Below, in pieces: positions 1 through 64,000 of a DNA stretch of 64,000 bases. This DNA is from Hypericibacter adhaerens (GTDB lineage: Bacteria; Pseudomonadota; Alphaproteobacteria; Dongiales; Dongiaceae). A model generated the notes under the pieces. It worked only from the letters and a program-made list of their open reading frames with translations, was not told the DNA's origin and ran no database searches. The position numbers were made by a program, and so were the translations under genes. The stretch is taken from the NCBI RefSeq assembly GCF_008728835.1, contig NZ_CP042582.1:5439001-5503000 (forward strand). Reading direction: 5' to 3'. Numbering within the stretch: the stretch's first letter is position 1; the number at the start of each line of letters is the position of its first letter.

Positions 1-144
1 ATCTTCGGCACCGCCGCCATCGACGCGGCGTTGTCCGGCCTCTCGCCCGCCCCGCATCTCCAGCTCCTGGGCGCGATCCTGCTGGTGTCGCTCGGCATCG
101 GACCCTTCGCCGCCGCCGCCGCGGCGAAACAGGCGCTGGGGTGA
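1..144 (+). CDS. ccmB: Heme exporter CcmB, C-terminal end (partial)
   Basis: The reading frame is open from base 1 to the TGA at 142-144 and encodes the last 47 residues. It holds one hydrophobic segment (LLGAILLVSLGIGPFAAAAA), as expected for the last membrane helix of CcmB, the membrane subunit that works with CcmA and CcmC in heme handling for cytochrome c maturation. The assignment rests mainly on position, directly upstream of ccmC-D-E-F-G-H-I on the same strand. The fragment is too short to exclude another membrane protein. A 551-bp repeat-bearing gap separates it from ccmC. Confidence 0.7.
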   Translation: MFGTAAIDAALSGLSPAPHLQLLGAILLVSLGIGPFAAAAAAKQALG

Positions 145-695
145 GCGTCCGGACTCCGCGGCGCCGGACACAACCTCGTCCGTCACCCCCGCGCCCTGGT
201 CCGGCCGTAGCCCGGCCCAAGCGTAAACTCCAGCGGGGAGCGTAAACTCCAGGGGCCCATCTCGATCCAGCGACGTCGGCTGATCGTTGGATCCCCGCTT
301 CCGAGCGTGTGAAGAAATCGGCGATGCCAAAGAACTCTCTCGCCCCCTCCCCTCGCGGGAGGGGGTAGGGGGAGGGGCGATGCCGTGCGAGATCCTGGCA
401 AATAAGCGGAGCCTGATCTGCTCGGGCTCGCTCGCTTGGCGCCCTGTCTAGGCCTTCTGCCTCCAGAGCGGTGATTGATCGCAGGGATGCCCCCAGCTGC
501 GTCCGTGGCACCCCTCCCCCAACCCCCTCCCGCAAGGGGAGGGGGCTTGAGTGTTTGCCACGCCCTTGCGTGGTGCTCTCGATTTCTTCACGCGCTCTTC
601 CGCGGGGATGACGGTTGGAGCGGATGGCAGGTCAGCGGCCTCTTGCGGCCCTTTGGCGCTTGGCAAGACCCGGCCCCGGGGCCATCCTCCGCCCC
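145..695. other. Non-coding gap between ccmB and ccmC
   Basis: This 551-bp stretch has no convincing gene. It holds a short tandem duplication (AGCGTAAACTCCAG near 220-255, two copies 18 bp apart) and a large imperfect inverted repeat made of two composite units (288-382 and about 509-615), listed separately. Small open frames here are translations of the repeats. The gap is long for the interior of a ccm operon. Confidence 0.7.
288..615. repeat. Inverted pair of composite intergenic repeats
   Basis: The left unit (about 288-382) reads GATCCCCGCTTCCG, then GTGTGAAGAAATCG, then a G/C palindromic block CCCCTCCCCTCGCGGGAGGGG followed by GTAGGGGGAGGGG. The right unit (about 509-615) has the same modules in reverse order and complement (CCCTCCCCCAACCCCCTCC, CGATTTCTTCACGCGC, CGCGGGGATGACGG). 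Together they form an arm-loop-arm structure with roughly 100-bp arms and a loop of about 125 bp. The blocks recur elsewhere in the window, the pyrimidine-rich block at 6890-7024 and 11609-11727 and the CCCCGC block in the REP pairs. Confidence 0.7.
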
Positions 696-1415
696 ATGTC
701 GCTGCACCGTTTCGCCAATCCCGCCCGCTTCCAGCGCCTGGCGCGCCGGCTGATGCCCTGGCTGGTCGCCGCGGCCCTGCTGCTGTTCCCCTTGGGGCTG
801 GTCCTGGCCTTCCTGGCGCCGGCCGACTATCAGCAGGGGCTCTCGGTGCGGATCATGTATATCCATGTGCCCGCCGCCTGGATGGCGCTGCAGGTCTATG
901 CGCTGATCGCGGTCGCGAGCGCGGTGGCGCTGGTCTGGCGCCATCCGCTGGCCGATCTCTTCGCCAAGGCGGCCTCGCCGATCGGCGCCGCCTTCACGCT
1001 GATGGCGCTGGTGACCGGATCGCTCTGGGGCAAGCCGATGTGGGGCACCTGGTGGGCCTGGGATGCCCGCATGACCTCGGTGCTGATCCTCTTTTTCCTT
1101 TATCTCGGCCATATGCTGCTCTTCACCGCCTTCGACGACATGGTGCGCGGGCAGCGCGCCGCGGCGGTGCTGGCGCTGGTGGGCGCCGTCAACCTGCCGA
1201 TCATCAAGTTCTCGGTGAACTGGTGGAACACGCTGCACCAGCCGGCCTCGATCTTCCGCATGGGCGGGCCCACCATCGACAGCTCGATGCTCTGGCCGCT
1301 CTTCACCATGGCGCTGGCCTTCAACGCCTATTTCGGCGTGACGCTGCTGCTCGGCATGAGGGCCGAGCTGGTCGAGGCCCGGCTCCGCGCCCTGCAATAT
1401 GGCCGCGCCGCCTGA
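696..1415 (+). CDS. ccmC: Heme exporter/handling protein CcmC
   Basis: CcmC is the membrane protein that delivers heme to CcmE in System I cytochrome c maturation. The 239-residue product has six predicted membrane helices, a tryptophan-rich motif (WGTWWAWDARMTS, from residue 116) typical of the family, and candidate heme-axial histidines H57 (YIHVPAAW) and H181 (NTLHQP). The ATG at 696 (MSLHRF) fits the family N-terminus; an in-frame start at 615 would add 27 residues of repeat-derived sequence. It is followed 215 bp later by ccmD, and length is normal for the family. Confidence 0.95.
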   Translation: MSLHRFANPARFQRLARRLMPWLVAAALLLFPLGLVLAFLAPADYQQGLSVRIMYIHVPAAWMALQVYALIAVASAVALVWRHPLADLFAKAASPIGAAFTLMALVTGSLWGKPMWGTWWAWDARMTSVLILFFLYLGHMLLFTAFDDMVRGQRAAAVLALVGAVNLPIIKFSVNWWNTLHQPASIFRMGGPTIDSSMLWPLFTMALAFNAYFGVTLLLGMRAELVEARLRALQYGRAA

Positions 1416-1630
1416 CGGCCGGACTGCCCGTTCCCGGTTTCATTCGTTAATTCAAATATCTAGCCGCGGCGGGCGAAACCCGGCGCGGCAGGGCGTCGCT
1501 GGCGGGCGGCGCTTCCCCGATGCTATAAGCGCGCCCACGGTCCCGCGCAGAATCCCGGCCTCGGTCCCACGCTTGCCGGCTGCCCGGCCACCGACCATCT
1601 GATCCGAAAGCCATCTGATCCAGGGACGGC

Positions 1631-1897
1631 ATGGCGGGCATGAGCAGCGGACTGGACGGCTTTTTCGATATGGGCGGCTACGGCGCCTTCGTCTGGCCCG
1701 CTTACGCGCTGGTCGCGGCCCTGCTCGTCTGGCTGCTCGTCCATCGCATCGGCCGGCTGAAGCGGCGCGAGGCCGAGCTCGCCCGGCTCGAGCAGCGCCG
1801 CCAGGGCGAGCGCGCCGCGCCGGCCACGTCGACCGCCTCTTCACCGGCCGCCTCTTCCGTGCCCGCCTCCGCGGCTTCCGCGAAAGAGCGGGCATGA
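1631..1897 (+). CDS. ccmD: Heme exporter accessory protein CcmD
   Basis: CcmD is a small single-helix membrane protein that helps release holo-CcmE from the CcmABC complex. The product has 88 residues, with the typical MGGYGAFVWPAYALVAALLV segment (about residues 14-33) and a basic, charged stretch just after the helix (RIGRLKRREAELARLEQRR). The Ala/Ser-rich tail makes it longer than the usual 50-70 residues. Its TGA overlaps the ccmE ATG (ATGA), which implies translational coupling. An internal ATG at 1640 is an alternative start. Confidence 0.9.
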   Translation: MAGMSSGLDGFFDMGGYGAFVWPAYALVAALLVWLLVHRIGRLKRREAELARLEQRRQGERAAPATSTASSPAASSVPASAASAKERA

Positions 1898-2367
1898 CCC
1901 GCAAGCGCCAGCGTCTGATCGTCCTGTGTCTGGCGTTGCTGCTCGGCGGCGGCGCCACGGCGCTGGTCTTGAGCGCCTTCAGCGACAATCTCGTCTTCTT
2001 CTACAGCCCGAGCGATCTCCTGACGAAGCCGGTGCCGGCCGGCCGCTCCTTGCGCATCGGCGGGCTGGTCGAGGAAGGCAGCGTCAAGCGCGACAGCGAC
2101 GGCGTCACGATCCATTTCATCGTGACCGACCTCAAGAACACCGTGCCCGTCACCTATAGCGGCGTGCTGCCCGATCTCTTCCGCGAGGGCCAGGGCGTGG
2201 TGGCCGAGGGCACGATGACGCCCGACGGCAGCTTCGCCGCCCGCTCGGTGCTGGCCAAGCATGACGAGAAATACATGCCGCGCGAGGTCGCCGAGGCCCT
2301 GAAGAAATCGGGCGAATGGCGCGGCGACGATGCGGGAGCCGGGGCCGGGGCGGCAACCACGCCATGA
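1894..2367 (+). CDS. ccmE: Cytochrome c maturation heme chaperone CcmE
   Basis: CcmE is the periplasmic, membrane-anchored heme chaperone that binds heme covalently and hands it to CcmF/H. The 157-residue protein has an N-terminal anchor (about residues 8-28), an OB-fold core, and the heme-binding motif VLAKHDEKYMP with H123 as the covalent ligand and Y127 as axial ligand. The tail is Ala/Gly-rich. It overlaps ccmD upstream and ccmF downstream through ATGA junctions. Confidence 0.96.
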   Translation: MTRKRQRLIVLCLALLLGGGATALVLSAFSDNLVFFYSPSDLLTKPVPAGRSLRIGGLVEEGSVKRDSDGVTIHFIVTDLKNTVPVTYSGVLPDLFREGQGVVAEGTMTPDGSFAARSVLAKHDEKYMPREVAEALKKSGEWRGDDAGAGAGAATTP

Positions 2368-4343
2368 TCGTCGAACTCGGTCATTACGCGCTGATCCTGG
2401 CGCTCTTGGTGTCGCTGCTGCAGTCGGTGATCCCGCTGGTGGGCGCCCAGCGCAACAATGCGCGCTGGATGGCGATGGCGAAGCCCGGCGCCATCGCGCT
2501 CTTCCTGCTGGTCGCTTTCGCCTTCGCGAGCCTGATGCGGGCCCATATCCTCTCGGACTTCTCGGTCCGCAACGTGGTCGAGAACTCGCATTCGCTCAAG
2601 CCGATGCTCTACAAGATCACCGGGCTCTGGGGGAATCACGAGGGCTCGCTGCTGCTCTGGGTGCTGATCCTCGCGATCTATGGCGCGGCGGTGGCGCTCT
2701 TCGGCAACCGCCTGCCGACGCGGCTCAAGGCACGCGCGCTTTCCGTGCAGGCGATGGTGGCGCTGGGCTTCCTCGCCTTCATGCTCTTCACCTCCGATCC
2801 TTTCGCCCGCGTCTTCCCGACGCCGCCCGACGGCAACGATCTCAACCCGCTGCTGCAGGACCCGGGCCTCGCCTTCCATCCGCCGATGCTCTATCTCGGC
2901 TATGTCGGCTTCTCGATGGCCTTCTCCTTCGCCGTCGCCGCGCTCATCGAAGGCAAGGTCGATGCCGCCTGGGCGCGCTGGGTCAGGCCCTGGACGCTCG
3001 CCGCCTGGGTGGCGTTGACGGCCGGCATCGGGCTCGGGAGCTGGTGGGCCTATTACGAGCTGGGCTGGGGCGGCTGGTGGTATTGGGACCCGGTCGAGAA
3101 CGCCTCCTTCATGCCCTGGCTGCTCGGCACCGCGCTGCTCCATTCGGCGATCGTGGTCGAGAAGCGCGACGCGCTCAAAGCCTGGTCGATCCTGCTCGCG
3201 ATCCTGACCTTCGGCCTGAGCCTGATCGGCACCTTCCTGGTGCGCTCGGGCGTGCTGACCTCGGTCCATGCCTTTGCCACCGACCCCGCCCGCGGCGTCT
3301 TCATCCTGGCGCTGCTGACGATCTATGTCGGCGGCGCACTCGCGCTCTTCGCCTGGCGCGCGCCGATGCTCAAGGGCGGCGGCCTGTTCCAGCCGGTGAG
3401 CCGCGAGGGCGCGCTCTTGCTCAACAACCTGCTGCTGGCAACCGCCTGCGCCACGGTCTTCATCGGCACGCTCTATCCGCTCTTCCTCGACGTCACGGGT
3501 GGCGGCACCGTCTCGGTGGGTCCGCCCTATTACAACGCGACCTTCCTGCCGGTGATCCTGCCGATGCTGCTCCTGATGGGCATCGGCCCGCTGCTCGCCT
3601 GGAAGCGCGGCGATCTCGCGGGCGCGCTCACGCGGCTCTGGGTTGCGGGCGCGATCGCTCTCGCCGCCGCGGCGCTCACCTGGTGGCTGCATCGGGGCGG
3701 ACCGCTCCTGGCGCTGGTCGGCATGGCGGCCGGCGCCTGGGTCGCGGTCTCGGTCTTCGTCGAGCTCGGCACGCGCATCGGCCTCGGGCGCGGCGGTCTC
3801 GCGACCGCCTCGCGCCGCCTGTTCCAGCTCCCGCGCAGCGCCGTCGGCATGACGGTCGCGCATCTGGGCCTCGCCATCGCGATCTTCGGCATCACCGGCG
3901 CTGCGGCCTGGAAGGAAGAGCATGTCGCCAATCTCGCCGTGGGGCAGAGCCTCGATCTCGGCGCCTATGAGTTCCGCCTCGACGAGGCGCGCCGCGTCGA
4001 CGGGGTGAATTACTGGGCCTATCGCGGCCAGTTCACGGTCAGCCGCGGCGGCGCGCCCGTCGCCGTGCTTCATCCCGAGCGCCGGCTCTATTGGGTGCAG
4101 CGCATGCCGACGACCGAGGCCGCGATCCACAGCAACGGGCTCGCCGATCTCTATGCCGTGCTGGGCGAGCCCGACGGCAAGGGCGGCTGGACCGTGCGGC
4201 TCTATCGCGAGCCGCTGGTGCCGCTGATCTGGGCGGGCGTGCTGGTGATGGTGCTGGGCGGGCTGGTCTCGCTCTCGGACCGGCGCTACCGCGTGGGCGC
4301 GCCGGCACAGCGCCGCGCGGCCGTCGCCGCGGCCCGGGCGTGA
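2364..4343 (+). CDS. ccmF: Cytochrome c heme lyase subunit CcmF
   Basis: CcmF is the large multi-helix membrane subunit of the System I heme lyase that attaches heme to apocytochrome c. The 659-residue product carries the tryptophan-rich WWD motif (WGGWWYWDPVENASFMPW, from residue 235) and many hydrophobic helices across its length, ending in a periplasmic domain and a last helix (PLIWAGVLVMVLGGLVSL). The ATG at 2364 overlaps the ccmE stop; a longer in-frame start at 2316 lies inside ccmE and is unlikely. Length is typical of CcmF/NrfE/CcsA-type lyases. Confidence 0.97.
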   Translation: MIVELGHYALILALLVSLLQSVIPLVGAQRNNARWMAMAKPGAIALFLLVAFAFASLMRAHILSDFSVRNVVENSHSLKPMLYKITGLWGNHEGSLLLWVLILAIYGAAVALFGNRLPTRLKARALSVQAMVALGFLAFMLFTSDPFARVFPTPPDGNDLNPLLQDPGLAFHPPMLYLGYVGFSMAFSFAVAALIEGKVDAAWARWVRPWTLAAWVALTAGIGLGSWWAYYELGWGGWWYWDPVENASFMPWLLGTALLHSAIVVEKRDALKAWSILLAILTFGLSLIGTFLVRSGVLTSVHAFATDPARGVFILALLTIYVGGALALFAWRAPMLKGGGLFQPVSREGALLLNNLLLATACATVFIGTLYPLFLDVTGGGTVSVGPPYYNATFLPVILPMLLLMGIGPLLAWKRGDLAGALTRLWVAGAIALAAAALTWWLHRGGPLLALVGMAAGAWVAVSVFVELGTRIGLGRGGLATASRRLFQLPRSAVGMTVAHLGLAIAIFGITGAAAWKEEHVANLAVGQSLDLGAYEFRLDEARRVDGVNYWAYRGQFTVSRGGAPVAVLHPERRLYWVQRMPTTEAAIHSNGLADLYAVLGEPDGKGGWTVRLYREPLVPLIWAGVLVMVLGGLVSLSDRRYRVGAPAQRRAAVAAARA

Positions 4344-4382
4344 CGCGGCCCCGGGCTTGATGCAGACGGAATCCATTCCCGC

Positions 4383-4940
4383 ATGACCCCGCGCCGGCTC
4401 CTGTTCCTGCTGCCGATCCTGCTGTTCGCCGGCCTCGCCGCCTATTTCCTGTTGCGGCTGGGCGAGAACCGCGATCCGAGCGAGATCCCCTCGGCCCTGA
4501 TCGATCAGCCGGCGCCGGCCTTCGCGCTGCCGGGCATGACCGAGGCCGATGCGGGACTGTCGAACGCCGATCTCGCGCGCGCCGGCACCGAGGGCAAGGT
4601 CACGATCGTGAACTTCTTCGCGAGCTGGTGCCTGCCCTGCCGCGCCGAGCATCCGCTGCTGACGCAGCTCGCGGCCCATCCCAAGGTCGCGCTCTACGGC
4701 ATCCTCTACAAGGACGAGCCGGCCGCGGCCGCGGTCTGGCTGAAGGGGCTGGGCAACCCCTACGGCGCCATCGGCGTCGATGCGAAGGGCCGCACCGGCA
4801 TCGATTTCGGCATCTCCGGCGTGCCCGAGACCTTCATCATCGACCGCGCCGGCCATATCCGCCTGCGCCAATGGGGACCGCTGGACCAGCCCACGATCGA
4901 CCGTAAGATCATGCCGCTGCTCGACGAGCTCACGAGATGA
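4383..4940 (+). CDS. ccmG: Thiol:disulfide interchange protein CcmG/DsbE
   Basis: This membrane-anchored periplasmic thioredoxin-like protein reduces the CXXCH cysteines of apocytochrome c, usually through CcmH. The product has 185 residues, an N-terminal anchor (LLFLLPILLFAGLAAYFLL) and the redox motif NFFASWCLPCRAEHP with C83 and C86. The thioredoxin cis-proline region is visible as GVPETFIID. It starts 39 bp after ccmF, and its stop overlaps the ccmH start (ATGA). Confidence 0.96.
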   Translation: MTPRRLLFLLPILLFAGLAAYFLLRLGENRDPSEIPSALIDQPAPAFALPGMTEADAGLSNADLARAGTEGKVTIVNFFASWCLPCRAEHPLLTQLAAHPKVALYGILYKDEPAAAAVWLKGLGNPYGAIGVDAKGRTGIDFGISGVPETFIIDRAGHIRLRQWGPLDQPTIDRKIMPLLDELTR

Positions 4941-5461
4941 AGCGCCCGCTTCAAATGAAGCGGCGGTTTCTTTCGCTCGCCTTCCTGGCGGCGCTGCTGT
5001 CGGCCGTGAGCGCCCTCGCATTCGCCGTCGAGCCCAACGAGATGCTGTCGGATCCCGGCCTCGAGGCGCGGGCCCGCGTCATCAGCCGCGACATCCGTTG
5101 CCTCGTCTGCCAGAACCAGTCGATCGACGATTCCCAGGCCGAGCTCGCGCATGATCTGCGCGTGCTGATCCGCGAGCGGCTCCTGGCCGGCGACAGCGAC
5201 CAGCAGGTGCGCGACTACCTGGTGGCGCGCTATGGCGATTTCGTGCTGCTGGCGCCGCCGCTGAAACCCAAAACCTATCTGCTCTGGTTCGGGCCCGCCG
5301 CGATCTTCCTGGTGGCGCTGATCCTGATCGCGCTCTATTTCCGGCGCCGCCGCCAGGACGCGGCGCCGGCACCGCTGAACGCGGAAGAAGCCGCGAGGCT
5401 CGAGACCCTGCTCGCCGAAGATGACGACACGACGGCGCCCCGCCGCGAGGGGCCGCGATGA
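4937..5461 (+). CDS. ccmH: Cytochrome c maturation protein CcmH (CycL)
   Basis: CcmH is the thiol-redox subunit that, with CcmF, prepares apocytochrome c for heme attachment. The 174-residue product has a signal sequence (FLSLAFLAALLSAVSALAFA), the diagnostic motif IRCLVCQNQSIDDS with C55 and C58, a three-helix periplasmic domain, and a C-terminal membrane helix (LLWFGPAAIFLVALILIALYF). A second ATG at codon 7 is another possible start. It overlaps ccmG and ccmI by ATGA. Confidence 0.96.
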   Translation: MKRPLQMKRRFLSLAFLAALLSAVSALAFAVEPNEMLSDPGLEARARVISRDIRCLVCQNQSIDDSQAELAHDLRVLIRERLLAGDSDQQVRDYLVARYGDFVLLAPPLKPKTYLLWFGPAAIFLVALILIALYFRRRRQDAAPAPLNAEEAARLETLLAEDDDTTAPRREGPR

Positions 5462-6873
5462 TCCTGCTGCTCTGGCTCGCCATCGCGCTGCTGACGCTCG
5501 GCATCCTGCTGGGCCTGCTCTGGCCCCTGCTGCGGCCGGAAGAGCCGCCCCAGCCGGTCGAGGGCGACGCCGCCGTCTATCGCGACCAGCTCGGCGAGCT
5601 CAGGCGCGATCGCGAGCGCGGGCTCATCACCGCCGACGCCGCGAGCGCCGCGCAGATCGAGATCGAGCGAAGGCTGCTCGCGACCACGGGCGACAGCGCG
5701 CCGGTGCGCCGCCAGACCACGGCCACGCGCCGCCGGCTGGCGCTGGTGCTGGCGATCCTGCTCGCGGCCGGCGCCGCCCTCCTCTATCTCGAGCTGGGCC
5801 GGCCCGGCCTGCCGGACCAGCCGATGCGCATGATCGCGTCGGCGCCGCTCCCGATCGACAAGGAGATCCCGGCGCCCTCGCCCGCCCTGCAGCCGATCGC
5901 AGACCAGGCCAAGAGCCTCGCGGCGCAGCTCGACGCCAATCCGTCCGACGCCGCGGGATGGGCGAAGCTCGGCGATCTTTATCTCGCGCTGCAGCGCTTC
6001 GACGACGCGGCGACGGCGCTGGAGCAAGCGATCCAGCAGGGGGCCGATCCGAAGCTGACGCAATCGCGCTATGGCGAAGCCCTGACCCAGCAGGCCGAGG
6101 GGCAGGTCACGCCCGACGCGGCCGCCGCCCTGCGCAAGGGCCTCGCGGCCGATCCCACCGATCCGCGCGCGCGGTTCTATCTGGCGCTGGGCGATGCCGA
6201 GGCCGGGCGCCTCGACGAGGCGCTGGCCGCCTGGCACCAGCTCCTGGCGGAGGCGCCGTCCGATGCCGGCTGGCGCCCGATGGTGGAGCAGACCATCGCC
6301 GCCGCCGAGCGGGCCAAGGCCGGCATGGCGGCCACCGCCGCGCCGCCGGCCGCCACGGGCGGTGGCGGCAGCGGTGCCGGCGGGCCCTCGGCGGACGACA
6401 TGGCGGCGATGGCCAATCTCACGCCCGAGCAGCGCGACGCCACCATCCGCTCCATGGTGGAGGGGCTGGCGCAGCGGCTGCAGAGCGATCCCAGCGATCT
6501 CGAGGGCTGGCTCAAGCTCGCCCGTTCCTATGGCGTGCTGGGCGAGAGCGACAAGGCGCTCGACGCGCTGGGCCACGCCGCGACCCTGGCGCCCGAGCGC
6601 ACCGACATCCAGCTCGACTATGCCGGCGCGCTCCTGCAGGCCACGCCCGAGGCGTCACCCCTGCCGGCGGCCTTCGACGAGAGCCTGGCGCGGGTCCGCG
6701 CCAAGGAACCGGGCAACCTGGCCCTGCTCTATTTCGACGGGCTGGGCGCGGCGCGGTCCGGCAAGCCCGCCGAGGCGCGCCAGCTCTGGACCAAGCTCCT
6801 GGCGGCGCTCCCCGCCGACGCCCCGCTGCGCGACCGCCTGCAGCAAGAGATCGACGCCCTGCCGGCGCAGTGA
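5458..6873 (+). CDS. ccmI: Cytochrome c maturation protein CcmI (TPR)
   Basis: CcmI is the apocytochrome c chaperone of System I. The 471-residue product has two N-terminal membrane helices (about residues 3-24 and 92-110) around a cytoplasmic loop with charged heptads, then a periplasmic TPR domain (AGWAKLGDLYLALQRFDDAA; LEGWLKLARSYGVLGESDKA). A Gly/Ala-rich linker lies around residues 295-315. It closes the ccm operon and is followed by an inverted intergenic repeat that may end or stabilise the transcript. Confidence 0.94.
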   Translation: MILLLWLAIALLTLGILLGLLWPLLRPEEPPQPVEGDAAVYRDQLGELRRDRERGLITADAASAAQIEIERRLLATTGDSAPVRRQTTATRRRLALVLAILLAAGAALLYLELGRPGLPDQPMRMIASAPLPIDKEIPAPSPALQPIADQAKSLAAQLDANPSDAAGWAKLGDLYLALQRFDDAATALEQAIQQGADPKLTQSRYGEALTQQAEGQVTPDAAAALRKGLAADPTDPRARFYLALGDAEAGRLDEALAAWHQLLAEAPSDAGWRPMVEQTIAAAERAKAGMAATAAPPAATGGGGSGAGGPSADDMAAMANLTPEQRDATIRSMVEGLAQRLQSDPSDLEGWLKLARSYGVLGESDKALDALGHAATLAPERTDIQLDYAGALLQATPEASPLPAAFDESLARVRAKEPGNLALLYFDGLGAARSGKPAEARQLWTKLLAALPADAPLRDRLQQEIDALPAQ

Positions 6874-6889
6874 GGATAAGAAAAGGGAA

Positions 6890-7024
6890 TCCCCTCCCCC
6901 CTTGAGGGGGAGGGTCAGGGAGGGGGAAGACGCGATAGAGGATACAGCTCGAGGGCGCTTCGCTCCGGCTTCACCGACCGAGCAGCCCCCTCCCTCGCCC
7001 TCCCCCTGAACGGGGGAGGGGACA
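6890..7024. repeat. Inverted pair of pyrimidine/purine-rich repeats
   Basis: The left unit (6890-6930) has CCCCTCCCCCCTTGAGGGGG followed by AGGGTCAGGGAGGGGG. The right unit (6980-7024) has GAGCAGCCCCCTCCCTCGCC followed by CTCCCCCTGAACGGGGGAGGGG, the reverse complement layout. The right unit is nearly identical to the one at 11678-11727. It lies just after ccmI and before an unrelated gene, so it may act as a transcript end or barrier. Confidence 0.75.
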
Positions 7025-7102
7025 ATGCGAAGCGTGGCTGCGCCCTTGCCCGCCCTCGGCCGGCCGATTAGCTTCCGTGCGAGACAGTGGAGTTTTCCCG
7101 CC

Positions 7103-8146
7103 ATGCAGACCGAGACCATCGCCGCCTGGAGCCAACCGGTCCTGACCCTGCCGGGCGCCTGGTATTCGGACCCCGAGATCTTCCAGGCCGAGCGCGCGCG
7201 CATCTTCGGCAAGACCTGGCAGCTCGCGGGGCCGCTCTCCTCGCTGCAGAAGCCCGGCGACTATATGGCGATCGAGATCCTGGGCTGGCGCGTCTTCGTG
7301 ATCCGCAACCGCGAGGGCGAGCTCAAGGGCTTCCACAATGTCTGCCGCCATCGCGCCGGGCCGCTGCTCGACGAGGGCCGCGGCCATTGCGACATCCTGC
7401 GCTGCCGCTATCACCTCTGGGTCTATGACACCGACGGCAACCTGCGGCGCACGCCGGCCTTCGGCGAGCCCGACTGGTTCGACAAGAAGGATTACAGCCT
7501 CTTCCCGGTCAAGGTCGCGACCTGGCGGGGCCTCGTCTTCGTCAATCTCGACATGGAGGCGGGCCCGCTCGAGGCGGCGCTGGGCGATCTCCTCGACGAA
7601 TGCGCGCCCTATCCGATGGAGAGCTTCACCTTCGTGCGCGAGGAGGTGTTCGACATCGCCTGCAACTGGAAGACCTACACCGACAATTTCGTCGAGGGCT
7701 ACCACATCCCGGGCATCCATGCCGGCCTCAAGGAGATGGTCGACATGGAGCGGTTCCAGACCACGGGCCGCAACCAGATCGTGGTGATGGAAGCGCCGCA
7801 GCGGGACGGCTCGATCTATGGCGGGGTCTGGACCTGGGCCTTCCCCAACATGACGCTCTCGGTCTATCCGCACGGCATGAACACCTCGCGCATCATGCCG
7901 ATCGACGCCAAGCGCACGCGCCTCTTCTACAATTTCTACTTCAAGGACGTGTCGCCCGAGGGCGCGGAGGCGCGCAAGCGCACCATCGACATCAATTGCG
8001 GGATCGTGCGCGAGGATTTCGGCATCTGCGAGATCGCCCAGGGCAATATCGATGCCGGCCGCTATACCCAGGGGCCGCTCAGCCCGCGCCACGAGGACGG
8101 CGTCCGCTACTTTCACGAGTTGGTGCGCAACGCGCTGTCCGGTTGA
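7103..8146 (+). CDS. Rieske oxygenase, large (alpha) subunit
   Basis: A Rieske non-heme iron ring-hydroxylating oxygenase family protein of 347 residues. The [2Fe-2S] ligands are C81-X-H83 (VCRHRAG) and C101-X2-H104 (RCRYHLW), 17 residues apart. The mononuclear iron site follows in YTDNFVEGYHIPGIHAGL, with H201 and H206 and a bridging D194. The substrate cannot be told from sequence; relatives include aromatic dioxygenases and choline, glycine betaine and carnitine oxygenases. No reductase, ferredoxin or beta subunit is encoded nearby. The ATG at 7103 (MQTETI) was chosen because the upstream extension is repeat-derived. Confidence 0.9.
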   Translation: MQTETIAAWSQPVLTLPGAWYSDPEIFQAERARIFGKTWQLAGPLSSLQKPGDYMAIEILGWRVFVIRNREGELKGFHNVCRHRAGPLLDEGRGHCDILRCRYHLWVYDTDGNLRRTPAFGEPDWFDKKDYSLFPVKVATWRGLVFVNLDMEAGPLEAALGDLLDECAPYPMESFTFVREEVFDIACNWKTYTDNFVEGYHIPGIHAGLKEMVDMERFQTTGRNQIVVMEAPQRDGSIYGGVWTWAFPNMTLSVYPHGMNTSRIMPIDAKRTRLFYNFYFKDVSPEGAEARKRTIDINCGIVREDFGICEIAQGNIDAGRYTQGPLSPRHEDGVRYFHELVRNALSG

Positions 8147-8268
8147 GGCGTCGTCCGGCAACCCCCCCGCCCGGCGGCCCGGCCCAATCCGATAACCCGA
8201 TGGAATCGGGCCGTTTCGGGCCTTTCTCGAAGCCTTCCCGCTGAGATCCCGCCGCCGGTCGGGAGAGG

Positions 8269-8285
8269 CCGCCGCGGGCGGTTTT
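8269..8285 (+). terminator. Possible rho-independent terminator
   Basis: A short G/C hairpin (CCGCC, loop GCG, GGCGG) followed by TTTTC lies 120 bp after the Rieske oxygenase stop and before the ABC transporter genes. It would separate the two transcription units. The stem is only five pairs, so the call is tentative. Confidence 0.45.
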
Positions 8286-8361
8286 CTCCTTGGCAAAGGC
8301 GGAGAAGCGCGACTACCTTGAATTTCGATAGGGACGGATACCGACGAAAGCAGAGGCGTTA

Positions 8362-9138
8362 ATGGGTGAATCAACACCCGCCCTTGTCGTCGAGGACTTG
8401 CATAAGCGGTTCGGCGAAATCGAGGTCCTGAAGGGCGTATCGTTGTCGGCCAAGGTCGGCGACGTGATCGCGATGATCGGCAGCAGCGGCTCGGGCAAGA
8501 GCACGTTCCTGCGCTGCATCAACCTGCTCGAGACGCCCGACAGCGGACGCGTCTATGTGGGCGGCGAGCTCATCCGCATGCGCCCGACCCGGCGCGGCCA
8601 CGCGGAGCCGGAAGATTCGAAGCAGGTCGACCGCATCCGCTCGCGCCTCGGCATGGTGTTCCAGAGCTTCAATCTCTGGTCGCACATGACCGTGCTCGAG
8701 AACGTGATGGAGGCGCCGGTCCATGTGCTGAAGCTGCCGAAGGCGCAGGCCAGGGAACGGGCCGTGGCGCTGCTCGGCAAGGTCGGCATCGGCGACAAGG
8801 GCGATTTCTATCCGGCGCATCTCTCGGGCGGCCAGCAGCAGCGCGCGGCGATCGCGCGGGCGCTCGCCATGGAGCCGCAGGTGATGCTGTTCGACGAGCC
8901 GACCTCGGCGCTCGATCCCGAGCTGGTCGGCGAGGTGCTCAAGGTCATGCGCCAGCTGGCCGAGGAGGGTCGCACCATGATCGTGGTGACGCACGAGATG
9001 GGCTTCGCCCGCGAGGTCGCGACCGAGGTCTTGTTCCTGCATCAGGGCCGCGTCGAGGAGCAGGGGCCGCCCTCGAAGATCTTCAAGAATCCCGATTCCG
9101 AGCGCTGCCGGCAGTTCCTGGCGAGCCGGCTGCACTAG
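8362..9138 (+). CDS. Polar amino-acid ABC transporter, ATPase
   Basis: ATP-binding subunit of a polar amino-acid importer of the HisP/OccP/GlnQ family (258 residues). It has Walker A (GSSGSGKST), a Q-loop ([17 protein letters not shown]), the ABC signature (LSGGQQQR), Walker B ([14 protein letters not shown]) and the switch histidine (VVTHEMGFA). The insert between Walker A and the Q-loop ([11 protein letters not shown]...) is typical of the histidine/octopine branch. It is the first gene of a four-gene set with a binding protein and two permeases, so the likely substrates are basic amino acids or opine-like compounds. Confidence 0.94.
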
Positions 9139-9214
9139 GATCGCTCCTCAGAACCGATCGCGAGATCAAGAACGGAGAGCCCGGCTCTCCGATAACCAGA
9201 AGGGAGAGTTGCAC

Positions 9215-10006
9215 GTGAAGAGGTTGTTGACGCTGACGCTCGCGGCTGCCGCGCTGGCCTTCGCCACCGCGTCGGCCTCGGCCGAGACCATGAAGCTCAC
9301 CATCGCGACCGAAGGCGCCTATGCGCCCTTCAACTATGTCGCCGACGACGGCTCGCTGCAGGGCTTCGATGTCGATATCGCCAAGGCGCTGTGCGAGAAG
9401 ATCAAGGCCGAATGCACCATCGTGAAGCAGGACTGGGACGGCATGATCCCGGCCCTCCTGGCCAAGAAGTTCGACGCCATCGTCGCCTCGATGTCGATCA
9501 CCGAGGAGCGCAAGCAGAAGATCGACTTCACCGGCAAATACTACAACACGCCGGCCGTGCTCGTGGCGCGCAAGGATTCCAAGATCAAGATCGGCACCGA
9601 CGGCCATGTCGATCCGGCCAGCCTGAAAGGCCTGAAGATCGGCGTGCAGCGCGCCACCATCCACGAGAACTTCGCGCGCGCCAACTTCCCCGGCGCCGAG
9701 ATCGTGGTCTACGACACCGCCGACAATGCCAATCTCGACCTGATGAGCGGGCGTCTCGATGCGCGCATGGACGACATCCTGGCGCTCCAGGAAGGCATCC
9801 TGAAGCAGGAAGGCGGCGGCGACTACGCCATCATGGGCAAGGGCTGGACCGGCGGGCTCTTGGGCGACGGCGCCGGCATCGGCGTGCGCAAGGAGGACAG
9901 CAAGCTGCGCGATGCGCTGAGCCAGGCGATCCTCGATATCCGCGCCGACGGCACCTACAAGAAGATCAACGACAAATACTTCAACTTCGACGTCTATGGC
10001 GACTGA
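9215..10006 (+). CDS. Amino-acid ABC transporter, periplasmic binding protein
   Basis: Type-2 periplasmic solute-binding protein of the ArtJ/HisJ/lysine-arginine-ornithine family (263 residues). A signal peptide (KRLLTLTLAAAALAFATASASA) precedes a mature domain starting TMKLTIATEGAYAPFNY. The motif LQGFDVDIAKALCEK and the acidic sequence KQDWDGMIPALLAKKFDAIV are typical of polar amino-acid binders. The GTG at 9215 is the best start, because AGGGAGAG lies about seven bases upstream; the in-frame TTG at 9209 would sit on that site. A stable hairpin follows the gene. Confidence 0.94.
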   Translation: MKRLLTLTLAAAALAFATASASAETMKLTIATEGAYAPFNYVADDGSLQGFDVDIAKALCEKIKAECTIVKQDWDGMIPALLAKKFDAIVASMSITEERKQKIDFTGKYYNTPAVLVARKDSKIKIGTDGHVDPASLKGLKIGVQRATIHENFARANFPGAEIVVYDTADNANLDLMSGRLDARMDDILALQEGILKQEGGGDYAIMGKGWTGGLLGDGAGIGVRKEDSKLRDALSQAILDIRADGTYKKINDKYFNFDVYGD

Positions 10007-10034
10007 TCGGGTCGCCTAGCGCGTGAGACCCGGT

Positions 10035-10067
10035 GCGCCGCCGGAGGCCTTCCGCTTCCGGCGGCGC
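10035..10067 (+). terminator. Stable hairpin after the binding-protein gene
   Basis: An 11-bp perfect stem (GCGCCGCCGGA / TCCGGCGGCGC) with an 11-base loop, followed by CGTCTTT, lies 28 bp after the binding-protein stop inside the transporter operon. Hairpins at this place are known to stabilise the binding-protein message or partly stop transcription, which gives more binding protein than permease. The T-run is weak, so partial termination or 3-prime protection are both possible. Confidence 0.6.
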
Positions 10068-10088
10068 CGTCTTTCACGAGGGGCAATG

Positions 10089-10118
10089 ATGCCGGCCGCG
10101 GGCGATGTTCGACTATAA
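10089..10118 (+). CDS. Possible leader peptide overlapping the permease start
   Basis: A nine-codon frame, MPAAGDVRL, has a Shine-Dalgarno match (GAGGGG, 10078-10083) five bases upstream. The permease ATG at 10105 lies inside it in another frame and has no ribosome site of its own. Ribosomes ending at 10118 could re-initiate at 10105. This is speculative, since no conservation data are available. Confidence 0.25.
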   Translation: MPAAGDVRL

Positions 10119-10794
10119 GGGCTACGGGCATTTCCTGATCGAAGGCGCGCAGATGACGATCATCGTCGCTGTGCTCTCCATGGCGCTCACCACCGCCATG
10201 GGCCTGATCGGCGCGCTCGGCAAGCTCTCGCGCCATGGCTGGGCCCGGCGTCTCGCCGACCTCTACACCACCATCATCCGCGGCGTGCCCGAGCTGGTGC
10301 TGCTGCTGCTGATCTATTACGGCGGCACGGTGCTGCTGCAGCATATAGCGACCCTGTTCGGCCGCGAGGAACCGATCGACATCAACGCTTTCGTGGCGGG
10401 CGTGCTGGTGATCGGCTTCATCTACGGCGCCTACGCGACCGAGACCTTCCGCGGCGCCTTCCAGGCCGTGCCCAAGGGCCAGATCGAAGCCGCCATGGCC
10501 TGCGGCATGAACCAGAAGCAGATCTTCTGGCGCATCCGCCTGCCCCAGGTCTGGCGCTTCGCCATTCCCGGCCTCGGCAATGTCTGGCTGGTGCTGCTCA
10601 AAGCGACCTCGCTCATGTCGGTGATCGGGGTGGAGGAGCTGACGCGCAAGGCCGACCTCGCCAAGGCGCCGACGCGCGAGCCTTTCACCTTCTTCATCAG
10701 CGCCGCCTTCATCTATCTCGTCTTCACCGCGATCTCGGACTACGGACGGCATTGGGCGGAGAAGCGCGCCAATGTCGGCGTCAGGCGCGCCTGA
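10105..10794 (+). CDS. Amino-acid ABC transporter permease (HisQ type)
   Basis: Inner-membrane permease of the HisQ/ArtQ type (229 residues). It has about five membrane helices and the EAA loop that contacts the ATPase (PKGQIEAAMACGMNQKQIFW). The motif TTIIRGVPELVLLLLIYYGG is characteristic of polar amino-acid permeases. The start is the first ATG after an in-frame TGA at 10087; no clear Shine-Dalgarno lies before it, while a small overlapping frame does have one. It forms a heteromeric pair with the next gene, 11 bp downstream. Confidence 0.92.
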   Translation: MFDYKGYGHFLIEGAQMTIIVAVLSMALTTAMGLIGALGKLSRHGWARRLADLYTTIIRGVPELVLLLLIYYGGTVLLQHIATLFGREEPIDINAFVAGVLVIGFIYGAYATETFRGAFQAVPKGQIEAAMACGMNQKQIFWRIRLPQVWRFAIPGLGNVWLVLLKATSLMSVIGVEELTRKADLAKAPTREPFTFFISAAFIYLVFTAISDYGRHWAEKRANVGVRRA

Positions 10795-10805
10795 GCGGGA
10801 CCGGC

Positions 10806-11600
10806 ATGGAAGCGGAAGCCCCCGGTCTCTGGCAGCGCATCAATGCGGTCTTCGACCTGCAGCTGATCTGGGACAGCCTGCCGGCGCTGTTCGACGGGCT
10901 CCTGCTGACGATCGAGCTGGTGGCGATCTCGCTCATCGTCGGGCTCGTCATCGCCGTGCCGCTCGCCATCATGCGCGCCTCGGGCAAGCCCTGGCTCTCC
11001 TGGCCGATCTATGCCTACACCTATTTCTTCCGCGGCACGCCGCTCCTGATCCAGATCTTCCTGATCTATTACGGGCTGGGCCAGTTCCACTGGATCAAGA
11101 CGACCTTCCTCTGGAGCTTCCTGCGTGAGGGCTATTGGTGCTGCCTGCTCGCCTTCGTGCTCAACACCGCGGCCTACGTGACCGAGATCTTCCGCGGCGC
11201 CATCCAGGCCGTGCCGTTGGGCGAGGTCGAGGCGGCCAAGGCCTGCGGCATGTCCTGGGGCTTGCGCTACCGGCGCATCATCCTGCCGCGCGCGCTCCAG
11301 CTCGTCCTGCCGGCCTATTCCAACGAGGTGATCTTCATGCTGCAGGCGAGCTCGCTCGCCAGCGTGGTGACGCTCATGGATCTGACCGGCGTCGCCCGCG
11401 TCATCATCGCGCGCAGCTTCGCGCCCTATGAGCTCTTCATCACCATCGCGCTCATCTATCTGGCGCTGACCTACCTGATCGCCTGGGGCTTCCGCGCCTT
11501 CGAATGGCGGCTGACCCATCACCTGCGCGACCGGCCCATCGTCTCGGCCGGCCGCCGCGGCGGACCCAAGCCCGAGATCCCGACCGCGACGCCGATTTGA
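10806..11600 (+). CDS. Amino-acid ABC transporter permease (HisM type)
   Basis: Second permease subunit, HisM/OccM type (264 residues). It has the family motif YFFRGTPLLIQIFLIYYGLG and the EAA loop (PLGEVEAAKACGMSWGLRYR). The ATG at 10806 (MEAEAPG) was chosen because the longer frame from 10752 would start inside the upstream permease. A 48-bp inverted-repeat pair follows the stop and may end the operon. Together with the preceding genes this gives a complete importer. Confidence 0.92.
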   Translation: MEAEAPGLWQRINAVFDLQLIWDSLPALFDGLLLTIELVAISLIVGLVIAVPLAIMRASGKPWLSWPIYAYTYFFRGTPLLIQIFLIYYGLGQFHWIKTTFLWSFLREGYWCCLLAFVLNTAAYVTEIFRGAIQAVPLGEVEAAKACGMSWGLRYRRIILPRALQLVLPAYSNEVIFMLQASSLASVVTLMDLTGVARVIIARSFAPYELFITIALIYLALTYLIAWGFRAFEWRLTHHLRDRPIVSAGRRGGPKPEIPTATPI

Positions 11601-11608
11601 GCGCGCAG

Positions 11609-11727
11609 TGTCCCCTCTCCCTTCTGGGAGAGGGTGAGGGAGAGGGCTGCTCGGTACTTGCAGCTGAGCGGCTCTGCTACCGAGCAGCCCCCTCCCTGGC
11701 CCTCCCCCGTTCCGGTGGAGGGGACAA
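11609..11727. repeat. Long inverted intergenic repeat (second family)
   Basis: Two arms of about 48 bp (11609-11656 and 11678-11727) are near reverse complements. They share the outer GTCCCCTC...GGGGAC ends, an internal small hairpin (CCTCCCCCGTTCCGGTGGAGGGG in the right arm), and the inner GCTGCTCGGTA / TACCGAGCAGC ends around a 21-base loop. The right arm matches the unit at 6980-7024. It separates the ABC operon from the tRNA gene. Confidence 0.8.
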
Positions 11728-11791
11728 GCAAGAAAGAGCCGCGCGGCCGCCGGCTGCAATTCCACCATCGATGTCGGGGAGGATCGGCGGC

Positions 11792-11867
11792 TGGTGGAGC
11801 TGAGGGGAATCGAACCCCTGACCTCCTCATTGCGAACGAGGCGCTCTCCCATCTGAGCTACAGCCCC
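11792..11867 (-). tRNA. tRNA-Ala (anticodon CGC)
   Basis: On the minus strand the sequence folds as a 76-nt cloverleaf. The acceptor stem is GGGGCTG/CAGCTCC, the D-stem GCTC/GAGC, the anticodon stem CCTCG/TGAGG with loop TTCGCAA (anticodon CGC, reading GCG), and the T-arm AGGGG-TTCGATT-CCCCT. The CCA end is encoded. Alanine identity agrees with the decoded codon. No integrase or repeated tRNA end marks it as an integration site here. Confidence 0.96.
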
Positions 11868-12087
11868 GCCGCCGAACGGCCGGGACTATGGGTAGGCGAC
11901 CTCGCCCTGTCAAGGGCAAGAGGCTTAAGAGGGGATTACCGCGAACCCGGTCGAGCCCAGCGATTCCAGGGGCTTGAGCGCGAATCGGAGGGGCGCGGCG
12001 GATCGTCCGGCACCCTTGCGCGGGGGGCCTCGGGCCGATAGCCTCCAGGCCGGTTTTTCGCCCTCTCCCTGGAGGATTCCGCGCCAC

Positions 12088-12366
12088 ATGCAGTCGCTCG
12101 CAGGTCTGATCAGTCTGGTGATCACGCTCTATATCTGGGTGCTGATCGCGAGCGCCATCATGAGCTGGCTCGTGGCCTTCAACGTGCTCAACACGCGCAA
12201 CCGCTTCGTCTATCAGGTGGGCGACATGCTCTACCGCCTGACCGAGCCGGCGCTGCGGCCGATCCGGCGGGTCCTGCCCAATCTGGGCGGCATCGATCTT
12301 TCGCCGGTGGTGCTGATCCTGCTGCTCGTCTTCCTGCGCAGCCTGCTTTTCGAATACGTGTTCTAG
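12088..12366 (+). CDS. YggT family membrane protein
   Basis: A 92-residue protein with two hydrophobic segments (about residues 4-30 and 70-92) and the YggT-type motif [21 protein letters not shown] plus [17 protein letters not shown]. YggT proteins are small inner-membrane proteins linked to osmotic adaptation and cell division in different bacteria; their biochemical role is not firmly known. The ATG at 12088 has GGAGG about 12 bases upstream. It is followed 12 bp later by a DUF167 gene, a common pairing. Confidence 0.9.
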
Positions 12367-12378
12367 GACCTGACGCCC

Positions 12379-12708
12379 ATGCCTCGGCCCTTCGCGGCGG
12401 TGTCGGACGGGCTCAGGCTCAAGGTGCGGCTGACGCCGCGGGCGCGGCGCAGCGCGATCGACGGCCTGGCGCCGGAGGCCGACGGCTCGGTGGCGCTCAA
12501 GGTGGCGGTGACGGCGGTGCCCGAGAAGGGCCAGGCGAACGAGGCGCTGATCGAGCTCCTGGCGCGGGAATGGCGGATCGCCCGCAGCCGGATCACGCTC
12601 GAGAGCGGCGCCAGCGACCGGCGCAAGCTGCTGCATCTGGCGGGCGATCCGATGGCGCTGGAGAGCCTGCTGACGGAATGGCTGGCCAAGCACGGCGCCA
12701 AGGCATGA
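12379..12708 (+). CDS. DUF167 (YggU) family protein
   Basis: A 109-residue protein of the DUF167/YggU family, recognised from LKVRLTPRARRSAIDGL, VAVTAVPEKGQANEAL and SRITLESGASDRRKLL. The family has a small alpha/beta fold of unknown function. It is coupled to yggT upstream and followed 63 bp later by folD, so the three are probably co-transcribed. Length is typical. Confidence 0.9.
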   Translation: MPRPFAAVSDGLRLKVRLTPRARRSAIDGLAPEADGSVALKVAVTAVPEKGQANEALIELLAREWRIARSRITLESGASDRRKLLHLAGDPMALESLLTEWLAKHGAKA

Positions 12709-12771
12709 CCGCCGCCCCGGATGTTCGCCCGGGCGGCACCGGGATTCGATAGTCAAGGGAAACGGATACGC

Positions 12772-13644
12772 ATGAGCAACATCATCGATGGCAAGGCCTT
12801 CGCCGAGGGCTTGCGCCGCCGCCTCGCCACCCAGATCGCCGGCCTCAAGGAGAAGCACGGCTTCATCCCGGGTCTCGCCGTGGTGCTGGTGGGCGAGGAC
12901 CCGGCCAGCAAGGTCTATGTGCGCAACAAGGCGCAGCAGACGGTCGAGGTCGGCATGGCCTCCTTCGAGCATAAGCTGCCCGCCACCACCGCGCAGGCCG
13001 AACTGCTGGCGCTGGTGAAGCGGCTCAACGAGGACAAGTCCGTCAACGGCATCCTGGTGCAGCTGCCGCTGCCCAAGCAGATCGATCCGCAAGCCGTGCT
13101 CGACGCGATCGACCCGGCCAAGGATGTGGACGGCTTCCATGTGGTCAATGCCGGACGGCTCGCGACCGGCGGGCAGGCGCTCGTCCCCTGCACGCCGCTC
13201 GGCTGCCTGATGCTGCTCAAGGACCGGCTGGGCGATCTTTCCGGCAAGCGCGCGGTCGTGCTCGGCCGCTCCAACATCGTCGGCAAGCCGATGGCGCAGC
13301 TCCTGCTGGGCGAGAGCTGCACCGTGACGATCGCGCATTCCAAGACCCGCGACCTCGCCGGCGAATGCCGCCGTGCCGAGATCCTGGTGGCGGCGGTGGG
13401 CCGGCCCGAGATGGTGCGCGGCGACTGGGTGGCGCCCGGCGCCACGGTCATCGATGTCGGCATCAACCGCATCACCGGCCCGGACGGCAAAGGCAAGCTC
13501 GTGGGCGACGTCGCCTTCGCGGAGGCCGCGAAGCATGCCGGCGCCATCACGCCGGTGCCCGGCGGTGTCGGCCCGATGACGATCGCGGTGCTGCTGCAGA
13601 ACACGGTGACCGCCGCCTGCCGGCAGCACGGAATCGCGATCTAG
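12772..13644 (+). CDS. folD: Methylenetetrahydrofolate dehydrogenase/cyclohydrolase
   Basis: FolD oxidises 5,10-methylene-THF and hydrolyses the methenyl form to 10-formyl-THF in the cytoplasm. The 290-residue product shows the catalytic YVRNK motif ([11 protein letters not shown]), the GILVQLPLP motif, the conserved PCTPLG, the nucleotide-binding loop [17 protein letters not shown] and the C-terminal [13 protein letters not shown]. The ATG at 12772 gives the standard N-terminus [12 protein letters not shown]. Length is normal. Confidence 0.97.
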
Positions 13645-13698
13645 CCCTCGTCTCCCCTCGCACCTGAAGGGTCGCCGGGAAAGAGCTGGCGCCCCTGG

Positions 13699-14430
13699 TC
13701 AGGACAGGCGGCGCGCCAGCACGCGGGCGGGGGCGCCGTCCGACTCCGAGATATTGAGGGCGAGGAACATGAATTCCGCGCGCCGATCCGCCAGCTCGGC
13801 GTGGTTGGTGACATGCTCCGAAACGAGCACGCCGCTGCCGAGCAGAACGTGGTGCACCGGCCAGTCGAAGCCCGGCGAACGCCGATGGACCGGCAGATCG
13901 GGCGTGGCGAAGTCGCAGGCCAGCAGCTTCGCCCGCTTCTCGACCAGCCACTGCGCGGCCTCGACCGAGAGGCAGGGATGGCGGTCGTACTGGGGCGTTC
14001 CCGCATAGCGCCACCAGCCCGTATGGATGACCACGATATCGCCGGGCTCGACCCTGATCTTCGCGTTGGCGAGATCCTCGGCGCTGATGACGCTGTCCGG
14101 CTCCTTCTCGAGGTTCAGCACCGCGCCGGGTCCGTGCAGCCGGTCGAGCGGCACCTCATGGAAGGCGGGACCGTCGGCGAAGAAATGGCGCGGCGCGTCC
14201 ACATGCGTCCCGGAATGCACCGCCATTTCCATCATGGTCACGTTCAGGGGATCGGCCGGAATCTGCTTCAGCCGCCAGAACCGGGGCGCGGGAAAGATCG
14301 AGACCGTCGGCATATGCTCGGTCAAAGGGTGGGACAGATCGATCCAGGGCCCGAGTGCGGGCCCGACAGGGCGCTCATCCAGCTTCATCCATCCCCGCCA
14401 GCCCGTCGCCTTTGCAGCCGTGTCGCACAT
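13699..14430 (-). CDS. Cyclase / kynurenine formamidase-like hydrolase
   Basis: A 243-residue metal-dependent hydrolase of the cyclase family, which includes KynB arylformamidase and isatin hydrolase. The hallmark HSGTHVDAPRHF motif with its metal-binding histidines and aspartate is present, with WIDLSHPLTEHMPT near the N-terminus and IVVIHTGWW in the middle. No kynurenine-pathway genes are nearby, so the substrate is open. The start could also be the ATG at codon 15 (MKLDERPVG). It runs convergent to folD. Confidence 0.85.
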   Translation of the reverse strand: MCDTAAKATGWRGWMKLDERPVGPALGPWIDLSHPLTEHMPTVSIFPAPRFWRLKQIPADPLNVTMMEMAVHSGTHVDAPRHFFADGPAFHEVPLDRLHGPGAVLNLEKEPDSVISAEDLANAKIRVEPGDIVVIHTGWWRYAGTPQYDRHPCLSVEAAQWLVEKRAKLLACDFATPDLPVHRRSPGFDWPVHHVLLGSGVLVSEHVTNHAELADRRAEFMFLALNISESDGAPARVLARRLS

Positions 14431-14497
14431 GGTGGCCTCCCGGTTCCTGGAGCGATGCCGTCAGCCTTCGGCGCCGACCGAGCGCGGCAAGGGCATC

Positions 14498-14818
14498 CTA
14501 CTCGATCACCACGGCCGTGCCGCTGACGCTCACCATCAGCATGCTGCTGTCTTTGCCGACCACCTCGTAATCGATATCGACTCCGACGATGGCGTTGGCG
14601 CCGGCTTCCTTGGCGGCCGCTTCCATCTCGCGGAACGCCGCCTCGCGGGCCCCTTTCAGCGCGCTCTCGTAGGAGCCGGAGCGACCGCCGACGATGTCGG
14701 TGATCGAGGCCATGAGGTCGCGGAAGATGTTGGCCCCGACGATGGCCTCGCCGGTGACGATGCCGCGATAGTCGCGGATCTTGAAGCCTTCGACGGTGGA
14801 TGTGGTGGTCAGGATCAT
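14498..14818 (-). CDS. YbjQ / UPF0145 family protein
   Basis: A 106-residue protein of the YbjQ (UPF0145, putative heavy-metal-binding) family. It begins [19 protein letters not shown] and contains the family motifs [12 protein letters not shown] and [13 protein letters not shown]-like [14 protein letters not shown]. Members form pentameric rings; their physiological role is unknown. It lies 19 bp downstream of a GNAT acetyltransferase gene, itself 5 bp from argG, so it may be the last gene of that transcript. Confidence 0.88.
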
Positions 14819-14837
14819 GCGGGCTCCCCGGCGTTCC

Positions 14838-15341
14838 CTATCCTTGGCGAAGCGACTTGCGGCAGATCAGGCGCTGCGGCTTGTAGCCCAGGCTGTCCCA
14901 GGCAGCGGCCGCGGCTTTGTTGGCGAGATTATAGCGCAGCTCGATGAATTCGATGCCGCGATCCGCGAACCAGCGCTCCGCCGCCTCGGTCAGCGCCCGG
15001 GCGACGCCCCGCCCGCGCGCGGCCTCGGCCACGAAGCAATGCGCGATATAGCCCGTCTTCTCGATCGGCGATTCCCGCACATAGGCCGGCTCGATGCGGC
15101 CGAGGAGGTAGCCCTGGGGTGTGCCGCCGACCGATGCGATGAGCAGCAGATCGCCCTGCGCGAGAGCCGCCTCGAAATTCTGCCGCGCGAGATCGGGCGC
15201 CGGCTGCGCGCCTTCCCAGAGCTCGTCCGCGACCGCCGCCTTCAGATGCTCGAAGAACCGCCGATAGAACCCGATCAGGAGATCGAGATCGGCGGGCTGG
15301 GCGGAGCGAATTGAGATCGTCTCGCCCCGGGCGCCGCGCAT
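14838..15341 (-). CDS. GNAT family N-acetyltransferase
   Basis: A 167-residue acetyltransferase of the GNAT fold. The acetyl-CoA binding motif A is seen in [20 protein letters not shown] (V-x-x-x-x-R-G-x-G/A), and the C-terminal [19 protein letters not shown] is the usual motif B region. The substrate cannot be told. It starts 5 bp after argG ends on the same strand, so it is probably co-transcribed with arginine biosynthesis, but this does not prove a role there. Confidence 0.88.
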
Positions 15342-15346
15342 GAGGC

Positions 15347-16564
<1,218 letters not shown>

Positions 16565-16597
16565 GGGTCGGAGGTTCTCCAGGAAAAAGCCGCGCGG

Positions 16598-16625
16598 AGT
16601 ATAGGGATCGAGCATCGGCCGGCAA
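16598..16625 (-). promoter_or_regulatory. Predicted sigma-70 promoter of argG
   Basis: On the minus strand TTGCCG (-35, 16620-16625) and TATACT (-10, 16598-16603) are separated by 16 bases. Transcription would start near 16590 and give an untranslated leader of about 25-30 bases. The match to the TTGACA/TATAAT consensus is good for such GC-rich DNA. Confidence 0.6.
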
Positions 16626-16696
16626 GCTGATAGCATCGCGTGCGGCACCTCAATCGTCTCATTCCGCTTCCCCACCGCCGCATCTCGTTATATACC

Positions 16697-16716
16697 TATC
16701 TAACTTTCGTTAGATA
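16697..16716. promoter_or_regulatory. Palindromic operator before the ArsR-type gene
   Basis: A perfect inverted repeat (TATCTAAC, spacer TTTC, GTTAGATA) lies 8 bp before the ATG of the divergent regulator gene, in a locally AT-rich patch. It overlaps a -10-like GATAAT (16713-16718), so a repressor bound here would block transcription. ArsR-type repressors bind such palindromes, which makes autoregulation likely; this is inferred, not shown. Confidence 0.65.
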
Positions 16717-16724
16717 ATAATCGA

Positions 16725-18026
16725 ATGACCATGCCGCCTCGCCGCCCCAAACCTCGGCCTACCGCTCTCTCCGGCTCCATGCCGGCGTGGCCACGCTGGG
16801 ACTGCCGCGCCAGCCCCCGGTTGGAGCTGTTCCTCGCGGCCTGGTCGCTGACCAGCGACCGGGCGCAGCGTCATCCGGCCTGGCGCCGCCAGGGGCGGCG
16901 GGCGCTGCCCGGCACCTACTGGGCCGCCGAGGCGGCGCTGGGTGGGGCGCCGGAGATCTGGCTGCTCGCGGCGGCGGCACCGGGGCTGGCGCCACTCGAT
17001 TCGACACCGATCGAACTCCTGAACCGGATCGAGCGCCGGCCGGCCGGGGCGGTGCTGACGGCCATGCTGGCCGCGCTGCTGGCCGATCCCGTGCTCGCGC
17101 GCCGGGTCGCGGTGGGTGGGTTGACCCTGCCCCGGGCCCTGGCGGCCCTGCCCCGGCCGCGGCTCCTCGCCCTGAGTTCGATGAAATTCGAACCATCAAA
17201 TCCCGATGCCCCGCTCTGGTCGGCGCTGGGCCGTTTCGCCGCCGATCCGGAAGCCGGCCAGCGGGCCTTGGTGGCGGGGCTCGACGCCTTCCGCGAGGCC
17301 GTGTTCGAGCCCCTCTGGCGGTCCCTGGCCGACGAGGAAGCGGCCGCGGCCACGGTCGCCGGCAACCGGATCGGCCGCGCCGATTGGGCCGGGCTCGGCC
17401 ACCGGCTGGGTCTCGGGATCGAGTTCGACGCCAAGGCGGGCGTCCTCCGGCAGGTGACGGGCGGGGCCCGCACCGAGCTCGCCCAGATCGGCCAGCTTCA
17501 GTTCCTGCCCTCGAGCTTCAACGAGCCGCGCTGGTGGTTCATCGAGCAGGAAGGCGAGCGCGGCACGGCCTGGCTGCCCTTCCTCGATCTCGCGCTGGGG
17601 CCCGAGCCGCAGCCGGGCGGCATCGGGGAACCGGGCCTGCCCAGCGCTGCCGCGCCCGGGAGGAGCCCGAGAAGCGCCGCGTCCGCGGATGATGGTACCG
17701 CCGCCGCCGGCCCTGAGGGTGGCGACGTGGCGCTGGTGTTCCGCGCGCTGGGCGACGCCACGCGCTTCGCCATGGCCAACCTCCTGGCGCGCCGCGCCAT
17801 GCCGGCGGTCGAGCTGGCGCGCCAGCTTCGCCTCTCCAAGCCCACCGTCACCCATCATCTCCATTTCCTGCGCGAGGCCGGTCTGGTCGAGGAGCAAGGC
17901 GATGGCGGGCGCCGCCTGCTGGCGCTGAAGCGCGAGGCGATCGAGGCGTTATCGAGCCGGACCTTGCGCCGGCTGTTCGAAGCGGAACCCGTATCGCCCG
18001 CACGTTCGCGGCGGCGTCGCGGCTGA
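16725..18026 (+). CDS. ArsR-type regulator with long N-terminal domain
   Basis: A 433-residue protein whose C-terminal part (about residues 335-420) is an ArsR-like winged helix. Visible there are ALVFRALGDATRFAMANLLA, then VELARQLRLSKPTVTHHLHF as recognition helix, then GLVEEQGDGGRRLLAL as wing. The first 300 residues are Ala/Arg-rich with no motif I recognise and may be a sensor domain. An Ala/Gly/Pro-rich linker joins the parts. A perfect palindrome sits 8 bp upstream. No Shine-Dalgarno is seen, and a -10-like GATAAT ends 6 bp before the ATG, which suggests a leaderless mRNA. Confidence 0.8.
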   Translation: MTMPPRRPKPRPTALSGSMPAWPRWDCRASPRLELFLAAWSLTSDRAQRHPAWRRQGRRALPGTYWAAEAALGGAPEIWLLAAAAPGLAPLDSTPIELLNRIERRPAGAVLTAMLAALLADPVLARRVAVGGLTLPRALAALPRPRLLALSSMKFEPSNPDAPLWSALGRFAADPEAGQRALVAGLDAFREAVFEPLWRSLADEEAAAATVAGNRIGRADWAGLGHRLGLGIEFDAKAGVLRQVTGGARTELAQIGQLQFLPSSFNEPRWWFIEQEGERGTAWLPFLDLALGPEPQPGGIGEPGLPSAAAPGRSPRSAASADDGTAAAGPEGGDVALVFRALGDATRFAMANLLARRAMPAVELARQLRLSKPTVTHHLHFLREAGLVEEQGDGGRRLLALKREAIEALSSRTLRRLFEAEPVSPARSRRRRG

Positions 18027-18067
18027 TCCAAGGGAGACGCCGGTTATCGCGCCCGGCCTTGCCGCTT

Positions 18068-18751
18068 TCAGCGTCCGCAGCCCGGCAGGAAGAGATCGTT
18101 GCGCGCGGTCGGGTGATAGCGGATCAAAAGCCGCTGCGGATAGTTGCCGCGTCCATGGAAGCGTTGCGGCCAGGCCCCTTCCGACGGCGCGGGCGGCCAG
18201 TCGAACACGTTGTACTGCAGCTCGCCGCCGCCGATATCGAGGAACACCAGATGGATCGAGCTGGTGGGGAGCCGCCAGACCCGCTCGCGCGCCTGGGCCG
18301 AAGCGGAAGCGCCGCCTTGCGGACTGCCGCAGACCAGATCGGGCGGGCCGTAGCGCGATTGCAGCGCTGCCAATGCCGCCTCGTAGGCCTTGGGCGCGTT
18401 CGGCAGGCGGCTGCGCTGCAGCATCACCTGCACCAGCCCGTGGCTCTTGCTGTCGAACTGGAAAAGCACGCGCCAGGTGAAGCCGGCGAATTCGAGATCG
18501 CGCCAGACGCGGCTCGCCTCGCTCGATCCGAATTCGATCGGCGGCTCGACCTTCTGCAGGGCCGATCCGTAAAGCTTGTCGACATCGGCGGGTTTCATGC
18601 CCCAGCTTGTCTGGTCCCAACCAGGCAGATCCTCGCGCGCCGGCGCCGGCCCGGTCGCGACCGCCATCAAGTTGCAGGCGAGGATCGTGAGGAGGAACAG
18701 CGCCGGCAGGCGGCGCCGAGGATGCGCGCTACTGCGGCTGGCCGGCCGCAT
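18068..18751 (-). CDS. Secreted hypothetical protein
   Basis: A 227-residue protein of unknown function. The ATG at 18751 gives a basic N-terminus followed by a hydrophobic signal segment ([20 protein letters not shown]) and a mature region beginning near [20 protein letters not shown]. That WGM-x3-DV phrase is seen in several small exported proteins. The start lies inside the 3-prime end of rlmN, with a 23-bp overlap, so translation may be coupled. The frame is open further upstream, but that part is antisense-like noise within rlmN. One cysteine pair is present (VCGSPQ, PGCGR). Confidence 0.7.
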
Positions 18752-19898
18752 CGGCCGCGGTTTCGGCCGCCGCCGCGAGCTGCTGACTCTTGCGCAGCCG
18801 CACGCTCTCGCTCTTGAGCTGGCCGCAGGCCGCCATGATGTCCTGGCCGCGCGGCGTCCTGACCGGCGAGGCGTAGCCCGCATCGAACACGATCTGGCTG
18901 AAGGCCTCGATCGCGCGCTTGCTGGAACATTCGAAGGGCGCGCCCGGCCAGGGGTTGAACGGGATGAGATTGACCTTGGCCGGGATGTCCTCGAGCAGCG
19001 CGATGAGCGCCCGCGCATCGGCCGGCGAATCGTTCACGCCCTTCAGCATCACATATTCGAAGGTGATGCGCCGCGCATTGGAAAGGCCGGGATAATTGCG
19101 GCAGGCGCGCATCAGCTCGGCGATCGGGTATTTCTTGTTGATCGGCACGATGCGGTCGCGCAGCTCGTCGGTCACGGCATGGAGCGAGATGGCGAGATTG
19201 ACGCCGAGCTCCTGGCCGCAACGCTCGATCATCGGCACCACGCCCGCGGTCGAGAGGGTGATGCGCCGCTTCGAGATCGAGATGCCCTCATGGTCCATCA
19301 CGATCTTGAGGGCCTTCGAGACATTGTCCCAGTTATAGAGCGGCTCGCCCATGCCCATCATGACGATGTTGGAGAGCAGCCGTCCGTCCGGCGGCGAAGG
19401 CCATTCGCCGAGCGCGTCGCGCGCCATCATCACCTGGCCGACGATCTCGGCGGCGCCAAGGTTGCGCACCAGCTTCTGCGTGCCGGTATGGCAGAACTTG
19501 CAGGTCAGCGTGCAGCCCACCTGCGAGGAGACGCAGAGCGTGCCGCGATCCTCCTCGGGGATATGGACGGTCTCGATCTCCTGCCCGTCGGCGAACTTGA
19601 GCAGCCATTTGCGGGTGCCGTCGATCGACTGCTTCGCGACCGAGACCTCGGGGCGCGCCACCACGTAGCTCGCCGCCAGCTTCTCGCGGAAGCTCTTGGC
19701 GAGCGAGGTCATGGCGGCGAAATCGGTGACGCCGCGATGATAGATCCAGTGCCAGAGCTGGCGCGCGCGGAAGGCGGGCTCGCCCAGCGCCACGATCTCG
19801 GCCTCAAGCTCGGCGCGGTCGAGCCCCACGAGATTCCGGCGCCCATCCGCAAGTGCGGCGGGCGGCGCGAAAGTCAGGGCATGGGCGGTCGTGCTCAT
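18729..19898 (-). CDS. rlmN: 23S rRNA A2503-C2 / tRNA A37 methyltransferase RlmN
   Basis: RlmN is a radical SAM enzyme that methylates C2 of A2503 in 23S rRNA and of A37 in some tRNAs. The 389-residue product has the CxxxCxxC iron-sulfur motif ([15 protein letters not shown]), the [12 protein letters not shown] motif, and the C-terminal catalytic cysteine region ([10 protein letters not shown]). The N-terminal accessory domain includes [13 protein letters not shown]. Length is typical. Its end overlaps the start of a secreted protein gene. Confidence 0.97.
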
Positions 19899-20234
19899 GG
19901 GTTCTTGCGTCGCGTCAGTCTAGCAGGGATCGGCCGGCCCGTTCTTTACACCGGGGCCGCCCGCGGGGTCCATCGCCGGCATCGCCCGCCGGACGCGCCC
20001 CAAGGCCGCACCCGCCGCCAGGAAGTGAGGCCGGTCAGGGGGTTATTCAAGGCCGGCCGACTTGGGCTCCCCATGGCAACACCCCAATCTGGTGTTGCAC
20101 TTCGTTTGAAAACTCAGCGGATCCACCCTCATCCAGGTCACCGGGCTTCGCCATGGTTCCCCGCTTTCCGCGGGGATGACGATGGGGCGGCGGCTGACAG
20201 CGCCGCCGGCAGCGGCGACGGGAGCCCGGAGGCT
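19899..20234. other. Intergenic region upstream of rlmN
   Basis: This 336-bp stretch holds no gene I can support. It contains an 8-bp perfect hairpin (20076-20098) and a single degraded REP half-site (20154-20180, CCCCGCTTTCCGCGGGGATGAC). It also must hold the rlmN promoter and the end of the upstream beta-propeller transcript, but no clear promoter boxes stand out. Confidence 0.6.
20076..20098. other. Perfect hairpin in the rlmN upstream region
   Basis: GCAACACC and GGTGTTGC form an 8-bp stem around a 7-base loop (CCAATCT). No T-run follows on either strand. It could be the 3-prime end structure of the beta-propeller transcript or a protein binding site; nothing decides between these. Confidence 0.45.
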
Positions 20235-21428
20235 TCACCGCATATTGCCGGTATGGCCCAGGGAGTAGCGGCCCGGCTGCGGCCAGACCGTCAGGCCGTG
20301 CGGCTCCTTGCCGACATCGACCTGGGTGACATGGCCGGTGGCGGTGTCGATATCGTAGACCACGTCGTCGAACCGGCCCGACAGCCAGAGATGCGTGCCG
20401 TCGGCCGAGACATTGCCCATATCGGGGCTGCCGCCGCCGGGGATCGGCCAGTTGGCGATCACCTTGCGGGTGGCGAAATCGATGACGCTGACGCTGCCGT
20501 CGCCATGCGGCTTGGCGAAGACCATGCCGCCGCCGCGGTTCGACACATAGAGCTTGGTGCCGTCGCGGCTCGGATAGAGGCCGTGCGCGCCGGGCCCGGT
20601 CGGGATGAAGCTCACGAAGCTGAAGCTCTTCCCGTCGATGACATAGACGCCGCCGATATGCATGTCGGCCACATAGAACACCTCGCCATCGGGCGAGATG
20701 CGGATGTCCTGCGGCATGCCGTGCTTGGCCAAGGGGAGCTTGAGATAGCCCAGCACCTTGCGGTTCACCATGTCGATCTTCACCAGCGTGCCGTCGAACT
20801 CGCAGGTGAAGATCGCGTAGCTGCCGTCGATCGAGAAATCGGCGTGGTTGATGCCGTTGCAGTCGGGCGCCTCGAGCGACATCTGGAACGCCATGGTGTG
20901 GGGATCGCGGAAATCGAGCCGCTTGTGCATCTCCGCCACCACGATCGCGGATTTGCCGTCGGGCGTGAAATAGAGGTTGTAGGGATCCTCGACCGGGATG
21001 GCGGCGCCGGGCTTGCCGGTGAAGGGGTCGATCGGCGTCATGCTGCCATCGACGCCCTTCTTGGTCTCGTGTCCGTTATTGGCGACCCAGAGCGTCTTCA
21101 GGTCCCAGGAGGGCACGATATGCTGCGGGCTGAAGCCGACCTTGAAATGGTCGACGATCTTGTGCGTCACCGGATCGATCACATCGACATCGTTCGAGCG
21201 GCGGTTGGGCACATAGATGCGCGAGAGCGCGCCCGCCGTCGCGGGGCTGAAGAGATTGGCGCCCGCCTCGCTGTAGAGATTGTCGGGATCGACCACCGGG
21301 GGCATGCCGGGAACCGTCGTGACCTCGGGGGCCGCCCAGCCGGGTCGGCCCGCAAGGCAGATCCCGAGCGAGACGGCGAGGACGAGAAGGCGGGAGCGGC
21401 GTCGAAAAGATTGCGTGAAATTCATCAT
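20235..21428 (-). CDS. Secreted YVTN/YncE-type beta-propeller protein
   Basis: A 397-residue exported seven-bladed beta-propeller of the YVTN/YncE type. A signal peptide (RLLVLAVSLGICLAGRPGWA) is followed by repeated blades such as RIYVPNRRSNDVDVIDPVTH, KTLWVANNGHE and KLYVSNRGGG. Such proteins often sit with PQQ or methanol/amine dehydrogenase genes or act as periplasmic binding or lactonase-like proteins. Here it lies 60 bp downstream of an exported creatininase-like gene, on the same strand. No catalytic motif is evident. Confidence 0.85.
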   Translation of the reverse strand: MMNFTQSFRRRSRLLVLAVSLGICLAGRPGWAAPEVTTVPGMPPVVDPDNLYSEAGANLFSPATAGALSRIYVPNRRSNDVDVIDPVTHKIVDHFKVGFSPQHIVPSWDLKTLWVANNGHETKKGVDGSMTPIDPFTGKPGAAIPVEDPYNLYFTPDGKSAIVVAEMHKRLDFRDPHTMAFQMSLEAPDCNGINHADFSIDGSYAIFTCEFDGTLVKIDMVNRKVLGYLKLPLAKHGMPQDIRISPDGEVFYVADMHIGGVYVIDGKSFSFVSFIPTGPGAHGLYPSRDGTKLYVSNRGGGMVFAKPHGDGSVSVIDFATRKVIANWPIPGGGSPDMGNVSADGTHLWLSGRFDDVVYDIDTATGHVTQVDVGKEPHGLTVWPQPGRYSLGHTGNMR

Positions 21429-21488
21429 CGGCGATCGCGGGTTGGCTTAGCCCTGACGGCAGATCCAAGGAGAAAAACGGAGCGCAAA

Positions 21489-22298
21489 CTAGCGTGTCGC
21501 CACCGCCTTGGCGATCTCCTTCACCGTGCGTGCGACAATGAGGTCGACGCCGATCTGGCCGAGCTCGGCGCTCGAGCGCCGCGGGTCGCCATAGACCCCG
21601 TCGGCGCGGCCATAGGGGCCGCCCGCCGACAGCAAATCGCCGCGCACCAGGCTCGGGTCGAGCGCCAGCATGAGCGAGGTGTCGGCGAGGCCGGCATGGG
21701 TCCCGATCTCCTGCTCGCTGTAGCCCCGCGCCTCGAGCGCCTTCACATAGTCGCTCTGCGTGACATCGTAATAGGCGGTGAGCGCGTGGACGCGCACGGG
21801 CGTCTGCGCCCATTCGCGATTGAGCCGCGCGGCCACCGCGACCAGGTCCTTCTGATAGCCGCCGTGATCGCCGAGCAGCACGATGTCGCGGAAGCCGTGG
21901 AGCTTGAAGCTGCGCGCGGCATATTCGAGCGTCTTCTCGAAGAGATCGTCGGGCAGGGTGATGGTGCCGGGAAAGCGCATATGGGCGCTCGGCGGATCGA
22001 TCGTGCCTTCGGGCACATAGGCGATCACCGGCGCCACCAGCGCATTGCCCAGCGCCCGCGCGATCTTGTCCGAAAGCAGATGGGCGCGCCGGTTATGCTT
22101 GCCCAAGGCCATTGCCGGCCCGCTCTGCTCGGTGCCGCCGACCGGCACGAGGATCGTGGTCTTGCCGGCGGCGATGGCGTCCCTGAGCTCGGTCCAGGTC
22201 AGGTCTTCGAGGAAGACACTGTCGGGCGTGGCCGCCTGCGCCAGCGGCGCGATGAGGAGACAGAGGGCTGCGATCAGCCCGGCCCAGCCACGATGCAT
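21489..22298 (-). CDS. Exported creatininase-family protein
   Basis: A 269-residue creatininase-superfamily amidohydrolase with a signal peptide (AGLIAALCLLIAPLAQAA), so it acts outside the cytoplasm. The family regions are visible: PVGGTEQSGPAMALGKHNRR for the first metal loop, LLGDHGGYQKD for the second, and HAGLADTSLMLAL. Compared with the usual EQHGPH-L-x-L-G-x-D and HAGExETS patterns, several expected ligand positions differ (S for H, A for H, L for E), so metal binding may be altered or absent. It probably forms an operon with the beta-propeller gene. Confidence 0.83.
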   Translation of the reverse strand: MHRGWAGLIAALCLLIAPLAQAATPDSVFLEDLTWTELRDAIAAGKTTILVPVGGTEQSGPAMALGKHNRRAHLLSDKIARALGNALVAPVIAYVPEGTIDPPSAHMRFPGTITLPDDLFEKTLEYAARSFKLHGFRDIVLLGDHGGYQKDLVAVAARLNREWAQTPVRVHALTAYYDVTQSDYVKALEARGYSEQEIGTHAGLADTSLMLALDPSLVRGDLLSAGGPYGRADGVYGDPRRSSAELGQIGVDLIVARTVKEIAKAVATR

Positions 22299-22383
22299 CG
22301 CCTTGAGCTCGTCACGGCCGGGCTTTCAGGAATTTTGTCGGCCCGGGCTTGGAAGGATGGAGCGAAGCCCATCCCGACCGCTG

Positions 22384-22902
22384 TCAGCCGCCGACTTCGC
22401 AGGCCTTGTTGATGGCCTGGAGCGCCTTGCCGAAGCCGGTCAGCGAATAGGTATCGACCGTCTTGGTGCCGCGCGAGGATTCGCCGCTGACGACCAGGGT
22501 CTTTCCCTTGACCATCGCGTCGACGATCTTCGGATCGTCGCCGTCGCGGGCCCAGGCGGTGTCGTCCTTGGTGAAGAGATCGAAGCCCGTGCCGTCGATA
22601 TCGACCTTGACCGACCCATCGGGCTTGTAGTCGTAGCCGGCCGTGAAGCTCACCACGCCGATCGATTTCTGCGCCGGCCGATGTGTAATCAAAAGATAGA
22701 CCTCGCCCCGCCGGGTGTAATTGCCTTCCTTGCGGGTCGGTTCGCTCATCACGTAGCAGGCGGTATGCCCGTCTTCCTGGAACGTCATGGCGGTCCAGGA
22801 ACCGAACTTGCCGATTTGCTTGGGCTCTTGGGCCAAGGCCGGTTGGGCGGCGATCGCGGCCACCAGCCCAACGGCAAACAAGAACGACACGAGGCGCTTC
22901 AT
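22384..22902 (-). CDS. Invasion-associated locus B (IalB) family protein
   Basis: A 172-residue secreted protein of the IalB family. It has a signal peptide (RLVSFLFAVGLVAAIAAQPA LAQ, spanning residues 3-25) and the family pattern FGSWTAMTFQEDG...CYVMSEP early, with TGFGKALQAINKAC at the end. IalB was named in Bartonella, but relatives are widespread in free-living alphaproteobacteria and their role there is unknown. The ATG at 22902 has AGGTAGG eight bases upstream; a GTG three codons earlier is less likely. Two cysteines (in TACYV and NKACEV) may form a disulfide. Confidence 0.88.
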   Translation of the reverse strand: MKRLVSFLFAVGLVAAIAAQPALAQEPKQIGKFGSWTAMTFQEDGHTACYVMSEPTRKEGNYTRRGEVYLLITHRPAQKSIGVVSFTAGYDYKPDGSVKVDIDGTGFDLFTKDDTAWARDGDDPKIVDAMVKGKTLVVSGESSRGTKTVDTYSLTGFGKALQAINKACEVGG

Positions 22903-23157
22903 AGCGATCACCTACCTAGCTTTGCGCTGCCCGCCGGAAAGGGCTGCCTAAAATTCGCCTTAAATGACAACAACTTGTAGTCTTTCCGTGCTCGCCCATT
23001 TAGGGCAATTCGCGGAACGCTGCAAGGGCAGGCGAGAGCAATTAACCATATTTCGGCGGAAAACACCCGGTCGTTCGCACATTGCCTGCGAACCCGCCCA
23101 GAAGGCATTGAGTCCGGTTAACAAATTATTAAAAGCGGTGCTTGGAACGCGGCCGGC

Positions 23158-23709
23158 TTAGGGTTTCGTCAAGCGCGTGCGCTGCCGCTGCTTCCAGACC
23201 GGTTCGCCATGATGATGACGAGCCTTCGGCGCGTGAGGCCCGCCCGCCCGCACCGGCCGCTCGGCGAAGCGTCCCAGCGAGATCATGCGGTCGTACATGA
23301 CCAGCGCGCCGGCGAGCGCCACATTGATGCAGAAGCGGGTCGGGATCTTGACCACGTGGTCGCAGCGCGCGAGGAGCTCGGGCGAAAGATCGTCGCGCTC
23401 GGCGCCCATGACATAAGCGGCACGCGTCGGGTGGCGGAAGCTCGGCAGCTCGACCGCGTCCTCGATGAATTCGAGCCCCACGAGCTGGCAGCCCTTGGGC
23501 AGCTGGAAGGAATCGAGGTCGGGATAGTCGTGGAACGGCAGGCTCTGCATCGCGTCCGAGGTGTCGGCGAGGCGCGCCTCGCGCGTGTCGAACACCGCAC
23601 CGATGGTGAAGCAGAAGCTGGCGCCGAAGGCATGGGCCGTGCGCATCAGGCTGCCGAGGTTCATCGGCTTGCTGATGCCCTCGACGCCGATGCCGAAATA
23701 GCCGCGCAT
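23158..23709 (-). CDS. TrmH/SpoU family RNA methyltransferase
   Basis: A 183-residue SPOUT-class RNA 2-prime-O-methyltransferase. The three family motifs appear as SKPMNLGSLMRTAHAFGA (motif 1), YVMGAERDDLSPELLARCD (motif 2) and RFCINVALAGALVMYDR (motif 3, knot region, with N-V-A replacing the common N-V-S). The target RNA is unknown. The C-terminal tail is rich in basic residues and histidines (KARHHHGEP). The ATG at 23709 was preferred because the frame further upstream lies in the intergenic region shared with the divergent asparaginase gene. Confidence 0.86.
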   Translation of the reverse strand: MRGYFGIGVEGISKPMNLGSLMRTAHAFGASFCFTIGAVFDTREARLADTSDAMQSLPFHDYPDLDSFQLPKGCQLVGLEFIEDAVELPSFRHPTRAAYVMGAERDDLSPELLARCDHVVKIPTRFCINVALAGALVMYDRMISLGRFAERPVRAGGPHAPKARHHHGEPVWKQRQRTRLTKP

Positions 23710-23786
23710 GGCGCCGAAGGTTGCATGGGGCCTGCCGCCAAGGCAAGGTGGCGCCCTCGGGAAGTGAAGGAAATCGGTTGTCGGCG

Positions 23787-24986
23787 ATGGCACGCAAAGC
23801 GGCCCGCAAGACCGCCGGCCGCAGCGCGACAGCGAAGCGGCCGGGCGGCAAGAGCTCCGTGAAGACCAAGGGCGCGGCCAAGAGCAAGGCCAAGACCCGG
23901 AAGCCGGCCGTGCCGAAGGCCAAGCCGAAGCCGGGCGCCAAGCGCGGCGGGGCGCAGATCCTCTCGGATCAGAAGCCGCCCGCCAATCCGACGCTGATCG
24001 AGGTCACGCGCGGCGAGATGGTCGAGAGCCGTCATCGCGTCGCCGTCGCCGTGGTCGACGCCCAGGGCAAGCTGGTCGAGAGCTGGGGCGATATCGAGCG
24101 GCCGATCTATGGGCGCTCCGCGGTGAAGCCGCTGCAGGCGCTGCCGCTGCTGGAGACGGGTGCGGCCGACAATTTCGGCCTGGGCGAGCCCGAGATCGCG
24201 CTTGCCTGCGCCTCCCACAATGGCGAGCCGCTTCATACCGATCGCGTGCGCCGCTGGCTCGCGCGCATCGGCTGCGAGATTTCCGATCTCGAATGCGGCG
24301 CGCATCTGCCGTTGCACGAGCCGACCATGCTGCAGCTCATCGCCAATGGCGGCGACCTCACGGCGATCTACAACAACTGCTCCGGCAAGCATTCGGGCTT
24401 CCTCACCACCGCGCGCCACGAGGGCGAGCCGACGCGCGGCTATGTCCGCTACGAGCATCCGGTGCAGCAGCGCGTGACCCGGGCGATGTCCGAGATGACC
24501 GGCCTCGATCTATCCCGCGCCCCGCGCGGCATCGATGGCTGCGGGATCCCGGTCCTGGGCCTGCCGCTGCGCGCGATGGCGCTGGGGCTGGCGCGGATGG
24601 CCGATCCGCGCAAGCTCTCGGCCGACCGCGCCAATGCCTGCAAGCGCATCCTGCAGTCGGTCATGGCCTGGCCCATGCTCGTGGGCGGCACCGGGCGTTT
24701 CGGCTCGACCCTGATGGCGACGCTCAAGGGCCGCTTCCTGCTCAAGGGCGGCGCCGAGGGCGTCTATGCGGGCATCCTGCCGAGCCTGGGGCTCGGTGTC
24801 GCGATCAAGGCCGACGACGGGGCGGGGCGGGCCGCCGAGACGGCGATGGCGCAGACCTTGCGGCGGCTCAAGCTGATCTCGGCGGCGGAAACGAAAATGC
24901 TGGCCGATCTGCTGACGCCGCCGGTGCTCAACCGCGCCCTCCTCGAGGTCGGCCGCATCCGCTCCACCGGCGAAGGGCGCTTCTGA
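23787..24986 (+). CDS. L-asparaginase (Rhizobium ReAV type) with basic tail
   Basis: A 399-residue asparaginase II of the thermolabile Rhizobium type, a serine-reactive fold related to beta-lactamases, converting asparagine to aspartate and ammonia. The SxxK motif is in YGRSAVKPLQA (S111, K114). Other family motifs are CASHNGEPLHTD, IYNNCSGKHSGFL and GIDGCGIPVLGLPL. Unusually, the first 55 residues or so form a Lys/Ala/Pro-rich tail (KTAGRSATAKRPGGKSSVKT, KAKTRKPAVPKAKPKPGAKR) like histone H1 or AlgP, absent from typical members. It starts an operon with a quinone oxidoreductase 4 bp downstream. Confidence 0.88.
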   Translation: MARKAARKTAGRSATAKRPGGKSSVKTKGAAKSKAKTRKPAVPKAKPKPGAKRGGAQILSDQKPPANPTLIEVTRGEMVESRHRVAVAVVDAQGKLVESWGDIERPIYGRSAVKPLQALPLLETGAADNFGLGEPEIALACASHNGEPLHTDRVRRWLARIGCEISDLECGAHLPLHEPTMLQLIANGGDLTAIYNNCSGKHSGFLTTARHEGEPTRGYVRYEHPVQQRVTRAMSEMTGLDLSRAPRGIDGCGIPVLGLPLRAMALGLARMADPRKLSADRANACKRILQSVMAWPMLVGGTGRFGSTLMATLKGRFLLKGGAEGVYAGILPSLGLGVAIKADDGAGRAAETAMAQTLRRLKLISAAETKMLADLLTPPVLNRALLEVGRIRSTGEGRF

Positions 24987-24989
24987 GCG

Positions 24990-25976
24990 ATGCGCGTGGT
25001 GGAAGCGCGCGCCTGGGGCGGGCTCGACCAGCTGGCGCTCGGCGAGCGGCCGGACCCGGCCGTCACCGAACCCGACCAGGTCCTGATCGAGGTCGCCGCC
25101 GCCGGGCTCAATTTCGCCGATTCACTGATCATCGCCGGCAAATACCAGGAGCGGCCGCTGCCGCCTTTCGTGCCGGGCTTCGAGGTGGCGGGACGGGTGC
25201 TTGCCGTCGGCGCCCAGGTGCGCCGGGTGAAACAAGGCGATCGCGTGATGGCGGTGCTGGACCAGGGCGGCTATGCGGAACAGGCGCTGGCGCGCGAGGC
25301 CGACTGCTTCCCGATCCCGCCGCAGATGGATTTCGCCACGGCCGCCGCCTTCGCCATCGCCTATGGCACCTCGCATATCGCGCTCGACGAGCGCGCGGCG
25401 CTCGAGCCCGGCGAACGGTTGCTGGTGCTGGGTGCCTCGGGCGGCGTCGGGCTCACCGCGGTCGAGATCGGCAAGGCGATGGGGGCCACCGTGATCGCCT
25501 GCGCCGGGGGACCCGAGAAGCTCGCCATCGCCAGGGCCCATGGCGCCGATCATCTGATCGACTACAAGACCGAGACGCTGCGCCAGCGCGTCAAGGAGAT
25601 CTGCGACGGCGGCGGCGTCGATGTGGTCTATGACCCGGTCGGCGGCGATCTCTTCGACCAGGCGCTCAAATGCACCAACTGGGGCGGCCGCCTTCTCATC
25701 GTCGGTTTCGCCGGCGGCGGCGTGCCGCAGATCCCGGCCAATTATCTGCTGGTGAAGAACCTGGCGGCGCTGGGGATCTATTGGGGGTCCTACCGGCGCA
25801 AGCAGCCGGCGCTGGTCGAGACCTCCTTCCACAAGCTCTTCGCCTGGCATCGCGAGGGCAAGCTCAAGCCGCTGATCTCGAACCGCTTCGATCTGGCCGA
25901 GGCCGCGACCGCGCTCGAGCTCCTGACCTCGCGGCGCGCCACCGGCAAGGTGGTGCTCATCACGGGCCGCGGCTGA
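24990..25976 (+). CDS. NADPH:quinone oxidoreductase, zinc-free MDR family
   Basis: A 328-residue medium-chain dehydrogenase/reductase of the quinone oxidoreductase (Qor) subgroup. It has the GroES-like N-terminal domain (AAAGLNFADSLIIAGKYQ), the NADPH-binding loop LLVLGASGGVGLTAVEIGKA, and DVVYDPVGGDLFDQAL. Zinc ligands are missing, as usual in the group. Reduction of quinones or enones is likely, and the true substrate unknown. It sits 4 bp after the asparaginase gene and 5 bp before a methyltransferase gene, so the three are surely co-transcribed. Confidence 0.92.
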   Translation: MRVVEARAWGGLDQLALGERPDPAVTEPDQVLIEVAAAGLNFADSLIIAGKYQERPLPPFVPGFEVAGRVLAVGAQVRRVKQGDRVMAVLDQGGYAEQALAREADCFPIPPQMDFATAAAFAIAYGTSHIALDERAALEPGERLLVLGASGGVGLTAVEIGKAMGATVIACAGGPEKLAIARAHGADHLIDYKTETLRQRVKEICDGGGVDVVYDPVGGDLFDQALKCTNWGGRLLIVGFAGGGVPQIPANYLLVKNLAALGIYWGSYRRKQPALVETSFHKLFAWHREGKLKPLISNRFDLAEAATALELLTSRRATGKVVLITGRG

Positions 25977-25981
25977 GCCTG

Positions 25982-27232
25982 ATGAGCGAGGATCGCGTCC
26001 GCGACCAGTACGAGGCCTATCCCTATCCGCCGCGCGATCCGCGCGACGAGGCGAAGCGGCTGATCGAGGGCTCGCCCAGCCATCGCCTCGAGATCGATCA
26101 TTATGTCTTCGCCGGGCGCCGCGACTGGCGCGAACCGTTCAAGGCGCTCGTCGCCGGCGGCGGCACGGGCGACGGGCTCGTCATGCTGGCGCAGCAGCTC
26201 GCCGACATCGGCTGCCCGGCCGAGATCCATTATCTCGATCTGAGCCACGCCTCGCGCAACATCGCCGAGGCACGCATCCGCGCGCGCGAGCTGACCAGCG
26301 TGACCTTCCATCACGCCGCCATCGAGAGCCTGCCGCGGCTGGGGCTGGGGCGCTTCGACTATATCGATTGCTGCGGCGTGCTCCATCACCTCGCCGATCC
26401 CGCCGCGGGCCTGCGCATCCTGGCACAGTCGCTGTCGCTCGAGGGCGGCATCGGCCTCATGGTCTATGGCGAGCTCGGACGCTCGGGCGTCTATCCGATG
26501 CAGGAACTGCTGCGGATGCTGGGCGGCGGCGACCCGGCCGAGCGGCGCATCGAGACGGCGAAGCGGTTGCTGCGCCAATTGCCCGCGACCAATCTCTTCG
26601 CGCGCAACCCCGCGCTGGGCGATCACTTACGCGCCGGCGATGCGGGGATCCACGACTTGCTGCTGCACGCGCGCGACCGCGCCTATCGCGTCGGCGAGCT
26701 CATCGCCATGATCGACGCGGCCGGGCTGGCGCCGACCGCGCTGATCGAGCCCTGGCGCTACGATCCCGCGAGCTATCTCGCCGACCCGAAGCTGCTGGCA
26801 CCCTTGAACGCGATGGACCGCTGGCGACGCGCCGAGGCCGCCGAGCTCCTGGCCGGCAATCTCAAGATCCACATCGCCTATGCCGTGCCGAAGACGCGCG
26901 CTGCCGCCGCGGTGGCCATGCCCGACCCGACGGCGGTGCCGATCCTCAAAGGTGCGCCCGGCATCGAGATCGCGCGCGGGCTCAAGCCCGGCGGCCGGCT
27001 CACGGTGGCGGCCGACGGATTCGAGACCCGGTTCCCGACCGGCGCGGGCATGGGGCCGATCCTGGCGGCGATCAACGGGCGGCGCAGCCTGGCCGAGATC
27101 GAGGCCCTGCTCGCGGGCCAGGATTCCAAGCGCTGGACGCCTGCCCATTTCGCGGCCGAGTTTGCCCAAACCTATCGGCTTTTTAATTCGCTGAACCGGT
27201 TGTTCCTCAGGCATACCGGCCCGCCGGCTTGA
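25982..27232 (+). CDS. SAM-dependent methyltransferase with C-terminal domain
   Basis: A 416-residue class I methyltransferase. It begins RDQYEAYPYPPRDPRDEAKR, a signature of this uncharacterised subgroup, followed by the SAM-binding loop VAGGGTGDGLVMLAQQL (about residue 56) and FDYIDCCGVLHHLADP (motif IV). After residue 300 a second small domain follows, with FPTGAGMGPILAAINGRRSL and AEIEALLAG, resembling winged or PqqD-like folds. The substrate is unknown. The start at 25982 lies 5 bp after the Qor stop; a longer frame would run into qor. Confidence 0.85.
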   Translation: MSEDRVRDQYEAYPYPPRDPRDEAKRLIEGSPSHRLEIDHYVFAGRRDWREPFKALVAGGGTGDGLVMLAQQLADIGCPAEIHYLDLSHASRNIAEARIRARELTSVTFHHAAIESLPRLGLGRFDYIDCCGVLHHLADPAAGLRILAQSLSLEGGIGLMVYGELGRSGVYPMQELLRMLGGGDPAERRIETAKRLLRQLPATNLFARNPALGDHLRAGDAGIHDLLLHARDRAYRVGELIAMIDAAGLAPTALIEPWRYDPASYLADPKLLAPLNAMDRWRRAEAAELLAGNLKIHIAYAVPKTRAAAAVAMPDPTAVPILKGAPGIEIARGLKPGGRLTVAADGFETRFPTGAGMGPILAAINGRRSLAEIEALLAGQDSKRWTPAHFAAEFAQTYRLFNSLNRLFLRHTGPPA

Positions 27233-27327
27233 GGCGGATGCCCTCTGGTGCAGCGCCGAAACCGCCCCCATGTAATAGAGCTGTCGTCAAAGCTTGCCAT
27301 TCTGCAGACGGTTCCTCGATTCTCCTC

Positions 27328-27897
27328 ATGTCGTCCCATCTCCTCACCTGGCTCAAGCTCTGGATTCGCAATCCGCTCCGGCTGGGCGCCATCGCACCCT
27401 CGAGCCGCGAGCTCGCTCTCGCCATGGCCCGGCTGGTGCCGATCGACGGCCTGGGGCCGGTGGTGGAGCTCGGCGGCGGCACCGGCGTCGTCACGCGCGG
27501 GTTGCTCGAGACCGGCATCGCGCCCGATGACCTGATCGTGATCGAGCGCGATCCCACGCTCCATGCGCTGCTGCGCAAGCAGTTTCCTGCCGTGCATGTG
27601 ATTCTCGGCGACGCCACCGATCTGTCGCACATCCTGGCGCCGATGAATCTGCCGCCGGTGCGCGCCGTGGTGTCGGGCCTGCCGCTGCTCTCCATGAGCA
27701 AGCCCGTGCAGCGCAAGATCGTCGAGGAAGCGCTCAAGGTGATGGGCCAGGGCGGGCCGCTGATCCAGTTCACCTACGGCCCCTTCTCCCCGATCGCGCG
27801 TCGCCATTTCGGCCTGGTGGGCCGCGTCGCCGAGCGCGTCTTCGCTAACCTGCCGCCCGCGAGCGTCTGGGAATATTGGCAGAGCCGGCCGGTTTAG
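27328..27897 (+). CDS. PmtA-like phospholipid N-methyltransferase
   Basis: A 189-residue SAM-dependent methyltransferase of the PmtA/KsgA-related group. It has RNPLRLGAIAPSSRELALAM near the N-terminus, the SAM loop VVELGGGTGVVTRGLLE, and VVSGLPLLSMSKPVQRKI, a motif typical of Rhodobacter/Rhizobium phosphatidylethanolamine N-methyltransferases. It may make mono- and dimethyl-PE or phosphatidylcholine, though related proteins act on other substrates. The ATG at 27328 (MSSHLLTWLK) fits the family. A REP pair lies 44 bp downstream. Confidence 0.82.
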   Translation: MSSHLLTWLKLWIRNPLRLGAIAPSSRELALAMARLVPIDGLGPVVELGGGTGVVTRGLLETGIAPDDLIVIERDPTLHALLRKQFPAVHVILGDATDLSHILAPMNLPPVRAVVSGLPLLSMSKPVQRKIVEEALKVMGQGGPLIQFTYGPFSPIARRHFGLVGRVAERVFANLPPASVWEYWQSRPV

Positions 27898-27940
27898 CAG
27901 CGGGCAGCGTAGCGATCGCTGCTCCGCGTCCATAGCCACC

Positions 27941-28020
27941 GTCATCCCCGCGAAAGCGGGGATCCAACCATCAAGCGACACCGCTGGATCGATATGGACC
28001 CCCGCTTTCGCGGGGGTGAC
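27941..28020. repeat. REP pair (family 1)
   Basis: An 80-bp element with two facing copies of GTCATCCCCGCGAAAGCGGG GATCC-type sequence (second copy CCCCCGCTTTCGCGGGGGTGAC) around about 25 bp of spacer. Each half is itself a hairpin. It lies between convergent genes (PmtA-like and DinB), a usual site for REP elements. Confidence 0.85.
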
Positions 28021-28081
28021 GAAAGGAGCGCGGGCGGCGATCGAGGAAGCAGAAGCGCCGGACGCCTGATGGCGCCCGACG

Positions 28082-28591
28082 TCACGCCGCCGGCAGCTCT
28101 TCTCTCAGGAACATGATCATGTCGAGCGAGGGCGGCGTAAGCCGCGTGCCCGAGAGCATCGCGTGGGCCTGGCCGCGATGGTGGGCCTGGTGGTTGAAGA
28201 AATGCGCGATCGCCCAACGCAGCGGCGTCAGCTGGGCTTCGCCGGCCATGTTGCGGTAACGCAGATCGCTGTCGAGGCGGTCAGGATCCAGGGTCTCTGT
28301 ATAGGTGACAATCCGCTCGTCCTCGGCCTCGCGCGCAGGTCTCAACGCAGAAAATTCCGGATAGGGCAGCTCGTCGAGGCGCCGATGCACCAGCTCGACC
28401 TGCTCGAATCGGGAGAGCCACACCCGGTCGCCGACCAGGATGTGATTGAGGGTCTTCTGCAGGGAGGGGAAGAAGCCGGCCCGCGGAGCCGCCCAGTCGG
28501 CGGGCGAGAGTTCCGCGCAGGCAGAATAAAGCCGCCGGTTGGCCCAGCGATTATAGCGGGCCAGCCGGCGGAAGTAGGGGAGGTCTGCCAC
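28082..28591 (-). CDS. DinB family protein
   Basis: A 169-residue DinB-superfamily four-helix protein. The three metal-binding histidines are seen in LQKTLNHILVGDRVWL, and in NHQAHHRGQAHAML (H-x3-H). DinB proteins include thiol transferases and damage-inducible proteins, and the role here is unknown. The GTG at 28591 (VADLPYFRRLARYNRWAN) has GGGGAGG nine bases upstream; the frame starts further up at an ATG inside the preceding DUF1127 gene, which is less likely. It lies 16 bp after that gene. Confidence 0.86.
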   Translation of the reverse strand: MADLPYFRRLARYNRWANRRLYSACAELSPADWAAPRAGFFPSLQKTLNHILVGDRVWLSRFEQVELVHRRLDELPYPEFSALRPAREAEDERIVTYTETLDPDRLDSDLRYRNMAGEAQLTPLRWAIAHFFNHQAHHRGQAHAMLSGTRLTPPSLDMIMFLREELPAA

Positions 28592-28607
28592 GACGGGGGA
28601 CCTCCCC

Positions 28608-28871
28608 TCAGGGACGCCAGAAGGGCTTGCCAGCCTCGTTCTCCACATCGGCCCGCGCGAGCCCGATATCGCGCAACATGCGGTCGTCCAGGGTCATCAG
28701 GTGGGAGCGCTCATGGGCCCGGTACTGCCAGGCCAGGAGGGCGTCGGTCACGCGGACCAGCCAGTCGCCCGCCGTCTTCAAGGACAGGGTTTTGTTCTTC
28801 AGGGAAAGGGAACGGGACTGATTGCGACCATCCTCGAGCCCCACCCGGCACTCTAGAGATTCGGTCATCAT
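28608..28871 (-). CDS. DUF1127 domain protein
   Basis: An 87-residue basic protein with the C-terminal DUF1127 motif (MTLDDRMLRDIGLARADVEN, then EAGKPFWRP). Small DUF1127 proteins in alphaproteobacteria affect phosphate and carbon metabolism, RNA turnover and stress adaptation, probably through an arginine-rich RNA-binding motif. The N-terminal half is variable. It lies divergent from a LysR-type regulator across 166 bp that holds an inverted repeat, and upstream of dinB. Confidence 0.88.
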   Translation of the reverse strand: MMTESLECRVGLEDGRNQSRSLSLKNKTLSLKTAGDWLVRVTDALLAWQYRAHERSHLMTLDDRMLRDIGLARADVENEAGKPFWRP

Positions 28872-28958
28872 TTCTTCATTCCTTTCACAGAGGGCCGGGC
28901 TGTTGACAGGGTCGTCAAAACCCCTTCCGCCCTTGTTTCATGGGCCTCAACATGACGC

Positions 28959-28977
28959 TTGCGGCCGAACACCGCAA
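28959..28977. promoter_or_regulatory. Inverted repeat in DUF1127/LysR intergenic region
   Basis: TTGCGG and CCGCAA are spaced by seven bases (CCGAACA), giving a 19-bp dyad with T and A ends like the binding boxes of LysR-type regulators. It lies between the DUF1127 gene and its divergent LysR-type gene, the classic place for such a site. No experiment supports it. Confidence 0.45.
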
Positions 28978-29037
28978 ACGATAGTTTCTCATAGGTTCTG
29001 TTAGCCCTACTCACATGTATTGGGACATTCCGGGGCC

Positions 29038-29940
29038 ATGGCCGAGCGGCTTCCCCCTTTGAAATCGATCCAGTATTTCTCGGTGGCCGCCCGCCTCCTC
29101 TCCTTCAGCCGGGCCGCCGACGAGCTGCATGTGACGCACAGCGCCGTCAGCCACCAGATCAAGGCGCTCGAGGAATGGCTGGGCGTGCGGCTGTTCCGGC
29201 GCGCCAACCGCCAGGTGATCCTGACCGACGCGGGCCAGGCCTATCTGAAGCCGGTGATGGAGGCTTTCGACCGGCTGGGCGAGGCTTCGCGCCAGCTCAA
29301 GCGGCGCGAGAGCGCAGGGCCGCTCACGGTGAGCACGCTGCCTTCCTTCGCGGCGAAATGGCTGGTGCCGCGCCTGCGCACCTTCCGCCAGGAATATCCC
29401 GACATCGATGTGCGCATCACGGCGAGCGAGAAGCTGGTCGATTTCGCGCGCGACGATATCGATCTCGCGGTGCGCTATGGGCGCGGCAACTGGCCGGGCC
29501 TCGTGGTCGACAAGCTGATGCGCCATGACTGGTTCCCGGTCTGCAGCCCGGCGCTCCTGACCGGCACCCCGCCGCTGCAGAAACCCGAGGACCTCGCCAA
29601 CCACACGCTGCTGATCGATTACGACTGGCGCGAGGATGCCTGGGGCGGCTGGCTCGCCGCGGCCGGCGTCGGCCATATCCGCCCCAACCGCACGCTCGCC
29701 TTCAACTATTCGAACCTGATGATCCAGGCCGCGATCGACGGGCTGGGCGTGGCGCTCTCGCCGGGTGCGCTCGTCAGCGACGATCTCGCGGCGGGCCGGC
29801 TGATCCGGCCTTTCAAGACCAGCCTGCCGACCGACTACGGTTATTTCCTGGTGGCGCCGCCCGGCGCCTTCGAGCGCCCGAAGCTCGCGGCCTTCCGCGA
29901 CTGGATCCGGCGCGAAGCCGCGGCTGCGATCGGGCCGTGA
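29038..29940 (+). CDS. LysR-family regulator, GcvA type
   Basis: A 300-residue LysR-type transcriptional regulator of the GcvA/AmpR branch. The N-terminal helix-turn-helix is in LLSFSRAADELHVTHSAVSH, preceded by PPLKSIQYFSVAAR. The effector domain includes TVSTLPSFAAKWLVPRLRTF, typical of GcvA-like proteins. The target is unknown; the divergent DUF1127 gene is the first candidate. The ATG at 29038 (MAERLPP) fits better than the one six codons earlier. Confidence 0.92.
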   Translation: MAERLPPLKSIQYFSVAARLLSFSRAADELHVTHSAVSHQIKALEEWLGVRLFRRANRQVILTDAGQAYLKPVMEAFDRLGEASRQLKRRESAGPLTVSTLPSFAAKWLVPRLRTFRQEYPDIDVRITASEKLVDFARDDIDLAVRYGRGNWPGLVVDKLMRHDWFPVCSPALLTGTPPLQKPEDLANHTLLIDYDWREDAWGGWLAAAGVGHIRPNRTLAFNYSNLMIQAAIDGLGVALSPGALVSDDLAAGRLIRPFKTSLPTDYGYFLVAPPGAFERPKLAAFRDWIRREAAAAIGP

Positions 29941-30045
29941 GGCGCGGAAAGAAACGCCAACGAATTCCGAAAACCACGCGCTTGCAGCCGGGCAGGATAC
30001 ATCCCAAATGCAACCGTCAAGTCGTGGCACCGCCAAGGGGGCCTG

Positions 30046-30891
30046 ATGTTGAAGGATGATGTGTTGCCTAGTCCCGAGATCGCCATTTCCGGCGATATCG
30101 AGCCGCATGCGCACCTGCTGTCCGTGCCTTCCGAGGATCAGTTGCTCTACAAGATGATGACGCTGGAGAATCTCATCCGATCGATTGAAGGCCGCTATCT
30201 TCACTTCAATCGCGTCGACAGCTACTTCGATTTTCAAGGGGCCGACCATCATGATGGCGAGCAATTGCCAGGTGATCGGCAAGGCAACGCGGCAGCCAGG
30301 TTTGAGAAATCGCCAGAGTTCTCGGCTGCGCACTACTACGACCAGTCGCGCGCGCGGACCTATGCGTCCTGCTTTTCGACGGAAAACTCCGCCTTTATTT
30401 GGAATAACTACGCGACCGACGGTAACAAGGGCAAGGTTTGCCTCGTTTTCGACTTTGGCAAACTTCGGGCGACGCTCAACAGTACCCTCTCGCCCAACCA
30501 AGCGGCGCTCATCGCTGATGGCGCACGTTGCCACCAGATTTTCTCGATCAACTATGGGCTGGTTGATTACGTCGATTGGAACAGTCATAGGGCCAATGTT
30601 CCCGTTCTGCCCAATCCGATTTGCTACACCTTTATCAAAGCAAAGGAGTTCTCGGACGAGAAGGAGCTGCGCATCGCTCTCTCTGCTTTTGGCTTGGGCA
30701 GATTCGAGCTGAACAACGGAAATGAGCTGCAGTTTCCGAGAAGCTTGCAAATGGCTTTCAGCTACCATGCGGCATTCGCCAATGGCACAATCAAGTCGAT
30801 TGAGACCGGTCAGGATTGTGACCGAGATTTCCTCGAGTCTGAATTGTGTCGACTGAGAATCAATCCAGTCCCAGCACCGACAACGTCCTAG
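30046..30891 (+). CDS. DUF2971 family protein (low-GC orphan)
   Basis: A 281-residue protein matching the DUF2971 pattern: LLYKMMTLENLIRSIEGRYL at the N-terminus and ASCFSTENSAFIWNNYATD with GKVCLVFDF in the middle. The family has no established function and occurs in many accessory regions. Its base composition is about 53% G+C by eye, clearly below its neighbours, and its codons end in A/T far more often, which suggests recent transfer. A strong ribosome site (AAGGGGG) lies before the ATG. There is no phage or toxin partner next to it. Confidence 0.8.
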   Translation: MLKDDVLPSPEIAISGDIEPHAHLLSVPSEDQLLYKMMTLENLIRSIEGRYLHFNRVDSYFDFQGADHHDGEQLPGDRQGNAAARFEKSPEFSAAHYYDQSRARTYASCFSTENSAFIWNNYATDGNKGKVCLVFDFGKLRATLNSTLSPNQAALIADGARCHQIFSINYGLVDYVDWNSHRANVPVLPNPICYTFIKAKEFSDEKELRIALSAFGLGRFELNNGNELQFPRSLQMAFSYHAAFANGTIKSIETGQDCDRDFLESELCRLRINPVPAPTTS

Positions 30892-30943
30892 TGGCTGGAT
30901 CGAAAGCATTCTGTCCCCGCTGCTAGTTCACGAGGCGCCGATC

Positions 30944-31282
30944 ATGACGGGCTTTCCCAGCGACGACGTCCCGGAGCTTGCGCGCGGGGTCCATGACATG
31001 GGCGGGCTGCCCGGCGGCCCGGTCGACCGGCACGAGCATGCGGTCAGCCTGTGGGAAAAACGTGTCGATGCGCTGCTCGTGCTCTTGACGCGCAAGGGCG
31101 TCTTCAGCGTCGACGAGCTGCGCAACGCGATCGAGCGGCTGGGTGCCGAGGCCTATACGGCCATGTCCTATTACGAGCGCTGGACCGCCTCGATCGCCTG
31201 GAACCTGATGCAGCGCGGCGTCATCACCGCCGACGAGCTGGGCAAGCGGATGGCCGAGATCGAGGCCGAGGGCCGGCAATGA
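30944..31282 (+). CDS. NHase/SCNase-like beta subunit, N-terminal half
   Basis: A 112-residue protein matching the N-terminal half of the nitrile hydratase beta subunit, or the beta subunit of thiocyanate hydrolase. Recognisable parts are GVHDMGGLPGGPVDR, WEKRVDALLVLLTRKGVFSV, and MSYYERWTASIAWNLMQRGV. In most nitrile hydratases this is fused to a C-terminal SH3-like domain, but here the next gene encodes that part separately. The stop overlaps the next ATG (ATGA). It may also resemble an activator protein (p14K/NhlE), which has the same fold. Confidence 0.8.
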   Translation: MTGFPSDDVPELARGVHDMGGLPGGPVDRHEHAVSLWEKRVDALLVLLTRKGVFSVDELRNAIERLGAEAYTAMSYYERWTASIAWNLMQRGVITADELGKRMAEIEAEGRQ

Positions 31283-31584
31283 CGCCAGCGGCGCGCCTCA
31301 GCGTGAAACGCTTCAAGCCCGGCCAGGCGGTGCGGGTGCGCCGCGCCTTTCCGCCCGGCCATATCCGCACGCCGATCTATATCCGCGGTGCGGCGGGCGT
31401 GATCGAGCGCGATTGCGGCGACTGCGTCAATGCCGAGGAGCGCGCCTTCGCCCGCTCCGGCCTTCCGGCCCTGCCGCTCTATCGCGTGCGCTTCCGCCAG
31501 CAGGAGATCTGGCCCGGTTATGACGGCCCCGACAGCGACAGCATCGAGATCGAGATCTACGCCAACTGGCTCGAGCCGGCGTGA
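31279..31584 (+). CDS. NHase/SCNase-like beta subunit, C-terminal half
   Basis: A 101-residue protein matching the C-terminal SH3-like domain of the nitrile hydratase beta subunit, or the alpha subunit of thiocyanate hydrolase. The motif PPGHIRTPIYIRGAAGVIER is diagnostic and contains the conserved arginine of the active-site wall. PLYRVRFRQQEIWPGYDGP and a YANWLEPA end also fit. It overlaps the N-terminal-half gene by four bases and is followed 15 bp later by the alpha subunit gene. Splitting of beta into two genes is the thiocyanate hydrolase layout. Confidence 0.85.
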   Translation: MTPAARLSVKRFKPGQAVRVRRAFPPGHIRTPIYIRGAAGVIERDCGDCVNAEERAFARSGLPALPLYRVRFRQQEIWPGYDGPDSDSIEIEIYANWLEPA

Positions 31585-31599
31585 GTGGGAGAGGATGCG

Positions 31600-32259
31600 A
31601 TGAGCCATACTCATGATCACGATCATGACCATCACCACCCCGCCGGATCAGCGCCGCAGCGCCACCCGTTCCAGCCCGACGATCCGCCGCCGACCGGCCA
31701 CTATCAGCTCATGGCAGTGGCGCTGCGCGAGCTGCTGATCGAGAAGGGCGTGCTCGGCGCCGACGAGATCCGCGCCCAGATCGAGCGCATGGATGCGCGC
31801 GGACCGCATCTGGGGGCAAAGGTGGTGGCGAAGGCCTGGAGCGATCCGGCCTACAAGGCGCGGCTGCTGGCGGACGGGCCCAAGGCCTGCGCTGAGCTCG
31901 GCATCGAGCTCGACGGCATGCGGCTCACCGTCGTCGAGGACAAGCCCGCGCTCCACAACCTCATCGTCTGCACGCTCTGCTCCTGCTATCCCCGGGCGCT
32001 GCTGGGCCTGCCGCCCGCCTGGTACAAGAGCGCCGACTACCGCAAGCGCGCCGTGCGCGAGCCGCGCGCGGTCCTGAAGGAATTCGGCACCGAGCTCGCC
32101 GCCACGACCGCGGTTCGCGTCCACGATTCGACCGCCGAGCTGCGCTACATCGTCCTCCCGCTGAGACCCGCCGGCACCGAAGGCTGGAGCGAGGAAAAGC
32201 TCGCGGGCCTGGTCACGCGCGACACCATGATCGGCGTGACGCTGCCGAAAGCGGGCTAG
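31600..32259 (+). CDS. Cobalt-type nitrile hydratase/SCNase alpha-like subunit
   Basis: A 219-residue catalytic subunit. The metal claw is VCTLCSCY, with C124, C127, S128 and C129; the threonine at 125 marks the cobalt type, against serine in the iron type. LLGLPPAWYKSADYRKRAVREP follows closely, as in the family. The N-terminus carries a His/Asp-rich stretch (HTHDHDHDHHH) that may bind metal. It starts after GGGAGAGG, five bases before the ATG. No activator or cobalt transporter gene is adjacent. The substrate (nitrile or thiocyanate) is not decided by sequence. Confidence 0.88.
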   Translation: MSHTHDHDHDHHHPAGSAPQRHPFQPDDPPPTGHYQLMAVALRELLIEKGVLGADEIRAQIERMDARGPHLGAKVVAKAWSDPAYKARLLADGPKACAELGIELDGMRLTVVEDKPALHNLIVCTLCSCYPRALLGLPPAWYKSADYRKRAVREPRAVLKEFGTELAATTAVRVHDSTAELRYIVLPLRPAGTEGWSEEKLAGLVTRDTMIGVTLPKAG

Positions 32260-32297
32260 CGCGAGAGATTCTACGAGCGCCGCTCGCCCCCTCCCCC

Positions 32298-32376
32298 GTC
32301 ATCCCCGCGAAAGCGGGGATCCACCGATAGGTCAGAGCGCGGCATCGACATGGGCCCCCGCTTTCGCGGGGGTGAC
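32298..32376. repeat. REP pair (family 1)
   Basis: A 79-bp pair with GTCATCCCCGCGAAAGCGGG on the left and CCCCCGCTTTCGCGGGGGTG on the right, separated by about 30 bp. It lies between the convergent NHase-like alpha gene and the acetoacetyl-CoA synthetase gene, just before the latter's stop. Confidence 0.85.
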
Positions 32377-32383
32377 GGGAGAG

Positions 32384-34354
<1,971 letters not shown>

Positions 34355-34528
34355 GGGACGGATCGCTTTTTTCCGTGAGAGACAAGGCCTTGGCCGGCCG
34401 GATCGACCCGGGCAAAGCGCCGCGATTCTTCGCCCGGGCGGCCCCTCAAGGCAAGCGCGGCGGCGGTATCGAGCCGGGCGGCTGCGACATCGGCCGCTTC
34501 CCGCCGCCTCCTGCCTTCGAGCCATGGC

Positions 34529-34556
34529 GCCACCCTAACCGAACGGTTAGGGTGGC
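34529..34556. promoter_or_regulatory. 28-bp perfect palindrome, TetR-type operator
   Basis: The arms GCCACCCTAACCG and CGGTTAGGGTGGC flank AA with no mismatch. The CTAACCGAACGGTTAG core resembles binding sites of TetR-family repressors. It lies in the 225-bp gap between the divergent aacS and EamA genes, only 23 bp before the EamA ATG, which suits repression. A terminator is unlikely because no gene ends here. Confidence 0.7.
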
Positions 34557-34579
34557 CGCATCTTCATTGCCGTCGAATC

Positions 34580-35581
34580 ATGGGCCTGCTGCCGACCCCT
34601 CCCGCCTTCCTGTCCCAGCTTGCCGAGGCGGCGGGCCGGCTGCCGCAGCCGGTTCGCGCCACGCTGTGGATGATCCTGGCCTGCCTGCTGTTCGCGATCC
34701 TCAACGCCTTCATCCGCGAGGCCTCCCGCGCGCTGCACCCGCTGCAGGCGGTGTTCTTCCGCAACCTGTTCGGGCTCGTCTTCATGCTGCCCTGGATCCA
34801 CAAGGCGGGGCTCGAGGCGCTGACCCTGCCGCGCATCAGGCTCTATCTGGGCCGCACCACGGTCGGGCTGCTTTCCATGTTCGCCTGGTTCTGGGCGCTG
34901 AAGCTCCTGCCCTTCGCCGACGCCATCGCCCTCAGCTTCGCCTCGCCGCTCTTCGCCACGATGCTGGCGGCCCTCTTCCTCGGCGAGCAGGTGCGGGCGC
35001 GGCGCTGGACCGCGATCATGGTGGGCTTCGCCGGCGTGCTGGTGATCCTGAGGCCCGGCGCCGACGCCGTCAGCGCCGGCGCGCTCTTCGCGCTCGCCTC
35101 CTCGGCCTTGGGCGCCATGGGCATCATCTTCACCAAGCAGCTCGCCCGCAGCGAATCGACCAGCGCCGTCGTCACCATCATGGTGCTGATCATGACGCCG
35201 ATGTCGCTGGTCCCGGCGCTCTTCGTCTGGCAGTGGCCGCCGGCCTCGCTCTGGCCGCTGCTGCTGACGATGGGCTTCGCCGGCTCGATGGGCCATATGA
35301 GCTTCGTGCGCGCGCTCCGGCTCGCCGACGCCTCCTCGCTCATGCCCTACGACTATGCGCGCCTCGTCTTCGCCGCCGCCATCGGCTGGATCTTCTTCGC
35401 CGAGGTGCCGGACGGCTGGACCTGGCTCGGCAGCGCCATCATCGCGGCGGCGGCCGTCTATATCGCGCGGCGCGAGGCCCGGATCGACGCCCTGCCGGCC
35501 GCGGCCCTCGCCTCGGGATTGCCCGACGAGCCCACGGTTCCCTCGCCGCGCATCGCCACCAAGCTGCGGGCCGGCCGATGA
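34580..35581 (+). CDS. EamA/DMT family transporter 1
   Basis: A 333-residue drug/metabolite transporter with ten membrane helices in two EamA repeats. The first is seen in LNAFIREASRALHPLQAVFF (helix 1 to 2) and the second in MGFAGSMGHMSFVRALRLAD. FLGEQVRARRWTAIMVGFAG is the usual motif at the end of each repeat. The cytoplasmic tail is about 45 residues. The substrate is unknown. It is followed by a paralogue whose ATG overlaps its stop (ATGA). A strong palindrome lies upstream. Confidence 0.92.
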   Translation: MGLLPTPPAFLSQLAEAAGRLPQPVRATLWMILACLLFAILNAFIREASRALHPLQAVFFRNLFGLVFMLPWIHKAGLEALTLPRIRLYLGRTTVGLLSMFAWFWALKLLPFADAIALSFASPLFATMLAALFLGEQVRARRWTAIMVGFAGVLVILRPGADAVSAGALFALASSALGAMGIIFTKQLARSESTSAVVTIMVLIMTPMSLVPALFVWQWPPASLWPLLLTMGFAGSMGHMSFVRALRLADASSLMPYDYARLVFAAAIGWIFFAEVPDGWTWLGSAIIAAAAVYIARREARIDALPAAALASGLPDEPTVPSPRIATKLRAGR

Positions 35582-36522
35582 GGGTGGTGCCGCAGGCCCT
35601 CGAGCAGCGCTGGATGGGGCTTTCGGGCAATGTCCGGGGCGCCCTCTGGATGATCGCCTCGGGCCTGATCTTCACGGTGATGGCGATCGCGATCCGGATC
35701 CTGGGCCATCGGCTCGACAGCTTCCAGATCGCCTTCTTCCGCTGCCTGATCGGCTTCATCGCGATCCTGCCGCTGGTCGGCGCCTATGGCATCGACGTGC
35801 TGCAGACCCGCTCGCTCAAGATCCATGCGCTGCGCGGGCTCTTCGGCCTGATCTCGATGTTCGCGAGCTATTACGCGATCGCGCGCATCCCGCTCGCCTC
35901 CTATACGGCGCTGAGCTTCACGCGGCCCCTGTTCGCGACCATCCTCGCCGTGGTCGTGCTGCACGAGATCGTGCGCTGGCGGCGCTGGACCGCGACGCTG
36001 GTGGGCTTCGTGGGCGTGCTGGTGATGGTGCGGCCGGGCGCCGAGACCTTCAACTCCGCGGCCCTCTTCGCGCTCATGGACTCGCTCTCGATCGCCTTCC
36101 TGATCACGCTGGTGAAGCGCCTGCCGCCGGGCGAGACGGCCCTCGGCATGATGTTCTATTTCGGCGTGTTCTCGACCATCGCGGCGCTGCCGCCGGCCCT
36201 CTTCGTCTGGCAATGGCCGACGGCGCTCGAATGGTCGCTGCTGATCCTGATCGGCGTGCTGGGCGCCCTGTCGCAATCCTTCTGGATCCGGGCTTATCGC
36301 GCGGGCGAGGCGTCGGTCGTGGCGCCGATCGACTATCTGCGCCTGCTGTTCGCCGGTATCGCCGGCTATCTCGCCTTCGCCGAGACGGTCGATCTCTGGA
36401 CCGTGGCGGGGGCCGCCATCATCGTCGCCTCGACGATCTATATCGCGCGGCGCGAAGCCCGGGTCCGGCGCGCCAAGGCGGCAGAAGCTGCGACCGCGAC
36501 CGGCGGCGCGGCGGCTTCCTAG
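35578..36522 (+). CDS. EamA/DMT family transporter 2
   Basis: A 314-residue paralogue of the previous transporter. It has the same layout, with SGLIFTVMAIAIRILGHRLD early, VVLHEIVRWRRWTATLVGFV in the middle, and YLRLLFAGIAGYLAFAE late. The two share recognisable blocks (ALFVWQWP and IYIARREAR in both), so they arose by tandem duplication. Translation is coupled through an ATGA overlap. The two may form a heteromer or work on different substrates. It ends 1 bp before the convergent DUF1232 gene. Confidence 0.92.
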   Translation: MRVVPQALEQRWMGLSGNVRGALWMIASGLIFTVMAIAIRILGHRLDSFQIAFFRCLIGFIAILPLVGAYGIDVLQTRSLKIHALRGLFGLISMFASYYAIARIPLASYTALSFTRPLFATILAVVVLHEIVRWRRWTATLVGFVGVLVMVRPGAETFNSAALFALMDSLSIAFLITLVKRLPPGETALGMMFYFGVFSTIAALPPALFVWQWPTALEWSLLILIGVLGALSQSFWIRAYRAGEASVVAPIDYLRLLFAGIAGYLAFAETVDLWTVAGAAIIVASTIYIARREARVRRAKAAEAATATGGAAAS

Positions 36523-36523
36523 T

Positions 36524-36973
36524 TCAGGCCGAAGGGGCCTGATCGACGGGCGCGTCGGCCAGCTTGCGCTGGATCAGCGCCTTCGCGCGCTCGCGATGGG
36601 CAGGCTTGATATGGTCGGCGACGGTGCGCGCGGCCGCATAGAGCACGGTCGCGTCGTCGATGAAGCCGATGCCGGTGAAGAAATCCGGGATCAGGTCCGT
36701 CGGCAGGATGAAATAGGCCAGCGCTCCCATGATCGTGGCCTTGGCGCGCAACGGCGTGGCCGGATCGAGCCCGCAGTAATAGACCGAGATCAGGAGATCG
36801 AGAAAGGGGAGCTTGCCCGCCACGCGGCGCAGCTTGGTCCAGAATCCCCTGGCCACGCGGGCCTGGTCGCGTTGGAACTTGGCGGGATCGTAAGGCGCCA
36901 GAGCGGTGCCGGTCGCGACCGCCCCGGCGTCGGCGCCGAGGGTGGGGTTTCCCTGGGGAGCGTGCATCGTCAT
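36524..36973 (-). CDS. DUF1232 (YkvA) membrane protein
   Basis: A 149-residue protein with the DUF1232 core ALAYFILPTDLIPDFFTGIG and FIDDATVLYAAARTVADHI. The domain covers one hydrophobic hairpin and is probably membrane-associated; the function is unknown. The N-terminal 45 residues are polar. The ATG at 36973 (MTMHAPQG) is preferred to the frame's upstream end, which lacks family similarity. It abuts the EamA2 stop. Confidence 0.88.
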   Translation of the reverse strand: MTMHAPQGNPTLGADAGAVATGTALAPYDPAKFQRDQARVARGFWTKLRRVAGKLPFLDLLISVYYCGLDPATPLRAKATIMGALAYFILPTDLIPDFFTGIGFIDDATVLYAAARTVADHIKPAHRERAKALIQRKLADAPVDQAPSA

Positions 36974-37134
36974 GGGGCGGCATATGGCCCCGCCTAAGCC
37001 CCTGTGCAAGACGGGGCTATTTTGCGCCCTTGCGGCCGGCGGCGCCTCTGGCCATCCTGCGCCGCCGCGACGGGCACGCCGGGCAGGGCTCAAAAGCGCG
37101 GAAATCTGTCATTTTCGGAAGAGAGGCGACGGCC

Positions 37135-37896
37135 ATGGAGATCAAGGGACAGGCAGCGATCGTGACCGGCGGCGGCTCGGGCATGGGCGCCGACGTGGCG
37201 CGCCATCTGGCCAGGGCCGGCGCCAAGGTGACGCTGGTCGATGTCAACCGCGAGGCGGCCGAGGCTGTGGCGAAGGAGATCGGCGGCTTCGCCGCGATCG
37301 CCGACGTCTCGGATGCGGCCGCGGGCGAAGCCGCGGTGAAGGCCGCGCGCCAGCGCCACGGGCCGGCGCGCATCCTGATCAACGTCGCGGGCATCCTCAT
37401 CCCGGGCCGCATCGTCGGCAAGGACGGGCCGCTGGCGCTGGAGAAGTTCAGCAAGGTCATCAATATCAACCTGATCGGCACCTTCAACATGATGCGGCTC
37501 GCGGCGGCCGACATGTCGGCCGCCGAGGCGCTGGCCGATGGCGAGCGCGGCGTCATCATCTCGACCAGCTCGGTCGCCGCCTACGAAGGCCAGATCGGCC
37601 AGGCCGCCTATGCGGCCTCCAAGGCCGGCATCGTGGGCCTCACGCTGCCCGCCGCGCGCGATCTCGCCGGCCGCGGCATCCGCGTCAACACCATCGCGCC
37701 CGGCCTCGTCGCGACGCCGATGATGCTCACCCTGCCGCCGGAGATTCAGAAGAGCCTGACCGACACCATGCCCTATCCGAGCCGGCTGGTGCGGGCCGAC
37801 GAATATTCGCGGCTCTGTCTCCACATCATCGAGAACGTGGCGATCAATGGCGAGGTGATCCGCCTCGACGGCGCGCTGCGCATGGCGCCGCGCTGA
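37135..37896 (+). CDS. Short-chain dehydrogenase (type II HADH-like)
   Basis: A 253-residue SDR of the 3-hydroxyacyl-CoA dehydrogenase type II (HSD17B10-like) group. It shows the nucleotide-binding TGGGSGMGADVARHLA, the NVAGILIPGRIV motif in place of NNAG, ISTSSVAAYEGQIGQAAYAA with Ser and Tyr-x3-Lys (YAASKAG), and TIAPGLVATPM. Oxidation of short 3-hydroxyacyl-CoA is plausible. The ATG at 37135 has GAGAGG upstream. It stands alone between convergent and divergent neighbours. Confidence 0.9.
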   Translation: MEIKGQAAIVTGGGSGMGADVARHLARAGAKVTLVDVNREAAEAVAKEIGGFAAIADVSDAAAGEAAVKAARQRHGPARILINVAGILIPGRIVGKDGPLALEKFSKVININLIGTFNMMRLAAADMSAAEALADGERGVIISTSSVAAYEGQIGQAAYAASKAGIVGLTLPAARDLAGRGIRVNTIAPGLVATPMMLTLPPEIQKSLTDTMPYPSRLVRADEYSRLCLHIIENVAINGEVIRLDGALRMAPR

Positions 37897-37899
37897 CGC

Positions 37900-37914
37900 C
37901 GGATCGCAGATCCG
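37900..37914. terminator. Small hairpin between convergent genes
   Basis: CGGATC and GATCCG form a six-pair stem with loop GCA in the 18-bp gap between the SDR and PCD genes, which face each other. It may act as a weak bidirectional end. No T-run is present. Confidence 0.3.
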
Positions 37915-38205
37915 TCAGGTGGCGATCCGGCCGATGGCGCGGGCGAGCTTGACGTCGCGCTCCGAGAGGCCGTTGCAATCATGCGTCGAAAGGGTGACGT
38001 CGACGCGGTTATAGACATTGAACCACTCGGGATGGTGATCCATCTGCTCCGCCAGCAGCGCGACCCGGGTCATGAAGCCCCAGGCCTCGTTGAAATCCTT
38101 GAACTTGAATGACTTTTCGATGGCGTCGCGGCCGGCGACCTCCTTCCATCCGGGAAGATCCTTGAGGGCGGCGGCGCGCGCGGCCCCTTCGAGCTTGGCG
38201 ATCAT
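37915..38205 (-). CDS. Pterin-4a-carbinolamine dehydratase
   Basis: A 96-residue PCD/DCoH protein that recycles oxidised pterin in aromatic amino-acid hydroxylation or works in molybdopterin and folate turnover. The signature [20 protein letters not shown] contains the catalytic histidines, and [17 protein letters not shown] follows. No phenylalanine hydroxylase gene is in the window. Length matches the family. Confidence 0.93.
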
Positions 38206-38345
38206 GGGGGAACTCCTTCTGCGGCCCGGTTACGATCCGGCAGGGGCTATCCTACATCCTCGGTAAGCCCGGGCCTCACCCTTGCCCCAGGCAGGATCGA
38301 GGCTGTCACATGAAGATAAGCCCGCCGGAACCCGAGCGAGAAACC

Positions 38346-38777
38346 ATGGCTGACGAGACCCCGCCTCCCCGCCGCTTCGGCACAGCCCCCGATCTGGCCG
38401 AGATCGAAGCGATCGCGGCTGTCGCCTTCGAGACCATCCCCGAGGAGCTGGCGCGCCATGTCGAGGAGGTCATCATCCGCGTCGAGGATTTCCCCGACGC
38501 CGAGACCGAGGAGGAGATGGAGCTCGAGACGCCCTTCGACCTGCTCGGGCTCTATCGCGGGCGCCCGCTCGGCGCCAAGAGCGTCAGCGACATCGTCACC
38601 GATATCGACATGATCTTCCTCTATCGCCGCCCGCTGCTCGACTATTGGTGCGACAGCGGCGAGGAGCTCGAGCATCTCGTGCGCCATGTGCTGATCCACG
38701 AGATCGGCCATCATTTCGGCTATAGCGACGAGGACATGGAGCGCCTCGAAGAGGAAGCCGACTCCGCGCAGGCGTGA
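38346..38777 (+). CDS. Metallopeptidase family protein (DUF1025)
   Basis: A 143-residue zincin-like protein. The zinc motif is HVLIHEIGHHFGYSDEDMER (HExxH with a following H/D), and ELETPFDLLGLYRGRPLGAK is the family hallmark. Similar proteins are conserved single-domain putative metallopeptidases of unknown substrate. It has no signal peptide, so is likely cytoplasmic. The ATG at 38346 (MADETPP) is preferred; an ATG 12 codons upstream is also in frame and neither has a strong ribosome site. Confidence 0.85.
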   Translation: MADETPPPRRFGTAPDLAEIEAIAAVAFETIPEELARHVEEVIIRVEDFPDAETEEEMELETPFDLLGLYRGRPLGAKSVSDIVTDIDMIFLYRRPLLDYWCDSGEELEHLVRHVLIHEIGHHFGYSDEDMERLEEEADSAQA

Positions 38778-38830
38778 AGGCGGCATTGGACACCGGCCAC
38801 AGGTCCGAGAGCGGGCGCTTTCACTCGCTC

Positions 38831-38910
38831 GTCATCCCCGCGAAAGCGGGGAACCAACTCCAAGCTTGATGCGCCGGATCAAGATGGATCCCCGCTTTCG
38901 CGGGGATGAC
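38831..38910. repeat. REP pair (family 1)
   Basis: An 80-bp pair, GTCATCCCCGCGAAAGCGGG and CCCCGCTTTCGCGGGGATGAC, lies between the convergent metallopeptidase and UDG-like genes. A fragment of the other repeat family (AGCTGCTCGGTCGCCGAACA) follows at about 38942. Confidence 0.85.
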
Positions 38911-38985
38911 GATAGGAGCGCCGGCCCGAAATCCAGGAAAGGAGCTGCTCGGTCGCCGAACAAGCGCGGTGCGAAGCAGCGCGCC

Positions 38986-39576
38986 CTACCCCTCCAGCAC
39001 CTTCCGCACCCGCTGGCGCAGCACCGGCAGCAGCTCGCGCTCGAACCAGGGGTTGCGCTTGATCCAGGCGGTGTTGCGCCAGGAGGGATGAGGCAGCGGC
39101 AGGAACTGCGGCAGATGATCGGCGAAACGGCGCACCGTTTCCGTCATGCTGGCCTGCCGGCGGCCCGCGAGATAGAAGGCCTGCGCGTAGCTGCCGACGA
39201 GCAGCGTGAGCCGCACCTCCTTCAGCAGCGGCACGAGCTGCGGATGCCAGGTGGGCGCGCATTCGGGGCGCGGCGGCCGGTCGGCGCCGGCATCGTCGGT
39301 GCCGGGATAGCAGAACCCCATCGGCACGATCGCGATCCGCCGCCCATCGTAGAAGCGCTCGCGGTCGATCTCGAGCCAGCTCCGCAAGCGGTCGCCCGAG
39401 GGATCGTTCCAGGGAATGCCGGTCTCATGCACGCGCCGCCCCGGCGCCTGGCCCACGATCAGAAGGCGCGCGCTGCGCGTGGCGCGCAAGACCGGCCGGC
39501 AGCCATGCGGCAGCGCCGCCGCGCAGATCTCGCAAGCCCTTGCCTGCTTGAGAAGCGTCTCGAGCCGGGCCGCCAT
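38986..39576 (-). CDS. Uracil-DNA glycosylase superfamily protein
   Basis: A 196-residue protein of the UDG superfamily. Motif 1 is seen as IVGQAPGRRVHETGIPWNDP and motif 2 as LPLPHPSWRNTAWIKRNPWF. It starts ARACEICAAALPHGC, with three cysteines in place of the four of family 4. This bacterial subgroup is common but little studied, so base excision is probable but not certain. It overlaps cobB by ATGA, which suggests translational coupling to the sirtuin. Confidence 0.82.
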   Translation of the reverse strand: MAARLETLLKQARACEICAAALPHGCRPVLRATRSARLLIVGQAPGRRVHETGIPWNDPSGDRLRSWLEIDRERFYDGRRIAIVPMGFCYPGTDDAGADRPPRPECAPTWHPQLVPLLKEVRLTLLVGSYAQAFYLAGRRQASMTETVRRFADHLPQFLPLPHPSWRNTAWIKRNPWFERELLPVLRQRVRKVLEG

Positions 39577-40304
39577 CAGGAGCGCGGTCGCGCCGCCGCC
39601 TCGAGCAGCCGCTCGACATAGAAGGGCACGACCTCGCTCGCCGGTCCGTGCAGCGCCTCGGCGAAGAAATCCGCTCCCTCGCTGGGCTCGAGATTGAGCT
39701 CGACCGTATGGGCACCCGCGGCCCGCGCCAGCTCGACGAAGCCCGAGGCCGGATAGACGTTGCCCGAGGTGCCGATGGAAAGGAACAGGGCCGCGCGGCC
39801 CAGCGCCTCGAAGATGCGGTCCATCTCGAGCGGCATCTCGCCGAACCAGACCACATGGGGCCGCAAGCCGCCGGCAGCGCCGCAGGCGGGGCAGCGCGTC
39901 TCGACCGAGAGATCCTCGCGCCAGGGCAGCACGCAATCGCAGGCGAGGCAGCGCGCCTTGAGCATCTCGCCATGCATATGGATGACGGCCCCGCTGCCGG
40001 CGCGCTCGTGGAGATCGTCGATGTTCTGCGTCACCAGCAGGAACTCGCCGGCACCCTCCCAGGCGCGCTCGAGCCGGGCCAGCGCCCGATGGGCCGGGTT
40101 GGGCGCCACCTCGTTCGCCAGCAGCTGGCGGCGCCGGGCGTTGTAGAAGCTGTGGACCAGGACCGGATCGCGCGCGAAGCCTTCGGGTGTCGCCACGTCC
40201 TCGACACGCACCCGCGACCAGATCCCGTCCGCGTCGCGGAAGGTCTCGAGACCGGACTCCTTCGAGATGCCGGCGCCGGTTAGAATGACGATATTGGCTG
40301 TCAT
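39576..40304 (-). CDS. cobB: NAD-dependent deacylase CobB (sirtuin)
   Basis: A 242-residue class III sirtuin that removes acetyl or succinyl groups from lysine at the cost of NAD. It has GAGISKESGLETFRDADGIW, TQNIDDLHERAGS, the catalytic HMHGE, and the zinc cysteines (CLACD and CPACG). The FYNARRRQL block holds the Tyr-x2-Arg pair that binds succinyl-lysine in E. coli CobB, so desuccinylase activity is likely. It is divergent from the LMW-PTP gene. Confidence 0.94.
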   Translation of the reverse strand: MTANIVILTGAGISKESGLETFRDADGIWSRVRVEDVATPEGFARDPVLVHSFYNARRRQLLANEVAPNPAHRALARLERAWEGAGEFLLVTQNIDDLHERAGSGAVIHMHGEMLKARCLACDCVLPWREDLSVETRCPACGAAGGLRPHVVWFGEMPLEMDRIFEALGRAALFLSIGTSGNVYPASGFVELARAAGAHTVELNLEPSEGADFFAEALHGPASEVVPFYVERLLEAAARPRS

Positions 40305-40381
40305 GATCGGGCACCCATCATAGCCGCCTGTCGCCTGGACCGTTGCAGGAAATGAGCGTCCGCGTGCCCCGCGACATCGTC

Positions 40382-40867
40382 ATGAAACGGATTCTGTTCG
40401 TCTGCACCGGCAATATCTGCCGTTCGCCCACGGCCGAAGGGCTGTTCCGCCATCGCATCCGCGAGGCCGGGCTCCTCGAGAGCCTCGAGGGCGATTCCGC
40501 CGGCACCGAGGGCTATCATGTCGGGGACCCGCCCGATCCGCGCGCGATCGCCGAAGCGGCGCGCCACGGCGTCGCGATCGAGGATCTGCGCGCCCGCCGG
40601 CTGGAGTCCGCCGATTTCGAGCGCTTCGACCTGCTGCTCGGCATGGATCGCGGCCATCTCGCGATCATGCGCCGCCTGGCGCCCGCCGGAAGCCGCGACC
40701 GGGTCGGCCTGCTGCTCGAGCACGCGCCCGATTGCGGCTATCGCGAGGTGCCCGATCCCTATTACGGCGGGGAGGCGCAGTATCGGCTGAGCTACCGGCT
40801 GATCGATGCCGGCATCGACGGGCTCATGCGCTATTTGGCCGGAACGGTCGCGCGCGCCAGCTCGTAG
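40382..40867 (+). CDS. Low-molecular-weight protein-tyrosine phosphatase
   Basis: A 161-residue LMW-PTP. The active-site loop is CTGNICRSPTAEG (C-x5-R) right at the N-terminus, and the general acid lies in VPDPYYGGEAQY (Asp). Such enzymes often regulate exopolysaccharide kinases, but none is nearby. The ATG at 40382 (MKRILFVCTG) is the family start. Its last 37 bp overlap the end of the convergent thpR gene. Confidence 0.93.
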   Translation: MKRILFVCTGNICRSPTAEGLFRHRIREAGLLESLEGDSAGTEGYHVGDPPDPRAIAEAARHGVAIEDLRARRLESADFERFDLLLGMDRGHLAIMRRLAPAGSRDRVGLLLEHAPDCGYREVPDPYYGGEAQYRLSYRLIDAGIDGLMRYLAGTVARASS

Positions 40868-41388
40868 GAGCATTCGGCGCGATAATAGGGACCCTCGCCG
40901 CCGATGAAGCTCGAATAGATGGTGAAATGCGTGACCTCGAAGGGCCGGCTGCGATAGAGCCCGTGCTGCGCCAGGAAGGCCTGCATCTTCGAGGGCGGCG
41001 GCGGCTGGTTGGGCCGCGCCAGGGTCACATGGGGCTTGAAGCGCTGTCCGTCCGGCCTGATGCCGGCGCGCACCACGGCCGATTCGATCTTGTCGTGAAG
41101 ATGCTGCAGGGCCGGCTGGGAGCGCACCCCCGCCCAGACGGCACGCACCTTCGAATCGTCGCCGAAATGGCCGACGCCGCCGAGCTCGAGCGTGAAGGAC
41201 GGCGCGCGGATGCCGCACAGCGCCGCGTCGATATCGTCGGCGGTGCCGCCATCGACCTCGCCGATGAAGCGCAGCGTGATGTGGAAGTTTTCGGGTGCGA
41301 CCCAGCGCACCCCGGGCAATCCGCAACAGAGATGCGACAATCCGAGCCGCACCTCGTCAGGCAGGGAGAGGGCGATGAACAGGCGCAA
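40831..41388 (-). CDS. thpR: RNA 2',3'-cyclic phosphodiesterase ThpR
   Basis: A 185-residue 2H-phosphoesterase of the LigT/ThpR family, which opens 2',3'-cyclic phosphates on RNA. Both catalytic HxTx motifs are present (NFHITLRFIGEV and FKPHVTLARP). The start is a TTG at 41388 with GAGGGGG about eight bases upstream, giving MRLFIALSLP, the usual beginning. Its end overlaps the LMW-PTP gene. Confidence 0.93.
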   Translation of the reverse strand: MRLFIALSLPDEVRLGLSHLCCGLPGVRWVAPENFHITLRFIGEVDGGTADDIDAALCGIRAPSFTLELGGVGHFGDDSKVRAVWAGVRSQPALQHLHDKIESAVVRAGIRPDGQRFKPHVTLARPNQPPPPSKMQAFLAQHGLYRSRPFEVTHFTIYSSFIGGEGPYYRAECSYELARATVPAK

Positions 41389-41585
41389 CGGACCAGCCCC
41401 CTCTGATGGATGATCTGTTCAAGCGATTCGGCAGGCGACTCAAGGCTCTCTCTAGCGCCCTCTTTATAGCCCCGCGGCGCCGATTCGGGGAATCGTCATT
41501 AGAATGAAACCGGAGAATGAAACCGGCACCGGCATCCTGACCCGATCGTCAGCAACCCTGCCCCGATCGGCGCGGAGCCGCGGGC

Positions 41586-42719
41586 TCAGAAGAACAGAGT
41601 AAGTACGCCGGTATAGCTGTGGATGCGGTTGTAGCAGATCTCGCCCGCGCCGAAGAACCCGATCACCGGCACCGCCGGCAGGCTGTCGCCGATGATGGCG
41701 AACTCGCGCTCGGCGGAGCCGAACAGCGGCGGCCCGCGCCGCACGCCGGAGAAATAGACCGCTCCCTTCGCCCGCTGCGGCGAGCTCGTGGCGACGCCCT
41801 TCAGCATGGTGCGCAGATTGGTTTCGGCGGCCTCGCGCGAGAGGCGCATGAAGGTCAGGCTCGTGCCGGCATCGACCATCCGGTCGAGCGCCAGCCAGCC
41901 GCGATCGGGATCGACGCTGATGATGCCATGGGCAAGCAGGCTGGTATTGAGCCCGACCCTGTCCTCCAGCCCGGCGCAGCAATCCCACCCGATCCGGTCG
42001 AGGCTGACCTCGGAATGCGGCGCCAGCTCCTCCTTCAGCACCGCGAGCGCGGGGCGGTCATCCACCTGCATCACCAGGTTGCGCGCGGCGCTGGTGACGC
42101 GGTGCGGCGGGCCGATGGGCGCGCAGCTCTGCGCGAAGCCGGTCGACGCCGCCACCCCGGTGCCGAACAGCACGCCCGAGAAGCCGCCCTCGACCACGCG
42201 CTGCGCGACCTGCGGGAAATAGCCGGCCCGCGACGCCGTCATGCCGCCCACCAGGAAGCTGCCGGTGACGTTCGCCAGGTCGGAGACGATCGAGCCGGTG
42301 AGCGGGTTGCGCGGATCGCCATGGACGATGCCCAGAAGGGGATGGGCTTGGGCCAGCCAATCCCCATATTGACGGCGGAAGGCACCGAAACCGCCATGAA
42401 CCGGTTCGAAAATACGATAGGAGTCGGGCGGCAGGCGTCCCACCATGGCCACCAGCGCCGGGCGGTCGAAATGGCCGACCGCCGTTTCGCCCGCGAGCTT
42501 GGCCCCGATTCCGATCCCGACCGTGCCGGCCCAATCGACGATGCCCGTGCGTCGCCGAAGTTCCGTCAGAATCTCGCCCAGATGCCGCGCCATATAGTCG
42601 GTGGCATAGAGGAGTCCGATATTGTCGCCATGAGCCGCCCCTTCCAGCCGCTCCGAGATCTCAGCGACCAGCTCCCTCCAATCGCCTCCGGCCGCTTGCG
42701 CGGCGCGAAAGACAGCCAT
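41586..42719 (-). CDS. FIST domain sensory protein
   Basis: A 377-residue protein with FIST-N and FIST-C domains, thought to sense small ligands such as amino acids. FIST-N is seen in VDWAGTVGIGIGAKLAGETA and FIST-C in VYFSGVRRGPPLFGSAERE and VPVIGFFGAGEICYNRIHSY. It has no membrane segment or output domain, so it must work with a partner; none is adjacent. The upstream neighbour is the arylesterase gene, 27 bp away on the same strand. Confidence 0.87.
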   Translation of the reverse strand: MAVFRAAQAAGGDWRELVAEISERLEGAAHGDNIGLLYATDYMARHLGEILTELRRRTGIVDWAGTVGIGIGAKLAGETAVGHFDRPALVAMVGRLPPDSYRIFEPVHGGFGAFRRQYGDWLAQAHPLLGIVHGDPRNPLTGSIVSDLANVTGSFLVGGMTASRAGYFPQVAQRVVEGGFSGVLFGTGVAASTGFAQSCAPIGPPHRVTSAARNLVMQVDDRPALAVLKEELAPHSEVSLDRIGWDCCAGLEDRVGLNTSLLAHGIISVDPDRGWLALDRMVDAGTSLTFMRLSREAAETNLRTMLKGVATSSPQRAKGAVYFSGVRRGPPLFGSAEREFAIIGDSLPAVPVIGFFGAGEICYNRIHSYTGVLTLFF

Positions 42720-42746
42720 TCCATCCCCCTCCCCACCTTCGTCGCG

Positions 42747-43397
42747 TCAGCCCGATCCATTGTCCTTGCGCGCCTTGATGAGCGCGATGATTTCGGGCGC
42801 GATTCTCTTGACGATCACCGCCACGCCGGCGGCGTTCGGATGAATGCCATCGCTCTGGTTGAGTGCCGGGTCGCCGGCGACACCGTCGAGAAAGAAGGGA
42901 TCGAGCGGCAGCTGGAACTGCTTTGCCAGATCCTCGTAGATCGGATCGAAGGCCGCGACATAGTCGGCGCCCAGATTGCGCGGCGCCTTCATGCCCACGA
43001 GCAAGGTCGGGATCCCGTCTTGCGTCAGACGCGTCAGCATCGCCGCGAGATTCCGACGTGTCGCCGCGGGATCGAGCCCGCGCAACCCGTCATTCGCGCC
43101 GAACTCGAGGATGACGATCGCGGGCTTGTCGGCGAGCGACCAGTCGAGCCGCGCCAGACCGCCCGCCGAGGTGTCGCCCGCCACACCGCCATTGATCAGC
43201 GCCACCTTCTCGCCGGCCGCGATCAAGGCCTGCTCGAGCTGCGAGGGAAAACTTTCCCTATCGGCGAGGCCATAGCCCGAGGTGAGGCTGTCGCCGAGCG
43301 CCAGGATCCGGATCGGATTCTCGGCCCGGGCCGGCGAAACCGTAAGAGATACAACCAGGAAGAGCAGGGCGACACCCGATAGGCGCCGCCAATTCAC
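42747..43397 (-). CDS. tesA: Periplasmic arylesterase / TesA-like GDSL hydrolase
   Basis: A 216-residue SGNH hydrolase. The signal peptide is RRLSGVALLFLVVSLTVSPA, followed by LALGDSLTSGYGL (block I, catalytic Ser), VAGDTSAGGLARL (block II), LEFGANDGLRG (block III, Asn) and QSDGIHPNAAG (block V, Asp-x2-His). It resembles E. coli TesA (thioesterase I/arylesterase). A GTG at 43397 is the best start, since it makes a proper signal peptide. It is divergent from the ybbA-type ABC gene, a widely conserved arrangement. Confidence 0.9.
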   Translation of the reverse strand: MNWRRLSGVALLFLVVSLTVSPARAENPIRILALGDSLTSGYGLADRESFPSQLEQALIAAGEKVALINGGVAGDTSAGGLARLDWSLADKPAIVILEFGANDGLRGLDPAATRRNLAAMLTRLTQDGIPTLLVGMKAPRNLGADYVAAFDPIYEDLAKQFQLPLDPFFLDGVAGDPALNQSDGIHPNAAGVAVIVKRIAPEIIALIKARKDNGSG

Positions 43398-43461
43398 AGC
43401 GCCCGTTCGGCAATGCCGCCTACCGCCGCGAAAAGCGGCTGCCACAGCAGAAGCAGGACCC

Positions 43462-44154
43462 ATGATTCGGTTGCAGGCCATTGAATTGAGTTTGGGTAGC
43501 CATGAGCGAAAGGTCAACGTGCTGCGCGGCCTCGACCTCGCGGTCGAAGCCGGCGAGACGATCGCGGTCGAAGGACCCTCGGGCTCGGGCAAGACCAGCA
43601 TGCTGATGGTGATAGCGGGGTTGGAACGGCCGACCGGCGGCCGCGTGGTGGTGGACGAGGTGGAACTGGGGCCGCTCGGCGAAGACGCGCTCGCCCGCTT
43701 CCGGCGCGATCGCGTCGGCATCGTCTTCCAGGGCTTCCATCTGATCGCGACCATGACCGCGCTCGAAAATGTCGCTGTGCCGCTGGAGCTTGCGGGACGC
43801 CCCGACGCCTTTGCCCGGGCGCGCGAAGAGCTGACCGCGGTGGGGCTCGAGCCGCGCCTGTCGCATTACCCGGGCGAGCTTTCCGGCGGCGAACAACAAC
43901 GAGTCGCATTGGCCCGCGCCTTCGCCTGCGAACCGCGGCTGCTGCTGGCGGACGAACCCACCGGCAATCTCGATCCGGACACCGGCCATGCCGTGATGGA
44001 TCTCATGTTCGCCGAGGTGAACCGGCGCGGCACGACCCTCCTCCTCATCACCCACGATCCGGCGCTGGCACGCCGCTGCCAGCGGCGGTTGCGGCTGGTG
44101 GAAGGCCGGCTGGTCGACGGGCAGGAGCCCCGCGGAGCGGCCGCGCATGGCTGA
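43462..44154 (+). CDS. ybbA: ABC transporter ATPase (YbbA/LolD type)
   Basis: A 230-residue MacB/LolD-type ABC ATPase. It has Walker A ([10 protein letters not shown]), Q-loop ([17 protein letters not shown]), signature ([16 protein letters not shown]) and Walker B ([17 protein letters not shown]). It pairs with the following large FtsX-like permease, with an 8-bp overlap. In E. coli this ybbAP pair is divergent from tesA, as here. The exporter's substrate is not known. Confidence 0.92.
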
Positions 44155-46711
44155 CGTCCTCGCCTGGCCGGACCGCGCGGCGCGAACGTCGCACGCCCTG
44201 GCGCTCACCTTCGCCTGGCGCGAGCTCAGGGGCGGCATCGCCGGCTTCAGGCTCTTCCTCGCCTGCCTCGCGCTGGGCGTGGCCATCGTCGCGGCCGTGG
44301 GCTCGCTGTCGGCGAGCCTCGAGGCCGGTATCGCCGCCGATGCGACGCGGCTTCTGGGCGGCGATCTCGAGCTGCGCCGCGTCTATCGCCCGCTGGAGCC
44401 CGAGACCTTGTCTTTCCTGCAGGCGCGAGGTGCCACTTCGACGCTGGTGGAGACGCGCAGCATGGTGCGTCCCGTCACGGGCGACGCGCCGCCGCTCCTG
44501 GTCGAGCTCAAGGCGGTCGATGCGCCTTATCCGATGGTGGGACAGGTCCAGCTCGATCCGCCGCAAACGCTGGCCGCGGCACTCGCCTCGCGCGAGGGCG
44601 CGCGCGGCGGCGTTGCCGATCCCGCGCTGTTCGACCGGTTGAACGTCCGGATCGGCGACCGCATCGCGCTCGGTGCCGAGACCTTCATCCTCACCGCGCG
44701 CCTGGTGAGCGAGCCCGACCGCGGCGCCACTGTCTTCTCGCTGGGACCGCGGCTGATGATCGGCGAGGACGCGCTGCCGGCGACCGGTCTGCTGGTGCCG
44801 GGAAGCCTGGTCTATTACGAGACCCGTCTCGCCCTCTCGCCCCAGGCCGGCATCGGCGCGGAAGCGCTGGCCAAGGCGGTGCGCGCAGAATTCCCCAATT
44901 CCGATTTCCGCGTTCGCACGCCCGCCGATGCCGGTCCCGGCATCAAGAGCTTCGCGCGCCGCGCCGCCCTCTTCCTCAATTTCGTCGGCCTGGCGGCGCT
45001 CCTCATCGGCGGTGTCGGCGTCGCCAACGCGGTGGGCGCCTATCTCGAGGGCCGGCGCGCGACGATCGCGACCTTGAAATGCCTCGGCGCCAGCGCCGGC
45101 CTCGTGGCGCGCGTCTATCTGGCGCTGGTGCTGGGGCTCGCGGCGGGCGGCGTGGCGATCGGCCTCGCGGCGGGGGCGGCCGCGCCCTTCATCGCCGCGC
45201 CCTTCCTGGCCGCGCATTTCAGCGTGCCGTTCCGCGCCGCGATCCATGCGCTGCCGCTGGCCGAAGCGGCGGCGCTGGGCCTTCTCGCGGCACTCGCCTT
45301 CGCCTTCCTGCCGCTCGCGCGCGCCCGGCGCGTGCCCGCGGCCGAGCTCTTCCGCGCCACGGCACCACGATCGATCGATCTCAAGGACCGGCTGTGGCTT
45401 TCGGGAATCTGCCTGCTGCTCGCGGCCCTCGCCGTGCTGGTCTCGGCGGACCGGCTGCTGGGGCCGGGGTTCGTGATCGCGGCGGCCTTGTGCTACCTGC
45501 TGTTCCGCGTCCTGGCGCAGGGGCTCGCGCGCGCGGCGCGCCATCTGGCCCGCCGGCAGCAGGGCCATCCGGCCCTGCGCCTGGCGCTGGCCAATCTCGC
45601 CCGGCCCGGCGCTCCCACCACGAGCGTCGTGCTCTCGCTGGGGCTGGGACTGACGGTGCTGGTGGTGGTGATCCTGGCGCAGGGCAGCCTGCATCGCCAG
45701 ATCATGCAGACCCTGCCGGCGCAGGCGCCCTCGTTCTACTTCATCGACATCCAGCAGGATCAGGCGGAGCCGTTCCGCGCCCTGGTGAGCCACTATCAGG
45801 GCGTCTCGGCCTATCGCCAGGTGCCGATGCTGCGCGGGCGCATCGCCGCCGTGAACGGCGTCGCCGCCGACCAGCTCGACGTGCCGAAGGACCAGCAATG
45901 GGTGCTGCAGGGCGACCGCGGCCTGACCTGGTCCGACACGCTGCCCGAAGGCAGCAAGCTCGTCGAAGGCCAATGGTGGCCGTCCGACTATCAGGGTCCG
46001 CCGCTGGTCTCGTTCGAGGCCGAGGCCGCGGCGGCGCTGGGGCTCAAGCCCGGCGACCATATCACCATCAGCGTGCTGGGCCGCGAGATCGGGGCGGAGG
46101 TCGCGAACATCCGCCAGATCCGCTGGACCGACCTCACCATCAATTTCGTCATGGTGTTCTCGCCCGGCAGCTTCGCCGGCGCGCCGGCGACCTGGCTCGC
46201 CACCGCGAGCCTGCCGCCCGAGCGCGAAGCGATGCTGGCGCACGATGTCGGCGAGACGTTCCCCAATGTCTCGACCATCCGCGTCAAGGAGGCGCTGGCC
46301 GCGGTCGACGGTCTCCTGAGCGCCGTGGGTGCCGCCATCGCCGCCACCGCGGGATTGGCGCTGGCCTCGGGCCTGCTGGTGCTGGCCAGCGCCGTGCTGG
46401 CCGAGGAGCGGCGGCGCATCTACGAGGCGGTGGTGCTGAAGGTGCTGGGCGCCACGCGCCGCGATCTCGCGCGCGCCTTCCTCATGGAGCAGGGACTGCT
46501 CGGGCTCGTCACCGGCCTCTTGGCGATCCTGCTGGGCTCGATCGCGTCCTGGGTGCTGGTGACCTATGCGATGGACAGCGAATGGAGCTTCTCCGCGCCG
46601 GCCGCGATTGCCATCGCGCTGGGCGGTGCCGCGCTGGCGCTGCTGATCGGGCTCGGCGGCACCTGGCGCGCGCTCTCGACGCCGGCCGCCCCGCAGCTTC
46701 GCAACGAGTAG
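44147..46711 (+). CDS. ybbP: FtsX-like permease YbbP
   Basis: An 854-residue inner-membrane permease with ten predicted helices in two FtsX domains. The N-terminal helix [20 protein letters not shown] is followed by a periplasmic region and then two three-helix blocks ([20 protein letters not shown] and [20 protein letters not shown], with [12 protein letters not shown]). It completes a mechanotransmission-type ABC complex with the upstream ATPase. Its function in most bacteria is undefined. Confidence 0.92.
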
Positions 46712-46729
46712 CGGCGGGCGCCGGGGATC

Positions 46730-48340
46730 TCAGCTCTCGCCGCCGGGCGTCGCGTCGGAGATGGCCGCAGGAGCCGGCTGCGCCGCGGCGCCATTGCCTT
46801 TGCGGCGCGTCAGCGCCTTCGAGAAATCGGCACGCTCGAAGGCGCCGAAGAGGAGGCCCAGCACCGCATAGGCGACGAGGCCCACCACCACCAGCACCAC
46901 CAGCATGATGAGCCGGAGCCAGCCGCCAGCCGCGATGAAAGGATCGATCGCCCAGGTGGTCGCCAGCAGGATGCCGGTCATGCCGAGGCTGGCCGCGAAG
47001 ATGCGCGGCAGGCGGCGCTTCAGGCGCTGATCCAGCACGATATGCTCGAGCCGCCAGAGCCTAACGCCCAGGAGGGTGGCGTTGAGCGTCGTCGCCAGCG
47101 TGGTCGCGATCGGGATGCCGATGAAGCCGATCGTCTGCGACAGCGCGATGCTGAGGGCGATGTTGGTCACGACCGCGATGACCGCGACGCGGAAGGGCGT
47201 GGTCGTGTCCTCGCGCGCGAAGAAGCAGGGCGCGAAGGCCTTGACCAGCGCGAAGGCCGGCAGCCCCGCCGCGAAGGCCGCGAGCGCCCAGGCCGAGGCG
47301 CGGCTGGCTTCGGGCCCGAAGGCGCCGCGCTCGAAGAGCGTGGTCATGATCGCGACCGGGATCGCCAGCAGCGCCAGGGTCGCCGGGATGATCAGCGACA
47401 TCGAGAACTCGATGCAGCGATTGAGATTGTGCATCGCCACGTCGTGCCGGCCGGCGCGCAGCGAGCGCGTCAGCGTCGGCAGCAGCACCACGCCGACCGC
47501 GGCACCGATCACGCCCAGAGGCAGCTGGAACACGCGGTCGGCGTAATAGAGATAGGAGACCGCGGCCGGGAAGCTGGTGGCGATGATGGTGCCGACCACG
47601 ATGTTGATCTGGGTGACGCCGCCCGAGAGCAGCCCCGGCAGCATGAGCTTCAGGAGCCGCTTGATCTCGGGGTCGAGCCGCGGCATCGGCAGCCACAGCG
47701 CCATGCCGGCGCGGTTGCAGGAGAAGACCAGCCAGAGGAACTGGCAGAGGCCCGAGGCCGCGACCGACCAGGAGAGCACCAGGCCGGGACGCCCGGTGAA
47801 AGGCACCACGCAGATCAAGGCGCCGGCCATCACGACATTGAGCAGGATGGGTGCGGCCGCGGGCGCACCGAAGCGGTGCAGCGAGTTGAGGATGCCGCCC
47901 TGGAGCGCCGTCAGCGACATGAAGAGGAGATAGGGGAAGGTCACCTGCGTGAACTGCACCGCATAGCCGAACTTCTCCGGATCGTCGGTGAAGCCCGGCG
48001 CGATGACGAGCATGAGCCAGGGCATGGCGAGCTGGGCCGCGATGGAGAAGAGCAGCAGCCAGAACAGCAGCACCGCCAGCACCCGCTCGGCGAAGGCCTT
48101 GGCCGCGGCCGCACCCTGCTGCTCGAGCTTGCCCGCGAACATCGGCACGAAGGCCGAGTTGAAGGCGCCTTCGGCGAACATCTGGCGGAACAGGTTGGGG
48201 AAGCGCATCGCCACGAAGAAGGCGTCGGCCACGGGCCCCGTGCCCAGCGCATGGGCGATCAGGATGTCGCGCAGGAAGCCGCCCGCCCGGCTGACGCCGG
48301 TGAGCGAGCCGACTTTGACGATCGAGCCGATCAGCGCCAT
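46730..48340 (-). CDS. murJ: Lipid II flippase MurJ
   Basis: MurJ flips lipid II across the inner membrane for peptidoglycan synthesis. The 536-residue product has about 14 membrane helices and the family features: SRAGGFLRDILIAHALGTGP near the N-terminus, MRFPNLFRQMFAEGAFNSAF, and GPEASRASAWALAAFAAGLP. Basic residues line the cavity regions. It lies 129 bp downstream of glnD on the same strand, an order common in alphaproteobacteria, and ends 18 bp before ybbP, which faces it. Confidence 0.96.
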   Translation of the reverse strand: MALIGSIVKVGSLTGVSRAGGFLRDILIAHALGTGPVADAFFVAMRFPNLFRQMFAEGAFNSAFVPMFAGKLEQQGAAAAKAFAERVLAVLLFWLLLFSIAAQLAMPWLMLVIAPGFTDDPEKFGYAVQFTQVTFPYLLFMSLTALQGGILNSLHRFGAPAAAPILLNVVMAGALICVVPFTGRPGLVLSWSVAASGLCQFLWLVFSCNRAGMALWLPMPRLDPEIKRLLKLMLPGLLSGGVTQINIVVGTIIATSFPAAVSYLYYADRVFQLPLGVIGAAVGVVLLPTLTRSLRAGRHDVAMHNLNRCIEFSMSLIIPATLALLAIPVAIMTTLFERGAFGPEASRASAWALAAFAAGLPAFALVKAFAPCFFAREDTTTPFRVAVIAVVTNIALSIALSQTIGFIGIPIATTLATTLNATLLGVRLWRLEHIVLDQRLKRRLPRIFAASLGMTGILLATTWAIDPFIAAGGWLRLIMLVVLVVVGLVAYAVLGLLFGAFERADFSKALTRRKGNGAAAQPAPAAISDATPGGES

Positions 48341-48469
48341 GCAATGCCGGCGGGCAGCGGAGCGGCGGTTTGCGGGATCGTCATCGGCAAAGAGGGTCTC
48401 TGCGGCTGGTTCGCGGGGTGAAGCCCAGTCTCTAGCCGATTACGGCGATTTTCGGCAAGCCGTGGCGCC

Positions 48470-51310
48470 CTACTCCGCCGCGGCCGAGTCGCTGCCGGGC
48501 GCAGGTGCCGTGGCTTCCGTCTTGGCCGGCTTGCCCTCGCCCTCCTCGAGCACGGCCATGAGCGCGTCGCGGATGGGCTTGAGGCGCGCATCGCCTTCGA
48601 CCTTGAGGCCGTATTTGTCCTTCACATAGAACACGTCGACGGCGCGCGCGCCGAAGGTCGAGACCTTGGCCGAGGTGATCTGCAGCTTCTGGGCGGCCAG
48701 CGCCCGGGTCAGGCCGTAGAGCAGGCCGCGGCGGTCGCGGCCATTGACCTCGATCAGGGTGTGCTCGGCCGAGCCCTTGTTGTCGATGAGGACGCGCGGC
48801 GCCACGCTGAAGAGCTCGGTGCGCCGGCCCAAGGGCGAAGGCGGAAACACCAGGTCGGGCAAGGTGGCCGAGTCGTCGGCCAATAGCCGTTCCAGACAGT
48901 CGCGGATGCGCGCCAGATCCTCCGGGCGCTCGATCTCGTGCCCCTCCGCGTCCTGGACCTGGAAGGTGTCGAGCGCCTTGCCGTTGGTGAGGGTGAAGAT
49001 GTCGGCGACGGCGATGCTGGCGCCCGCGAGCGCCAGGGCGCCGGCGAGCCGGGCGAAGAGCCCCGGCCGGTCGGCGGTATAGACCGTGACCTCGGTGACG
49101 GCGCGCCAGTGATCGACCCGCATGTCGAGGGCCAGCGCCTGACCCAGCCGTTCGGCGCGATCGACCAGGCGCGCCTGGCGGGCCAGCGTCGTCTTGTCGG
49201 AGGCGAGCCAGTAGGAGGGCGTGCCGCGCGCGACGTGATGGGCGAAGCTTTCGTCGCTCCAGTCGGCGAGCTCCGTCCGCAGCTCCTCCAGCGCCGTCCT
49301 GACCCGCTCCTCGCGGTTGAGTGCCACGAGCCCGCCCGAGATCAGCTCCTCCGCGCGCCAATAGAGATCGCGCAGCAGCTGCGCCTTCCAGCCGTTCCAG
49401 GTCTTGGGCCCGACCGCGCGGATGTCGGCGACGGTCAGCACCAGCAGCAGCCGCAGCCGCTCCAGCGACTGCACCGTCGCGACGAAATCCTGGATCGTCT
49501 TGGGATCGTCGATGTCGCGCTTGAAGGCGGTGTTGCTCATCACGAGGTGATAGCGCACCAGCCAGGAGACCGTTTCCGTCTCCTCGTCGCTGAAGCCGAG
49601 GCGGGGCCCGAGCTTGATCGCGATGTCGGCGCCGAGCTCCGAATGATCGCCGCCGCGCCCCTTGGCGATGTCATGCAGCAGCACCGCCAGATAGAGCACG
49701 CGGCGCGACTGCACCAGATGCACCACCTCGCTGGCGATCGGCACCTCGTCCTTGATCAGCCCCTGCTCGATCTTCCACAGGATGCCGATGGCGAAGATGG
49801 TGTGCTCGTCGACCGTGAAGTGGTGATACATGTCGTATTGCATCTGCGCCACGACACGGCCGAAATCCGGCATGAAGCGCCCGAACACGCCGGCCTCGTT
49901 CAAGCGCCGCAGCGTGACTTCCGGCCCCTTCTTCGAGGTCAGCATCGCGACGAAGAGGCGGTTGGCCTCGGGATCGGCGCGCAGCTTCGCATCCACGAGC
50001 TTCAGGTTGCGCGTGACGAGCCGGAGCGTCGCCGGATGGATGTCGAGATCGTGGCGCTGCGCCACCTCGAACAGGCGCAGCAGGTTGACCGGGTCCTTGG
50101 CGAAGGCCTTGGGATCGGCCACCGCCAGCCGGTCGCCATCGACGCGGAAGCCCTCGATGTCGCGCTGGAAGAGCGCGAAGCCGCGCGCCAGGAGCGAGCG
50201 CTTCTGATGCTGCGCCTCCAGCACGGCGCAGAAGATGCGCGTCAGGTCGCCCACCGTCTTGGCGACGAGGAAGTAGTGCTTCATCAGCCGCTCGACGCCG
50301 CGCGAGCCGGCATGGTCGGTATAGCCCATGCGCCGCGCGAGCTCGGGCTGCAGGTCGAAGGTCAGCCGCTCCTCCGGCCGGTTCGCCAGATAGTGGAGAT
50401 GGAAGCGCAGCGACCAGAGGAAGGCCTCCGCCTTCTCGAACTGGCGCGCCTCCTCGGCGGTGAAGACGCCGCGTTCGACCAGCGTCGCCACGTCCTCGGC
50501 GCGATAGAGATATTTCGCGATCCAGAACAGCGTGTGGAGATCGCGCAAGCCCCCCTTGCCGTCCTTGATGTTGGCCTCGAGCGAGTAGCGCGAATCGCCC
50601 ATGCGCTTGTGGCGCTGGTTGCGCTCGGCGAGCTTGGCCTCGACGAAGGCGGGGCCGGTGCCGGCCACGATCTGCTTGAGGAACTTGGCGCGCAGATCCT
50701 GATAGAGCGACTGCTCGCCCCAGATGTAGCGCGCTTCCAGCAACGCCGTGCGGATGGTCAGGTCGCCCTTCGCCTGGCGGATGCACTCGTCGACCGAGCG
50801 CACCGAATGGCCGACCTTGAGGCCCAGGTCCCAGAGCCGGTAGAGCATGTATTCGATCACCTGCTCCACATAGGGCGTGCGCTTGTACGGCAGCAGGAAC
50901 AGGAGATCGATGTCGGAGAAGGGAGCGAGCTCGCCGCGGCCATAGCCGCCGACCGCGACCACGGCAAGGCGCTCGCCGGTGGAGGGATTGGCCAAGGGAA
51001 AGACCAGCTGCGTCGCCGTGTCGTGCAGCGCGCGGATGATCTGGTCCATCAGGTAGGACAGAGCGCGGGCCGCCATGCGGCCGTCGCCCGTGGCGTCGAA
51101 GCGCCGGCGCACCTCCTCGCGGCCGGCCGCCATCGCCTCCTTGAGGGCCTTGGCGACCGCGGCCTCGTCGAGCTTGCCGTCATCGGCCAGCGTCGTCAGC
51201 TCCAGCGTCAGCCGGCGCCGGTCGATGACCTTGCGGGGATCGGAGATCTCGCCCATGCCCTGTTCCAGGGGACCTTGTTCCGAAGGTGACGGCCGCGTGC
51301 GAAGCGGCAA
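48470..51310 (-). CDS. glnD: PII uridylyltransferase/uridylyl-removing enzyme GlnD
   Basis: GlnD senses glutamine and adds or removes UMP on PII proteins, controlling nitrogen assimilation. The 946-residue protein has the nucleotidyltransferase site GGYGRGELAPFSDIDLLF (about residue 120), a GlnE-like helical domain, an HD domain with VLLHDIAKGRGGDHSELGAD, and two C-terminal ACT domains (VYTADRPGLFARLAGALALA; NGRDRRGLLYGLTRALAAQK). The start may be the ATG at 51256 (MGEISDP), 18 codons inside. Length is typical for the family. Confidence 0.96.
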   Translation of the reverse strand: MPLRTRPSPSEQGPLEQGMGEISDPRKVIDRRRLTLELTTLADDGKLDEAAVAKALKEAMAAGREEVRRRFDATGDGRMAARALSYLMDQIIRALHDTATQLVFPLANPSTGERLAVVAVGGYGRGELAPFSDIDLLFLLPYKRTPYVEQVIEYMLYRLWDLGLKVGHSVRSVDECIRQAKGDLTIRTALLEARYIWGEQSLYQDLRAKFLKQIVAGTGPAFVEAKLAERNQRHKRMGDSRYSLEANIKDGKGGLRDLHTLFWIAKYLYRAEDVATLVERGVFTAEEARQFEKAEAFLWSLRFHLHYLANRPEERLTFDLQPELARRMGYTDHAGSRGVERLMKHYFLVAKTVGDLTRIFCAVLEAQHQKRSLLARGFALFQRDIEGFRVDGDRLAVADPKAFAKDPVNLLRLFEVAQRHDLDIHPATLRLVTRNLKLVDAKLRADPEANRLFVAMLTSKKGPEVTLRRLNEAGVFGRFMPDFGRVVAQMQYDMYHHFTVDEHTIFAIGILWKIEQGLIKDEVPIASEVVHLVQSRRVLYLAVLLHDIAKGRGGDHSELGADIAIKLGPRLGFSDEETETVSWLVRYHLVMSNTAFKRDIDDPKTIQDFVATVQSLERLRLLLVLTVADIRAVGPKTWNGWKAQLLRDLYWRAEELISGGLVALNREERVRTALEELRTELADWSDESFAHHVARGTPSYWLASDKTTLARQARLVDRAERLGQALALDMRVDHWRAVTEVTVYTADRPGLFARLAGALALAGASIAVADIFTLTNGKALDTFQVQDAEGHEIERPEDLARIRDCLERLLADDSATLPDLVFPPSPLGRRTELFSVAPRVLIDNKGSAEHTLIEVNGRDRRGLLYGLTRALAAQKLQITSAKVSTFGARAVDVFYVKDKYGLKVEGDARLKPIRDALMAVLEEGEGKPAKTEATAPAPGSDSAAAE

Positions 51311-51590
51311 GCGACACCAAAGGCCAAAAAAACCAAGATATGATTATCGCATGAGGGGCCGGTCCCGGCCAAATCGGGAGGGAGCTGGTTCCTCGACCGT
51401 CTTCCTCTTTTGCGCCGGAGGCGCGAAGATCGTCACCCCGTGGCGCCGTCGCCCGCAGCCGGAACCCATTGCCGCGCCAGACGTTTGACACCAACTGGTG
51501 ATGGCAGGCCCGGAATTCCATAGCGGGTCCGGCCCCATGCCTTCGCCGGTCAGGCCCAGACCCATGCCGCCTCTTCCTTTCGACCGATCG

Positions 51591-52310
51591 ATGCGACCGC
51601 TGCGCGCCCTGGCGCTCCTGGCCGGCATGGCGCTGGCGGCCTGCGCCGACGACACGCCGCCGCCCGCCCCGAGCCAGGTCACGGGGCCGGGCCAGTCCGC
51701 CAACACCACCGCCTATGACAGCCTCAACACCGTGCCGATGGGCTCCCAGCCGGCCCAGCCGGCGGCACCCCTGGCGCAGCAGCCGTTGGCGCCGGCCCCG
51801 CCGCCCCAGAACATCGCCCCGCCCGCCAACCCCGACAACACGCCGGGCGCGCCCTCGATTCCGCAGGGTGCCGGCGGCATCTACCTGCCGGTCACGGCCC
51901 GCTTCCTGATCGACCGGCCGCAGACGATCGAGGTCTCGATCCGCGACGCGCAGCCCGCCGACCGGGTGCAGCTGGTGGCGCCGGACGGCAGCGTGATCGA
52001 CGCCTATCAGCTCGACCGCGAGTTCATCCAGGCGACCGAGAGCGGTCCTTCCGGCTTCAATATGGGGGTGGGCGTCAGCGGCGGCTCCAGCTCCGGCGTG
52101 CAGCCGAGCTTCGGCATCGGCTTCCCGATCTTCGGCAGCGCGCCCAGGAGCCCGCAGCGCGACGAGGTCCAGACCAAGGCGCTGATCCGCGTTGCCGACA
52201 TGGCGGCCTATCGCGCCAACTGGCAGAAGATGGTCTTGCGCATGTATATGGGCGAGAAGAGCGTCAGCCCGCGCAAGATGGAGATGGCGGCACCGGCACC
52301 GCCCTCGTGA
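51591..52310 (+). CDS. Putative lipoprotein, Pro/Ala-rich
   Basis: A 239-residue hypothetical lipoprotein. The signal ends in a lipobox (LAGMALAACADD, cysteine at about residue 18). A Pro/Ala/Gln-rich linker of about 75 residues follows, then a folded domain beginning IYLPVTARFLIDRPQTIEVS, with repeated references to ligand-like strands but no motif I recognise. It has a Gly/Ser stretch (GVSGGSSSGVQPSFGIGFP). The ATG at 51591 gives the best signal; upstream ATGs would lengthen the N-terminus. It is convergent with the chemoreceptor gene. Confidence 0.7.
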   Translation: MRPLRALALLAGMALAACADDTPPPAPSQVTGPGQSANTTAYDSLNTVPMGSQPAQPAAPLAQQPLAPAPPPQNIAPPANPDNTPGAPSIPQGAGGIYLPVTARFLIDRPQTIEVSIRDAQPADRVQLVAPDGSVIDAYQLDREFIQATESGPSGFNMGVGVSGGSSSGVQPSFGIGFPIFGSAPRSPQRDEVQTKALIRVADMAAYRANWQKMVLRMYMGEKSVSPRKMEMAAPAPPS

Positions 52311-52332
52311 GTCAGGATCGCCGACCGAACCT

Positions 52333-52365
52333 CGGGCCCCCGGACCCGATGGGTCCAGGGCCCCG
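52333..52365. terminator. Bidirectional hairpin between convergent genes
   Basis: CGGGCCCCCGGACCC and GGGTCCAGGGCCCCG pair at 13 of 15 positions around a GAT loop. The site lies 22 bp after the lipoprotein stop and 32 bp after the chemoreceptor stop, which face each other. A T-run is lacking, as often in GC-rich genomes. Confidence 0.6.
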
Positions 52366-52397
52366 ACCGGCCTCCCCTGATCCGTTTCGCCGCCGGC

Positions 52398-54488
52398 TCA
52401 GGCCACCTTCACGCGGATGAGGAAGCCTTCGATCTCGCTCCTGAGCTGGTCGGCCGTGCGCGCCAGTTCCTGCGCCGCCCCGAGCACCTGATCGCCCGCG
52501 CTGCCCGCCTGGGCCGCCGACTGACTGACCTCGCGAATGCCGCCATTGAGCGAATCGGTGGCCGCGGCCGCCTGCTGCACATTGCGGGCGATCTCGGTGG
52601 TGGTGGCGTTCTGCTCCTCGACCGCGGCGGCGATGGCAGTGGTGATCTCGTTGATGCGCTGGATCGTGCCGCCGATCGCCTTGATGGCATCGACCGCGGC
52701 GCTGGTGGCGCCCTGCATCTCGCCGATCTGCGCCGAGATCTCCTCGGTCGCCTTGGCCGTCTGGTTGGCGAGGCTCTTCACCTCCGAGGCCACGACCGCG
52801 AAGCCCTTGCCCGCCTCGCCCGCGCGCGCCGCCTCGATGGTGGCGTTGAGGGCGAGCAGGTTGGTCTGGGAGGCGATGTCGTTGATGAGGTTCACCACCT
52901 CGCCGATGCGGCCGGCCGAGTGGGCGAGGTTGGCGACGATGCCGTTGGTCTGATCCGCCTCGGCCACGGCCGAGGCCGCGATCTTGGCGCTCTCGTCGAC
53001 CCGGCGCGCGATCTCCGCGACCGAGGTCGACATCTCCTCGGCTGCGGAGGCGACACCCTGGACGTTGGTCGAGGTCTGCTGCGCCGCAGCCGACGACTGG
53101 CTCGCCTGGCGCGCGGCGTTCTCGGCCACCTGGTTCATGTTCCGCGCGGTGGCGTTCAGCTCCTCCGCCGCCGAGGACACGATCTGCAGGATGCCGGTGA
53201 CGGTGCCGTCGAAGCCCTGCACCAGGGTCTCCAGAGCGCGCCGGCGGAGCTCCTTCTGCTCCTGCTCGGCACGGTTCAGCGCCTCGGCCTTCTCGCGCTC
53301 CGCCGCGTTCTGCTTGAACACCACGAGCGCGGCGGCAAGATCGCCGATATCGTCATGGCGGCCCTCATAGGGCACCTCGCCCGCGAGGTCGCCATCGGCC
53401 ACCCGGCGCATCGCCGCCGTGATCGAGGCGATCGGGCGCACCACGCGCATCCGCACGGCGAGGAAGCTCGCGAGCCCGAGGATCAGCGCGCCCAGGAACA
53501 GGGCGGCGCTGAGGATGAGGCCGCGATCGGCCTCGGCCTCCATCTCGTCCGCGTGATCGACGATCACATCGAGAGCCGCGACCGGAACCGCGACCAGGGC
53601 CTTGAAGGAGTCGCTGGTCTTCGACTGCCAGTCGTCGCGGCTGATGGGCGAGGGCTGGCCCGCGGCGAGCGCTTTGTCGATCTCGGATTCGAGCGGCCGG
53701 ATCCCCTCGAAATAGATCTTCTGCGCGTCGGCGACGGCCTCGACCACACCGGCCGGTGCGCCCGGACGCGCAGCGATCTCCTGCACCAGCGGCCAGGCGC
53801 CGTCGATCTGCCCGCGCTGGACGAGCGCGCCGGCATAGGTCTCGGGCACATAACTTCCGGCCTTGATCCCGTCGCCGACCAGGTTGCGGTCGAGCCCGGC
53901 CGCGGCGCGGATGACGTACCCCAGATCCTTGAGCGCCACCTGCTCGGCGATGAGCGGATCGACCTGCCGGATCCGGGCGCCGAGCTTGCTCGAGATATCC
54001 TCGAGCGTCTCGATGACGTCGGTGATGGCGGTCATCCATTCCTTCTCGAGGCCGGTGCGGCGCCGGTCGAGTGTCGACCGGATGGCGGTATCGCCTTCGC
54101 CGCGCAGCTTGTCCGCCTTGGCGGCCCGGTCCGTCAGCGTCTGCAGAATGCCGTCGCCGCAATCGATATGGGCGCAGGCGGCCAGAATCCCTTCGATCGC
54201 CGGGCGATAATTGTCGCGCAAGCCCTCGATGTCGGCGCGCCGCTTGTCGCTGACGGCCGCTTCGTCGGTGAGGGCCAGCCGGAAGGTGGAGCGCTCGACG
54301 CGGGCCGCCTGCAGCGCGTTGAAGACATGGCGCAGCGTGGTGGCGGTCTCGACCGCGACCGCGGCCTGGCGCTGCTTGGAGAAGGCCTGGACCACGTTCT
54401 GGGCCAGGAGGGCCAGCACGATCAGCAGGAGGATGGCGAACAACCCGTTGAGAAGAGGCGCAATGCGAATATGGGAAAGCGAGCGCAT
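52398..54488 (-). CDS. Methyl-accepting chemotaxis protein
   Basis: A 696-residue chemoreceptor. An N-terminal helix ([20 protein letters not shown]), a periplasmic helical sensor domain of about 300 residues, a second helix ([20 protein letters not shown]), a HAMP domain ([20 protein letters not shown]), and a signalling domain with the tip [20 protein letters not shown] follow in order. Putative methylation helices flank the tip ([20 protein letters not shown]). The ligand is unknown. No che genes are nearby. A hairpin lies just upstream. Confidence 0.93.
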
Positions 54489-54510
54489 ATCCAGATCCGT
54501 TCGATGGAGG

Positions 54511-54538
54511 AAGAAAGCCCGGTCCCCCTTTGCCGGGC
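54511..54538 (-). terminator. Terminator-like hairpin before the chemoreceptor
   Basis: On the minus strand GCCCGG, a ten-base loop, CCGGGC and then TTTCTT form a terminator-like structure. It lies about 170 bp after mutS and about 23 bp before the chemoreceptor ATG, so it could end mutS transcripts or attenuate the receptor gene. Confidence 0.5.
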
Positions 54539-54705
54539 GATTACATCTTTCGATAGTGATCGCAGAGAGGAGGTTGCGGGGCGGTTAATGCGGGGAATCG
54601 TTGGGCGCCCGCTATACCGGCGCATATCCCGCCGATGCGGCGGTTTGGCGCAACCGCGCCGACGCTATCGGATGGCGAGCGCGGGGTGTACCGCTGCGGT
54701 AGGGG

Positions 54706-57444
54706 TCAGGAGGAACTCAGCAGGCTTCTGAGACGATAGAGCGCTTCGAGCGCTTCCCGGGGGCTGAGCTCGTCGGGATGAAGCGCCTTCAGGGCTTCCT
54801 CGACGGCGTTCGGCGCGGGCGGGCCGCTCCGCGGCGGGCGGGTTGCCGCTGCCGAAAAAAGCGGCAGATCGTCGGCGAGCTTCGCGAGCGCGCCCGCCTG
54901 CTCGCCCTGCTCGAGCAGCGTCAGCACCTCCTCCGCGCGCGTCACCGCCGCCGCCGGCAATCCGGCGAGCTTGGCGACATGGATGCCGTAGGAACGGTCG
55001 GCCGCACCCGGCGCCACCTCATGCAGGAACACGACCTCGCCCTGCCATTCCTTCACCCGCATGGTGTAGGGCGCGAGCGCGGCGAGCTTGGCCGAGAGCG
55101 AGGTCAGCTCGTGATAATGGGTGGCGAAGAGCGCGCGGCAGCGATTGACCTCGTGCAGATGCTCGACCGTGGCCCAGGCGATGGAGAGCCCGTCGAAAGT
55201 GGCGGTGCCGCGCCCGATCTCGTCGAGGATGACGAGCGCGCGCGGGCCCGCCTGGTTGAGGATCGCCGCGGTCTCGACCATCTCGACCATGAAGGTCGAG
55301 CGGCCGCGGGCGAGATCGTCGGCCGCGCCCACGCGACTGAAGAGGCGGTCCACCACGCCGATATGGGCGCGGGCCGCCGGCACGAAGCTCCCCATCTGCG
55401 CCAGGATCGCGATGAGGGCGTTCTGGCGCAGGAAGGTCGACTTGCCCGCCATGTTGGGCCCGGTCAGGAGCCAGAGCCGGCGCTCCGGCCCCAGATCGCA
55501 ATCGTTGGGCACGAAGCGCGTCTCGCCCTTGGCCTCGAGCGCCGCCTCGACCACCGGATGGCGGCCGGCGGCGATCGTAAAGCCCTGATCCTCCGCGACG
55601 ACGGGACGGCAATAACCGCGCTCCGCCGCGAGCTCGGCCAGACCCGCCGTCAGATCGATCAGCGCCAGCGCGCGCGCCGCCTCGGCGACCGCGTCGCCCG
55701 CATCCCGCACCCGCTCCACCAGCGCCTCGAACAGCTGCAGCTCGATCGCGAGCGCCTTGTCGGCGGCGGACGCGATCTTGCGCTCGAGCTCGCCCAGCTC
55801 GACCGTGGTGAAGCGCATCGCCGAGGCCATCGACTGGCGATGGATGAAGAGGCGGTTCTCCTTGAGCTTGTCGGCGTGGGTGGCGGTGGCCTCGACATAA
55901 TAGCCCAGCACGTTGTTGTGCCGGATCTTGAGCGAAGGCGTGGCGGTCTCGTTGCGGTAGCGCGCCTCGAGCTCGAGGATCAGGCGCCGGCTGTGGTCGC
56001 GCAGATTGCGCAGCTCGTCGAGCTCGGCATGGAATCCGGCCGCGATGAAGCCGCCGTCGCGCGTGATGACCGGCAGCTCCGGCGCCAGCGCCCGCTCGAG
56101 CTCGCCCACCAGCGCCGCATGGTCGCCCAGATGGCGCGCGGCGGCGGCGAGCCCCGAGGGCAGGTCGGCTTCGCGCTCCAGCAACCGGCGGACCTCGCCC
56201 GCGACGGCGAGACCCGCCTTGAGCGCGGCCAGGTCGCGCGGACCGCCGCGGCCCAGCATCAGCCGCGACAGGGCCCGCTCGATATCGGGCGCGCGGCGCA
56301 GCAGGGCCCGCAGATCCTCGCGCAGCGCCGCGCCTGAGACCAGCCGCTCCACCATGTCGAGCCGGGCCCCGACGATCGCGGGATCGGTCGAGGGCGCGGC
56401 CAGCGCCGCCGCGAGCGCGCGGGCGCCGGCACCGGTGACGCTGCGGTCGATCGCGGCGATGAGCGAGCCCTCGCGCGTGCCCGACAGCGTCTCGGTCAGC
56501 TCCAGGTTGCGCCGCGTCGCCGCGTCGATCTCCATCACCGAGCCGCGCGCGAGACGCCGGGGTGCGGAGAGACGCGGCAGCTTGCCGCGCTGGGTCAGCT
56601 GGACATAGTCGATGAGCGTGCCCGCGGCCGCGATCTCGGCGCGCTCGAAGCTGCCGAAGGCGTCGAGCGCCTTGACGCCGTAGAACGCCTCCAGCCGCTT
56701 GCGCGCGGCCTCGCTGTCGAAGCGGCTCGAGGGCAGGGGCGACAGGATCGGCGTCCAATCGGCGAGCTGCTCCTTGAGCGCCGCCTGCGCCAGCAGCCGC
56801 TCGGGCACCAGGAGCTCGCCCGGCGAAAGCCGCGCCAGCACGGCCGCGAGGTCGCGCGGCTCCACGGCCTGGAGCTGGAAATCGCCGGTCGAGATGTCGA
56901 GCCAGGCGAGCCCCAGACCGCCCGCGGCATCGGCCAGCGCCGCGAGGTAGTTGTGCCGGCGGGCGTCGAGCAGCGTGTCCTCGGTCAAGGTGCCGGGCGT
57001 CACCACGCGGATGACGTCGCGCTTCACCACGGCCTTGGCGCCGCGCTTCTTCGCCTCGGCCGGATCCTCGATCTGCTCGCAGACCGCGACCTTGAAGCCC
57101 TGGCGGATCAGGCGGGCCAGATAGGCGTCGGCGGCGTGAACCGGTACGCCGCACATGGCGATGTCCTGCCCGTCATGCTTGCCGCGCTTGGTGAGCGCGA
57201 TATCGAGGGCGGCCGAGGCCTTGACCGCGTCCTCGAAGAACAGCTCGTAGAAATCGCCCATCCGGTAGAACAGCAGGCAGTCGCGGTTCTGCGCCTTGAT
57301 GGCGAGATACTGCGCCATCAGCGGCGTGGCGCCGCCTTCCGCCGCCATCAGGGCGGCCGGATCCTCGGGCCCTTCCGGCCCCGCCTTGTCTTGCGAGTTG
57401 CCGGCAGGCTCTCGATGATCGCGGGGCGGGCGGTTCTCGAGCAT
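54706..57444 (-). CDS. mutS: DNA mismatch repair protein MutS
   Basis: MutS recognises mismatches and starts mismatch repair. The 912-residue protein has the mismatch-binding motif [15 protein letters not shown] near the N-terminus, a connector and lever region, the ATPase Walker [17 protein letters not shown] (about residue 660), and [20 protein letters not shown] as Walker B with signature. The ATG at 57444 (MLENRPPRD) fits. It is divergent from pyrE; the order maeB, mutS, glnD, murJ is conserved in related alphaproteobacteria. Confidence 0.96.
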
Positions 57445-57518
57445 CGGACGGAGCCTGGTTTCCCCTGGAAAATGCGCCGCACCCTCATGACAGAGCGAGG
57501 GCGCCGCGTGTAGGTTGC

Positions 57519-57544
57519 TGCCGATTGTTGCCGACCATTGCCGA
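57519..57544. repeat. Three phased TGCCGA repeats
   Basis: TGCCGA occurs at 57519, 57529 and 57539, exactly 10 bp apart, in the gap between mutS and pyrE. Helical phasing would place all three on one face of the DNA, as for a cooperatively bound regulator. Chance cannot be excluded in a region this GC-rich. Confidence 0.4.
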
Positions 57545-57614
57545 ATGGCGCGCGACAGACAGCAACCCGCCGCAGCCCCGGTTGTGGCGCGGATTTTCCG
57601 GAGGATCAACCCCC

Positions 57615-58190
57615 ATGGCGCTCGTCCGCCGCAAGCCCCAGACCCAGGCCCAGTTCGACAGGCTCAAGGCCATCATCAAGCGCGAATCGCTCCTGACCGG
57701 CGGCGATTTCAAGCTCGCCTCGGGCGCCCAGAGCAGCGTCTTCTTCGACATGAAGAAGACGCTGTTCGATCCCGAGGGCGCCTCGCTGGTGGGCGAGCTC
57801 ATCCTCGACGCCATCGCCGACGATGCGGTGGAGTATGTGGGCGGGCTCGAGCTGGGCGCGGTGCCGATCGCAACCGCCGTCTGCGTCAAGAGCGCGGGTG
57901 CCAAGCGCCCGATCAAGGGCTTCTTCGTGCGCAAGGAGCCCAAGGGCCACGGCACCAACAAGCTGGTCGACGGTCAGTTCCGGGACGGCGCCGACGTGAT
58001 CGTGCTGGAGGATGTCACCACCACCGGCGGCTCCTCGCTCAAGGCCGTGGCCGCCGTGCGCGAGCGCGGCGCCAAGGTGCGCAAGGTCGTGACCATCGTC
58101 GATCGTCTCGAAGGGGCGGAAGCCGCCTTCGCCAAGGAAGGCATCGCGCTGGTGGCGCTTTTCGACCGCAACGATTTCCTGGAGCGCTGA
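57615..58190 (+). CDS. pyrE: Orotate phosphoribosyltransferase
   Basis: PyrE makes orotidine monophosphate from orotate and PRPP in pyrimidine synthesis. The 191-residue product has [20 protein letters not shown], the [14 protein letters not shown] motif, the catalytic [14 protein letters not shown] loop, and the PRPP-binding [18 protein letters not shown]. The ATG at 57615 (MALVRRKPQ) fits the family. GGAGG lies ten bases upstream. It is followed by maeB after 179 bp. Confidence 0.94.
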
Positions 58191-58369
58191 GCCGCGATTT
58201 TCCGCACGGGCCTGCGCAGATTTCGCGCGAGTTCGCGCTTGCAGCATCGACAGCATCCCGCGCGCTGTTCAGCCGGCTGTACAGCGTTTGACCCGCTAGT
58301 CAAGCGCCGGCCAAACGTGCAAGCCTTGCCGTCCGGTTGAACCGTCGGCGCGGGAGGCGCGGCTTCGCC

Positions 58370-60634
58370 TTGGACCAACGATTACTGAGCATCACCGAGC
58401 AGGAAGCGCTTCTGCTCCATTCCAGCGGGCGGCCGGGCAAGATCGCGATCCAGCCGACCAAGCCCCTGACGACCCAGCGCGATCTTTCGCTGGCCTATTC
58501 GCCGGGCGTGGCCTTTCCCTGCCTCAAGATCCACCAGGACCCGGCCGGCGCCTACGACTACACCGCCAAGGGCAACCTGGTCGCCGTGATCTCGAACGGC
58601 ACCGCCGTGCTGGGGCTGGGCGACCTGGGCGCGCTCGCCTCGAAGCCGGTGATGGAAGGCAAGGCCGTCCTCTTCAAGCGCTTCGCCGATATCGACGGCA
58701 TCGATCTCGAGGTCGATACCCGCGACGTCGACGCCTTCATCAACAGCGTGCGCTATCTCGGCCCCTCCTTCGGCGGCATCAATCTCGAGGACATCAAGGC
58801 ACCGGAATGTTTCATCATCGAGCAGCGCCTGCGCGAGCTCATGGACATCCCGGTGTTCCATGACGACCAGCATGGCACGGCGATCATCGCCGCCGCGGGT
58901 CTCATCAACGCGCTCGACCTGACCGGCCGCGACATCAAATCGGCGAAGATGGTGGTGAACGGCGCCGGTGCCGCCGCCATCGCCTGCGTCGAGCTGCTCA
59001 AGACCATGGGCATGCCCCACGACAACGTGATCCTCTGCGACACGGCCGGCGTGATCTATCAGGGTCGCGAGAAGGGCATGAACCAGTGGAAGTCGGCGCA
59101 TGCCGCCAGCACGAAGCTGCGCACGCTCGAACAGGCGATGAAGGGCGCGGATATCGTGTTCGGGCTTTCGGCCAAGGGCGCCATCAGCGGCGCCATGGTC
59201 GCGGGCATGGCGAAGAACCCGATCATCTTCGCCATGGCCAACCCGGATCCCGAGGTGACGCCCGAGGAGGTGCGCTCGGTGCGCAACGACGCCATCGTCG
59301 CCACCGGTCGCTCGGACTATCCCAACCAGGTGAACAACGTCCTGGGCTTCCCCTACATCTTCCGCGGCGCGCTCGACGTGCGGGCCTCGACCATCAACGA
59401 GCCGATGAAGATCGCGGCCTCGCGCGCGCTGGCGGAGCTGGCGCGCGAGGACGTGCCGGACGAGGTCGATGCCGCCTATGCCGGACGGCGCCTGCGCTAC
59501 GGGCCCGAATACATCATCCCGGTGCCGTTCGACCCGCGCCTGGTCTCGCGCATCCCCGCCGCCGTGGCGCGCGCCGCGATGGACAGCGGCGTGGCGCGCC
59601 GGCCGATCATCGACATGCGGGCCTACGAATCCGAGCTCTCGGCGCGCCTCGACCCGACCGCGGCGGGGCTCCACCTCATCTTCGAGAAGCTTCTGGCCAA
59701 CCCCCGCCGCGTGGTGTTCGCGGAGGGCGAGGAAGAGCGCGTGATCCGCGCCGCGATCGCCTATCGCAACGCGGGCTACGGCACGCCGGTGCTGATCGGC
59801 CGCGAGGACCGCATCCAGCAGACCATGAAGGCGGGCGGTCTCGGCGATATCGACGGGCTCGAGATCCACAACGCCCGGCTCTCGAAGAGCAACGCGCAAT
59901 ATGCCGAGTTCCTCTACAAGCGCATGCAGCGCCACGGGCTTCTGTTCCGCGACTGCCAGCGCCTCGTGAACCAGGACCGCAACGTGTTCGCCGCCTGCAT
60001 GGTGGTGCAGGGCGATGCCGACGCCATGGTGACCGGCATCACCCGCAGCTTCTACGACGCGCTCGACGATGTGACGCGGGTGATCGATCCGCGGCCCAAC
60101 GAGCAGCTCCTGGGCCTCTCCATCGTGTTCGCGAAGGGACGCACCGTCTTCATCGCCGACACCTCGGTCCACGAGCTGCCCTCGCCCGAGCAGCTCGCCG
60201 ACATCGCGATCCAGAGCGCGGCGGCCGCCCGGCGCATCGGCCACGAGCCGCGGGTGGCGCTGCTCTCCTTCTCGAATTTCGGCAATCCGCCGCGCGAGAA
60301 GGCCGAGCGCATCCGCGAGGCGGTGGCGGTGCTCGACAGCCGCAAGGTCGATTTCGAGTATGAAGGCGAGATGCAGGTCGACGTGGCGCTCGATTTCGAC
60401 CTGATGCGCCGGCTCTATCCCTTCTCGCGGCTCAAGGGCCCGGCCAACATCCTGGTCATGCCGGCGCTGCATTCGGCCAACATCTCGGCCAAGCTGATGC
60501 AGCAGCTCGGCGGGACGGTGATCGGGCCGGTGCTGATGGGCCTCTCCAAGCCCGCCCAGATCGTCCATGCCGGCGCCACCGTCTCGGACCTGCTGACGGC
60601 GGCGGCCCTCGCCGGTCTCGCCGCGGTCCGTTAA
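58370..60634 (+). CDS. maeB: NADP-dependent malic enzyme (MaeB, with PTA-like domain)
   Basis: MaeB converts malate to pyruvate with CO2 release and NADPH production. The 754-residue protein has an N-terminal malic enzyme domain ([59 protein letters not shown]) and, after about residue 430, a phosphotransacetylase-like regulatory domain ([15 protein letters not shown]). The best start is a TTG at 58370, giving [11 protein letters not shown], which aligns with E. coli MaeB; GGGAGG lies 12 bases upstream. The frame's first TTG at 58337 has no ribosome site. Confidence 0.95.
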
Positions 60635-60646
60635 AGGCGAAGCCGC

Positions 60647-61042
60647 TCAGGCTTTCGGCGGTACCGGCTCGACCGGGCCGCCGGCCTTGCGCCAGGCGCC
60701 GAAGCCGCCTTCGATATGGGCGACCGGCTCGAGCCCCATATCCTGCGCGGTCTTGGCGGCCAGCGCCGAGCGCCAGCCGCCGGCGCAGAAGAAGACGAAG
60801 CGCTTGGGCTCGGCGAAGGGCTTGCGGTGATAGGGGCTCTCGGGATCGATCCAGAACTCGAGCATGCCGCGCGGGCAGTGGAAGGCGCCCGGCAGGCGGC
60901 CCTCCTTCTCGAGCTCGCGCGGGTCGCGCAGATCGACGAACAGCACGTCGTCCTTCCCGTGAAGCGCGATCGCGTCCTCGACCGGAAGCGTCACGATCTC
61001 GGCGTTGGCTTCGTCGAGAAGCTGACGGAAGCCTTTCTTCAT
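60647..61042 (-). CDS. Rhodanese-like domain protein
   Basis: A 131-residue single-domain rhodanese. The active-site loop is FFCAGGWRSALA, with the cysteine expected to carry a persulfide, and VLFVDLRDPRELEKEGRLPG precedes it. The likely role is sulfur transfer or sulfide handling. The ATG at 61042 has GGAGGTC upstream. It ends 12 bp from maeB, which faces it, and a REP pair lies upstream. Confidence 0.9.
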   Translation of the reverse strand: MKKGFRQLLDEANAEIVTLPVEDAIALHGKDDVLFVDLRDPRELEKEGRLPGAFHCPRGMLEFWIDPESPYHRKPFAEPKRFVFFCAGGWRSALAAKTAQDMGLEPVAHIEGGFGAWRKAGGPVEPVPPKA

Positions 61043-61099
61043 GGAGGGGACCTCCTTACCGGTCGGTTTCCAGGAGCAGAGTGGGCAAGGAACACCAAC

Positions 61100-61179
61100 G
61101 TCATCCCCGCGACAGCGGGGATCCACGTCAGGGCCTGGCGACCTGGATCAAGCTGGATCCCCGGTTTCGCGGGGATGAC
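61100..61179. repeat. REP pair (family 1)
   Basis: An 80-bp pair, GTCATCCCCGCGACAGCGGG and CCCCGGTTTCGCGGGGATGAC, slightly degraded relative to the other copies (GACAG for GAAAG; GGTTT for GCTTT). It lies between the rhodanese gene and the end of the secreted beta-sandwich protein gene, both on the minus strand. Confidence 0.85.
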
Positions 61180-61222
61180 GATAAAGGCAACGGCGGGCAA
61201 GGCTCGGGAAAGATGACGTTGC

Positions 61223-62155
61223 TCAGTTCGTGCCGTCGATCTGGACCGAGCGGATGACGTAGCGGCCGCCGCTGTTGATCATCAGGAGCCCGTCGAAGGG
61301 CTTGGTGATGGTGGTGTCCTTGGCCGTGACGAGGGCCTTGCCGTCGACCGAGACGGTCATGGTGCCGGCGCCGTCGCGCAGCAGCTCGATCAGATGCAGC
61401 TTGTCGCCCTCGAGCGGCAGGACCTGGTTGTAGCTGGCGAGCGTGGTCTGCCCCTGCGGTGTGACGCGCTGCAGCGCCAGGCCCGGATTGCCGTTGGGGA
61501 AGTAGGTCACGCGATAGGCGGTGTTGCCGGCGCTGCCCTGATAGGGACCGATGTCGAGCCGGCCGAACTTCTCCTTCGAGAGGAGCTGGAGGCTGAGCTT
61601 GAAGACGTTGGTGATCTTCACCGCCGTGTAGATCGAGGCGTAGGTGGCGCCGGTCGTTCCCTGGCTGGTCTGAGGCTGCAGGATGGCGCCGAGCACGTCG
61701 TTGAGCTTGACGTTCTGGCTCGAGGTCTGGCCCGGCGGGATGATCGTGCTCTTCATGCCGGTATTGCTGCCGAGGATGTCGACGCTCCACTGGCCGGCGG
61801 TCACCTTCCAGACGGGATTGCTGGTGAAGTTGCCGTCACTGAAATTGTCATAAAAGAGACGGACGGTCGGCAGCGCGGCGGGCGTCGTCGTCGTCGTGGC
61901 CGAGGCGGAGGCGATCAGGTCGCGCAGATCCTGGATGAAGACGGGGTCCGCGGCCTTGGCCTTGTCGGCTTCGTCCACCATCGCCTTGAGCTTGGCGACG
62001 AAGGCCTGCAGATCCTTGCTGGTGCCGGAAGACTGCCATTCGGTATAGCGGGGCGTGGCGGTCGTGTCGTCCGCCCGGACGGCGCCGGGGGCCAGCGCCG
62101 CGAGGCCGAGGAGGAGGCCGGCCAGAACCCGCATCGGTGCGCGCATCGATCGCAT
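61223..62155 (-). CDS. Secreted beta-sandwich protein of unknown function
   Basis: A 310-residue exported protein. The signal segment VLAGLLLGLAALAPGAVRAD is followed by a helical linker rich in Lys/Ala/Asp (FVAKLKAMVDEADKAKAADP), a Thr-rich run (ASATTTTTPAALP), and a large beta-rich domain (LFYDNFSDGNFTSNPVWKVT to MTVSVDGKALVTAKDTT) like a lectin or LamG fold. No catalytic residues are evident, so binding of carbohydrate or envelope components is only a guess. The ATG at 62155 was chosen as the first that gives a signal peptide. It is divergent from phoR. Confidence 0.75.
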   Translation of the reverse strand: MRSMRAPMRVLAGLLLGLAALAPGAVRADDTTATPRYTEWQSSGTSKDLQAFVAKLKAMVDEADKAKAADPVFIQDLRDLIASASATTTTTPAALPTVRLFYDNFSDGNFTSNPVWKVTAGQWSVDILGSNTGMKSTIIPPGQTSSQNVKLNDVLGAILQPQTSQGTTGATYASIYTAVKITNVFKLSLQLLSKEKFGRLDIGPYQGSAGNTAYRVTYFPNGNPGLALQRVTPQGQTTLASYNQVLPLEGDKLHLIELLRDGAGTMTVSVDGKALVTAKDTTITKPFDGLLMINSGGRYVIRSVQIDGTN

Positions 62156-62327
62156 AAATGCTTTATACAAGCGGCGCGGCGAGCGGCAAAGAGCCGATCG
62201 AAAGGCCGGCCGAAATCCGATCTTCTCCCCGTCGAATCGGCTTGAGACGGCATCGGGTCTCTCGTTATTTGAAGCGGGACGGCGGGTCGGCCGGCCCTGC
62301 GCGCGGAAAGCCGGCGGAACCTGAAGG

Positions 62328-63716
62328 ATGGCGTTGACGAAGGAGATCATGCAGCCCGGCCTCGCGGATAGCTGGCGCCTCGTCGGCATGGCGATCGTCC
62401 CGCCGCTGCTCATCCTGCTGCTCCTGGCCGGCGGCGGCTGGCTCGCCCTCGAGCCGGCCCTGATCGGGGCGGCGGCTACGATCCTTCTGTCCGGCCTGGG
62501 GATTTATGCCTGGCGGCGCAAGCCCGCCGCCCCCGCGCCCGAGATGCCGGTCGAGGCGCCCCCGGCCCCGCCGCCCGCTCCGCCCGAGCCCGCAGCGCCG
62601 GCCGTGGCCGATCGCGTGCTCCAGGCGCTCCCCGATCCGGTGCTGCTGGTCGATGGCGAGCGCCATGTGGTGCAGGCGAACGCGGCGGCGGAGAGCCAGT
62701 TCGGCGCCAACGCCGTCGGCCGCGATCTCTCGGCGATGGTGCGCCATCCGGCCCTGATCGACGCGGTCGAGGCTGTCCTCGAAGGCGGCGCCGGCCGCGA
62801 GGTCGAGCTGGTGTTTCCGGTGCCGGTCGAGCGCATTCTGCGGGCCCGCGTCGAGCCCCTGGCCGGCGGGCCGGGCGAGCTTTTCGCCCTGATCGCCTTC
62901 CAGGACATGACCGCCGCCAAGCGCACCGACCAGATGCGCGCGGATTTCGTGGCCAATGTCAGCCATGAGCTGCGCACGCCGCTCGCCAGCCTGATCGGCT
63001 TCATCGAGACCCTGCAGGGGCCGGCGCGCGACGATCCGGAGGCGCATCAGCGCTTCCTCGCCATCATGCAGCAGCAGTCGCAGCGCATGGCGCGGCTGAT
63101 CGCGGATCTGCTGTCGCTCTCGCGCATCGAGCTCAACGAGCACAAGCCCCCGACCGGCGAGGCCGAGCTCGGACCCATTCTGGGCGGGCTCGCCGATGCG
63201 CTGGCGCTGAAGGCGGCCGAGCGCAACATGACGATCCGCCTGGGGGCGCCGGCGCCCATCACCGGCGTCGAAGCCTTCGCCGATCTCGGCAGCATGCCGG
63301 CGGTCCAGGGCGACCGCGACGAGCTGACCCAGCTGTTCCAGAACCTGATCGACAACGCGATCAAGTATGGCCGGACCGGCACCGCCGTGCGCGTCGCCTG
63401 CTGGCGAGAGCCGACCGAGCTGCCCGGCCGCCGGTCCGGCGGCCGGCCCTCCCTCGCCATCGCGGTCATCGACGAGGGCGAGGGGATCGCGCGCGAGCAT
63501 CTCCCGCGCCTGACCGAGCGTTTCTACCGGGTCGACAAGGCGCGCTCGCGCGATATGGGGGGCACGGGACTCGGTCTTGCCATCGTCAAGCACATCGTGA
63601 ATCGGCACCGCGGCCGGCTCTCCGTCGAGAGCACGCCGGGCCTGGGATCGGTTTTCACCGTCCATCTGCCCCTGGCAGAGGCCCGCAAGAAGGCCTCTGC
63701 CCTGCAAAAGACGTAA
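62328..63716 (+). CDS. phoR: Phosphate regulon sensor kinase PhoR
   Basis: A 462-residue sensor histidine kinase. Two membrane helices near the N-terminus (about residues 18-35 and 43-62) precede a Pro/Ala linker, a PAS domain (DRVLQALPDPVLLVDGERHV), the HisKA box (VANVSHELRTPLASLIGF, phosphoacceptor H213), and the HATPase boxes N (NLIDNAIKYG), G1 (IDEGEGIA) and G2 (GGTGLGLAIVK). The domain order and the Pho-box-like site just downstream support PhoR. The partner phoB is not in the window. Confidence 0.85.
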   Translation: MALTKEIMQPGLADSWRLVGMAIVPPLLILLLLAGGGWLALEPALIGAAATILLSGLGIYAWRRKPAAPAPEMPVEAPPAPPPAPPEPAAPAVADRVLQALPDPVLLVDGERHVVQANAAAESQFGANAVGRDLSAMVRHPALIDAVEAVLEGGAGREVELVFPVPVERILRARVEPLAGGPGELFALIAFQDMTAAKRTDQMRADFVANVSHELRTPLASLIGFIETLQGPARDDPEAHQRFLAIMQQQSQRMARLIADLLSLSRIELNEHKPPTGEAELGPILGGLADALALKAAERNMTIRLGAPAPITGVEAFADLGSMPAVQGDRDELTQLFQNLIDNAIKYGRTGTAVRVACWREPTELPGRRSGGRPSLAIAVIDEGEGIAREHLPRLTERFYRVDKARSRDMGGTGLGLAIVKHIVNRHRGRLSVESTPGLGSVFTVHLPLAEARKKASALQKT

Positions 63717-63953
63717 ATTTTACAAAGCCTTGACAGCTTGCGCCGGTGCCGGCAAGTCCCGTCACGTGATTGTCATAAAATCGTATTATTTCTGTTGGCT
63801 GCGGCGAATAGGTTCGGCCGGGACCAAGGGCGGCGCGCCGTGACCGGCGAGGGCCGCCGGCGGTTCCGGGCGCGGGAAATCGCGATCTGAGACGGCCTGT
63901 TGGGGGTGGTTCTGTCCCATCCAAGAGTTCGCTCGCGGAAAGGTCTGGTGGCG
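63717..63953. other. Intergenic region after phoR
   Basis: This region holds a 23-bp Pho-box-like sequence (63770-63792) in a short AT-rich patch, with GC-rich leader sequence after it. No gene was found here before the partial frame at 63954. Confidence 0.6.
63770..63792 (+). promoter_or_regulatory. Pho-box-like element
   Basis: The sequence TTGTCATAAAATCGTATTAT plus TTC matches 17 of 23 bases of the E. coli pstS Pho box as I remember it (CTGTCATAAAACTGTCATAT plus TCC). The first half-site TGTCATAAAA is exact. Being next to phoR, it probably controls a downstream pst or phosphate gene. Confidence 0.55.
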
Positions 63954-64000
63954 ATGGCCCTGGGGCAAAAGGAGCCGATCCAGCGACGCGCGGTTCCGCC
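63954..64000 (+). CDS. Start of a gene cut by the window end
   Basis: An ATG at 63954 has GGAAAGG about ten bases upstream and stays open to the end of the window (MALGQKEPIQRRAVP). Position after phoR and a Pho-box-like site suggests a pst (phosphate transport) gene, but 15 residues are too few to name it. A GTG at 63948 in the same frame is a less likely start. Confidence 0.35.
   Translation, partial: MALGQKEPIQRRAVP

Follow-up and report, generated by a model that had tools for sequence, protein, structure and literature searches.

The window, by which we mean the whole stretch of 64,000 nucleotides analysed, carries a real and intact operon under purifying selection, whose three genes encode the N-terminal half of a nitrile hydratase (NHase) beta subunit (betaN), its C-terminal half (betaC) and a cobalt-type alpha subunit. 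Phylogenetic analysis of the sequences places the operon among the three-gene members of the NHase superfamily, outside the sub-branch of thiocyanate hydrolase (SCNase), and by the tests run it classes with neither SCNase nor ordinary two-subunit NHase. We propose that it probably encodes a three-subunit cobalt nitrile hydratase that is matured with its own betaN. The betaN-betaC-alpha layout is already known, if little noticed, a single Streptomyces enzyme with it having been studied; among relatives of the source bacterium it is widespread, mostly without an activator.

The operon and its neighbourhood

29020..29940, + strand: LysR-type regulator (PF03466, 7.1e-44; PF00126, 1.4e-23), by synteny the probable regulator of the operon
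30944..31282, + strand: betaN, 112 aa, separate N-terminal half of NHase beta, AnhD-like or scnB-like (PF21006, TIGR03888)
31279..31584, + strand: betaC, 101 aa, separate C-terminal half of NHase beta, AnhE-like or scnA-like (PF02211, TIGR03888)
31600..32259, + strand: alpha, cobalt type, 219 aa (PF02979, TIGR01323, AlphaFold model)
31600..31638, + strand: His/Asp-rich N-terminus of alpha, MSHTHDHDHDHHH, not peculiar to three-gene enzymes
31969..31995, + strand: cobalt ligand motif CTLCSCYPR with Arg132, which corresponds to Arg136 of SCNase gamma and Trp116 of NHase alpha

As the first-pass annotation had read it, the beta subunit is divided between two genes joined by an ATGA overlap (31279-31282), their products matching NHase_beta_N (PF21006, 2.5e-23) and NHase_beta_C (PF02211, 4.9e-19), and a cobalt-type alpha with the VCTLCSCY motif follows (PF02979 NHase_alpha, 9.8e-81); all three Pfam matches are above the model cut-off. 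The betaC stop codon ends at 31584, 15 bases ahead of the alpha ATG at 31600, and the earliest possible start of alpha is an in-frame GTG at 31585. On the one-chain beta model TIGR03888 (226 positions) betaN covers positions 2-101 and betaC positions 136-226, neither half reaching the cut-off of the full-length model (76.6 and 64.0 bits vs 152.2). In 56 of 73 betaN-betaC-alpha loci, near-duplicates among them, the betaN and betaC genes could overlap by the four bases NTGA. The operon is also carried by another genome of the genus (G014), with protein identities of 92, 80 and 88% for betaN, betaC and alpha; because the corresponding dN/dS values are 0.11, 0.29 and 0.14, all three genes are taken to be under purifying selection.

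Five neighbouring genes were scanned, namely the LysR gene, a DUF2971-like gene, an AMP-binding (acyl-CoA synthetase-like) gene, EamA and DinB, and no activator, cobalt transporter, amidase, cyanase or sulfide gene is among them. The earlier statement that no activator, cobalt transporter or amidase lies adjacent thus stands for these five, but an activator does exist elsewhere in the genome, a single contig of 5.87 Mb. A second NHase locus outside the window (C1:4516316-4517785 in contig coordinates, minus strand) consists of an alpha gene, a fused beta of 214 aa and a PF21006 gene of accessory type, the hit of which (C1:4516316-4516501) lies beside this ordinary NHase; a PF21006 search of the genome returned only betaN, the beta of the second locus and its accessory gene. 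The activator is therefore absent from the operon yet present in the cell. The LysR gene is directly upstream of betaN in G014 and in a family relative, G001, and is separated from it here by an insertion of about 1 kb; judged by this synteny, the LysR protein probably controls the operon.

For three-gene operons in general, 70 of 86 listed co-directional neighbours were scanned (the 16 left out being long or short ones and one betaN), and no common partner was found among them: they fall into 100 Pfam families, several of them housekeeping, of which the commonest occurs in 3 of the 70, and an amidase occurs once. None of these 70 thus points to the substrate in the way a conserved partner gene would. 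A cyanobacterial member lies directly downstream of asparagine synthase, in an apparent biosynthetic cluster.

The His/Asp-rich N-terminus of alpha had been suggested to load cobalt in place of the missing activator. Such a stretch occurs in 48 of 73 three-gene alphas, in 50 of 70 alphas that precede a fused beta and in SCNase too; since it is about as frequent in ordinary NHases, a role as activator substitute is ruled out.

Distribution of gene layouts and activators

A betaN of at least 60% identity is found in 5 of the 17 genomes of the family, own genome included; these 17, all of one family, also make up the order sample. At the level of the class, the betaN query had a match (E <= 1e-14) in 72 of 385 sampled genomes, and the betaN-betaC-alpha order, the layout of every one of the 45 genomes typed, was confirmed in 45 of 385, a lower bound because 27 further genomes with a betaN match are incompletely typed and may include fused betas (G302 ends before alpha). 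In the class of G507, 5 of 369 genomes were matched at E <= 1e-12: one locus (L249) is betaN-betaC-alpha with CSCYPR, three (L250-L252) are alpha-betaN-betaC with CSCYPW, and the fifth match is the fused beta of G507 itself. Named records add betaN-betaC-alpha operons on one Streptomyces and one Planktothrix plasmid, and the order betaC-alpha-betaN on plasmids of Rhizobium leguminosarum, Microvirga terrae and Azospirillum brasilense. Sorted by layout, the loci, some of them near-duplicates and not counting 8 that are cut or have odd neighbourhoods, comprise 73 betaN-betaC-alpha, 71 alpha-fused beta, 5 fused beta-alpha, 4 alpha-betaN-betaC and 1 betaC-alpha-betaN. Several RefSeq records name these beta halves 'SH3-like domain-containing protein', and three-gene operons are therefore easily missed.

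None of the 73 betaN-betaC-alpha loci has a weak accessory gene resembling betaN on the same strand within 2.5 kb; the alpha-fused-beta loci have one in 32 of 71 cases, the fused-beta-alpha loci in 2 of 5 and the alpha-betaN-betaC loci in 3 of 4, all counts being lower bounds because some loci are cut by contig ends. PF21006 was also searched for in the whole genomes of 52 carriers of a three-gene operon and of 17 controls chosen for an NHase-side operon, a hit being called activator-like, as judged from the match list, if it started at profile position 6 or later (>=6) and scored 23-57 bits. Such a hit was present in 9 of the 52 three-gene genomes vs 16 of the 17 controls, and absent from 43 of the 52 vs one control (G002), in draft genomes and with a profile that would miss an activator too diverged for it. 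Eight of the nine have a second, NHase-like alpha (297-304 bits, PF02979), and in the ninth, G175, the hit is weak (25 bits) and lies at a distance from the operon; a 21.7-bit hit in G016 that overlaps alpha was left out of the count. In 36 of the 52, betaN is the sole PF21006 match. A fused-beta NHase with no activator hit is found in G044.

Phylogenetic position, active-site residues and alternative functions

In an alpha-only tree (129 rows thinned at 85% identity, quick method), a branch with a support of 99 has the 63 betaN-betaC-alpha rows and SCNase gamma on one side, and fused-beta NHases, three reference NHases and alpha-betaN-betaC operons on the other; the source genome's own fused-beta NHase falls on the NHase side, opposite the three-gene operon. 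A concatenated alpha+betaN+betaC tree (73 rows thinned at 66% identity, some named rows being kept, with the Arg/Trp column masked, careful method) gives the same split at 100/100 with a branch length of 0.53, and at 100/99 after eight rows are added. The alpha subunit therefore does not cluster with two-subunit NHases, and the kinship to SCNase proposed at first holds in so far as the operon lies on the SCNase side of the superfamily. Within that side, SCNase and L185, from an Acetobacteraceae contig, form a 100/100 pair of their own with the window outside; in the tree with added rows the pair joins Streptomyces and betaC-alpha-betaN operons (98/91), and the window stands elsewhere, together with G001. 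As for SCNase inside or beside the other three-gene operons, the AU test favours neither placement, the tree with SCNase outside being better by 1.39 log units (p-AU 0.509).

A betaN tree of 101 columns with 20 of 36 accessory sequences keeps the three-gene betaN (97) separate from the 20 accessory proteins, which attach on the NHase side. Neither small gene is thus a p14K-type activator, betaN scoring 20.5 bits against the accessory model TIGR03889 (cut-off 46) and betaC being a PF02211 domain. BetaN and the activators have a domain in common. The betaN tree would fit an origin of the activator from betaN within the NHase side, a weak signal, and we leave the ancestry of activators unclaimed because 49 of the 90 inner branches of this tree are open.

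The alpha subunit has features of two-subunit Co-type NHase (EC 4.2.1.84), namely the CTLCSC motif and a narrow pass of the NHase alpha model TIGR01323 (255.3 bits vs cut-off 249.85), and the operon has features of SCNase (EC 3.5.5.8), namely three separate subunits, of which the catalytic one has Arg at the gamma-136 position. An AlphaFold model of alpha alone (mean pLDDT 87.2) matches NHase alpha and SCNase gamma in the PDB at Z 25-27, with Z 25.8-26.9 for Co-type NHase alpha structures. Residues were counted on alignment rows thinned at 85% identity, 63 of them three-gene and 54 NHase-side. Two residues after CSCY, the 63 betaN-betaC-alpha alphas have Arg in 54 cases, Val in 5, Lys in 3 and Trp in 1, and the 54 NHase-side alphas have Trp in 46 cases, Phe in 4, Leu in 3 and His in 1, never Arg; the 8 cut or odd loci have 5 Arg, 2 Trp and 1 Tyr. 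This position, directly after CSCYP, is that of SCNase gamma Arg136 and Pseudonocardia thermophila alpha Trp116 and, by their titles, the one swapped in the PDB mutants 3vyg (R136W) and 3vyh (aW116R). On the beta side, betaN retains Arg52, Glu56, Tyr68 and Trp72 of Pseudomonas putida beta (numbering from chain positions) and betaC retains GHxR, that is His147 and Arg149, all of them residues with a functional role. Arg replaces His71 in betaN (Arg in 56 and Lys in 4 of the 63 three-gene rows), Trp replaces Tyr215 in betaC (window and 63 of 63), and the alpha Trp163 position holds His in the window and in 56 of 63 three-gene rows, Ala in SCNase and Trp in all 54 NHase-side rows. Further diagnostic residues of the three-gene rows are a betaN His (58 of 63) and a betaN Asp (53 of 63). 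SCNase has the same Arg after CSCYP, Arg at 71 and several other of these residues, but lacks the betaC Trp, the alpha His and GHxR; because the residues are only partly common to it, we regard the three-gene rows as having a pattern of their own, with SCNase a diverged member or a sister.

A pattern that resembles neither NHase nor SCNase (the alpha His, betaN His and Asp and the invariant betaC Trp) would suit an enzyme that hydrates a special nitrile, probably a negatively charged or natural-product one such as a cyano acid, whose charged group the Arg residues would serve, SCNase being one offshoot of such a class. The lack of a common partner among the 70 neighbours, with their single amidase, and the placing of the cyanobacterial member behind asparagine synthase in a seeming biosynthetic cluster speak for it; however, the neighbourhood of the window operon points to no substrate and the S. 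canus enzyme of the same layout is described as accepting neutral nitriles (PMC7329996), so that we rate this function as rather unlikely.

We consider it more unlikely still that the operon encodes a thiocyanate hydrolase (SCN- + 2 H2O -> COS + ammonia), in which alpha Arg132 and betaN Arg71 would help to bind the anion. Its place on the SCNase side of the deep split, the three separate subunits, a betaN YYxRW as in SCNase and the Arg after the metal motif at the position of the reciprocal mutants agree with such an activity, and thiocyanate is kept as a possible substrate because this Arg is the SCNase state. Yet alpha scores 220.8 bits against the SCNase gamma model TIGR03887, under its cut-off of 291.45, the operon lies outside the 100/100 branch of SCNase and L185, and its alpha lacks the insertion of these two and has His where SCNase has Ala. 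The neighbourhood differs as well, the five genes scanned including none of the cobalt transporter, cyanase and sulfide genes with which the Thiobacillus SCNase cluster is described in the passages drawn on (PMC5328954). The assignment as SCNase raised at first is thus not upheld. No genome of the phylum sample (0 of 398) exceeded the TIGR03887 cut-off, and for this reason no SCNase control was taken from the genomes.

An ordinary two-subunit NHase whose beta gene was recently split in this lineage is very improbable. The pass of TIGR01323 and the beta splitting seen on the NHase side too, in alpha-betaN-betaC operons, would fit it, and a tree in which just the window row is placed with the NHases is not formally rejected by the AU test (p 0.093), though worse by 42.7 log-likelihood units; nevertheless the split is common to all betaN-betaC-alpha rows, which stand 100/100 apart from the NHases, and the fused-beta NHase of this same genome falls opposite them, so that recent fission is disfavoured. 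Equally improbable is a decaying or inactive paralogue, for which the second, complete NHase of the genome could be adduced, against dN/dS values of 0.11-0.29 and the conserved metal motif and beta-side residues.

Proposed maturation and comparison with known systems

For the three-subunit cobalt nitrile hydratase that we favour, alpha would hold cobalt(III) in the CTLCSC claw, and betaN and betaC would jointly replace the one-chain beta, giving a heterotrimer, or a dimer of heterotrimers, in which each alpha carries one cobalt. The likeliest reaction would be the hydration of a small nitrile to the amide, as in the S. canus enzyme. By analogy, maturation most likely proceeds with no separate activator: free betaN, the beta part that resembles p14K-type activators, may, in the manner described for AnhD of S. 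canus, bind alpha during cobalt loading and then hand it to betaC. The activator beside the ordinary NHase of the genome could help in trans, and the LysR protein is the probable regulator.

A wider proposal is put forward tentatively, as one we find possible though doubtful. The three-gene operons would form one old, widespread class in which betaN itself is the cobalt-loading chaperone and no activator is needed; their active site, with Arg for Trp by the claw, beta Arg for His71, beta Trp for Tyr215 and alpha His for Trp163, would be tuned to a charged nitrile, and SCNase would be an offshoot of this class and not of ordinary NHase. To our knowledge, no activity is known on the three-gene side of the tree besides that of SCNase and, by layout alone, that of the S. 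canus NHase (ScNHase). The interest of the operon rests on the group more than on the window copy. Co-type NHases serve as industrial catalysts and as a rule require an activator to reach their active form (PMC7193024), and the three-gene genomes, mostly without one, are a stock of possibly self-maturing enzymes. The group makes cobalt loading without p14K a testable question, and it forms the background from which SCNase would have evolved, offering a single clear-cut residue, Arg in place of Trp, for testing. For the group as a whole, we found no description of activator loss or of the Arg/Trp split in the parts of the literature covered, mostly outside subscription journals.

Compared with known systems, Co-type NHases (P. 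putida, P. thermophila, Bacillus) have in common with the window the CTLCSC claw, the alpha fold and beta Arg52/Glu56/Tyr68/Trp72 and His147/Arg149, but have a one-chain beta and Trp after CSCYP, and their Tyr215 and His71 are replaced in the window. Like the window operon, T. thioparus SCNase (PDB 2dd4) has three subunits, the catalytic one being His-rich with Arg after CSCYP and the betaN-like one having YYxRW, and lies on the same side of the tree; it differs in its insertion and in YTR where the window keeps GHxR, and the window falls below the TIGR03887 cut-off and is without an SCNase-type neighbourhood. The betaN-betaC-alpha order had been likened to that of SCNase, presumably scnB-scnA-scnC in T. 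thioparus; it is confirmed in the operon and is also that of L185, the close relative of SCNase. Expression of SCNase is reportedly promoted by an activator, P15K, according to the title of a cited paper. The toyocamycin NHase ToyJKL of Streptomyces rimosus, with ToyK and ToyL among its subunits, is likewise described as a three-subunit NHase. Its alpha is active alone, as reported in PMC7329996.

A 2020 review (PMC7193024), in the passages drawn on, distinguishes six NHase gene layouts, the three-gene one being for SCNase and with an activator; it gives the T. thioparus gene order as alpha-beta-gamma-activator and holds activators to be indispensable except in eukaryotic NHases. The SCNase trees of a 2023 study (PMC10098168) are rich in Alphaproteobacteria, and the features described here do not appear in the portions covered. 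The closest parallel in layout, one that the first-pass annotation did not name, is the NHase of Streptomyces canus CGMCC 13662, with the order anhD-anhE-anhA, in which AnhD corresponds to the N-terminal part of beta and AnhE to the C-terminal part; it is active on acetamiprid and other nitriles (PMC7329996). As that paper describes it in the sections concerned, cobalt enters alpha with no activator under reducing conditions, and AnhD2-AnhA behaves like the alpha-activator complex of other NHases, AnhD acting as the chaperone. Its sequence proxy was an operon with this layout on a Streptomyces plasmid, which falls on the three-gene side and carries the Arg, but is nearer to SCNase than the window operon is (the 98/91 group). 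The window operon thus has the betaN-betaC-alpha order of ScNHase and, like it, no activator in the operon; unlike S. canus, in whose genome no activator gene was recognised according to the same sections (PMC7329996), the source genome has one elsewhere.

The window operon and the stretch before it

Between the LysR regulator gene and betaN lies a stretch of about 1 kb (about 29927-30927), for which the comparison with G014, a genome of the same genus, revealed no counterpart, and which holds a DUF2971-like gene:

30046-30891, + strand, DUF2971-like gene (PF11185, 21.8 bits, slightly below the cut-off of 22)

The window alpha gene (31600-32259) also matches TIGR03793, the NHLP leader peptide model, at 58.8 bits (cut-off 50.9), and at several loci the N-terminal helices of alpha weakly match the betaN profile.

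BetaN-betaC-alpha operons on plasmids, and two alphas in metagenome bins

Two operons of this order reside on named plasmids, in these segments:

L255:3054-6239, Planktothrix agardhii plasmid p1
L254:4980-8752, Streptomyces sp. NBC_01176 plasmid

The P. agardhii operon is directly preceded by an asparagine synthase gene, and genes of the GST-family, NADAR, TauD-like and methyltransferase types lie upstream; this set may be a biosynthetic cluster that includes a nitrile step. After the Streptomyces three-gene nitrile hydratase (NHase) come genes for an aquaporin, a hypothetical protein and a cobalt transporter of the HoxN/NixA type, and the annotation of this segment contains no accessory (activator-like) gene.

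Of two metagenome bins that bear the title Bordetella parapertussis, one has a three-gene alpha (L171), and the alpha of the other (L243) is odd and groups with Reyranella; these titles may be wrong.

Other split layouts and the thiocyanate hydrolase side

Operons ordered alpha-betaN-betaC carry the CSCYPW motif (L160, L038, L193, L244 and L250-L252). Their beta subunit seems to have been divided independently, since those included in the trees fall on the NHase side and an accessory gene lies close by in three of four (L160, L038, L193 and L244).

The betaC-alpha-betaN order is a second split layout, found in:

L033:8917-10325, G014
L256, Rhizobium leguminosarum
L257, Microvirga terrae
L258, Azospirillum brasilense

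These operons form a single group near thiocyanate hydrolase (SCNase) with support of 100/100. CbtA/CbtB genes adjoin the R. leguminosarum operon, with sulfite oxidase farther along, and a NixA-type cobalt/nickel transporter gene lies near that of M. terrae; this grouping and these neighbours make the betaC-alpha-betaN operons thiocyanate hydrolase candidates.

The nearest relative of the T. thioparus SCNase in this analysis is L185 (JASHRV010000250.1, an Acetobacteraceae MAG), with identities of 59% for alpha and 57% for the joined subunits, and it shares the insertion of the T. thioparus enzyme.
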